Positions 1-38,699 of a DNA stretch of 38,699 bases are shown here, in pieces. Every line of letters starts with the position of its first letter. Within the stretch, counting starts at the first letter, position 1. Under the pieces are notes generated by a model that saw nothing but the letters and a program-made list of their open reading frames with translations, searched no databases and had not been told where the DNA came from. Both the position numbers and the translations under genes were made by a program. The stretch spans positions 1-38,699 of the forward strand of contig JAFQOR010000013.1 of NCBI GenBank assembly GCA_017403125.1, written 5' to 3'. The stretch is from Alistipes sp. (GTDB taxonomy: Bacteria > Bacteroidota > Bacteroidia > Bacteroidales > Rikenellaceae).

Positions 1-340
1 AGTGTTGTTCGTTTCGAAAATTATTTTTAATTTTGTAGTGCTATTTGGATAAAGTAGCAGACATATTGAAAGTGTTTTCGATATCCTAAAATGGAAATGT
101 GGAAGTTTTCAAAACTGAAGGATGGCGAACAGCACTCATTTCTTGTATAGTTGTGTGTGACTATGCACTTGTCTTGTGCATACCCCATACTATCCAAGTG
201 TGGGGCATTGTATCGTTTATTTCAGTTTAGGTCTTTCCACAACCTCCATTTTGATAGACGAATTCAACTCCACACTTTCTGTTTACGTATATTAACCCCC
301 GCATAGGAGTTGGGCGAGGAGCGACAAAACAAACAAAACC
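1..340. other. Intergenic stretch with tandem stem-loops
   Basis: No convincing gene is visible here. The stretch holds two adjacent inverted repeats (described separately at 162-205) and A/T-rich flanks. A 19-codon ATG ORF at 91-150 is too short and too isolated to call. No clear TAnnTTTG promoter for the gene at 341 was found. The left part may be the 3' untranslated region of a gene outside the window. Confidence 0.5.
162..205. terminator. Tandem stem-loops, possible terminator of an upstream gene
   Basis: The first hairpin has a perfect 7-bp stem (TATGCAC at 162-168, GTGCATA at 176-182) with a 7-nt loop. The second follows immediately with an 8-bp stem (CCCCATAC at 183-190, GTGTGGGG at 198-205, one G-T pair) and a 7-nt loop. 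The following bases are T-rich but contain no clean T-run. The pair could end transcription from a gene left of the window or stabilise an mRNA end. The hairpins are seen directly; the role is inferred. Confidence 0.4.
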
Positions 341-772
341 ATGAGAAAACTTTTTCTATTTGCAATTTTAGCGATTGCCACATCATCATGTTCTACGCTT
401 AAAAACACAGCAACGACTCACGATTTCAACATGAACGCGCCATATACCGTACCGGTAATTGCAGACTTGGAGATATCGGAAAATAGAATTTTGCATGCCT
501 ATCTTCCACCCAAGAACGTACGAAGAGGAGGCACTCAAAACGTTATCAACACAGCCATAAGAGAGGCTCTTGCAACAAACGGCAATGCCGATGTTCTCGT
601 AGGACTCGAAACACAAGTACGATTCAATGCCATGAAGAAGATAAAGTCGGTTGTTGTTACGGGTTATCCTGCAAAATACGAGAATTTCAGACAGTTGAAT
701 GAAGAGGTGTGGTATAGCACGCCTTATTTCCATGTGCAGCACGACAACTGCAATGCTTCGAAACGTAGATAA
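341..772 (+). CDS. Small putative lipoprotein of unknown function (143 aa)
   Basis: I do not recognise a family. The N-terminus is a short lipoprotein signal: two basic residues, a hydrophobic stretch, then a lipobox-like ATSSC with the acceptor cysteine at residue 17. The mature part is about 125 residues, mixed alpha/beta in composition, with a segment near residues 65-85 reading like a helix followed by NADVLVG. It is probably anchored in the periplasm or outer membrane. The stop lies 23 nt before the next gene, and the three genes 341-3669 run the same way with short gaps, so they are probably co-transcribed and may serve one envelope function. The ATG was chosen because the signal peptide starts there. 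Confidence 0.7.
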   Translation: MRKLFLFAILAIATSSCSTLKNTATTHDFNMNAPYTVPVIADLEISENRILHAYLPPKNVRRGGTQNVINTAIREALATNGNADVLVGLETQVRFNAMKKIKSVVVTGYPAKYENFRQLNEEVWYSTPYFHVQHDNCNASKRR

Positions 773-795
773 ACTCTCAAAAACACGCAAAAAAC

Positions 796-1863
796 ATGAA
801 GCGTCATATTTTAACCCTAATACTATCTCTCGTCACACTCTGTTCATACGGACAGAGTGGACGACTGATATATGGTTGCGTCTATGGCGAGAGGAAAATG
901 CCGCTACAAGGCGCAAAGATTACAACCCCGCACGGTGAACTAATCTGCACAACAGACCAAAATGGACAATTCAATGCCCAATCTTCGACCTACATCAAGG
1001 AGATTGTTGTGCTTCACGACGACTATCAAACAAAGTATGTGAAAGTTGATGGCTCGTACCTAATCATCAAGATGAGAGCCGCAACGCAAACCTACACCGA
1101 GACAACAGACAATGTTGTCGATGTAGAAGAAGAGGTGCAAACCACAAATCTTATTGCAGAACACGAGGCTCGCATAGCTAACGAACGACGAGCAGCTGCC
1201 GAAGAAGCGGCTAAAATCAAAGCCGAGAAGATAGCAAAATTAGAAGCAGAGCGCGCAGCTGCCAAAGAAGCTGCGAACGCGGAGAGAGCTCGCATAGCAG
1301 AGCAACGTCGCCAAATGTATGCCGAAAAGCAAAAGGGGTTTGGCTCTATAGTAGAGCTATCGTCCACACTTGCCTCAAACAACTTATTTGACAATGCTAG
1401 TATTCGCTATATAGCCGGCTATAGATTTAACAATCAGATATATATGGGCGGTGGCATAGGCGCTAATATACATTATTATAGCCAACCATCTGATTATTAC
1501 GATTCTAATAACGATATGCTTCTTGCACCTTCACGCTTTTCTACTTCTGCATTTGCCTACTTCAAGGCTAATTTCATCAACCGTAGATGCTCTCCATTTA
1601 TAGCAGTGGCTGTGGGATATAATTTGTCAAAACCGCAGACGTTGTGTCTTAAACTTACGGATGCGAAATATAGCACTTCAGGAATCTTTGCTAACCCACA
1701 ATTGGGCCTCAATTTTCGCACTTCGCAAAAGTCTAGCATCTATATAGCCATAGGTTGCCAATGTGTAGTTATCCCTCATCTCAAAGACTATACTACCTAC
1801 TGTGCTACCATTAAGTCAAAAATCGGTTGCGGCGTGGACATGCACATTGGATTCACATTCTAA
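796..1863 (+). CDS. Exported protein with carboxypeptidase-regulatory-like domain, coiled coil and C-terminal beta-barrel-like region
   Basis: 355 aa. A signal peptide occupies about residues 1-19 (MKRHILTLILSLVTLCSYG). Residues 22-90 look like the small beta-sandwich found at the N-terminus of many Bacteroidota outer-membrane proteins: a GCVYGE..MPLQGA opening, a TTDQNGQF turn, then alternating strands. Residues 115-180 are a dense Ala/Glu/Arg/Lys segment expected to be a long helix or coiled coil. From about residue 185 the sequence alternates aromatic and glycine-rich strands (GYRF, YMGGGIG, FIAVAVGYNL, PQLGLNF) and ends in a terminal phenylalanine, as in outer-membrane barrels. I infer an outer-membrane protein with a periplasmic stalk. 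The function is unknown. It lies 15 nt before the BACON/LRR gene. Confidence 0.65.
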   Translation: MKRHILTLILSLVTLCSYGQSGRLIYGCVYGERKMPLQGAKITTPHGELICTTDQNGQFNAQSSTYIKEIVVLHDDYQTKYVKVDGSYLIIKMRAATQTYTETTDNVVDVEEEVQTTNLIAEHEARIANERRAAAEEAAKIKAEKIAKLEAERAAAKEAANAERARIAEQRRQMYAEKQKGFGSIVELSSTLASNNLFDNASIRYIAGYRFNNQIYMGGGIGANIHYYSQPSDYYDSNNDMLLAPSRFSTSAFAYFKANFINRRCSPFIAVAVGYNLSKPQTLCLKLTDAKYSTSGIFANPQLGLNFRTSQKSSIYIAIGCQCVVIPHLKDYTTYCATIKSKIGCGVDMHIGFTF

Positions 1864-1878
1864 TAGAGAACATATAAT

Positions 1879-3669
1879 ATGAAAAGATTATTTATAGGGT
1901 TAATAACGTGTGTTACGTACTTTGTCGGGTGTACTGAAGTTTACGTGGGTTTGAATCCGGAAGATATTCTCAATATTTCAGTTAATAGTATTGATATAGG
2001 TTGTGAGGGTGGTAACACAGAAGTTATCGTAGAGTCGATGTGTGCTTGGAAAATAGACACTAAAGATTGTAGTTGGGCTACTATCGACACCAAAATTGGC
2101 GATAAAGGTAAACGCAAACTCACCATTACCGTATTGGAGAATACAACTTGTGATAAGCGCACAGCAACATTTTCAATTGGCGATTACAATCGTGATATAC
2201 AGCGCGATATCATTATTACGCAAGATGCTAATACACCCAATTTAGAGCTTTCAACAACAAGTATCGAGGCTTCTATGGATGGTATCACAAAGAGTGTAAC
2301 TGTTAAATCGAATGTAAGCATTACCGTTAGCTCATCAGAAGAGTGGTGTACAGTAGATAAAACCACACTTTCACGAGGTAATAATCAGATTAACATCTCC
2401 ATTGAATATAATCATAGTACCGAATCTCGTAGCGCAATTGTGACATTGAGCAACAAGGAGTATGACATCATGCGTGAGATTGAGATTGTTCAGGAGGCGT
2501 TAGAGCCCAATTTAGAGCTTTCAACAACAAGTATCGCAACTTCTATGTATGGTGACACAAAGAGTGTAACTGTTAAATCGAACGTGAGCATTACCGTTAG
2601 CTCATCAGAGAAGTGGTGTACAGTAGATAAAACTACACTCTCACGAGGTGATAATCAGATTAACATCTCCATTGAACATAATCATACTACCCAATCTCGT
2701 AGCGCAATTGTGACATTTAGCAACGAGGAGTATGACATCATGCGTGAGATTGAGATTGTTCAGGAGGCTAGTACGCCAGACATAACTGTTGATATGGAGT
2801 CATTAAGCATTAATGGACATAGTGCTACTGAGTTTATTACTATCCAGTCGAGTATCCCGTGGATTGCGTCTTGCGACCTTGATTGGATATCATTATCCAG
2901 ATCAGACGGGGAGATTGGGAGCACCATACTATCAATAAATATTTCAAGAAATGATACCGGAAATATAAGACAAGGAAGCGTGATATTATCAAATGACGAA
3001 TATCAAGTCTATACTACAATCATCATTGAACAAGAGAGCCTATATGTTATGTACTACACAGCTCTGTCGAAGGTCACTCCATACAATAGCAGGAGTTTTA
3101 ATGTTAATATTTTAGATAATATCTGGGAGGATGGTAAAGGTGAAATATTTTTTGATGGCCCCATTACATACATCGGCAAGGACGCATTTAGATATTGCGA
3201 TAACCTTACAAGCATAACTATTCCTAATAGCGTAACATGGATTGGAGAATATGCATTCTTTAGTTGCAATGACCTTGAGAGCATAACCATTCCCAATAGT
3301 GTATTTTGGATTGAAAATCACGCTTTTTGTGGTTGTGATAGTTTAACAAATATAACCATCTCCAATAGCATAAATTGGATTCAAGAGTGGACATTCAGTC
3401 AATGCAATAGTCTAACAAGTATAACTATTCCTAGTGGTGTAAAAACGATTAGCGATCATGCGTTTTTTATGAATGATAATCTTACAAGCATATATTGCAT
3501 GCCAATACCCCCCCCCAAGAATATATTAGATCTTGGTGGATCTTGGGATGCATTTGATGACAATGCTAAGAACCGCAAGATTTATGTTCCGCGTGAGTCC
3601 GTTGAAGCATACAAGAGTGCTATAGGATGGAAGGATTATGCAAGCGCAATTGTGGGCTACGACTTCTAA
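1879..3669 (+). CDS. Surface lipoprotein with four BACON-like domains and BspA-type leucine-rich repeats
   Basis: 596 aa. A lipoprotein signal ends at YFVGC (Cys18). Four BACON-like beta-sandwich domains follow at about residues 31-118, 120-209, 210-299 and 300-388. Each carries the typical W-(C/I/A)-x-(V/I/L) strand and ends in an (I/V)xQ(D/E) motif. Domains 2 and 3 are nearly identical (see the repeat entry). Residues 420-540 are five short LRR_5/BspA-type repeats with the SITIPNSVTWIGEYAF pattern. The last 50 residues include an IYVPRESVEAYKSA closing motif common in these proteins. BACON domains are thought to bind mucin or carbohydrate, and BspA-type LRRs mediate adhesion, so a role in host or matrix binding is plausible but unproven. 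A C9 tract lies in the coding region at 3508-3516. It is the third gene of the 341-3669 set. Confidence 0.85.
   Translation: MKRLFIGLITCVTYFVGCTEVYVGLNPEDILNISVNSIDIGCEGGNTEVIVESMCAWKIDTKDCSWATIDTKIGDKGKRKLTITVLENTTCDKRTATFSIGDYNRDIQRDIIITQDANTPNLELSTTSIEASMDGITKSVTVKSNVSITVSSSEEWCTVDKTTLSRGNNQINISIEYNHSTESRSAIVTLSNKEYDIMREIEIVQEALEPNLELSTTSIATSMYGDTKSVTVKSNVSITVSSSEKWCTVDKTTLSRGDNQINISIEHNHTTQSRSAIVTFSNEEYDIMREIEIVQEASTPDITVDMESLSINGHSATEFITIQSSIPWIASCDLDWISLSRSDGEIGSTILSINISRNDTGNIRQGSVILSNDEYQVYTTIIIEQESLYVMYYTALSKVTPYNSRSFNVNILDNIWEDGKGEIFFDGPITYIGKDAFRYCDNLTSITIPNSVTWIGEYAFFSCNDLESITIPNSVFWIENHAFCGCDSLTNITISNSINWIQEWTFSQCNSLTSITIPSGVKTISDHAFFMNDNLTSIYCMPIPPPKNILDLGGSWDAFDDNAKNRKIYVPRESVEAYKSAIGWKDYASAIVGYDF
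2237..2776 (+). repeat. Tandem 270-bp duplication (two BACON-domain units)
   Basis: Unit 1 is about 2237-2506 and unit 2 about 2507-2776, exactly 270 bp (90 codons) apart, so the reading frame is kept. Comparing 2241-2499 with 2511-2769 by eye I count 18 mismatches in about 260 nt, roughly 93 percent identity, with most differences being single substitutions. The neighbouring BACON domains 1 and 4 are far more diverged, so this pair is a recent in-frame duplication. Confidence 0.9.
3508..3516 (+). repeat. C9 homopolymer inside the BACON/LRR gene
   Basis: Nine consecutive C residues encode Pro-Pro-Pro (residues 544-546). A slip of one base would change the frame and replace the last 50 or so residues. 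Homopolymers of this length are typical sites of slipped-strand mispairing. Confidence 0.8.
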
Positions 3670-3695
3670 AAGTTTTGTGGAACTATATTATTTTG

Positions 3696-3733
3696 AACGC
3701 GGTTGCTCGACATTATCGGGCAACCGCGTTTGT
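3696..3733 (+). terminator. Probable intrinsic terminator after the BACON/LRR gene
   Basis: A perfect 11-bp GC-rich stem (AACGCGGTTGC at 3696-3706, GCAACCGCGTT at 3720-3730) has a 13-nt loop and begins 27 nt after the stop codon. The downstream bases are TTTGTCT-like, so the T-run is weak. I found no further gene or strong signal in the remaining gap up to 3920. Confidence 0.65.
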
Positions 3734-3920
3734 CTCTTGCCATGGCGACCAAAGGGCAGAAAAGAGTTGCACCAAGGCAATAGTGGAGAGCAAAAGGCAA
3801 CGAAGGAGATTGACGCAAGCTAAAATAGGGATAGCACCAAAAAGTTTTTCGTTATTTATGAAACATTTTCGGGGTTTATACGTATATTATAGATAGAAAA
3901 TTTTAGAATCATATAGCTAT

Positions 3921-4895
3921 ATGACAGTAAATCTTACCACATCGTTTGCAGGACTGGAACTCAAAAATCCGATTATTGCTTCCGCAAGTCCATTAACAGC
4001 GACACCCGAACTATGTCTCAATTTGGAGAAGGCGGGCGCTGCCGCAATTGTTGTCAAGAGCATATTCGAGAAGAGCATCGCACACAATGCCCACTCACTT
4101 TCGAGCAATCTATCGCATGGTGAGGAGAGTGACTATCTCGACGGCTATATCGCCGAACAAATGGTATCGGAGTGGCGCAACACGCTCATAGGCATTAAGA
4201 AGTTATGTAGCATACCCATCATAGCATCTATCGCTGCACAGTCGCCCTCGGCATGGACGCGCTACGCCAAAGTTGCAACCGAGGCGGGCGCCGACGCCAT
4301 AGAGATGAACCTGATGAACGTAGGTTTGTGTACACGTCACACGAAATATGGTGTTGTAGAACAGCAGTTCCTTGATATGGTAGATTGCGTGCGCTCGGCG
4401 ACATCGCTGCCCGTGGGTGTAAAGCTTGCAGCCAACATCACCAACCCCGCAGCGCTCGTCGATAGATTGGTGGCGCGCGGCATAAAGGGCGTTGTGCTGT
4501 TTAACCGTCCCTACCCCGTAGATATAGACATCGAGAAGGGCGAGTATTGCGTAAATAGCAACACCACATCAAGCACATTCCTTGCACGACCCTTGCGCTG
4601 GACAGGCATACTCTCTGCCGAGATACCATCGGTGGATTATGCATTGTCGGGAGGAGTTCAGTCGGGTGAGGATGTGATAAAGGCTATACTTGCCGGAGCA
4701 TCTGCCGTATGTATTTGCAGCACGCTCTACAAGAATGGAATCGAGCATATCGAGACCATGCTCGCCACGATACGTGATTGGCAGGAGCGCCATTTCGAGG
4801 AGACCATCGACCAATTCAAGGGCAGAATGAACGCCTCGAAGGAGGCTTTTGCCGACGAGTTGTTGCGTGCACAATATCTACACTACACCGTTTAG
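3921..4895 (+). CDS. Dihydroorotate dehydrogenase-like flavoprotein of unknown substrate
   Basis: 324 aa, a TIM-barrel protein of the dihydroorotate dehydrogenase family. It opens with a GLELKNPIIASASPLT strand, close to the start of PyrD enzymes, and near the C-terminus has the FMN-phosphate-binding pattern LSGGVQSGEDVIKAILAGA. The segment that in true class 1 PyrD carries the catalytic Cys or Ser (N-x-S/C-x-P-N) reads NLMNVG at residues 130-135, so the usual catalytic base is missing. A genuine PyrD is encoded at 35998-36915, so this paralogue is unlikely to make orotate. Its reaction is unknown. It stands 23 nt before the UDP-glucose dehydrogenase gene and heads the nucleotide-sugar operon. 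The start is the first ATG fitting the family N-terminus. Confidence 0.8.
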   Translation: MTVNLTTSFAGLELKNPIIASASPLTATPELCLNLEKAGAAAIVVKSIFEKSIAHNAHSLSSNLSHGEESDYLDGYIAEQMVSEWRNTLIGIKKLCSIPIIASIAAQSPSAWTRYAKVATEAGADAIEMNLMNVGLCTRHTKYGVVEQQFLDMVDCVRSATSLPVGVKLAANITNPAALVDRLVARGIKGVVLFNRPYPVDIDIEKGEYCVNSNTTSSTFLARPLRWTGILSAEIPSVDYALSGGVQSGEDVIKAILAGASAVCICSTLYKNGIEHIETMLATIRDWQERHFEETIDQFKGRMNASKEAFADELLRAQYLHYTV

Positions 4896-4918
4896 AGAGT
4901 TATCGAGCATCGTAGCGC

Positions 4919-6229
4919 ATGAATATAGCAATCATCGGCACGGGATACGTGGGTTTGGTTTCGGGGGTCTGTTTCTCCGAGATGGGCATCAACGTGGAGT
5001 GTATAGACATCGACACAGAGAAGATAGCCTCGCTTCAAGCGGGCGAAATACCCATCTACGAGCCCGGCCTCGATTCGCTTTTGGAGCGTAACCAGCGTGC
5101 CGGGAGGCTACACTTCACCACATCTATCGCCGAGGGCATTGCGCATGCCGAGGTGATATTTATCGCCGTGGGCACACCTTCGAGGAGCGATGGTGGTGTG
5201 GAGCTATGCTATGTGGAGGAGGTTGCTCGCCAGATTGGTCGCAACCTCGACCACTACGCCGTAGTTGCCACAAAGAGCACCGTACCCGTAGGCACCGCGA
5301 AGCACATACACAACATCATAGCCTCGGAGATTGCAGCAAACAATCGAACGGTGGAGTTCGACATTGTCTCGAATCCCGAGTTTTTGAAGGAGGGCGCCGC
5401 CATCAAGGATTTCATGTCGCCCGACAGAGTTGTCGTAGGCGTGGAGAACGAGCGTGCACGTCGCATCATGGCTCGTCTATACAAGCCCTTCATGTTCATC
5501 AGCGATCGCATAATATACATGGATATAGCCTCTGCCGAGCTCATGAAGTATGCGGCAAATGCCATGTTGGCAACACGCATATCCTTTATGAACGAGATAG
5601 CCAACCTCTGCGACAAGGTCGGAGCCAACATCGACTCGGTACGCAAGGGCATAGGCACCGACGTTCGCATAGGCTCGAAGTTTCTCTATGCAGGTTGTGG
5701 CTACGGCGGTTCATGCTTTCCGAAAGATGTACGCGCACTTGCCGAGACGGGGCGCAACGCAGGCTGCACAATGGATGTTATTGAGGCAGTAAATCGCGTA
5801 AACATACGTCAGAAGAGCATCATCGTTGAGCGTCTCAAAGAGCACTTCGGCTCGCTCGAATCACTCAACATAGCAATTTGGGGTCTATCGTTCAAGCCCG
5901 AAACCGACGATATGCGTGAGGCCCCATCGCTGGTCGTCATCGAGGAGTTGCATAGCGCTGGTGCGCACATCAAGGCATTCGACCCCGAGGCAATGGAGAC
6001 ATGTCGTCGCATGGTGAGTTGCGAGATGGAGTACGCCACCGACATGTACGACGCAGTTGTCGATGCCGACGCACTCATACTTCTCACCGAATGGAAGCAG
6101 TTCCGCATGCCCTCATGGCAAATTTTGCGTCGCTCGATGCGCGGCAACGTCATAATGGATGGTCGCAACATCTACGACCGCAGCGAGATAGAGGAGCATG
6201 GTTTCATCTATAAGGCAATAGGTAAATAG
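4919..6229 (+). CDS. ugd: UDP-glucose 6-dehydrogenase
   Basis: 436 aa, usual family length. It oxidises UDP-glucose to UDP-glucuronate with two NAD+, a cytosolic step feeding polysaccharide synthesis. The N-terminal Rossmann motif is GTGYVG at residues 7-12. The catalytic cysteine is in [13 protein letters not shown] (Cys266). The substrate-binding [10 protein letters not shown] segment and the C-terminal [16 protein letters not shown] motif are intact. It lies 23 nt after the dehydrogenase-like gene and only 5 nt before rfbA, so it is translated from the same message as the dTDP-rhamnose genes. A GDP-mannose dehydrogenase is the main alternative, but the motif set fits the UDP-glucose enzyme better. 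Confidence 0.9.
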
Positions 6230-6234
6230 CAGAT

Positions 6235-7101
6235 ATGAAAGGTATAGTCCTGGCAGGAGGCAGCGGCACACGCCTCTATCCCATTACAAAGGGTGTAAGC
6301 AAGCAGTTGCTTCCCGTCTTTGATAAGCCGATGGTGTACTACCCCATCGCCACACTCATGATGGCGGGCATTCGCGACGTGCTTATCATCACCACGCCAT
6401 GGGACCTCGCAGCATTTCGACGTCTATTAGGCAGCGGAGAGGAGATTGGCATGCGATTTAGCTATGCCGAGCAGCCACAACCCAATGGTCTTGCCGAGGC
6501 ATTTATCATAGGTCGAGAGTTCGTAGGCGAGGATGACGCATGTTTAGTCCTCGGCGATAACATATTTCATGGTGCAGGCTTCGAACACACACTACGACGT
6601 GCCGTTGAGCGCGTCGCAACAAAGAAGATGGCAACCGTCTTTGGCTACAAGGTCAATAATCCCGAACGCTATGGTGTTGTGGAGTTTGACCATAGTGGCA
6701 AAGCATTGAGCATCGAGGAGAAACCGAGTGCTCCACGCTCAAACTACGCCGTCACGGGACTCTACTTCTACCCCAACTCGGTGGTGGACATAGCCAGCAA
6801 TGTCAAGCCGTCGGCACGTGGCGAGTTAGAGATTACGTCGATAAATCAGGAGTTCTTGGAGCGAGGCGAATTGTGCGTCGAGATTCTGGACCGCGGATAT
6901 GCTTGGCTTGACACAGGCACCCACGACTCGCTTGCCGAGGCGTCAATATTTGTCGAGGTCATCGAGAAGCGTCAGGGAGAGAAGATCGCATGCTTGGAGG
7001 AGATAGCCTATCGCAACGGATGGATAAGTCGCGAGGAGCTTCATCGCCTTGCCCAGCCCATGAAGGGCAATCAGTATGGAGAATATCTTCTTAAATTGTA
7101 G
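6235..7101 (+). CDS. rfbA: Glucose-1-phosphate thymidylyltransferase
   Basis: 288 aa, full length for the family. It makes dTDP-glucose from glucose-1-phosphate and dTTP, the first step of the dTDP-L-rhamnose pathway. The nucleotide-binding loop [13 protein letters not shown] lies at residues 6-18. The DKPMVYYP and VLGDNIFHG motifs follow, with [19 protein letters not shown] in the sugar-binding half. It starts 5 nt after ugd and ends 2 nt before rfbC. The order rfbA-rfbC-rfbD-rfbB is a complete rhamnose cassette; the synonym is rmlA. Confidence 0.95.
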
Positions 7102-7103
7102 CC

Positions 7104-7679
7104 ATGAAGGTAACCAAAACCAACATAGAGGGGGTTCTTATCATCGAGCCACAACTCTTTGAAGATAGCCGAGGCTACTTCTTCGAGAGTTTCAACGCTC
7201 GCGAATTTGCGACGCAAACGGGTATCGAGACCCACTTTATTCAGGATAATGAATCGCGTTCGGCAGAGGGTGTCGTACGCGGACTTCACTTTCAGCTACC
7301 GCCCCATGCGCAGTCGAAGTTGGTACGTGTCATCGAGGGTGCGATATTGGATATCGCCGTAGATATTCGTCGTGGCTCACCCACCTTTGGACAACATGTC
7401 GCTGTGGAGCTTACGGGCGAGAACCATCGCCAGCTCTTCATACCGCGTGGCTTTGCCCATGGGTTCATCGTCAAGCGTGGCGATGCCATAGTGCAGTACA
7501 AATGCGATAACCTATATGCCCCGGCAGCCGAAAGAGCCATTCGCTGGGACGACAAGAGTTTAGCAATAGATTGGGGCTACGACCTCTCTCGCATCACCCT
7601 TTCGGATAAGGATGCCATAAACCCCACACTGGAAGAGTGTGACACGCTCTTCGACTACAACACCAACTACTATGCATAA
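7104..7679 (+). CDS. rfbC: dTDP-4-dehydrorhamnose 3,5-epimerase
   Basis: 191 aa. It epimerises dTDP-4-keto-6-deoxyglucose at C3 and C5, the third pathway step. The cupin-fold catalytic histidine lies in VVRGLHFQ (His62), and the FIPRGFAHGFIV strand and the AIRWDDKSLAIDW C-terminal motif are present. Its stop codon overlaps the start of rfbD by 8 nt (start ATG at 7672, stop TAA ending 7679), consistent with translational coupling. Synonym rmlC. Confidence 0.95.
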   Translation: MKVTKTNIEGVLIIEPQLFEDSRGYFFESFNAREFATQTGIETHFIQDNESRSAEGVVRGLHFQLPPHAQSKLVRVIEGAILDIAVDIRRGSPTFGQHVAVELTGENHRQLFIPRGFAHGFIVKRGDAIVQYKCDNLYAPAAERAIRWDDKSLAIDWGYDLSRITLSDKDAINPTLEECDTLFDYNTNYYA

Positions 7680-8541
7680 CATCCTTATCACCGGGGGCAA
7701 CGGACAGTTAGGTCGCGCCATCATGGCGATGCCACGCGATGCGCATAGCAACTATCATGCTCCGTCGCACGACACATTGGACGTATGCAACCGTGATAGC
7801 GTCGAGCGCTACATTGCCGAACACAATATCGATATTGTCATAAACTGCGCAGCATATACCGATGTCGAGAGAGCCGAGAGCGAACCGAAGCAAGCTATGC
7901 AGATAAATGGCGAGGCAGTAGGCATACTCGCCAAGGCGTGTAGCAGGCATAATGCTACGCTCATCCACATCTCCACCGACTACGTTTTTGGAGGCAACAC
8001 TCATCGCAATACGCCCTACTGTATCGACGACACAACAGACCCTATAAACAGCTATGGTCGCAGCAAGGCAGAGGGTGAACGAGAGGCATTGAGATATGAT
8101 AGAGCCATCGTCATACGCACCTCGTGGCTCTATGCTCCGTGGGGCAAGAACTTCTGCCGCACGATATTGAGAGTTGGCGCCGAGCAGCCCACACTGCATG
8201 TGGTCAATGACCAACGAGGCACGCCAACATCCGCACTATCGTTAGCGCGGTTCATAGTTCATATCATCGAACAAGGAGATATAGATACCATGTCGGGCAT
8301 CTATCACTTCACCGACGAAGGCGAATGCACATGGTACGATTTTGCCAAAGAGATTGCAAGCCTCGCAGAGCTTCAATGCAACGTAGTGGCATGTAGCTCC
8401 GAGGAGTGCAAGACGCAAGCATTACGCCCACGTTACTCTGTTCTCGACAAGAGCCACACCCACGCGATATACCCCACAGCAATAAAGCCGTGGCAGGAGA
8501 CGTTAGCAGAGTGTATTGAAATGATTAAGAGGCAGCATTAG
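7672..8541 (+). CDS. rfbD: dTDP-4-dehydrorhamnose reductase
   Basis: 289 aa. It reduces dTDP-4-keto-L-rhamnose to dTDP-L-rhamnose with NAD(P)H. The Rossmann motif GGNGQLG lies near the N-terminus, followed by CAAYTDVERAE, ISTDYVFGG and the catalytic Y..K in SYGRSKAEGER. I chose the ATG at 7672, although the frame is open upstream to 7639, because the family begins with a few residues before the ILITGG strand and the upstream codons encode an unrelated Thr-rich run inside rfbC. Synonym rmlD. Confidence 0.93.
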   Translation: MHNILITGGNGQLGRAIMAMPRDAHSNYHAPSHDTLDVCNRDSVERYIAEHNIDIVINCAAYTDVERAESEPKQAMQINGEAVGILAKACSRHNATLIHISTDYVFGGNTHRNTPYCIDDTTDPINSYGRSKAEGEREALRYDRAIVIRTSWLYAPWGKNFCRTILRVGAEQPTLHVVNDQRGTPTSALSLARFIVHIIEQGDIDTMSGIYHFTDEGECTWYDFAKEIASLAELQCNVVACSSEECKTQALRPRYSVLDKSHTHAIYPTAIKPWQETLAECIEMIKRQH

Positions 8542-8553
8542 CCACAACCATAT

Positions 8554-9558
8554 ATGAAACAACGCAATATATTGATTACCGGTGGTGCCGGCTTTATCGG
8601 TAGCCATGTTGTAAGACACTTTGTGGAGAAGTACCTCCACTACCACATCTTCACGCTCGACAAACTTACCTACGCGGGCAACATATCCAACATAGAGGAC
8701 ATCTTGACACGTCCGAACCACACCTTCGTTCAGGGCGACATAACCGATAGGGAGCTCGTTGAAAGAGTCTTCGAAGAGTATCGCATCGATGGCGTGATGC
8801 ACCTTGCCGCCGAGAGCCATGTCGATAGGTCGATAAGTGCCCCTATGGTCTTTGCGCACAATAATATCATAGGCACGCTTACGCTCTTGGAGGCGGCACG
8901 CAAAGCGTGGAGTGACAACTTCGAGGGCAAGCGTTTTCACCACATATCAACCGACGAGGTTTATGGCGCTCTACCTCTCGATGGAGGCAAGTTCAGCGAG
9001 ATGTCGTGCTACGACCCACATTCGCCCTACTCGGCATCGAAGGCGTCGTCGGACCACTTCGTGCGCGCCTATCACGACACCTACGGCATGCCCACCGTCA
9101 TCACCAACTGCTCAAACAACTACGGGCCGGCGCAATATCCCGAGAAGCTTATTCCGCTCTTCGTAGAGAACATCGTCGAGCGCAAGCCTCTACCGGTGTA
9201 TGGCACAGGAGGCAACGTGCGCGACTGGCTCTATGTTGGCGACCATGTCGAGGCGCTGGATAGAGTCTTTCACCATGGCATAGCGGGCAGTAGCTACAAC
9301 GTAGGCGGCAATAACGAATGGACAAATATCGACCTCGTAAAGCTGCTTATCGAGATAACAGACGAGGAGCTTGGCAGAGAGAGCGGTGAGAGCCTATCGC
9401 TCATCAAGTATGTCGAAGACCGCGCAGGTCACGATTTGCGCTACGCGATTGATGCATCGAAGATACGCGAGGAGTTAGGTTGGGAGCCCACGATGGATTT
9501 CCGCCAGGGGCTACGCCACACCATACGCTGGTATCTAAAACGCCACCTCGACAAATAG
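8554..9558 (+). CDS. rfbB: dTDP-glucose 4,6-dehydratase
   Basis: 334 aa, an extended short-chain dehydrogenase. It converts dTDP-glucose to dTDP-4-keto-6-deoxyglucose. It carries GGAGFIGSHVV, HLAAESHVDRSI, the catalytic STDEVYG (Thr133, Asp134, Glu135) and YSASKASSDH (Tyr159, Lys163). It is the last gene of the operon, 12 nt after rfbD. Downstream, a CACCGC/GCGGTG pair at 9578-9618 encloses a 29-nt loop, which is too open to call a terminator with confidence. Synonym rmlB. Confidence 0.95.
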   Translation: MKQRNILITGGAGFIGSHVVRHFVEKYLHYHIFTLDKLTYAGNISNIEDILTRPNHTFVQGDITDRELVERVFEEYRIDGVMHLAAESHVDRSISAPMVFAHNNIIGTLTLLEAARKAWSDNFEGKRFHHISTDEVYGALPLDGGKFSEMSCYDPHSPYSASKASSDHFVRAYHDTYGMPTVITNCSNNYGPAQYPEKLIPLFVENIVERKPLPVYGTGGNVRDWLYVGDHVEALDRVFHHGIAGSSYNVGGNNEWTNIDLVKLLIEITDEELGRESGESLSLIKYVEDRAGHDLRYAIDASKIREELGWEPTMDFRQGLRHTIRWYLKRHLDK

Positions 9559-9661
9559 AGTATCAGAGGCTAACACACACCGCCACAAGACGAGGAATGA
9601 GCACTTCGAAACGCGGTGAAAAGTGTAATTATTTAAGAAAAACTAAATTTATTTAGGTCAA

Positions 9662-9695
9662 TTTGTTGCAGGAAAGATAAAAAGTATTATCTTTG
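9662..9695 (+). promoter_or_regulatory. Bacteroidota-type promoter of rpmE2
   Basis: A -33 TTTG at 9662-9665 (an alternative TTG at 9666-9668 gives 19-nt spacing) is followed by a -7 TATCTTTG at 9688-9695, matching TAnnTTTG. Transcription would start near 9700, leaving a leader of about 35 nt before the ATG at 9734. Confidence 0.75.
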
Positions 9696-9733
9696 CGCCC
9701 GAATTAAGTACTTAATTATAACAAAAAGACGAA

Positions 9734-9997
9734 ATGAAAAAGGGTATTCATCCGGAGAATTATCGTTTAGTGGCGTTCAAGGATATGTCGAACGACCACG
9801 TGTTTTTGTGCAGGTCCGCCGTTTCGACAAAGGAGACCATCGAGGTGAACGGCGAAACCTATCCCGTGTATAAGATGGAAATCTCTAACACATCTCACCC
9901 GTTCTACACAGGTAAGATGAAGTTGGTGGACACCGCCGGTCGTGTGGATAAGTTTATGAGCCGCTACGCAAAACGCTACGATAAGAAGAACAAGTAG
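9734..9997 (+). CDS. rpmE2: 50S ribosomal protein L31 type B
   Basis: 87 aa, a large-subunit ribosomal protein. The N-terminus MKKGIHPENYRLVAFKDMSN and the SHPFYTGKMKLVDTAGRVDKF core are typical of type B L31. The zinc-binding cysteine set of the C+ paralogue is absent (only one Cys, in FLCRS), so this is the zinc-independent form. In many bacteria that form is induced under zinc limitation, but no Zur site was recognised here. The gene is a single transcription unit with its own promoter and a strong terminator 23 nt downstream. Confidence 0.96.
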   Translation: MKKGIHPENYRLVAFKDMSNDHVFLCRSAVSTKETIEVNGETYPVYKMEISNTSHPFYTGKMKLVDTAGRVDKFMSRYAKRYDKKNK

Positions 9998-10020
9998 GAT
10001 TGCTTGTTTCTCCCAAAACC

Positions 10021-10058
10021 ATGGGGATGGCTAAACAAATTGCCATCCCCATTTTTTT
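10021..10058 (+). terminator. Intrinsic terminator of rpmE2
   Basis: A perfect 11-bp stem (ATGGGGATGGC at 10021-10031, GCCATCCCCAT at 10042-10052) has a 10-nt loop and runs into seven T residues. This is a textbook rho-independent terminator. Confidence 0.93.
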
Positions 10059-10160
10059 GTATGGACACCAATAGAGCCTACCAGCCCCATGAAGCTCTCT
10101 CACAAGGCATCAAGCAATAGCACACAAGATTATGGTGTGGGGAGGGGTGAGGTTAGGGCA

Positions 10161-10237
10161 AGATGATAGCAAAGAGCATTGTGAGCCATAGTGCTTATCT
10201 ATTATGATAGCGCGATCGAACATTGTAACCGAGTAAA
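10161..10237. repeat. Structured dispersed repeat, copy 1
   Basis: About 77 bp shared with 12151-12228. A core of 48 bp (10169-10216) is identical to 12159-12206. The flanks differ by a few substitutions and one 1-nt indel that would break any reading frame, so the repeat is non-coding. It can fold into a 9-bp hairpin (10175-10195, loop AGC, two G-U pairs) followed by a small CTAT..ATAG hairpin. The two copies lie as direct repeats on either side of the BACON lipoprotein gene. Confidence 0.85.
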
Positions 10238-10355
10238 AAAAAAGGTGTGGAACGCCGAAATATTCCCTCTTGGCGAAAGCCACCAACATAGAATCACTCT
10301 GGAATAGATGGTTTGTTTGCTGATTCACGTCACACCTCTTAACATCCATAAACAA

Positions 10356-10401
10356 TTTAGCTTGGGAGAATATAGCATATGCACTACTCCCCCAAGCTAA
10401 A
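10356..10401 (-). terminator. Probable terminator of the BACON lipoprotein gene
   Basis: A perfect 11-bp stem (TTTAGCTTGGG at 10356-10366 with CCCAAGCTAAA at 10391-10401) has a 24-nt loop containing the palindrome GCATATGC. Read on the minus strand it begins 34 nt after the stop codon and is followed by TTGTTT. A smaller CTCAAC/GTTGAG hairpin lies closer to the stop at 10413-10427. Confidence 0.6.
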
Positions 10402-10435
10402 ATATTTATTTTCTCAACTTCGTTGAGTGGTTTAT

Positions 10436-11722
10436 TTAGCAACCTGTCGTCTTATCATACATTTCTAACTGAACGCATCTGAATGTACCTGTAATCTTAT
10501 TGCCTATATCATCTACGCAATCAAACACGACTACAACATCCAAACCATCACGCTCGATAGATATAGTACCATCCACAAGGGGAGCTCCTGCGCGAGGTTT
10601 GATATAGTCATTCTCAACAACACTATAACATGAAGAACTTGCGATAAATGTATTTGCCTGCATAGGATCATCCTTGGTTACTGCGGTGTAAGTACCATAG
10701 ATATTATCAGCAACAAAGCCCTTTGCAGAACTATACAAGTCGATTGACATATAGTCTCCGTTGATAGGGTTCTGACACTCTAACAATTGAACTACCCAGT
10801 TGGCACCAACCGTAAAGTCACCGTAGTACAACAAGCGAATGATACCACCGGTATGGTTAAAGCTATAGTCGTCCTCAAGCCAGCTATACGGGCCATTATT
10901 CTCGACAACTATATATTCAAGTTCGAGACTACCGTTATAAACAACATGATGAACCTCGCCATTATCGAGCGTAAGGATTGCATCAATACTATTCTCCGAT
11001 ACTACAACAATACCATCCGTGAAGTAGTTCTCGACATATGAGCCATCCACCTTGGGCTCCAAGCGAGTAGAATAGCTATGGCTGAATGTCCATGCACTAC
11101 CGAGATTTTCCTTATCGAGGCGATAGGTACCATGAGGAATTGATGCCTTCTCATTAGACTCAACCTCCTTATCAGAGTAGAAGTCGAAACGGTAGTACTG
11201 ATCTATATAGAGGTGTGAAAAGCCGGTAGTACCATTCATAGATAGAATAGCGAAGTAATTGGCATTCGGAGATGATATACATCCCGCATACGGACCACAA
11301 TACTCACCATTGAGAACCTCGGCACGATGCTCAACATCGACTTCTGCAGATAAACCCGACTGACTAATATCGACACTGCAAGATAGATCCTCGTAGCTCA
11401 ATACAATCTTTGTGCTACGAGTATTGGCCGAGTTATTGGGAGCAACGTCAAAAAAGACAATCGATTTTGCACTACGAATGTTAGTAATCCAATCAGCATC
11501 ACACTCAACCTCCGGCAGCGTGCCATCCTCTACCCCAAGTAGCTCATAAATGATTTTGCTGTCAGTCGCGCCATCTGTTCCGAATGACATCTCTCCTTGC
11601 GAAACAAGTGATAACGATTTTTCAACCACCTCTGGTTCTGTGCCAGGCTGCACATCATCCTCCTTACCGCATCCAACCAGAGTAAACAGACACGATAACA
11701 ACAAAAATAGTTTAGTCTTCAT
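10436..11722 (-). CDS. BACON-domain lipoprotein of unknown function
   Basis: 428 aa. The lipoprotein signal ends at TLVGC (Cys18), followed by an acidic, flexible linker. Residues 35-115 form a BACON-like domain (SLVSQGEMSFGTDGATDSKIIY, WITNIRSAK, a Cys-rich SVDISQSG end strand). The remaining 300 or so residues are strand-rich, with many Tyr, Asn and Asp residues and repeated NGEY/DNGEV turns. I do not recognise this C-terminal region. It could be a ligand-binding beta domain of the kind found in polysaccharide or surface-adhesion lipoproteins. The start is the ATG at 11722 because it directly precedes the signal peptide; the frame is open 33 nt further upstream. The gene stands alone and opposite to its neighbours, bracketed by two copies of a structured repeat, which suggests a gained or mobile segment. 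Confidence 0.75.
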   Translation of the reverse strand: MKTKLFLLLSCLFTLVGCGKEDDVQPGTEPEVVEKSLSLVSQGEMSFGTDGATDSKIIYELLGVEDGTLPEVECDADWITNIRSAKSIVFFDVAPNNSANTRSTKIVLSYEDLSCSVDISQSGLSAEVDVEHRAEVLNGEYCGPYAGCISSPNANYFAILSMNGTTGFSHLYIDQYYRFDFYSDKEVESNEKASIPHGTYRLDKENLGSAWTFSHSYSTRLEPKVDGSYVENYFTDGIVVVSENSIDAILTLDNGEVHHVVYNGSLELEYIVVENNGPYSWLEDDYSFNHTGGIIRLLYYGDFTVGANWVVQLLECQNPINGDYMSIDLYSSAKGFVADNIYGTYTAVTKDDPMQANTFIASSSCYSVVENDYIKPRAGAPLVDGTISIERDGLDVVVVFDCVDDIGNKITGTFRCVQLEMYDKTTGC

Positions 11723-11943
11723 ACCTATAATAATTAAAAGTTTGTTCACACACATGATAACAACCTGTACAACCCTGCAAAACGAAATGTATAAATGGAT
11801 GTTTATGAATTAACAAACATACCCTCTATTTCCGTGAGATTCGATTCCGGTCATCGGCATCAAACCATACACAAAATTCTCACTTCTCAACCATTCGCAT
11901 GCAAAATATAATTCAGCCCACCATCAAGAAAAAAACACGCTTG

Positions 11944-11951
11944 CAAATATA
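11944..11951 (-). promoter_or_regulatory. Possible -7 element for the BACON lipoprotein gene
   Basis: CAAATATA on the plus strand reads TATATTTG on the minus strand, matching TAnnTTTG. No TTG is found at the expected -33 distance, so support is weak. It would give a leader of roughly 220 nt. Confidence 0.35.
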
Positions 11952-12000
11952 GTAAATTATTTTGGAAAAAAGTATCATTTTTTGGACTTTTTCATCTTCT

Positions 12001-12009
12001 GGGGGGGGG
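12001..12009. repeat. G9 homopolymer in an intergenic region
   Basis: Nine consecutive G residues in A/T-rich sequence, about 50 bp upstream of the possible -7 element of the minus-strand lipoprotein gene. Its length would be expected to vary by slippage. Confidence 0.7.
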
Positions 12010-12150
12010 TATGTTATTCATTTACAGTATTTTACACATATTGCATTTTTGACACTACTCCATTTTTTACCACCTTATTATAATGATTATATTAAAAGCC
12101 CCTAAATAGACTCCGATAAATAGTTTATGCGCGTTAGCTAAATCAGGGGG

Positions 12151-12228
12151 AGATGGTGGCAAAGAGCATTGTGAGCCATAGTGCTTATCTATTATGATAG
12201 CGCGATGCGAACGTTGTAACAGAGTAGA
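12151..12228. repeat. Structured dispersed repeat, copy 2
   Basis: Second copy of the element at 10161-10237, in the same orientation, 1990 bp away. It has the same two-hairpin folding potential (main hairpin about 12165-12185). The 48-bp core 12159-12206 is identical to copy 1. Confidence 0.85.
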
Positions 12229-12320
12229 AGTCAGAAATCTTGCAATAACTTTAATCTAACAACAAAGCAAGCAAACGCCACTTTTTTATTCCAAATGACC
12301 ACTGCATAGATCTTTTTCAC

Positions 12321-12328
12321 TATATTTG
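12321..12328 (+). promoter_or_regulatory. Probable -7 element for the PAP2 phosphatase gene
   Basis: TATATTTG matches TAnnTTTG and lies 32 nt before the ATG at 12361. No clear TTG was found at the -33 position. Confidence 0.5.
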
Positions 12329-12360
12329 CCACGTAATTAACGAAACCAAACTTCAAGATA

Positions 12361-13029
12361 ATGAGAAAAGCGCTCAAAGAGTTCCTTTCAAATAGCCGCT
12401 CGATGCTGATAATGTTTAGCATCATTTGGACGCTACTGCTTGTTACCACACTCTTGGATAACAAGCTTGCGACCCACATCATGCTGAACAGCTTTCACAA
12501 CCCCGGATTGGACGTATTCTTCAAGCTAATAACCTACATGGGCACACTCATCCCTCTTGGTTTGGGTATCGCAATAGTCCTGCTTAACATCCGCAAAGGG
12601 TGGTACATAGTCCTATCACAGATATTTGCGTTTCTTATCACACAGCCATTCAAGTTTGGTTTTGCGCACAAACGACCCGCCTTGCTGTTTTACGAGCACG
12701 ACGTAGAACTGCCGAATGTCGTTGATGACGTAACGCTCAACACCGCCTGCAACAGCTTCCCTTCGGGACACACATCAGCAGCGTTTGCACTATTTACCTG
12801 CTTCATTGCCATAACACCCGCCAAATACCGATGGCTTCAAATCACATGGCTGATTATGGGTTGGTTGGTTGCATACTCGCGCGTGTACCTATCGCAACAC
12901 TTTGCAGAAGATATTCTATTTGGCTCGGTCATAGGTGTTGTAGCAAGCCTCTTGGCATACGTATGTTTATATAGAAAAGAGTGGGGCGAACGACCGCTGT
13001 TCAAGAGGTGTAAACTCAACAAAAAATAG
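12361..13029 (+). CDS. Membrane PAP2-family phosphatase
   Basis: 222 aa integral membrane phosphatase. It has about six hydrophobic segments (roughly residues 15-32, 52-76, 82-96, 138-152, 158-172 and 185-203). All three PAP2 signature motifs are intact: K-x6-RP (Lys98, Arg105, Pro106), PSGH (134-137) and SR-x5-H-x3-D (Ser173, Arg174, His180, Asp184). The likely substrates are isoprenyl or lipid phosphates, such as undecaprenyl diphosphate, phosphatidylglycerol phosphate or lipid A phosphates; the sequence alone does not choose among them. The gene seems to be transcribed alone, from a -7 element 32 nt upstream. Confidence 0.88.
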   Translation: MRKALKEFLSNSRSMLIMFSIIWTLLLVTTLLDNKLATHIMLNSFHNPGLDVFFKLITYMGTLIPLGLGIAIVLLNIRKGWYIVLSQIFAFLITQPFKFGFAHKRPALLFYEHDVELPNVVDDVTLNTACNSFPSGHTSAAFALFTCFIAITPAKYRWLQITWLIMGWLVAYSRVYLSQHFAEDILFGSVIGVVASLLAYVCLYRKEWGERPLFKRCKLNKK

Positions 13030-13101
13030 CTTTCCGAAACTCTAAAATAGCGGCACATATCGCAAAAAGCCATCCATAACGCCACTTTTTGTCGAAAAAA
13101 G

Positions 13102-13132
13102 TTGGCTGCTTGAAAAATTTGCACTAACTTTG
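13102..13132 (+). promoter_or_regulatory. Bacteroidota-type promoter of mqnA
   Basis: A -33 TTG at 13102-13104 is separated by 20 nt from a -7 TAACTTTG at 13125-13132, both matching consensus. The leader would be about 60 nt. Confidence 0.75.
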
Positions 13133-13198
13133 CTTTCGATATAGTGGGCTTAAACGAGGGTTCACACATGTAAAATCAAGAGGAAACAATTATGGACG

Positions 13199-13969
13199 AT
13201 GGTTATCATTCCAACAATAACTGCCGTATCGTATCTGAATACGATACCCTTCGTCTATGGCATAAAGCACGCAGATAACCTGCGCGCCAATCTCCTTTTG
13301 GCACCTCCTGCCGACTGCGCACGCAACTATATCGAGGGTCGAGCCGACATAGCACTTCTACCATCGGCTGTTGTACCACAACTCACACAAACAGACATTA
13401 TCACAGACTACTGCATAGGTGCCGTAGGTGCCGTTCGCACCGTTACTATCATGAGCGATGTGCCCATCGAAAAGGTTAAGCGCATATGGTTAGACTCGCA
13501 CTCACGCACCTCTGTACAGCTGTGCGGCTATTTAGCAGAACATAAGTGGCACATAGCTCCGGAGTGGTTACACCTGGATGACTATACCCGTGTTGAGTGT
13601 CACGCCCCCGAGGAGGCATTCCTGCTCATTGGCGACAAGGTATTCAACTACGAAAATCGTTTCCGCTACGTATATGACCTCGCCGTTGAGTGGCGTTCTG
13701 TGACATCATTGCCCTTTGCCTTTGCCGTATGGGTAGCTCGCAAGGGTGTATCTTACGAGGTCCGTGATGCCTTGCAGCACGCATTAACATTTGGTGTTGA
13801 GCATATCTGGGAGGCTATCACCGAGTCCGACCACATGGGCAACGATGGTGGCATCACAGCCTACGAATATCTTACACGCAACATAGATTTTATCCTCGAC
13901 GAGGAGAAGCACCGCGCCCTGAAAAAGTTCTGGGATGCTGGATTGAGGGTGGTTCCGCGATCCTATTAG
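13199..13969 (+). CDS. mqnA: Chorismate dehydratase MqnA (futalosine menaquinone pathway)
   Basis: 256 aa. MqnA removes water from chorismate to give 3-enolpyruvyl-benzoate, the first step of the futalosine route to menaquinone. The protein has the periplasmic-binding-protein-like fold of this family: an N-terminal AVSYLNTIPFVYG motif, the ADIALLPSAVVPQL segment, SHSRTSVQL and LLIGDKVF. The partner genes mqnB to mqnE are not in the window. An ATG 7 nt upstream is in another frame; the chosen start follows AGGAAA by about 14 nt and begins at the first beta strand. The family also contains MqnD, but the motifs and length fit MqnA better. Confidence 0.85.
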   Translation: MVIIPTITAVSYLNTIPFVYGIKHADNLRANLLLAPPADCARNYIEGRADIALLPSAVVPQLTQTDIITDYCIGAVGAVRTVTIMSDVPIEKVKRIWLDSHSRTSVQLCGYLAEHKWHIAPEWLHLDDYTRVECHAPEEAFLLIGDKVFNYENRFRYVYDLAVEWRSVTSLPFAFAVWVARKGVSYEVRDALQHALTFGVEHIWEAITESDHMGNDGGITAYEYLTRNIDFILDEEKHRALKKFWDAGLRVVPRSY

Positions 13970-14040
13970 TAAGCCGTGCGGCACATTGTCGTGCGACTTA
14001 CACCTCCGACAGATGAGGCGTTTTATTGTATTCCGCCTCA
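13969..14040 (+). other. Two stem-loops between mqnA and corA
   Basis: The first hairpin has outer arms GTAAG (13969-13973) and CTTAC (13997-14001) and inner GCAC/GTGC. The second is a perfect 7-bp stem TGAGGCG (14014-14020) with CGCCTCA (14034-14040), followed by A residues rather than T. They could be an mRNA end, a processing site or a corA leader structure. They are not canonical terminators on the plus strand. Confidence 0.35.
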
Positions 14041-14088
14041 AAAAGGCCTAAATAGGGCCAAAGTTGAATATTACAAAATAAAACTTTT

Positions 14089-14095
14089 GGAGGAG
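14089..14095 (+). promoter_or_regulatory. Strong Shine-Dalgarno before corA
   Basis: GGAGGAG ends 2 nt before the ATG. Such a strong match is unusual in this window, where most genes lack a Shine-Dalgarno sequence. The short spacing makes its function uncertain. Confidence 0.45.
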
Positions 14096-14097
14096 AT

Positions 14098-15051
14098 ATG
14101 ATCACCATCTATCTGAAGCAATACAACAAGATTATACGTAACGCCGATCCCGATCTTTTCGACGAGCTCGGCTTCGATGACATCCTCTGGATCGATCTTC
14201 TTTGCCCCTCGATAAAGGAGCAGAAGGCGGTGGAGAACTTCATGGAGTTGAGCCTACAAACCAAACAGCAGGTCGAGGAGATTGAATCAACATCAAAATA
14301 CTCCGAGACCGAGAATGCTATTATCTCGAACTCAAACTTCTTCGTACCACAGGGCGAGTCATTCACCGTTGAACCCGTATCTTTCATTATCTCGAACGAG
14401 GGTGTGCTGGTATCGGTACGTCAGGCAGAGTTCCGCACATTCCGCGAGGCAGAGAAGCGTTTGCAGATGAACTACCGCAGCTACTCTACCGGCTACCACA
14501 TCCTTATCTCGCTATTGGAGGTACGTATCGACTACGACGCCGACCTCGTGGAGATGGTAGGCAAGCAGGTTGCCGCCGTAAGTAAGGAGATAAGCAGCGG
14601 CTCGAAAATCGACAAGGAGGTGCTCTATCGCATCAACGCCCTGCAAGAGAACACCATGTTGCTGCGCGAGAACATCTTCGACCGTCAGCGTGTATTGTCA
14701 AGCATATTACGTTCGGAGCGCTTCCCCAACGATATATACCCTCGTTTGCAGTTGATGCTAAAAGACGTAAACTCGCTTATCAGCCACGCAGATTTCAGCT
14801 TCCAGCGTCTGGACTATATACAGGATGCTGCGCTTGGCCTTATCAACATCGAGCAGAACGAGATTGTTAAGATATTCTCGGTGGCAGCGGTAATCTTCAT
14901 GCCCGCAACGCTCGTAGCGAGTATGTATGGTATGAACTTTAAGTTTATGCCCGAGTTGGATTGGGAGTATGGCTACGTATGGGCAATTGCATTGATGCTT
15001 ATAGTTTCGGGCTTGACCTATTGGTTCTTCAAGTTTAAGAAGTGGCTCTAA
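14098..15051 (+). CDS. corA: CorA-family magnesium/divalent cation transporter
   Basis: 317 aa, normal CorA length. CorA forms a homopentameric channel for Mg2+ (also Co2+ and Ni2+) in the inner membrane. The large N-terminal cytoplasmic domain is followed by the long helix containing the LQENTMLLRENIFDRQRVL region. Two C-terminal transmembrane helices follow. The universal GMN selectivity motif is present at residues 278-280 in SMYGMNF, at the end of the first helix, and a basic tail (FKFKKWL) closes the protein. The stop is followed by a strong stem-loop. Confidence 0.93.
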   Translation: MITIYLKQYNKIIRNADPDLFDELGFDDILWIDLLCPSIKEQKAVENFMELSLQTKQQVEEIESTSKYSETENAIISNSNFFVPQGESFTVEPVSFIISNEGVLVSVRQAEFRTFREAEKRLQMNYRSYSTGYHILISLLEVRIDYDADLVEMVGKQVAAVSKEISSGSKIDKEVLYRINALQENTMLLRENIFDRQRVLSSILRSERFPNDIYPRLQLMLKDVNSLISHADFSFQRLDYIQDAALGLINIEQNEIVKIFSVAAVIFMPATLVASMYGMNFKFMPELDWEYGYVWAIALMLIVSGLTYWFFKFKKWL

Positions 15052-15077
15052 TATTCCACAGCCTCCTACATAACACA

Positions 15078-15116
15078 AAGATGAGAGATGATGCACTGCG
15101 CACCATCTCTCATCTT
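15078..15116. terminator. Stem-loop terminator, possibly bidirectional, between corA and the kinase module
   Basis: A perfect 13-bp stem (AAGATGAGAGATG at 15078-15090, CATCTCTCATCTT at 15104-15116) with a 13-nt loop. It lies 26 nt after the corA stop and 44 nt beyond the stop of the minus-strand small ORF, so it may end transcription from both sides. T-runs are short on both strands. Confidence 0.65.
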
Positions 15117-15160
15117 ATTCTGTGAATCACCAAGTTACACTACGTTCCTTCGCCCTACTA

Positions 15161-15319
15161 CTATCTCAACTCGTCGGGATGCAGACGCACGACCTCGCCA
15201 TCACGCACCACAACCAAATCACCATTATCCTTGCGCGTACGCTCGATAAGGCGTCGTTGTGCCAACAAAATTCCGGCATCGATACGCTCCTGTAACTCTC
15301 TAATTTCAAACTCACTCAT
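15161..15319 (-). CDS. Small 52-aa protein overlapping the zeta-like kinase gene
   Basis: The 52-codon ORF begins MSEFEIRELQERIDAG and ends at a TAG at 15161-15163. Its ATG (15317-15319) overlaps the last 8 nt of the kinase gene, an arrangement typical of translational coupling. The composition is highly charged. The N-terminal half looks helical (RELQERIDAGILLAQRRLIERTR) and the C-terminal half is a short beta hairpin (DLVVVRDGEVVRLHPDEL). Small charged proteins next to zeta-type kinases are often their antitoxins or partners, so an antitoxin-like role is my inference. I do not recognise a named family. Confidence 0.65.
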   Translation of the reverse strand: MSEFEIRELQERIDAGILLAQRRLIERTRKDNGDLVVVRDGEVVRLHPDELR

Positions 15320-15884
15320 AGCTCAATATCTTATTATACGCTAACGGATCAACAATCTCCTTTATTTCACTCTTCGAGCCATAGGCAATCTTTTTCACGC
15401 CCTCGGCTGTACTGTTATCGTATATGACCCAATAGTCACAAATGGGCATATAGAGCTTCGTAAGGTTACGCATGCTGCTCTCGTAGCGACGACATATGGT
15501 ATTTGTGGGGATGTTGTGTCCTCCAAGGCTCACACGCTTCGCCACACGCTGAATAGCCTGTTCGGGCGTTGGAAGCCAAAAATAGAGGAGTGATACAAAG
15601 TAGCCACGTTCATGAGCTCGGTCGATGAATTTCTGATATGTGCGCGTTGAAAGTGTCGTCTCGAATGCGAAGTCGGAACCATCTTCAAGCAGGTCGTTAA
15701 TACGACGCAACATGAGTCTGCCCGCCTCGATAGCTTGGCTATCGGGATTAAACGGAGATAAGCCACGAGCAATCTCGTCGGCATTGACAAACTCGTGGCA
15801 GTGCAACATCTCTGGCAACATGGTGTATGATGCCGTGGTCTTACCTGCGCCGTTGCAACCCGCTATGATGTAGAGTTTCTGCAT
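15312..15884 (-). CDS. Zeta-toxin-like P-loop kinase / AAA ATPase
   Basis: 190 aa. A Walker A motif GCNGAGKT occupies residues 9-16, followed by FVNADEIARGLSP and the FETTLS motif (Glu75-Thr-Thr) seen in zeta-toxin and COG4185-type kinases. An LYFWLPTPEQAIQRVAKRV segment carries the lid-region arginines. Zeta toxins phosphorylate UDP-N-acetyl-amino sugars; chromosomal relatives such as this may use other substrates. It has its own promoter and is followed by an overlapping 52-codon gene, so the pair looks like a toxin-antitoxin-type module, though in the toxin-first order. The function is unproven. Confidence 0.75.
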   Translation of the reverse strand: MQKLYIIAGCNGAGKTTASYTMLPEMLHCHEFVNADEIARGLSPFNPDSQAIEAGRLMLRRINDLLEDGSDFAFETTLSTRTYQKFIDRAHERGYFVSLLYFWLPTPEQAIQRVAKRVSLGGHNIPTNTICRRYESSMRNLTKLYMPICDYWVIYDNSTAEGVKKIAYGSKSEIKEIVDPLAYNKILSYE

Positions 15885-15904
15885 AACTTAACAAATCTCT
15901 TTCG

Positions 15905-15936
15905 CAAAGATAATTATTTTCTATGTAATGACCAAA
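15905..15936 (-). promoter_or_regulatory. Bacteroidota-type promoter of the zeta-like kinase module
   Basis: On the minus strand, TTTG (plus coordinates 15933-15936) is followed 20 nt later by TATCTTTG (15905-15912). Both match the -33 and -7 consensus. Transcription would begin near 15900, about 16 nt before the ATG. Confidence 0.75.
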
Positions 15937-15990
15937 TTTTTTCAACACTATCACCACTATGTTCTACCCTCTCGTATAGCTATCCTTATT

Positions 15991-16030
15991 AAAAACAGGA
16001 CCGACCACAAGCAATTGCTCATGGTCGGCC
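15991..16030 (-). terminator. Intrinsic terminator of the purine operon
   Basis: On the minus strand, a stem of CCGACCA (16022-16028) with TGGTCGG (16001-16007), extended by a G-U and a G-C pair, encloses AGCAATTGCT and is followed by TCCTGTTTTT. It lies 26 nt after the purB stop, the last gene of the ten-gene operon. Confidence 0.85.
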
Positions 16031-16055
16031 ACAATCGTCAAAGCGTTACTACTAC

Positions 16056-17351
16056 CTACTCTATGCCTACCCTCTCGAAGATGAAGTCCACATTTTTCAG
16101 ATAGTAATCCAACGTAAAGCAACCGTCGAGCTCCTCACGCGAAAGCACCGCCATAACCTCGGGCGTCTCCGCCAAAAGCTCCTGATAGTCGGCACGCTCA
16201 CTCATCGCACGCATGGCAACAGGCTGCACCGTATCGTATGCCTTCTCACGCGAGAAACCCTTCTCGATAAGAGCATTCATCACGCGCTGTGCAAAGATTA
16301 CCTTACGTGTGCGATAGATATTCTCCTGCATTACATCCTTGAATACAACCAAGTTTTCGAGGATGCCGCGGAAGCGATTCAACATATAGTCGAGCAACAT
16401 CGTAGCATCGGGAAGAATGATACGCTCGGTAGATGAGTGCGAGATATCGCGCTCGTGCCACAGGGCAACATTCTCGTAGAACGCCGCCATGTAGCCACGC
16501 ATAACACGTGCACAACCACACATATTCTCACTCGAAATAGGATTACGCTTGTGAGGCATAGCGCTCGAACCCTTCTGACCCTTGCCAAACGACTCCTCGA
16601 CCTCATGCACCTCGGTACGCTGCAAGTTACGAATCTCCATCGCCATCTGTTCGATGCTCGATGCAATAACAGCCAACGTAGCCATATAGTATGCGTGACG
16701 GTCGCGCTGGATAACCTGTGTAGATATGTTTGCACTCTCGATACCGAGTTTCTCGCAAACATAGTCCTGAATGAAGGGAGGGATATTCGCGAAATTGCCC
16801 ACAGCACCCGAAATCTTACCCACCTCTACGGCTCGCGATGCCGCTACAAAGCGAGTTAGATTGCGCTTCATCTCCTCGTACCACAATGCCCACTTCAAGC
16901 CAAAGCTCGTAATGTCGGCATGAATACCGTGTGTACGTCCGATGCAGGGCGTACCCTTGAACTCGATAGCACGGTTGCGCAACACCTCCAACATGCGCTC
17001 CAAGTCATCCATAAGCACAGCATTTGCCTGCTTCAACAGGTAGCCATTAGCCGTATCGACAACATCGGTACTTGTCAGACCATAGTGCACCCACTTGCGC
17101 TCCTCGCCAAGAGTCTCGCTCACGGCACGTGTGAAGGCAACAATATCGTGGCGTGTCTGCTGTTCAATCTCGTAGATGCGATTGATGTCGAACGACGCGT
17201 TATCCCACAACTTCTGAACATCCTCCTTGGGGACAACACCCAGCTGGCTCCACGCCTCCGAAGCCAGAATCTCAACACGAAGGTAGGCATCGAACTTATT
17301 CTGCTCGGTCCACACCTTGCGCATAATCTCGCGACTATATCTCTCGATCAT
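16056..17351 (-). CDS. purB: Adenylosuccinate lyase
   Basis: 431 aa. It cleaves fumarate from SAICAR (IMP pathway) and from adenylosuccinate (AMP synthesis). It belongs to the fumarase/aspartase superfamily: the signature [11 protein letters not shown] lies at residues 261-271, with the catalytic serine in that loop, and GRTHGIHA at 138-145 carries the general acid/base histidine. Length and motifs fit the bacterial 430-aa class. It is the last gene of the operon, 24 nt after folD, and is followed by an intrinsic terminator. Confidence 0.96.
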
Positions 17352-17375
17352 AATTTAATATTTTAGGTTAGTAAC

Positions 17376-18227
17376 TTACTTATTCATTCTATTTACGAAT
17401 GCCTCAACAGTATTCTCCATTAGACATGTAATGGTCATGGGACCTACGCCACCCGGAACAGGGGTGATGGCTGCCGCCACGTGCTGCACCTCTTCGAAAT
17501 CGACATCGCCACAGAGCTTGCCGGTGCGCGTATCACGATTAACACCCACATCAATAACCACAGCACCCGGCTTTACCATATCGGCAGTCACAAAACGCTC
17601 ACGGCCAATAGCCACAACCAAAATATCGGCACGACGAGCTACCTCCGCAAGATTTTTTGTCTTCGAGTGAGCAACAGTCACCGTAGCATTAGCATCCAAG
17701 AGGAGCTTGGCTACGGGCTGACCTACGATATTGCTGCGACCTATAACCACAGCCTCCTTACCAGCAATATCCACACCGGCGAAGTGCAATAACTTGATGA
17801 TACCCTTGGGCGTACAAGGAAGCACGCAGGGCTGTTTGAGCCATAGCTTCGCAACATTCATCGGATGGAAGGCATCTACATCCTTCTCGGGCAAGATAGC
17901 CGCAATAATCTTATTCTCGTTGATATGCTTGGGCAACGGCAACTGAACGAGGACACCATCTACATCGTCATCGTTGTTTAGCTGCTCTATAATATCCAAA
18001 AGCTCCTGCTCCGAGATTGTAGCCTCACGACGAATTGTCGTATTTCGAATACCTATCTCGGTTGCAGCCTTCGCCTTACCCGTAACATACGACACACTTC
18101 CGGGGTCATCGCCCACCAAAATCACTGTCAGATTAGGAGTACGTCCATACTGCTCATTAAGCACGCCAACGCGCACTTTGAGCGCCTCCTTGATTGATGT
18201 TGATAAATCTTTACCTTTTATAATCAT
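17376..18227 (-). CDS. folD: Bifunctional methylene-THF dehydrogenase / methenyl-THF cyclohydrolase
   Basis: 283 aa. It interconverts 5,10-methylene-THF and 10-formyl-THF using NADP+. The catalytic lysine sits in SYVTGKAKAA (Lys51, YxxxK pattern). VQLPLPKHI, LPCTPKGIIKLL and the NADP-binding GRSNIVGQPVAKLL are present. Its place between purD and purB makes sense because PurN and PurH, encoded in the same operon, each consume one 10-formyl-THF per IMP. Confidence 0.95.
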   Translation of the reverse strand: MIIKGKDLSTSIKEALKVRVGVLNEQYGRTPNLTVILVGDDPGSVSYVTGKAKAATEIGIRNTTIRREATISEQELLDIIEQLNNDDDVDGVLVQLPLPKHINENKIIAAILPEKDVDAFHPMNVAKLWLKQPCVLPCTPKGIIKLLHFAGVDIAGKEAVVIGRSNIVGQPVAKLLLDANATVTVAHSKTKNLAEVARRADILVVAIGRERFVTADMVKPGAVVIDVGVNRDTRTGKLCGDVDFEEVQHVAAAITPVPGGVGPMTITCLMENTVEAFVNRMNK

Positions 18228-18250
18228 ATTTTCAATCCGTTATTAAATAG

Positions 18251-19495
18251 TTACTTGAATGCCTTGGCACCTATATCCGTACGATGGAATAGGTTGTCGC
18301 ACTCAATTTTATTAACGTCGGCACGAGCCTTTTGTTGTGCTTCGATAAGAGTCGGAGCCTCTGCAACAACAATCATCACTCGTCCTCCGGCAGTCACCAA
18401 CTCGCCATCCTTTATGGCTGTACCCATGTGATACACCTTCGATGTCACACCATCCAGACCACGAATTACAACGCCCTTGTCGTAGCCTCCGGGGTAGCCC
18501 TTCGATGCAAGCACAATACCAAGCGTAGCCTGATTGCTCCACTCTGCTACGGGCTGCTCACCACGCGCTACCGCCATAAACAAATCAACAGCATCGCTCT
18601 TCAAACGCGGCAGCACCACCTCGGTTTCGGGGTCTCCAAAGCGAGCATTAAACTCGATGACCTTGATGCCATTAGGGGTCTTCATAAGACCTCCATAGAG
18701 CACACCCGTAAAGGGCGTACCCTCCTTAACCATCGCATCTGCAACACGTTGCATGATGTACTGCATAGCATAGGCATGATCCTCGTCAGATATAAACGGC
18801 AACTCGGTATAGGCTCCCATACCGCCGGTATTGGGGCCCTCGTCGTTATCGTAGGCACGCTTGTGATCCTGTGCTACGGGCATAGGGCAAATCTTATCAC
18901 CCGCAACAAAGCACATCAACGAGAACTCTTCGCCCGTGAGGAACTCCTCGATAACTACCCTACCTTCGCCATACTTCGAATCGAGCAACATGTCGCGCAA
19001 CGTAGCCTCTGCCTCCTCCATACTCTCGACAATAACTACACCCTTGCCGGCTGCCAAGCCATCGTACTTCAAGACCGTGGGCAGCGTACCTCGCTTAACA
19101 TACGACAAAGCCTCCTCGAAGTCGGTAAATGTTGCGTAGTCCGCCGTAGGTACATCATACTTCTTCATCAGGCGCTTTGCAAAATCCTTGCTTGCCTCAA
19201 TCTCGGCAGCAGCCTTCGTTGGACCAAATATCGCAAGACCCGCCTCACGGAATCTATCTACGATACCCACAGCCAACGCAGCCTCGGGACCAACGACCGT
19301 AAGCTCAACATCATTGCTCTTTGCAAACGCAAGCAAGCCCTCGACATCGGTATCTTTTATCGCCACACACTCCGCAAGCGATGCTATACCGGCATTGCCC
19401 GGAGCGCAATATATCTTTTCGGCCTTGGGCGAGCGCGACAATGCCTCCACAATTGCATGACAACGACCACCCGAACCTACAACTAATATCTTCAT
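18251..19495 (-). CDS. purD: Phosphoribosylamine-glycine ligase (GAR synthetase)
   Basis: 414 aa ATP-grasp enzyme joining phosphoribosylamine and glycine to form GAR (step 2). The N-terminal VGSGGRCHAIVEAL motif, FGPTKAAAEIEASKDFAKRLM, the ATP-grasp lysine region LKYDGLAAGKGVVIV and the metal-binding FNARFGDPETEVVLPRL are all intact. A run of ten T residues on the coding strand ends 2 nt before the start codon (plus coordinates 19498-19507), and a perfect 10-bp hairpin lies further upstream in the 98-nt gap from purH. Confidence 0.95.
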   Translation of the reverse strand: MKILVVGSGGRCHAIVEALSRSPKAEKIYCAPGNAGIASLAECVAIKDTDVEGLLAFAKSNDVELTVVGPEAALAVGIVDRFREAGLAIFGPTKAAAEIEASKDFAKRLMKKYDVPTADYATFTDFEEALSYVKRGTLPTVLKYDGLAAGKGVVIVESMEEAEATLRDMLLDSKYGEGRVVIEEFLTGEEFSLMCFVAGDKICPMPVAQDHKRAYDNDEGPNTGGMGAYTELPFISDEDHAYAMQYIMQRVADAMVKEGTPFTGVLYGGLMKTPNGIKVIEFNARFGDPETEVVLPRLKSDAVDLFMAVARGEQPVAEWSNQATLGIVLASKGYPGGYDKGVVIRGLDGVTSKVYHMGTAIKDGELVTAGGRVMIVVAEAPTLIEAQQKARADVNKIECDNLFHRTDIGAKAFK

Positions 19496-19542
19496 CCAAA
19501 AAAAAAATTTGATATTATACTCCTTATACCTGACAAGGCAAC

Positions 19543-19575
19543 GCCTACTTTCCTACCCATTCACAGAAAGTAGGC
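19543..19575 (-). other. Stem-loop in the purH-purD gap
   Basis: A perfect 10-bp stem (GCCTACTTTC at 19543-19552, GAAAGTAGGC at 19566-19575) has a 13-nt loop. Read on the minus strand it starts 18 nt after the purH stop, and T10 lies about 36 nt further on, just before purD. It could be a partial terminator, an RNase processing site or a stabiliser that sets different mRNA levels for purD-folD-purB. Confidence 0.6.
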
Positions 19576-19593
19576 ATCACCTCCCGTCTTAAA

Positions 19594-21123
19594 TTAGTGC
19601 TTGAAATGGCGCATGCCCGTCACGAGCATCGTCATTCCAAACTCATTAGCTCTCTTTACCGAATCCTCGTCGCGCACGCTACCACCAGGCTGCACAAGCG
19701 CCGTAACACCATACTGCTGGGCAAGTGTAACGGTGTCGTCGAAGGGGAAGAAACCGTCGGAAGCAAGCGTAACACCCTCGTTAAAGCCCGCTGCTTGCGC
19801 CTGCTTCAACGCAATTTCTGCCGAACCTACACGGTTCATCTGTCCCGCACCAACGCCAACAGTATGACCATCCTTGACAGCAACGATGGCATTCGACTTA
19901 ACATGCTTAACGATTCGCCAACCAAAGTTCATATCCTCCAACTCCTTTGCAGTTGGCTTGCGCTCCGTCACACACATATCAGCAACAATCTCCTTGGTTT
20001 CGGTATCGAGCTTCTGAACCAAAAGACCTCCGTTCACCGTAACATACTGCGTCTGCTCGATATTTGCGGCACTCATATCCACCTGCAACAAGCGAAGATT
20101 CTTCTTGGTGGTGAGAATCTCTAATGCCTCATCCGTAAACGACGGCGCCATGATAATCTCCAAAAAGATAGGCTTCATCAACTCGGCAACCTCCTTCGTG
20201 AGTTCGCGATTGATTGCAACAATGCCACCAAAGATGCTCACCTTATCGGCCTCGTATGCCTTCTCCCACGCCTCACGTATATCCTTGCCGATTGCTGCGC
20301 CACACGGGTTCATGTGCTTCAATCCCACACAGAAGGGCTCCGAAAACTCTCTCACGATGTTCAATGCCGCGTTAGCATCCTGAATATTGTTGTACGACAT
20401 CTCCTTACCGTTGAGCTGCTTTGCCGTAGCCAACGAGTAGGGAACGCGCTCCTGCGATGCATAGAACTTTGCACTCTGATGCGGATTCTCGCCATAACGC
20501 AACGACTCCACAAGATCGAACGACGCAAACAGCTTCTCACGAAGACCTGCCTGCGCACGCATATACGTAGCAATGCACATATCATACTCTGCCGTGTGTG
20601 TATATGCCTTTGCCGAGAGCGCCAGACGTGTCTCTACCGTAGTATTTCCGCCCTTCTCGATCTCCTCGATGATAAGTTTGTAATCCTCGGGATCGCACAC
20701 CACGGTTACATCTCGATAGTTCTTTGCTGCCGAACGCAACATCGAAGGTCCTCCAATATCGATATTCTCGATAGCATCGGCCATAGTTACATCTGCCTTG
20801 GCGATGGTCTGACAGAAGGGATAGAGATTCACACATACCATATCGATAAACTCAATGGCATTGTCGCGCAGAGCCTGCAAATGGCTCTCGTCGTCACGAC
20901 GAGCCAAAAGACCACCATGGACCTTGGGATGCAACGTCTTGACACGACCATCACATATCTCCGGGAAACCCGTAACATCGCTAATGTTAATAACCTCGAT
21001 GCCGCTATCCTGCAACAATTTCATAGTGCCTCCCGTGGCAATAATCTCCCAACCAAGACGACGCAAGTTGTTACAAAAATCGACAACGCCCGTTTTATCG
21101 CTTACGCTTACTAACGCTCTCAT
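19594..21123 (-). CDS. purH: Bifunctional AICAR formyltransferase / IMP cyclohydrolase
   Basis: 509 aa, the normal length. It performs the last two steps to IMP. The N-terminal MGS-like cyclohydrolase domain (about residues 1-150) has SVSDKTGVVDFC, GGRVKTLHPKVHGG-like (CDGRVKTLHPKVHGGLL) and NLYPF motifs. The C-terminal transformylase domain has the catalytic Lys-His pair in VGLKHMNPCGAAIG and ends with GMTMLVTGMRHFKH. It lies 10 nt after purN and 98 nt before purD, the longest gap in the operon. Confidence 0.96.
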   Translation of the reverse strand: MRALVSVSDKTGVVDFCNNLRRLGWEIIATGGTMKLLQDSGIEVINISDVTGFPEICDGRVKTLHPKVHGGLLARRDDESHLQALRDNAIEFIDMVCVNLYPFCQTIAKADVTMADAIENIDIGGPSMLRSAAKNYRDVTVVCDPEDYKLIIEEIEKGGNTTVETRLALSAKAYTHTAEYDMCIATYMRAQAGLREKLFASFDLVESLRYGENPHQSAKFYASQERVPYSLATAKQLNGKEMSYNNIQDANAALNIVREFSEPFCVGLKHMNPCGAAIGKDIREAWEKAYEADKVSIFGGIVAINRELTKEVAELMKPIFLEIIMAPSFTDEALEILTTKKNLRLLQVDMSAANIEQTQYVTVNGGLLVQKLDTETKEIVADMCVTERKPTAKELEDMNFGWRIVKHVKSNAIVAVKDGHTVGVGAGQMNRVGSAEIALKQAQAAGFNEGVTLASDGFFPFDDTVTLAQQYGVTALVQPGGSVRDEDSVKRANEFGMTMLVTGMRHFKH

Positions 21124-21133
21124 ATACTTTGGT

Positions 21134-21709
21134 TTAGTATTTCTTATTTATAAGTTTATTTATTGTCTTGACATAGAGTTTATGCTCGATACTGTGAATC
21201 AGCATCGTGAGCTCCTCAATGTCGTTGCCCTCATAGACTATAGCTCCTTGGTCGATTATACGACCACCATCAAGCGTCTCATCCACAAAGTGGGTTGTAG
21301 CGCCAAAAATCTTAACACCATAATCCACTGCATCCTGAATAGCATGAGCACCCTTGAACGACGGCAGCAACGATGGATGAATGTTCACAATGCGCTGCTC
21401 GTATCTCTCCAAAAGCACATGACCTACAATTCTCATATAACCCGCAAGACAGACATAGTCCACATGACGCTCGTCGAGCATCGTAGCCAGCACCGTCTCG
21501 TAGGCTTCGCGAGAGGCATAGTCCTTGGGGTTGAACGCAAAACTCTCGGTACCATAACGTTTTGCTCTTTCGAGCACCTTGGCACCGGGCTTATCGCACA
21601 CCAACAACACCACGTCGGCATCGATACGTCCATCCCTACAAGCCTCAACGATAGCTTCGTAGTTGCTACCGCTACCACTCGCAAAAACCGCTAACTTCGC
21701 ACGTCTCAT
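21134..21709 (-). CDS. purN: Phosphoribosylglycinamide formyltransferase (GAR transformylase)
   Basis: 191 aa. It transfers formyl from 10-formyl-THF to GAR (step 3). The N-terminal substrate loop SGSGSN lies at residues 11-16. The catalytic Asn109 and His111 are in NIHPSLLPSFKG and Asp147 is in ETLDGG, matching the Asn106/His108/Asp144 triad of the E. coli enzyme. This is the folate-dependent enzyme, not the formate-dependent PurT. It lies 12 nt after purM. Confidence 0.96.
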   Translation of the reverse strand: MRRAKLAVFASGSGSNYEAIVEACRDGRIDADVVLLVCDKPGAKVLERAKRYGTESFAFNPKDYASREAYETVLATMLDERHVDYVCLAGYMRIVGHVLLERYEQRIVNIHPSLLPSFKGAHAIQDAVDYGVKIFGATTHFVDETLDGGRIIDQGAIVYEGNDIEELTMLIHSIEHKLYVKTINKLINKKY

Positions 21710-21721
21710 ACCCGAAACTTA

Positions 21722-22750
21722 TTAGATGATGCTAACGCCCTCACCCTCGATAACACGACCGATGACCGAAGCACGCTCACCCGAAGCCTCCAACAGCGCA
21801 ATAGCTCGCTCGACATCACTCTCGTCGAGAGCTATGACCATACCAATACCCATGTTGAAGATATTGAACATCTCGCGGTGCTTGATACCACCATACTTCT
21901 CCAATAGGCGGAATACGGGGAGAATCTCCCAGCTACCCTCCTTAATCTCAACGCCCTGACCATCCTTCAAGATACGGGGGATATTCTCGTCGAAGCCACC
22001 ACCGGTGATGTGGCTGATGCCGTGAACATCACACTCGGCAATAACCTTCAACACCTGCTTAACATAGATGCGTGTGGGCGTAAGAAGCACCTCGCCCAAC
22101 TTGCGGTCGCCGATTTCGGGGTAGCTATCGAAAAGGTTGAGATTATTATCGCTAACGACCTTACGCACAAGACTAAAACCGTTAGAGTGAACACCGCTTG
22201 AAGCGATACCTACAAGTACATCACCAACCTTAACTCGCTCACCGGCATCGATAAGCTTTGAGCGCTCAACAACGCCTACCGTAAAGCCGGCAATATCATA
22301 CTCGCCATTACCATACATACCTGGCATCTCGGCAGTCTCGCCACCTACCAATGCGCAACCAGCCTGACGACAACCCTCGGCAACACCAGCAACAATAGCC
22401 TCGACCTTGGCGGGCTCGTTGTGACCAACGGCAACATAATCCAAGAATACCAAAGGCTCGGCACCCTGTGCCAATACGTCGTTCACGCACATTGCAACAG
22501 CATCGATACCAATAGTATCGTGCTTATCCATCTCAAATGCCAATTTCAGTTTGGTACCTACGCCATCGGTGCCACTAACCAACACCGGCTCCTTGATATT
22601 GAGCTCGGCAAGGTTGAACATACCACCAAAGGCACCAATATTGCCCATCGAGCCAACTCGCTTTGTAGATGCCACATGCGACTTGATGCGTCGTACTACT
22701 TCGTAACCTGCTTCGAGGTTTACACCAGCCTCTTCGTAACTTTTTGCCAT
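21722..22750 (-). CDS. purM: Phosphoribosylformylglycinamidine cyclo-ligase (AIR synthetase)
   Basis: 342 aa. It closes the imidazole ring of FGAM with ATP to form AIR (step 5). [20 protein letters not shown] at the N-terminus, [15 protein letters not shown], the dehydratase-like [13 protein letters not shown] and [14 protein letters not shown] are all typical. It is 27 nt after purF and 12 nt before purN. Confidence 0.96.
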
Positions 22751-22777
22751 ACCTATGTATTATATATATTATTACTC

Positions 22778-24172
22778 TTACTTTTTGTTTTGATACAACG
22801 ATGTTGGATAGCACCCATTGAAGCATGCCATACACAACTCCGAGCGGTTGCCCGCCTTCAACAGCGACTCCTCCGAGAGGAACTCCAACGAGTCCGCCTC
22901 GATAGCCTTGCGCGCCTCCTCCTTGGTCTTTGTAGCACACAACAACTCCTCGCGTGTGGACATATCGATACCATAGAAACAGGGGTTGGTGATTGCAGGA
23001 CTTGCAATGCGCACATGCACCTCACGCGCTCCCGCCTCCTTCAATAAGCGCACGATGCGTAGCGATGTTGTACCACGCACTATCGAGTCATCAATAAGAA
23101 CCACCGAGCGATCTTTGACCAGCGAGCGTACAGCCGAAAGTTTCATGCGCACGCCCTTCTCACGCATCTGCTGCGAGGGCTGGATAAATGTTCTGGCGAT
23201 GTACTTATTCTTGATAAGACCCATCTCATAGGGGATGCCACTCGCCTCGGAGTAGCCAATAGCAGCGCTTATACTCGAATCGGGCACACCTATAACCACG
23301 TCGGCTTTGATAGGCGACTGCTCATATAGATAGCGACCTGTCTGCTTGCGGAACTTATGCACGTTACACCCCTCGATATCGCTATCGGGGCGAGCAAAGT
23401 AGATATACTCCATGGCACACATCAAGTGGCGCTGGTAGCGCGAATAGTAGTTCGAGCGTATGCCATGGTGGTCGATAGTAACAACCTCGCCCGGCTCGAT
23501 GTCGCGTATAAACTCCGCACCAACAATATCCAAAGCACATGTCTCGCTGCTGATAACATAGCCATCGCCAAGTTTACCAATAGAGAGAGGGCGCAAACCA
23601 TGCTTATCGCGACACGCATAGATACGATTCTTGGTCATGATAAGGAAGGCAAAGGCTCCCTCCAACATATTCAACGCCTCGATAATATTATCTATACGCT
23701 TATCCTCGCTCTTCTCCTTTTTGATGAGGTGCGCCAGAAGTTCGCTATCCGACGACGAGTGGAACAAACTTCCACGCACTTCGAGATAACGCGACAACTC
23801 ACGCGAGTTTACGAGGTTGCCGTTGTGAGCCAATGCGAAATCGCCCGTGTGGTGGTTAAACGAGAAGGGTTGCACGTTGTTTGCCCCGCCACCACCTGTT
23901 GTAGAGTAACGGACATGACCGATAGCGATACGGCCCGACAGCTTCGACAACTTATCGTGATTGAAGACCTCGGTAACCAAACCCTCGCCCTTCACCGTAT
24001 TGAGTTTTTCGCCATCAAATGCCGAGATGCCACAAGCCTCCTGACCACGATGCTGTAACGCATGCAGACCATAGTAGGCAAGATTCGGCGCATCGTCCAC
24101 GCCAAAGATACCGAAGACACCACACTCCTCGTGCAGGTCATCACCATATATATCCAATGAATCCTTTAACAT
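22778..24172 (-). CDS. purF: Amidophosphoribosyltransferase, iron-sulfur type with propeptide
   Basis: 464 aa. It makes phosphoribosylamine from PRPP and glutamine, the committed step. The catalytic Cys17 is in EECGVFG, so a 16-residue propeptide must be removed, as in the Bacillus-type enzyme. The PRPP-binding loop is VVLIDDSIVRGTT. The C-terminal CMAC (Cys447, Cys450), together with upstream cysteines (GCNVHK, TNPCFYG), matches the ligand pattern for a [4Fe-4S] cluster, which is oxygen-sensitive and fits an anaerobe. This branch is normally inhibited by purine nucleotides. Confidence 0.95.
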   Translation of the reverse strand: MLKDSLDIYGDDLHEECGVFGIFGVDDAPNLAYYGLHALQHRGQEACGISAFDGEKLNTVKGEGLVTEVFNHDKLSKLSGRIAIGHVRYSTTGGGGANNVQPFSFNHHTGDFALAHNGNLVNSRELSRYLEVRGSLFHSSSDSELLAHLIKKEKSEDKRIDNIIEALNMLEGAFAFLIMTKNRIYACRDKHGLRPLSIGKLGDGYVISSETCALDIVGAEFIRDIEPGEVVTIDHHGIRSNYYSRYQRHLMCAMEYIYFARPDSDIEGCNVHKFRKQTGRYLYEQSPIKADVVIGVPDSSISAAIGYSEASGIPYEMGLIKNKYIARTFIQPSQQMREKGVRMKLSAVRSLVKDRSVVLIDDSIVRGTTSLRIVRLLKEAGAREVHVRIASPAITNPCFYGIDMSTREELLCATKTKEEARKAIEADSLEFLSEESLLKAGNRSELCMACFNGCYPTSLYQNKK

Positions 24173-24181
24173 ACTCCTCTA

Positions 24182-24901
24182 CTACTTTTTAAGAATGTTT
24201 GCCAAACGCGAAGCTACCTCTTCGTAGGTCTCGCGCACATGCCCCAAATCTCGGCGGAAACGATCCTTGTCCATACGCTCCCCCGTGGCCTTGTCCCACA
24301 GGCGACATGTGTCGGGCGTAAATTCATCGACAAGAATAAGGTCACCCACGGCGGTGCGTCCAAATTCAATCTTGAAATCGACAAGCGAGATACCCGCCTT
24401 GTCGAACAGTTCGCAAAGCAGCGTGTTTATCTTTGCCGAAATCGCGTATATCGTTGCAAGTTCGTCGTAGGTCGCCAACCCCAATGCCACAGCGTGGTGG
24501 TCGTTGATAAGCGGGTCACCCAACTCATCCGATTTCAGACAGAGGTCGAAAATCACATTCTCGGGCGTCAGACCCTCATCCAGACCAAGGCGCTTTGCCA
24601 TAGAGCCGGCAATGACGTTACGCACGATAACCTCGAAAGCCATATGCTTGGCACACCGACACAACTGATCGGTATCGTTGAGTTGCTCTACAAAATGGGT
24701 GGCTACGCCATGGCTATTCAAATAGCCAAGAACCATCGACGAAATGCGGCAATTCATCTTGCCCTTGTTCTCGATTATCGCACGCTTGATGTTGTAGAAG
24801 GCTGTGGCATCGTCCTTGAAACGAATTACCACATGCCCATCCACATCGCATCCGTATATTATTTTGCTGTTACCTTCGTACAAAAGTTTCAACTCCTTCA
24901 T
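24182..24901 (-). CDS. purC: SAICAR synthetase
   Basis: 239 aa. It joins CAIR and aspartate with ATP (step 7). KLLYEGNSKIIYG at the N-terminus, the substrate-binding RNVIAGSMAKRLG, SLVDFKIEFGR and LVDEFTPDTCRLW are typical. I take the ATG at 24901; an in-frame GTG at 24910 overlaps the purL stop codon by one base and would add three residues. It sits between purL and purF, with only 9 nt to purF. Confidence 0.95.
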   Translation of the reverse strand: MKELKLLYEGNSKIIYGCDVDGHVVIRFKDDATAFYNIKRAIIENKGKMNCRISSMVLGYLNSHGVATHFVEQLNDTDQLCRCAKHMAFEVIVRNVIAGSMAKRLGLDEGLTPENVIFDLCLKSDELGDPLINDHHAVALGLATYDELATIYAISAKINTLLCELFDKAGISLVDFKIEFGRTAVGDLILVDEFTPDTCRLWDKATGERMDKDRFRRDLGHVRETYEEVASRLANILKK

Positions 24902-24909
24902 GGCACACA

Positions 24910-27900
24910 CTATTTACGAAAGTAGTTTACTGCATTAGAGAATATATCCTGCACCTTCTCGCCATGGATATTCTTCATAAGGTCGCGCTCGTAACGCTCC
25001 GTATGTCCCATCTTGCCGAGAATCTGACCAGACGGATCGATGATACCCTCGATAGCGAAGCTCGAACCATTGGGATTTGCCGGCGAGTCGGTCGTGGGAT
25101 GACCATCCATATCGACATATTGGAATGCAATCTGACCATTGCGGAATAGCTCGTCCGCCATCTGGTCGCTAACCACGAACTTACCCTCGCCATGACTCAC
25201 AGCTATCGAGTGAATATCGCCAACCTTGAACGATGAGAGCCACGGTGATGCCGTGGTACCGACACGTGTCGATACGATTTGCGATATATGGCGGTTAATA
25301 TCGTTACGGAAGAGCGTAGGCGACGACGCCGAAACCATACCCAGACGTCCGTAAGGCAACAATCCCGACTTAACCAAGGCCTGGAAACCGTTGCATATAC
25401 CAAGCATCAAGCCTCCACGATCCAAAAGGGCATGAATAGCCTCCGCCACATCGCCATTATTTAGCACGTTGGCAATAAACTTACCGCTGCCATCGGGCTC
25501 ATCACCTGCCGAGAAGCCACCGCTGAGTGCCATGATATGGCAATGACCTATATGCTCCTTCATCTCGGCAATAGATTGCAAAACATCCTCGCCCGTAAGG
25601 TTCTTAAATACCGAAATCTCAACCTCGGCACCGGCACGCTCAAATGCACGAGCCGTATCGTAGTCGCAGTTGGTGCCGGGGAATACGGGAATATAGACCT
25701 TAACCTTATCGACCTTTTCACCCTTGTACTCAACTACGCGCTTTGCGCCACGACTTGCACGAACAACATGGCCCTTCTCGCCCTTGTCGGCATAAATTTC
25801 GGTGAACTTACGAGTATTGGCTTCGAGAAGCTCGGCAATAGAGAGCTTCGTACGCGCAACCTCGATATACTCCTTATCGGTTGTGTAACCTATAAACTCT
25901 GCCGAGGGGTGATTAAGCGTACGGCTGCTCTCAACCAAGATTGAGCCATAGCTATAATCGTAGAGCATCTGCTCCTCGCACTCCAACTTTGCGCCTATAT
26001 TGTTACCGAACGACATCTTGGCAACCGCCTCGCCAATGCCGCCGAAGCCCACGGCATATGCCGATAGGATAACACCTTCGGCAATCTTATCCGACACGAA
26101 GTCGAAGTTATCCTTCAACTGCTCAACCGAAGGCATGTAGTTGGCCTCGGGCGTATGACGAATAACATAAAGTTTATTATTCGGGCGCTTAAATTCGGGG
26201 CTGATAACCACGCGCGCATCTACCGTTGTTATACCGAATGCCATCAACATTGGTGGAACATTGATATCGCGGAACGTGCCACTCATCGAGTCCTTACCGC
26301 CAATCGACGGCAACCCCAATGCCACCTGCATCTTCAAGGCACCAAGCAATGCCGCCATAGGCTTACCCCACGACGTAGCATCGGTCATGCGCTCGAAGTA
26401 CTCCTGATACGAGAAACGCATCTTGTCGTAGCGAGCACCCGCAGCTACGACCTTGGCGCATGCCTCGACGACAGCATAGGCAGCACCATGATACGGACTC
26501 CACTTTGCAATATGGGGATTGTAACCAAACGACATAATACTTGCCGTATTGGTAAAGGCATTACCCACGGGCAGTTTCTGTACCGACACCTGTGTCTCGG
26601 TGGTCTGCGTACGACCGCCAAAGGGCATAAGTACGGTCGAGGCACCAATTGTCGAATCAAACATCTCGATAAGACCCTTCTGCGACACCACATTGTCATC
26701 CGACAGGTTATTCTTCATGCGCTCCTTAACCGAGCGACCCTTAACCTCGCGCTCGAAGGGATTACGCTGCTCAACGCTGCCAATATTCACCTTCGTGTAG
26801 TGTTTGGCACCCGCCGAGTCGATAAAGTCGCGTGACAAGTCCACAACCATACGATTGCCATGAATCATACGCATACGACGTGTATCCGTAACATCAGCAA
26901 CGTGCGTAACCTCGACATTCTCCTCATGGCACAACTCCATGAATCGCTCCATATCTTTGCGCTCGACAACAACAGCCATACGCTCCTGCGACTCACTGAT
27001 GGCAAGCTCCGTAGAGTTAAGTCCATTATACTTTACCGGCACACGATGCAGATAGATATCCAAACCATCGGTAAGCTCGCCAATAGCAACACTCACACCT
27101 CCGGCACCAAAGTCGTTCGATTTTTTGATAAGACGTGTTACGTCACCACGGCGGAACAAGCGCGAGAGTTTACGCTCCTCGGGAGCATTACCCTTCTGCA
27201 CCTCCGAGCTACACTCCTCCAACGAGGTCAGCGTATGCTCCTTTGACGAGCCGGTAGCACCGCCTACACCATCGCGTCCCGTACGACCGCCAAGCAACAA
27301 CACTACATCACCTGGCGCAGGGCTCTCTCGGCGAACATTTTCTGCCTTAACAGCACCCACAACAGCACCCACCTCCATACGTTTTGCTACGTAATCGGGG
27401 TGATAAATCTCTCGAACGTGGGTTGTTGCCAAACCAATCTGGTTACCATAGCTCGAATAGCCTGCCGCAGCCTTCGTAGAGATGATACGCTGCGGGAGTT
27501 TACCCTCCATCGTCTCATCTACTCGCTTATAGATGTCGCCGGCACCCGTCACACGCATCGCCTGATAGACATAGCTTCGGCCCGACAATGGGTCACGGAT
27601 GGCGCCACCAAGACATGTTGAAGCGCCACCGAAGGGCTCAATCTCGGTGGGGTGATTATGAGTCTCGTTCTTGAACTGCAAGAGCCAACGCTCCATCTGG
27701 CCATCTACATCGACATTTACAAAGATGCTGCATGCGTTATTCTCCTCGCTCTGCTCCATATCATCAAGCTTACCCACCTTGCGCAGATAGCGCGCACCAA
27801 TGGTTGCAAGCTCCATAAGACAGAGGCTCTTCTGCTCGCGATCGAGCTCCTTGCGAATACCGCGCATAAGGTCGAGCGACTCCTCGAACTCCGCCTTCAT

Positions 27901-28617
27901 AAACGACTCGTCGATTGTAATCTCTTCAATCTCGGTAGTGAAAGTTGTATGGCGACAGTGGTCGCTCCAATAGGTATCCAAGATACACAACTCCGTCTCC
28001 ATAGGATCGCGACCCTCCTCACGGAAGTAGTTTACCACCTCGCGAAGGTCATCGGCATTCATTGCCAAACCCCTCTCTTTGCAGAAGGCCGCCAGCTCCT
28101 CCTTGCTCTCCATCTTACGGAAGTCGGCGAGAGCCAATACGGGCTTAACAACGTTACTCTCGTTCTCCGACAATTGATTTAGGTCCTTGCGACGCGACTC
28201 AACACTGTTGATGCAGTACTTCTCGATACGCTCCATAGCACGCTTCGAGAGATTACCCTCGAAGATATAGAGGCGCGACGACTTGATACGCACATCGGCA
28301 TTTGGCTCGATTAGATGTACACAATCCACCGCCGACGCAGCACGCTGATCGAACTGTCCGGGCAGATACTCCACCGCAAGCCAATTGCAACCCGCAAGAT
28401 CGCACTCATCGGTAACCTTGTCGGTTACAATCTCGCCAAAAACGCTATAACGACACCTCTCCAACAACTCATCCGAGAAGCCAAACAAATCATAGACATT
28501 GATGTAGCGCAGATGCTTAATCTTCAATCCGAGATTGGTATTAAGCTCATTTCGCAAGTTCTCCGCTTCGACCTGTAAACGGGGATATTTCTCAACAAAA
28601 ATACGACGATTCTTCAT
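24910..28617 (-). CDS. purL: Phosphoribosylformylglycinamidine synthase, single-chain type
   Basis: 1235 aa. It makes FGAM from FGAR, glutamine and ATP (step 4). This is the long one-polypeptide form, as in Proteobacteria and eukaryotes, rather than the split PurL/PurQ/PurS set. The N-terminal domain, the two AIR-synthetase-like halves (LDTYWSDHCRHTTF, FKNETHNHPTEIEPFGGA, LPSIGGKDSMSGTF) and the C-terminal class I glutaminase are present. The glutaminase has nucleophile Cys in LGICNGFQAL and His/Glu in MGHTERYER. In contrast to CarA in this window, its glutaminase site is intact. It is 30 nt after purE. Confidence 0.97.
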   Translation of the reverse strand: MKNRRIFVEKYPRLQVEAENLRNELNTNLGLKIKHLRYINVYDLFGFSDELLERCRYSVFGEIVTDKVTDECDLAGCNWLAVEYLPGQFDQRAASAVDCVHLIEPNADVRIKSSRLYIFEGNLSKRAMERIEKYCINSVESRRKDLNQLSENESNVVKPVLALADFRKMESKEELAAFCKERGLAMNADDLREVVNYFREEGRDPMETELCILDTYWSDHCRHTTFTTEIEEITIDESFMKAEFEESLDLMRGIRKELDREQKSLCLMELATIGARYLRKVGKLDDMEQSEENNACSIFVNVDVDGQMERWLLQFKNETHNHPTEIEPFGGASTCLGGAIRDPLSGRSYVYQAMRVTGAGDIYKRVDETMEGKLPQRIISTKAAAGYSSYGNQIGLATTHVREIYHPDYVAKRMEVGAVVGAVKAENVRRESPAPGDVVLLLGGRTGRDGVGGATGSSKEHTLTSLEECSSEVQKGNAPEERKLSRLFRRGDVTRLIKKSNDFGAGGVSVAIGELTDGLDIYLHRVPVKYNGLNSTELAISESQERMAVVVERKDMERFMELCHEENVEVTHVADVTDTRRMRMIHGNRMVVDLSRDFIDSAGAKHYTKVNIGSVEQRNPFEREVKGRSVKERMKNNLSDDNVVSQKGLIEMFDSTIGASTVLMPFGGRTQTTETQVSVQKLPVGNAFTNTASIMSFGYNPHIAKWSPYHGAAYAVVEACAKVVAAGARYDKMRFSYQEYFERMTDATSWGKPMAALLGALKMQVALGLPSIGGKDSMSGTFRDINVPPMLMAFGITTVDARVVISPEFKRPNNKLYVIRHTPEANYMPSVEQLKDNFDFVSDKIAEGVILSAYAVGFGGIGEAVAKMSFGNNIGAKLECEEQMLYDYSYGSILVESSRTLNHPSAEFIGYTTDKEYIEVARTKLSIAELLEANTRKFTEIYADKGEKGHVVRASRGAKRVVEYKGEKVDKVKVYIPVFPGTNCDYDTARAFERAGAEVEISVFKNLTGEDVLQSIAEMKEHIGHCHIMALSGGFSAGDEPDGSGKFIANVLNNGDVAEAIHALLDRGGLMLGICNGFQALVKSGLLPYGRLGMVSASSPTLFRNDINRHISQIVSTRVGTTASPWLSSFKVGDIHSIAVSHGEGKFVVSDQMADELFRNGQIAFQYVDMDGHPTTDSPANPNGSSFAIEGIIDPSGQILGKMGHTERYERDLMKNIHGEKVQDIFSNAVNYFRK

Positions 28618-28647
28618 ATTCGATTTCAGGTTTTCGTTACTCGCCGA

Positions 28648-29115
28648 TTACAACTCCGAAGCAAGCACCTTATCAGTTTGAGCCTTGCGGAAGGCTATCA
28701 AACGCTCTTCGAGTGCCTTATCCGTAAGCGCAAAAATAGAAGCGGCTATGAGCGCGGCGTTCTTGGCACCATTGATAGCGGTCGTAGATACAGGGATACC
28801 ACCGGGCATCTGCACAATCGATAGCAACGAATCCATACCGCCGAGCGCCGATGTCTTGATAGGCACACCGATAACCGGAACTGTGGTTAATGCCGCCGTA
28901 ACGCCTGCCACATGTGCTGCGCCACCCGCACCGGCGATGATAGCCCCTATGCCTCGCTCACGTGCCGTGGTAGCATACTCGAACATGAGATGCGGGGTGC
29001 GGTGTGCACTGATAACGCGCTTCTCGTACTCGATACCCAACTCTTCCAAAGTCTCGACAGCGGACTTCATAATATCCCAATCGCTGGTCGAACCCATAAT
29101 AACTGCAACTTTCAT
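28648..29115 (-). CDS. purE: N5-carboxyaminoimidazole ribonucleotide mutase
   Basis: 155 aa. It converts N5-CAIR to CAIR (step 6). MGSTSDWD (residues 7-14), SAHRTP (36-41) and the AGAGGAAHVAG loop (61-71, with His68) identify the class I enzyme, which normally needs PurK to make N5-CAIR. No purK lies in the operon or the window. purE is the first enzyme gene of the operon and is preceded by a 260-nt leader containing a short ORF and a terminator. Confidence 0.95.
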   Translation of the reverse strand: MKVAVIMGSTSDWDIMKSAVETLEELGIEYEKRVISAHRTPHLMFEYATTARERGIGAIIAGAGGAAHVAGVTAALTTVPVIGVPIKTSALGGMDSLLSIVQMPGGIPVSTTAINGAKNAALIAASIFALTDKALEERLIAFRKAQTDKVLASEL

Positions 29116-29156
29116 AGTATTGATATTTTGTAATTTAACTCTTATTTCTCTCTAAC

Positions 29157-29198
29157 AAAAAAAACAAACAACCGCCCACACTACACGTGTCAGCGGTC
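29157..29198 (-). terminator. Leader terminator of the purine operon (putative attenuator)
   Basis: Minus-strand hairpin with arms at 29187-29197 and 29171-29181: ten pairs (nine Watson-Crick, one G-U), one G-G mismatch and a 5-nt loop. It is followed by TGTTTG and eight T residues (29157-29164). The stem starts 1 nt after the stop codon of the leader ORF and ends upstream of purE, so it can block the whole operon. Its 5' arm can instead pair with 29282-29294 (see findings). Confidence 0.75.
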
Positions 29199-29375
29199 CT
29201 AATACTCCTCAATCAACCCACAAAATTGAACACACATACTCCCTATTCCAGAACATACGCCGTTCGACATAGCCGACGATCGACCTCTAACACGTCTGTG
29301 TTCATTAGCCAACGCCCATCCAACTGTCGCTGGTTGCTCTACACAAAGGTTCAATTTTGGGTTATGATTGTTCAT
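29199..29375 (-). CDS. Putative leader peptide of the purine operon (58 codons)
   Basis: ORF starting MNNHNPKLNLCVEQP and ending GLIEEY-stop, with the stop at 29199-29201 immediately before the terminator stem. No homology to a known protein is apparent. The last 55 or so nucleotides are G/U-rich and C-poor (I count 2 C in 57 nt, 29198-29254). The ATG lies only 4 nt after the predicted -7 element, so translation would be leaderless or nearly so; this is the weak point of the call. It may be a translated leader that controls attenuation, or an untranslated structured leader in which this frame is open by chance. Confidence 0.45.
   Translation of the reverse strand: MNNHNPKLNLCVEQPATVGWALANEHRRVRGRSSAMSNGVCSGIGSMCVQFCGLIEEY
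29282..29308 (-). promoter_or_regulatory. Antiterminator and anti-antiterminator segments in the purine leader
   Basis: On the minus strand, 29282-29294 is complementary to the 5' arm of the leader terminator (29186-29198) at 11 of 13 positions plus one G-U pair. The adjacent 29298-29302 forms a 5-bp hairpin with 29289-29293 (AACAC/GTGTT, loop AGAC), which would occupy the antiterminator. The set has the 1:2, 2:3, 3:4 logic of classic attenuators. Confidence 0.55.
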
Positions 29376-29379
29376 ACGA

Positions 29380-29387
29380 CAAAGGTA
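29380..29387 (-). promoter_or_regulatory. -7 element of the purine operon promoter
   Basis: CAAAGGTA on the plus strand reads TACCTTTG on the minus strand, identical to the -7 element of the divergent pyrimidine promoter. No TTG is visible at the expected -33 position; the region there is T-rich. Transcription should begin near 29375. Confidence 0.65.
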
Positions 29388-29499
29388 CAACTAATTTTCC
29401 TTAATAAAAAACGCGCGCGACCCTTTTTTCAACTTTTTTTTAACATTTAGCAAAACTCCGAAGATTCTGAAAAAACACACAAAAAATATTAGCGAAAAG

Positions 29500-29530
29500 T
29501 TGTACGGTTGATAAAAAATGCTTACCTTTG
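29500..29530 (+). promoter_or_regulatory. Promoter of the pyrimidine operon
   Basis: A -33 TTG at 29500-29502 is separated by 20 nt from a -7 TACCTTTG at 29523-29530. Transcription should begin near 29535, about 10 nt before the leader ORF. The purine promoter lies 110-150 bp away on the other strand. Confidence 0.8.
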
Positions 29531-29545
29531 CCAAAACGTATTGAA

Positions 29546-29653
29546 ATGATGAGACAATCAGTTGAAAAGAATCTTTTTTCGTTGAATCAGATTACGGCGC
29601 AGGCGCAGGCCTATCGCCGACGTTCGGCTCTTTGTCTTCACTGTTTGATTTAA
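29546..29653 (+). CDS. Putative pyr leader peptide (35 codons)
   Basis: ORF starting MMRQSVEKNLFSLNQ and ending LCLHCLI, with the stop TAA at 29651-29653. It starts a few nucleotides after the predicted transcription start and stops 5 nt before the terminator stem, so a ribosome at the stop codon would cover the 5' arm of the hairpin. The leader contains T6 (29574-29579), a CGGCG/CGCCG hairpin (29595-29619) and then a T-rich segment (18 T in 31 nt, 29628-29658). This layout is that of UTP-sensing leaders such as enteric pyrBI. Confidence 0.65.
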   Translation: MMRQSVEKNLFSLNQITAQAQAYRRRSALCLHCLI

Positions 29654-29658
29654 TATTT

Positions 29659-29684
29659 GGCGGCTTTTGGCCGCCTATTTTTTT
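29659..29684 (+). terminator. Leader terminator of the pyrimidine operon (putative attenuator)
   Basis: A perfect 6-bp GC stem, GGCGGC (29659-29664) with GCCGCC (29670-29675), 5-nt loop, followed by TA and seven T residues. It ends 2 nt before the pyrC ATG at 29687, so it also covers the pyrC translation-initiation region. Confidence 0.85.
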
Positions 29685-29686
29685 AT

Positions 29687-30967
29687 ATGAACAACAGCAG
29701 ATTAGTTATTAAAGGAGGAGAATTGCTCAACGCTAAAAGCATGGGCAAAACCGATATTGTCATCGCAAACGGACATATCACAGAGATTGGAACAGACATA
29801 GCAACTACCCCAAACGACACCATCGTAGATGCCTCGGGGAAGATCGTAGCACCCGCATTTGTGGATGTCCACGTTCACCTTCGCGAACCAGGCTTTGGCT
29901 ACAAGGAGCGCATCGCCACGGGCACGATGGCCGGTGCGCGTGGCGGCTATACCACGCTATGCCCCATGCCCAATCTCAACCCCGTGCCCGACAGCGTCGA
30001 GACGCTTGCCGTAGAGCAGGACATTATCAACCGTGATGCCAAAATCGAGGTGCTACCCTATGCAGCAATCACCAAAGAGCGCAAAGGTTTGGAGCTTGTC
30101 GATATCGCCTCACTCAAAGATAAAGTCTGCGCCTTCTCGGATGATGGTAGCGGTGTTCAGTCTGACGAGATGATGGAACGCGCAATGACCGAGGCAGCCC
30201 GAAACAACGTGATTATCGCAGCACACTGCGAGGTCGAAGAGCTCCTCAAAGGTGGCTACATCCACGATGGCGAATATGCAAAGATGCACGGGCACAAGGG
30301 CATCTGCTCGGAGAGCGAGTGGGAGCAGGTACGTCGCGACATCGAAATTGCCGAGCGCGTAGGCTGCCACTATCACGTATGCCACATATCGACAAAGGAG
30401 ACCGTAGAGCTAATCCGCAAGGCAAAGGCTCGTGGCGTGAAGGTTACGTGCGAGACGGGGCCTCACTATCTGATATTTACCGACATGGATTTGGAGGAGG
30501 ACGCTCGCTGGAAGATGAATCCGCCGCTACGTTCGGCAGAGGACAGAGCAGCGCTTATCGAGGGAATCAAGGATGGCACAATCGACATGATTGCCACCGA
30601 CCATGCCCCCCACTCCTTGGAGGAGAAGTCGCGCGGCTTGAAGGATAGCGCAATGGGCATTGTCGGCTTGGAGACAGCATTCGCAGCACTCAACACACAC
30701 CTCGTTAGAAGGGGTGTTATAAGCCTCGAACGCCTTATCGAAATCATGAGTATCAATCCCCGAAAAGTATTTGGCATCAGTGGCGGAGCCAACGTAGGAG
30801 ATCGTGCCGACATTGTGATTCTCGACACAGATAGAGAGTGGACGGTAGATAGCCGCAACTTCTTCTCGCAGGGCAAGGTGACAATGTTCGATGGTCGCGA
30901 TATGGTTGGCGACGTAGTAATGACCATACATCGAGGCAACATAGTTTACGAAAATAACAGCAAATAA
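29687..30967 (+). CDS. pyrC: Dihydroorotase
   Basis: 426 aa amidohydrolase closing carbamoyl-aspartate to dihydroorotate. The metal-binding DVHVHLREPG has His62 and His64. KIEVLPYAAIT, IIAAHCEVEE, CHISTKETVELI and the catalytic ATDHAPHSLEEK (Asp) are present; this is the long type I class with metal ligands intact. I use the ATG at 29687; an upstream in-frame TTG at 29657 would place the first codons inside the terminator hairpin. It is the first gene of the eight-gene pyrimidine operon. Confidence 0.95.
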   Translation: MNNSRLVIKGGELLNAKSMGKTDIVIANGHITEIGTDIATTPNDTIVDASGKIVAPAFVDVHVHLREPGFGYKERIATGTMAGARGGYTTLCPMPNLNPVPDSVETLAVEQDIINRDAKIEVLPYAAITKERKGLELVDIASLKDKVCAFSDDGSGVQSDEMMERAMTEAARNNVIIAAHCEVEELLKGGYIHDGEYAKMHGHKGICSESEWEQVRRDIEIAERVGCHYHVCHISTKETVELIRKAKARGVKVTCETGPHYLIFTDMDLEEDARWKMNPPLRSAEDRAALIEGIKDGTIDMIATDHAPHSLEEKSRGLKDSAMGIVGLETAFAALNTHLVRRGVISLERLIEIMSINPRKVFGISGGANVGDRADIVILDTDREWTVDSRNFFSQGKVTMFDGRDMVGDVVMTIHRGNIVYENNSK

Positions 30968-31000
30968 TATAAACTATAAACAATATAAAATAACAAGTAA

Positions 31001-32089
31001 ATGAGACCCTTTACCAAGAAACTTGTACTTGAAAACGGCAAGGAGTTTCCCGGCTATGGATTCGGCTCGAACCGCACAACGGTATGCGAGATCGTATTCA
31101 ACACCTCGATGGTGGGTTACCAGGAGATTATTTCTGACCCGACGTACACTGACCAAATTGTAGTGATGACCTACCCTCTGATGGGTAACTATGGCTTCAT
31201 GGACGAGGACTTCGAGAGTAAGTTTCCCACGATGGGCGGCATGGTTGTTCGTGAGCTTTGCGACGCCCCCAGCAACTTCCGCTACACAAAGACCATGAAC
31301 GAGACCTTCGAGGAGCTCGATATTCCGGCTATTCACGGCGTAGATACGCGAATGATTACGCGTATCATCCGTGAGGAGGGCACACAAAAGGCGGTTATCG
31401 TAGATATCGACACCCCGAAGGAGGAGGCGATGGAGCTCATTCGCACAAGTGCCCCACAGCACAATCAGGTGGAGCGTATCAGTTGCAAGAAGCGCTGGTT
31501 CTCACGTACGCCCAACCATAAGTGGGATGTTGTAGCCATCGACTGCGGTATTAAGTATAGTTTTATACGTCAGCTCAACACCAAAGGATGCAACGTAACC
31601 ATAGTTCCGTTCGACTCGACACCCGAGGAGATTATGGCATTCAACCCCGATGGTATCTTCATCTCGAATGGTCCAGGTGACCCTGCCGATGTGCCTATGG
31701 TAGGCAAGGTCATCGAGACGCTGCGTGGCAGATTGCCAATCTTTGGCGTGGATCTCGGACACCAGATTATCGCCATGGCCTACGGTGCAAAGAATGAGCG
31801 CTTGAAGTTTGGTCATCACGGCGCCAACCACCCCGTAAAGTGCCTCGAAAACGGCAAGCTCGAAATTGTATCGCAGAACCACAACTTCGTAATTAACGAG
31901 GCGTCGTTGGAGGGCACACAGCTAAGTGTCACGCACCGCAACCTACTCGATAATACCATTGCAGGTATCGAGTCATTGACCGATAAGGTCTTCTCGGTGC
32001 AATACCAACCCGACTGCACACCCGAGGCGAGCAGTTCATACCTTTTTGACAAATTCATTAAACTGATGGAGGAGCAAAAACATGCCTAA
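31001..32089 (+). CDS. carA: Carbamoyl-phosphate synthetase small subunit with degenerate glutaminase site
   Basis: 362 aa, full length, with the N-terminal CarA domain ([43 protein letters not shown]) and a class I glutaminase fold ([25 protein letters not shown]). In active CarA the nucleophile loop reads FGxCxGxQ; here it is FGVDLGHQ with Asp251 (codon GAT at 31751-31753). The usual HPE reads QPD, with Gln336 (CAA) and Asp338 (GAC). All three catalytic residues are therefore replaced. The subunit should still bind CarB but should not hydrolyse glutamine by the known mechanism, so the complex probably uses ammonia. It overlaps carB by 8 nt. Confidence 0.93.
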
Positions 32090-35000
32090 AAGAACAGATA
32101 TAAAGAAAGTAATGGTGATCGGCTCTGGCCCTATTGTAATTGGTCAGGCCGCCGAGTTCGACTATGCCGGAACACAGGCATGTCTTGCATTGAAGGAGGA
32201 GGACTATAAGGTTATCCTTGTAAACTCTAACCCTGCAACCATCATGACCGATACCCATATTGCCGACAAGGTATATATGGAGCCCCTGACACTTGAATAC
32301 GTAGCCAAGATTATCCGCTATGAGCGCCCCGATGCCATTGTTCCGGGTCTTGGAGGTCAGACAGGTCTTAACCTCGCCGTGCAGCTCGCCAAGAAGGGTA
32401 TCTTGGAGGAGTGCGGCGTCGAGATTCTCGGCACCTCGTTCACATCTATCGAGGAGGTAGAAGACCGCGAGCTCTTCAAGGAGCTTTGCGTGCGCATTGG
32501 CGAGCCCGTTATTCCCTCGCGCATCACAAACTCTATCGAGGAGGGTGTTGAGGCGGCAAAGGAGATTGGCTACCCCGTAGTATTGCGCCCCGCATTTACA
32601 CTTGGCGGTACGGGCGGAGGTTTTGCCGACGACGAGGATGAACTCCGTGACGTCATGCGTAACGCATTGGCTCTATCGCCCATCCACCAGGTTCTTGTCG
32701 AGAAGAGTATCAAGGGTTACAAGGAGATTGAGTTTGAGGTTATGCGCGACAAGAACGACACGGCTATTGCTATATGCTCGATGGAGAATGTCGATCCCGT
32801 AGGTATTCACACCGGTGACTCAATCGTGGTTGCCCCCAGCCAGACCTTGGCATCGAAGGAGTATAACATGCTGCGTTCAAGCGCCTTGAAGCTTATCCGC
32901 GCGCTCAAAATCGAGGGCGGTTGCAACGTGCAGTTCGCACTCGACCCACTCTCTTTCAAATACTTTATCATCGAGGTTAATCCCCGCGTAAGCCGCTCGT
33001 CGGCACTCGCATCAAAGGCAAGTGGCTACCCCATTGCACGAGTTACGGCAAAAGTTGCTGTGGGCATGACTCTCGACGAGATTCGCATTGCCAACACCCC
33101 TGCAAGTTTCGAGCCCACGCTCGACTACATCGTAACCAAGGTTGCGCGATTCCCCTTCGACAAGTTTAGCGACGCGTCGAACGAGTTGGGCACGCAGATG
33201 AAGGCTACGGGTGAGGTTATGAGTGTCGGTCGCACCTTTGAGGAGGGTCTTCTCAAAGCTGTTCGTTCGCTCGAAACAGGCGTTTGCCACATCTACCACA
33301 AGAAGTTCGACACGATGTCGGTAGAGGGTATCTTGGCATATATCCGCAAGGGCACAGACGACCGTATCTACGCCATTGCAGAGCTTATACGTCGCGGTGT
33401 GGACCTTCTTCACGTATATGACAACACCAAGATAGACCTATTCTTCCTCGAAAAGTTGAAGAACATTGTCGAGATGGAGCGCGCCGTTAAGGAGAACGTG
33501 CGCAATGTCGAGGTACTCAAAGATGCGAAACGTCTTGGGTTCAGCGATAAGTATATTGGCAAAGTATGGGAGATGACCGAGTCGGAGATATTCCTTCTTC
33601 GCAAGGCGAACAACATCTTCCCTGTATATAAGATGATTGATACGTGCGCTGCGGAGTTCAAATCGGAGGTTCCCTATCTCTACTCAACCTATGAGGAGGA
33701 GAACGAGTCGATAGTAAGCGACCGCAAGAAGATTATAGTGCTCGGATCGGGACCTATTCGTATTGGACAGGGTGTAGAGTTCGACTACTCTACCGTACAC
33801 GCCATCTGGGCAATCCGTGAGGCAGGCTACGAGGCTATCATCATCAACAACAACCCCGAGACCGTTTCTACGGACTACACCACCAGCGACAAGCTCTACT
33901 TCGAGCCTCTGACAGTGGAGGATGTAATGAACGTCATCGAGTTGGAAAAGCCCACCGGCGTAGTGGTATCGCTCGGAGGACAGACAGCTATCAACCTCGC
34001 CAAGCCTTTGGCAGATCTCGGTGTCGAAATTATTGGCACGGGCATCGAGGCTATCAACAATGCCGAGGATAGAAAGTGCTTCGAGGCTATCATGCGCAAG
34101 GCCGGTATTCCGCAACCCGATGCCGAGGCTATAACCGACATCGAGCGCGGTGTGGCAGCGGCAACGCGCATCGGATACCCCGTTTTGGTGCGTCCGAGCT
34201 ATGTGCTCGGTGGTCGTGCCATGCAGATTGTTTCGAACGAGGAGGCTCTGCGCCACTATCTGAAAACAGCTGTTGAGGTAAACGAAGACCAACCCGTGTT
34301 GGTTGATAAGTATATCATGGGCAAGGAGTTGGAGGTAGATGCAATCTGTGACGGCAAGGATGTCTTCATCCCCGGCATCATGGAGCATGTCGAGCGTACC
34401 GGTATCCACTCGGGCGACTCGATAAGCGTATATCCCACGTTCAGCGTGAGCCAGAAGGTTAAAGAGACCATTATCGACTATACCATCCGTTTAGGTAAGG
34501 AGATAGGCATCATAGGTCTCTACAACATTCAGTTTATTGCCGACGACAACGATATGGTCTATGTTATCGAGGTAAACCCGCGTTCGTCGCGTACCGTACC
34601 ATTCCTCTCAAAGGCTACGGGCGTGCCTATGGCAAATATCGCAACCAACGTGATGCTCGGCAAGTCGCTTAAAGAGCAAGGCGTAGATAAGGTTATTGCA
34701 GATGAGAAGAGACGTTGGTATGTTAAGACCCCGGCATTCTCATTCGCCAAGATTCGTGGCGTCGATTCATACCTATCGCCCGAGATGAAATCTACGGGTG
34801 AGGCTATCGGCTATGACAGTTCGTTGCGACGTGCGCTCTACAAGTCGTTGCAGTCGTCGGGCATGACCATTGCAAACTATGGCACGATATTCCTATCGAT
34901 TGCCGATGCAGATAAGCCACGCGCACTTCCGCTTATACAACGCTTCTACGAGCTCGGATTCAACATCGAGGCTACGAGCGGTACGGCAAAATATCTGCGT

Positions 35001-35264
35001 GAAAATGGTATTCGCACACGCATGCTCAAAAAGCTCAGCGAGGGATCGACAGAGATTTTCGACTCGATACGCAAGGGTCACGTAAACTATGTTATCAACA
35101 CTATCGATATAAACCAGCATAGCGCACGTCTTGATGGCTACGACATTCGTCGTTGCGCCGTCGAGAACAACGTTACTATATTTACCGCCTTGGAGACTGT
35201 GAGCGTATTGCTCGACGTCTTGGAGGAGATTACGCTGGGTGTATCGACCATCGACGCAGAATAA
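32082..35264 (+). CDS. carB: Carbamoyl-phosphate synthetase large subunit
   Basis: 1060 aa, close to the E. coli length of 1073. It makes carbamoyl phosphate from bicarbonate, ammonia and two ATP. Two homologous ATP-grasp halves are visible, each opening with a VxGSGPIxIGQxxEFDY motif (about residues 11-25 and 545-560) and each holding [13 protein letters not shown] or [12 protein letters not shown] and EVNPRxSRS/T motifs. A C-terminal MGS-like allosteric domain ([16 protein letters not shown] onward) is the site where UMP, IMP or ornithine act in relatives. The carA stop lies inside its start region, and it overlaps pyrK by 1 nt (TAATG). Confidence 0.97.
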
Positions 35265-36004
35265 TGTATAAGAAGGGAGTATATAGAATCGTCAGCAACG
35301 TCGCTCTAACACCTACGGTTTACCGTATGGTGTTGGAGGGCGACACGCAACATATTACCCACTCGGGACAATTCATCAACATAGAACTTACCGGAAAGTT
35401 CCTCCGTCGCCCCATCTCTGTTTCGGACTACGACGATAAGAGCATAACCATCATCTATAAGGTGGTAGGCAGTGGCACAAGTCAGATGCAGCAGATGCAG
35501 CCCGGCACCGAGCTCGATATTCTCACGGGCTTGGGCAACGGTTTTTCGACCGAAAACAACGCACAGCGTCCACTCTTGGTTGGCGGAGGTGTTGGTGTTC
35601 CACCACTCTTCAACCTCTGCAAAAGGCTTATTGCGGAGGGCAAAAGTCCCATGGTCATCATAGGCTTTAACACAGCCGATGAGGTATTCTACTTTAACGA
35701 ATTCAGAGCCTTGGGCGTCGATGTATTCTGTTCGACCGCCGATGGTTCGGTTGGCACCAAAGGCTTTGTTACAGACGCAATTAAAGAACACAACCTCACG
35801 TTCGACTACATCTATGCTTGCGGTCCTATTCCCATGCTCAAAGCACTATACGACTCAACGAATGTAGATGCCGAGTTCAGCTTCGAGGAGCGCATGGGTT
35901 GTGGCTTTGGAGCATGCATGGGATGCTCATGCAAAACCAAATATGGCAACAAGCGCATTTGTAAGGACGGTCCGGTACTTAAACGTGAAGAGATAATATG
36001 GTAA
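35264..36004 (+). CDS. pyrK: Dihydroorotate dehydrogenase B electron-transfer subunit
   Basis: 246 aa ferredoxin-reductase-like protein that passes electrons from dihydroorotate, through PyrD-bound FMN, to NAD+ via FAD and a [2Fe-2S] cluster. FAD binding is marked by LRRPISVSDYD (residues 48-56) and nucleotide binding by LLVGGGVGVPPLFNL (104-118). The cluster ligands are Cys213, Cys218, Cys221 and Cys233 in CGFGACMGC and RICKDGPV. I start at the ATG of the TAATG overlap with carB, because the frame upstream is antiparallel to family sequence and lies inside carB. It overlaps pyrD by 7 nt. Confidence 0.95.
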   Translation: MYKKGVYRIVSNVALTPTVYRMVLEGDTQHITHSGQFINIELTGKFLRRPISVSDYDDKSITIIYKVVGSGTSQMQQMQPGTELDILTGLGNGFSTENNAQRPLLVGGGVGVPPLFNLCKRLIAEGKSPMVIIGFNTADEVFYFNEFRALGVDVFCSTADGSVGTKGFVTDAIKEHNLTFDYIYACGPIPMLKALYDSTNVDAEFSFEERMGCGFGACMGCSCKTKYGNKRICKDGPVLKREEIIW

Positions 36005-36915
36005 AATACGACACTTCGGTCGAGCTTTGCGGCATTAAGCTCGACAACCCTATAATCCCCGCGAGCGGCACCTTTGGCTTTGGTAGGGAGTTTGCCGAGT
36101 ACTACGACTTGGATTGCTTGGGCGCCATATCGTTCAAGGGCACCACACGTGAGGCTCGCTTCGGTAATCCAACACCCCGTATCGCAGAGTGCACATCGGG
36201 TATGATTAACTCGGTAGGCTTGCAAAATCCGGGTATCGACAAAGTTATCTCGGAGGAGCTACCCCACCTCCGCCAGATATTCCACAAACCTATCGTTGCC
36301 AACATCAGCGGTTTCTCGTTGGATGAGTATGAGGAGTGCTGTGCAAAAATAGACAAAGAGGAGCAGGTCGAGATTATCGAGGTAAATGTATCGTGTCCGA
36401 ATGTCCACAATGGAGGCATGAGCTTTGGTACACAACCCGAATCGGCCGTCGAGGTTACACGTCGTGTCAAGAGCGTAACTACCAAGCCTGTATTCATAAA
36501 GTTGAGCCCCAATGTTACCGACATAGTAGCCATTGCCCGTGCGTGCGAGGATGCAGGCGCCGACGGCATCTGTCTAATCAATACGATGCTCGGTATGCGC
36601 ATCGACACCATGCGTCGTCGTCCGGTTATCGCCAACAAGATGGGTGGTTTTTCGGGTGATGCAATCTTCCCCATTGCAGTGCGCATGGTATATCAGGTTA
36701 GCAACGCCTGCCAGATTCCCGTTATGGGTTGTGGTGGCGTGAGCTCTGCATCGAACGTCATAGAGATGATGATGGCGGGTGCAACAGCCGTTCAGGTAGG
36801 CGCAGCAAACCTTAAAAATCCCTACGCAGCAAAAGAGATTATCGAGGCTCTACCCAAAGAGATGGAGCGACTCGGCATCGAGCGTCTGCGCGACATTATT
36901 GGAGTTGTAAAGTAG
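35998..36915 (+). CDS. pyrD: Dihydroorotate dehydrogenase, class 1B catalytic subunit
   Basis: 305 aa FMN enzyme oxidising dihydroorotate to orotate. The N-terminal [18 protein letters not shown], the catalytic-loop Cys in [16 protein letters not shown], the KLSPNVTD strand and the FMN-phosphate site [19 protein letters not shown] are intact. The cysteine in the loop and the pyrK partner identify the NAD-dependent class 1B enzyme. It overlaps pyrK by 7 nt and is 28 nt before pyrF. Confidence 0.96.
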
Positions 36916-36943
36916 CATAAAACTAAAAAAACAAGATTATAAC

Positions 36944-37645
36944 ATGAGTAAGAGAGATGTAATTATTGCATGCGATTTCAGCAGCAAGGAGCAGACATTA
37001 ACCTTTCTTGATAAGTTCACAGGACGCAAGCCCTTCGTGAAGATTGGCATGGAGCTCTTCTATGCCGAGGGTCCCGAGATTGTTCGCACAATCAAGGCTC
37101 GCGGTCACCGTATCTTCCTCGACCTAAAACTTCACGATATTCCCAACACCGTAAAGAAGGCTATGTCGGTACTTCGCAATTTGGATGTAGATATGACCAA
37201 CGTTCACGCTGCCGGCACAGTAGATATGATGCGTGCAGCCATCGAGGGTCTTACACGCGAGGATGGCACACGTCCACTGCTTATTGCCGTAACGCAGCTT
37301 ACCTCGACTTCGGAGGAGCGCATGCAGAAGGAGCTTCTTATCGGAGCCTCGATTAACGACACTATCGTTAAGTATGCCGAGAACGCAAAACTTGCGGGGT
37401 TGGATGGCGTTGTATGCTCTCCATTGGAGGCCGCCATGGTCAAGGATGCTTGTGGCAAAGAGTTTATGACCGTAACTCCCGGTGTTCGCTTTGCCGATGG
37501 CGACGTGGGCGACCAGGTGCGTGTAACAACCCCCGAGCGTGCAAAGGAGATAGGCTCCGACTTTATTGTCGTAGGTCGCCCCATCACTGCTGCTGCTGAC
37601 CCCGTTGCAGCGTATGAGCGTTGCATGCGCGAGTTTGCAGAGTAG
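36944..37645 (+). CDS. pyrF: Orotidine 5'-phosphate decarboxylase
   Basis: 233 aa, the short class I enzyme converting OMP to UMP, last step of the pathway. The catalytic DxKxxD array is Asp60, Lys62, Asp65 in [26 protein letters not shown] and the phosphate-binding [18 protein letters not shown] near the C-terminus are typical. It lies 35 nt before pyrE. Confidence 0.97.
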
Positions 37646-37680
37646 CAAAAGAGTATATTAACACCCTAAATAACTGAATT

Positions 37681-38310
37681 ATGGAAAAGAAAATTGCAAA
37701 AGACCTTCTCTCGATAGGCGCAGTATTTTTGCGCCCCGAACAACCCTTTACGTGGGCAAGCGGCATCAAGAGCCCCATCTATTGTGACAATCGTCTTACC
37801 CTCACTGCCCCCGAGGTTCGCAACCATGTGGAGGAGGGCTTGGCAGAGCTTATTCGCAAACACTACCCCGAGGTTGAGGTGTTGATGGGTACATCTACGG
37901 CAGGTATTGCCCATGCCGCAATCACCGCAACAATTCTCGACCTACCTATGGGATATGTTCGCTCTGGCTCGAAGGACCACGGCCGTGGTAACCAGATTGA
38001 GGGCAAGTTGGAGAAGGGACAGAAGGTTGTTGTTGTCGAGGATCTTATCTCTACGGCAGGTAGCTGTATCGAGGTTGTCGAGGCTTTGCGTAGTGCCGGT
38101 GCCGAAGTACTTGGCATTGTGAGCATCTTCACATACGGCATGCAGAAGGGTCTGGATCGCTTGGCGGCAGCAAATGCCAAGAACTACTCGTTGTCAAATC
38201 TCGACGCATTGGTGGAGGTTGCAGCCGACGAGGGCTACATCAAGGCAGAGGATAAGGAGCGCATCCTAAAATTCCGCAGCAACCCCTCTGACGAGAGCTG
38301 GATTAAGTAA
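37681..38310 (+). CDS. pyrE: Orotate phosphoribosyltransferase
   Basis: 209 aa type I phosphoribosyltransferase joining orotate to PRPP. The PRPP-binding motif is [13 protein letters not shown] (residues 116-128), and the [16 protein letters not shown] substrate segment and [15 protein letters not shown] flexible loop are present. The stop is followed by an 81-nt gap with a long hairpin before pyrB. Confidence 0.96.
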
Positions 38311-38333
38311 TTTAATTTCGACACTTACAACTT

Positions 38334-38371
38334 CGCCAACCCCATATCGCCACACGAATATGGAGTTGGCG
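38334..38371 (+). other. Long stem-loop between pyrE and pyrB
   Basis: A 14-bp stem with one mismatch (38334-38347 with 38358-38371) and a 10-nt loop, with no T-run after it. It begins 24 nt after the pyrE stop and ends 20 nt before pyrB. It may slow or stop transcription, mark an RNase site or stabilise the upstream mRNA; which one is not visible. Confidence 0.7.
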
Positions 38372-38391
38372 CGGTAGAATCACAACAGATT

Positions 38392-38699
38392 ATGAAACAC
38401 CTGATTGACCCCACCGACCTATCGGTACAGGAGATTAGCGATATCATCGCCCTGGCGGAGGATATCATAGCCAACCGAGAGCAATATAGCGACGCATGTC
38501 GTGGCAAGAAGCTCGCAACACTCTTCTACGAGCCGAGCACACGCACGAGATTAAGCTTTACGGCGGCTATGATGGAGCTTGGAGGCGACGTCCTTGGCTT
38601 TGCCGATGCACGCTCGTCGTCGGTATCGAAGGGCGAGACGGTGCAGGATACCACACGTGTTATCAACTGCTTTGCCGACATCATCGCCATGCGCCACCG
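38392..38699 (+). CDS. pyrB: Aspartate carbamoyltransferase catalytic chain (5' part, cut by window edge)
   Basis: At least 102 codons are present and the frame runs off the window. It transfers carbamoyl from carbamoyl phosphate to aspartate, the committed step of UMP synthesis. The carbamoyl-phosphate-binding motif STRTR lies at residues 49-53 in FYEPSTRTRLSF, and SSSVSKGE carries the second active-site lysine (Lys80). The MKHLIDPTDLS start fits the family. It completes the set of pyrimidine genes; whether pyrI follows cannot be seen. Confidence 0.93.
   Translation, partial: MKHLIDPTDLSVQEISDIIALAEDIIANREQYSDACRGKKLATLFYEPSTRTRLSFTAAMMELGGDVLGFADARSSSVSKGETVQDTTRVINCFADIIAMRH

Follow-up and report, generated by a model that had tools for sequence, protein, structure and literature searches.

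The divergent purine and pyrimidine operons of an Alistipes species are each preceded by a leader that, judged from its sequence, is likely to be a translation-coupled attenuator, in which the ribosome itself would act as the switch and UTP would be sensed on the pyrimidine arm. The pyrimidine leader quite probably works like that of the enteric pyrBI operon, and it is reasonably likely that the purine leader shares the ribosome coupling. The window, by which we mean the whole stretch of DNA that was analysed, comprises positions 1 to 38,699 (38,699 nucleotides) of contig JAFQOR010000013.1 from Alistipes sp. assembly GCA_017403125.1, a genome of 1.8 Mb. In the window, purE and pyrC diverge from a 571-bp gap (29116-29686). 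The purine operon has the order purE-purL-purC-purF-purM-purN-purH-purD-folD-purB, and the pyrimidine operon consists of the eight genes pyrC-carA-carB-pyrK-pyrD-pyrF-pyrE-pyrB, of which pyrB begins at approximately 38395 and continues past the window end. The genes purL, purC, purF, carA, and carB were assigned by eye. The main features of the region are as follows.

29687..30967, plus strand: pyrC, which heads the pyrimidine operon (ORF and homology search).
28648..29115, minus strand: purE, which heads the purine operon (ORF and homology search).
29523..29530, plus strand: -7 box TACCTTTG of the putative pyrimidine promoter, with a predicted start near 29535 (sequence and box scan).
29546..29653, plus strand: pyrimidine leader ORF of 35 amino acids, MMRQSVEKNLFSLNQITAQAQAYRRRSALCLHCLI, from ATG 29546 to a TAA stop (sequence; comparable ORFs in relatives).
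29634..29658, plus strand: U-rich tract, candidate UTP-sensitive pause region, with a T fraction of 0.56 over 25 nt (composition).
29659..29685, plus strand: pyrimidine intrinsic terminator, with a GC-rich stem (29659-29675) and a T-run (29676-29685) (sequence and terminator scan).
29380..29387, minus strand: -7 box TACCTTTG of the putative purine promoter, 4 nt 5' of the leader ATG (box scan).
29199..29375, minus strand: purine leader ORF of 58 amino acids, beginning MNNHNPKLNLCVEQ and ending FCGLIEEY, from ATG 29375 to TAG 29199 (sequence).
29157..29198, minus strand: purine intrinsic terminator, with its stem at 29198-29170 and a T-run to about 29157 (sequence and combined box-ORF-terminator scan).

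Both leaders are built alike: the short ORF follows a TAnnTTTG promoter and ends in a stop codon beside an intrinsic terminator, after which comes the first enzyme gene. An earlier sequence-only reading of this DNA had described an attenuator-like leader before each operon, with ORF stops shortly 5' of intrinsic terminators that stand between the promoter and the first enzyme gene. Box, ORF, and terminator were re-located on both strands, with stop-to-terminator gaps of 5 nt (pyrimidine) and 0–1 nt (purine), and the placement of the terminators was confirmed for both the pyrC and the purE sides. The pyrimidine box is separated from its leader ATG by 15 nt. The purine stem starts directly after the stop codon, or overlaps it by 2 nt if an alternative longer stem is taken, and the purE ATG (29115) follows about 55 nt past the stem. 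The earlier reading had also pointed to identical -7 boxes at the two promoters. The box TACCTTTG does occur on both sides, and the identity means little because TAnnTTTG is described as the general promoter consensus of Bacteroidota in the excerpts of two transcriptome studies (PMC7366714, PMC9723704).

We infer promoter activity, translation, termination, and the sensing of UTP and purines as parts of the following scheme. RNA polymerase would start at the TAnnTTTG promoter, and the leader ORF would be entered by a ribosome. A ribosome lagging far behind would leave the terminator free to fold, and transcription would end before pyrC or purE. A ribosome following closely would park at the stop codon a few nucleotides before or inside the stem and cover the 5' arm, giving read-through. 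At low UTP, the polymerase would slow at the U-rich tract of the pyrimidine leader, coupling would become close, and the pyrimidine operon would be expressed. The geometry is shared by the purine leader, and the coupling probably is as well. The model for this scheme is E. coli pyrBI, which carries a U-rich tract before its terminator. There, according to excerpts of two studies (PMC5021804, PMC4824070), the leader gene contains the terminator, which does not act when ribosome and polymerase are tightly coupled. In E. coli experiments described in the latter, a stop codon moved to 5 bp before a terminator reduced termination from about 90% to less than 10%, and termination returned once translation was uncoupled (PMC4824070). 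The pyrimidine spacing in the window equals that 5-bp distance. Geometry, lack of an antiterminator, and drift of the peptide all point to direct ribosome blocking.

Of 43 assessable genomes in two sister genera (Alistipes-like Rikenellaceae), 42 carry the pyrimidine leader: 33 of 34 assessable genomes of the genus itself (G002 is without the leader) and all nine further genomes, four of the genus and five of the sister genus. Unassessable on the pyrimidine side were a genome with a contig end (G007), one without pyrC (G036), and one with a divergent pyrC (G017). Two of the 33 (L043 and L050) failed the automatic rule and were accepted on a separate reading of the upstream DNA. Among 18 named records drawn from 80, 11 have the leader, including the cultured Alistipes muris (L133); the other seven comprise three with doubtful short ORFs and four without a pyrimidine leader (L065, L086, L093, and L134). 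The position of the stop codon was compared in a set of 42 leaders, namely the 46 automatic pyrC rows minus L043, whose start was misassigned by the script, and L076, L079, and L113, which have ORFs of 8–17 amino acids and come from more distant genomes. In 39 of the 42, the stop is found from 8 nt upstream of the stem to 16 nt inside it, and in the other three (L061, L067, and L105) at +31 to +40 from the stem start; in L050, it lies at +36. The ORFs of these four therefore traverse the terminator, as in pyrBI. Beyond the two genera, 18 of 19 pyrC loci in other genera of the family lack the search motif and one has no leader, and among 14 pyrC loci of other families, nine lack the motif and five have no leader. 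The sister genus may be Tidjanibacter, because L261 shares its leader peptide with L083, a Tidjanibacter record. The peptides of L083 and L261 are identical, and the two may be one species.

By automatic rules, 31 of 41 genus genomes carry the purine leader (27 of 37 and 4 of 4); 23 of the 27 were detected in the first pass and four when a longer 5' region was used. Among the 10 failures, a hairpin is visible by eye in L010, L025, L027, and L028, which fail on stop, tail, or promoter, and the leader is absent altogether in L018–L021, L172, and L173. In the sister genus, all five purE loci have a hairpin and an ORF ending at -7 to +2 from the stem; this evidence is weaker because the rule was looser, allowing any ATG or GTG within 230 nt and not requiring the box. 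In four of these five leaders, the -7 box reads TAnnTTTA by eye. The stop-to-stem distance ranges from -14 to +7 across 23 purine leaders, a set that comprises 25 purE rows minus L172 and L179, whose weak hairpins lie more than 200 nt from purE. The four longer-region, nine further-genome, and five sister-genus leaders lie outside the sets of 42 and 23. The leader was found at none of 17 assessable purE loci in other genera of the family (19 loci, two without the motif) and at none of 13 purE loci of other families, with the single weak match (L179) set aside.

Across relatives, the layout is kept and the sequence is not. The stop codon changes between TGA, TAA, and TAG and keeps its position, and the leader RNA differs widely among members of a single clade (mean column identity 58–92%) with the stop in place. 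By eye, purine leader peptides share little between clades, and their stops are still at the stem. The sequence-only reading had made its proposal depend on conservation in close relatives, which was found for both leaders. Leader codon positions vary almost equally, with little codon periodicity, and coding selection on the leader peptide was rejected on this ground. The case for translation therefore rests on the placed stop codon and on a motif at codon 7 described below, and apart from that motif peptide arrest is unlikely because of the same near-equal variation.

The frequency of this layout was compared with chance in several ways. A bare terminator scan of positions 28000–31000 was at chance level (4 versus 3.4 ± 2.1 in shuffled sequences); it caught the pyrimidine terminator and missed the purine one. 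As whole sequences, the purine and pyrimidine leaders of the window do exceed their shuffles in folding (z -2.96 and -3.21), which speaks against chance. A scan for a box followed by an ORF ending at a terminator, applied to the window and 20 other stretches (approximately 387 kb containing 92 terminator-like hairpins, or about 21% of the genome), gave four matches. Two are the purine and pyrimidine leaders, and the other two precede ORFs of just 26 and 44 amino acids; within this scanned fraction, the combination of box, ORF-at-terminator, and gene occurs only at the pur and pyr loci. The reversed sequences gave no match, yet they also contain merely 34 hairpins. When the first ATG after the box was taken, the stop fell within -14 to +15 of the stem in 29 of 38 pyrimidine leaders versus 5.95 expected from shuffles, and in 19 of 22 purine leaders versus 0.99 expected. 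Since these test sets were preselected for box, ORF, and terminator and the genomes are related, these counts should be taken to show a layout much more frequent than chance would give, rather than an exact probability.

The tract before the terminator distinguishes the two leaders. In every one of the 42 pyrimidine leaders, T is enriched in the 25 nt before the stem relative to the remainder of the leader, by 0.23 on average. The T fraction of these 25 nt is 0.483 versus 0.269 at 99 gene-end terminators (p = 2e-16), where the controls are all from the window's own genome (G000) and the related genomes are not independent, and versus 0.297 in the 23 purine leaders (p = 1.4e-8). The enrichment appears in each of five clades and is weakest in the GC-rich clade (0.37 versus 0.21 in its own leaders). 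By analogy with pyrBI, such a U-rich tract is the mark that would be expected of a UTP-sensitive pause. On the purine side, the A+G fraction of the tract is 0.593 versus 0.533 at ordinary gene ends (p = 0.011); G is above gene ends (p = 0.003) and A is not (p = 0.70), and relative to the remaining leader sequence G is not raised (0.267 versus about 0.264 in 13 leaders). The purine mark is weak, and we therefore claim coupling for both leaders and a signal for pyrimidines only. The earlier proposal that nucleotide supply sets the spacing between ribosome and polymerase in both pathways is accordingly retained in part, as pyrBI-like coupling on the pyrimidine side, with the U tract in all 42 leaders, no antiterminator, and no PyrR over cut-off in 41 genomes.

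The same composition bears on the view that these are unregulated early terminators, which set a fixed low read-through or produce a short stable RNA. Termination beside a stop codon fits a constant level, but a fixed level would require neither that the ORF end at the stem in almost all species nor that a U-rich tract occur on the pyrimidine side only, and we give this view little credence. We regard as very improbable an attenuator of the trp or his kind, in which shortage of an amino acid would stall the ribosome at its control codons and let an antiterminator form. Such systems share with the leaders described here a short ORF before a premature terminator, and the AUA at codon 7 of many pyrimidine leaders and the Arg codons in the window's own pyrimidine leader might be read as control codons. 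However, no recurring run of a single codon is seen by eye, the peptides differ freely, and it is the stop codon, not a codon block, that sits at the terminator. Pairing of leader regions with the 5' arm of the terminator is no better than in shuffles (mean z +0.23 for pyrimidine and -0.13 for purine leaders; z below -1.64 in just 3 of 42 and 3 of 23, respectively), so that a trp-type antiterminator is absent.

A further possibility is that the leader RNA is bound by PyrR or another regulator, or by a small molecule as in a purine, PRPP, or unknown riboswitch, the ORF being incidental. Both window leaders do fold better than shuffled sequences (z -2.96 and -3.21), and a long-range stem in the pyrimidine leader shows some covariation. 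Against this, an Rfam search of the window gave no family at gathering score, the two matches up to E = 1 lying far below it (E = 0.22 and 0.59); the window's leaders contain no known riboswitch (purine, PRPP, or other) and no PyrR RNA element from Rfam. The PyrR protein exceeded the cut-off in none of 41 genomes (25 of the genus) versus 6 of 14 controls, and weak sub-threshold matches occur in 33 of the 41. In addition, the RNA varies strongly within clades and the stop stays in position. Binding of this kind is improbable as the explanation, and direct blocking by the ribosome remains our preferred reading.

The long-range stems predicted in the two leaders are as follows.

29539..29567, plus strand: 5' arm of the predicted long-range pyrimidine leader stem, covering the leader start codon (predicted fold).
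29622..29650, plus strand: 3' arm of the predicted long-range pyrimidine leader stem, overlapping the U-rich tract (predicted fold).
29349..29361, minus strand: 5' arm of the predicted long-range purine leader stem, CCCAAAATTGAAC (predicted fold).
29219..29231, minus strand: 3' arm of the predicted long-range purine leader stem, GTTCAATTTTGTG (predicted fold).

Many single-sequence folds pair the leader start with sequence inside the U tract or immediately upstream of it. In one clade with six pyrimidine leaders, eight pairs changed on both sides versus a shuffled mean of 2.6 (0 of 500 shuffles), where two of the eight lie in the terminator and the alignment had also served to predict the structure. 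In another clade, the terminator is the sole conserved stem. Stem arms compared with arms swapped within clades gave p = 0.001 overall and p < 0.05 singly in two of five clades. Against shuffles, the long-range stem has a mean z of -0.85 (pyrimidine) and -0.70 (purine), and by a second score, in which higher is better, +0.64 and +1.03; the purine stem of the window reached z 2.3 by this second score and only -0.8 by the first. A permutation across all clades (0 of 20000) was rejected as evidence for the stem since it is confounded by GC content. The long-range stem, for which the support is moderate and mixed, may be a pause hairpin.

The start of the leader ORF shows two further regularities. 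Residue 7 of the pyrimidine leader is Ile in 27 of 44 leaders, of which 23 use the codon AUA; in pyrC, 175 of 877 Ile codons are AUA. These 44 are the 41 automatic rows plus L043, L050, and L060 after re-reading, with a double ATG counted from the second. The surrounding motif nAC AUA nCn CCG occupies codons 6–9 at a fixed distance from the start, with single positions conserved at 52–83% in 52 pyrimidine leaders (the motif sets contain 52 pyrimidine and 35 purine leaders, with L083 and L236 left out). CATANC occurs within the first 15 codons in 21 of 42 pyrimidine leaders versus 2.1 expected. The motif is also found in one sister-genus purE leader (L241) and is absent from the window's own pyrimidine leader. 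As a guess, AUA could be a rare-codon brake that lets the polymerase run ahead early.

The second regularity concerns the purine promoter. In 12 of 22 purine leaders, including that of the window, exactly 4 nt separate the box from the ATG, and the excerpts of an F. psychrophilum study place the -7 box at -12 to -5 (PMC9723704). The A of the ATG would therefore be +1, and leaderless purine leader mRNAs are predicted for the species of the window and for 11 relatives. The spacer between box and ATG reads NNGY in 11 of these 12 (L017 differs), which would allow a switch of start site between G(-2) and A(+1). For the purine leader only, it has to be considered whether the choice between A and G starts, depending on ATP or GTP supply, toggles leaderless translation and read-through. 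Apart from the spacing, the predicted +1 position of the leader ATG with a G at -2, and the NNGY spacer, this is favored by the rarity of leaderless mRNAs in the phylum: the excerpted data give about 3.7% of 5' UTRs shorter than 10 nt in B. theta (PMC7366714) and 5.5% leaderless mRNAs in F. psychrophilum (PMC9723704). However, other species of the genus have 22–64 nt before the ATG and keep the attenuator, and start-site choice as the switch is unlikely. We are also rather doubtful of a combined version, in which a leaderless leader ORF would load the ribosome at the purine operon, purine supply would be the signal through start-site choice or purine-tract pausing, and the pyrimidine twin would carry the AUA brake. 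For the purine leader, we retain the simpler ribosome coupling.

The sequence-only reading had seen both pathways as controlled from one regulatory island, which did not survive the comparison: among 45 genomes of the two genera with both genes, the operons are divergent within about 1.1 kb in only four (G000, G016, G021, and G191). Each attenuator is kept where the purine and pyrimidine operons lie apart. G010 is possibly a fifth adjoining case, cut by a contig end.

With E. coli pyrBI (pyrL), the pyrimidine leader shares a leader ORF that reaches an intrinsic terminator before a pyrimidine gene. It differs in belonging to another phylum, in its promoter type, in having pyrC at the head of an eight-gene operon, and in a stop codon that often lies just before or inside the stem instead of beyond it, apart from the four leaders that run through. 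Convergence with enteric pyrL is assumed, and the likeness is one of layout and composition. In the E. coli rph-pyrE attenuator, the translated frame is a real enzyme gene that ends shortly before the terminator preceding the pyr gene. Both systems have a translated frame near the terminator, and here it is a dedicated short leader ORF. PyrR-dependent attenuators also place a premature terminator before pyr genes, whereas the Alistipes leaders lack the RNA element in the window and the protein over cut-off in the genomes searched. Within the phylum, leader-peptide attenuation is suspected before amino-acid operons of F. psychrophilum (PMC9723704), and sORFs "reminiscent of leader peptides" are mentioned in long 5' UTRs of B. 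theta (PMC7366714); the excerpts of these remarks name no nucleotide operons, which are the targets here. The string "bacteroid" is absent from the main text of a survey of premature terminators published in 2010 (PMC2965389). In the open-licence literature, we found little on the control of nucleotide synthesis in Bacteroidota and no leader-peptide attenuator for purines.

A wider distribution was also considered. When 119 genomes were searched, the automatic rule flagged 5 of 30 pyrB loci in other Bacteroidales families (L202, L209, L214, L216, and L222). Leaders are plausible, from their sequence, at L214, L216, and L222 and at L224, which was recognized by eye and has a U-rich end; the matches at L202 and L209 have weak, far, or loose hairpins. 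A GGCGRC stem before pyrB in other Bacteroidales families was rejected as the same attenuator, as many of the 16 upstream regions are, by eye, the ends of preceding genes. The attenuator principle may be older than the two genera or have arisen repeatedly.

The promoters of Bacteroidota differ from those of E. coli. If the proposal is true, it would explain how such attenuators escaped family searches, as what is kept is chiefly the stop-codon position, the terminator, and the base composition. The pyrBI principle would then reach a second phylum, and purines as well if the purine half holds. An attenuator that reads the spacing between ribosome and polymerase would imply close coupling of transcription and translation in Bacteroidota.

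The leader ATG lies exactly 4 nt past the -7 box (consensus TAnnTTTG) at purE in the window (29375-29387, minus strand) and at 11 purE upstream loci of related genomes (L002-L004, L006-L009, L013-L015 and L017), and the spacer between box and ATG mostly reads NNGY in the same set. Because the start codon follows the box so closely, the purine leader mRNA is predicted to be leaderless in the window and at these 11 loci. By eye, four purE upstream regions in the sister genus within Rikenellaceae (L232, L233, L235 and L236) carry TAnnTTTA in place of TAnnTTTG as the -7 box.

Among the pyrimidine leaders with Ile at residue 7 (n = 27), codons 6-9 of the leader ORF conserve the motif nAC AUA nCn CCG, and this Ile is encoded by AUA in 23 of the 27. 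The window pyrimidine leader lacks the motif at codons 6-9. Inspected by eye, a pyrB upstream locus from another Bacteroidales family (L224) shows the leader MNKYNITTQGQQSSIILQ..., which is U-rich at its end, and a predicted terminator ahead of pyrB. Around residue 6 this leader reads NIT, which resembles the NIS motif of the pyrimidine leaders.

At pyrC of genome G002 (L048), the promoter box, leader and terminator are all missing, the sole such case among the assessable genomes of the genus. Near-repeats were seen by eye in their place.

Two further genes were annotated in the window:
3921-4895, a second dihydroorotate-dehydrogenase-like gene, outside the pyr operon (PF01180, E 1.4e-12)
15312-15884, minus strand, a predicted Zeta-toxin-type domain (PF06414, E 1.5e-11)

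PyrC (29687-30967 in the window) of the two genera is mostly about 30% identical to its counterparts in the other sampled Bacteroidales families, and ~50-62% identical to many Clostridia- or Oscillospiraceae-labelled records among the matches listed. This distance from Bacteroidales and relative proximity to Clostridia- or Oscillospiraceae-labelled records point to a possible horizontal transfer of pyrC.
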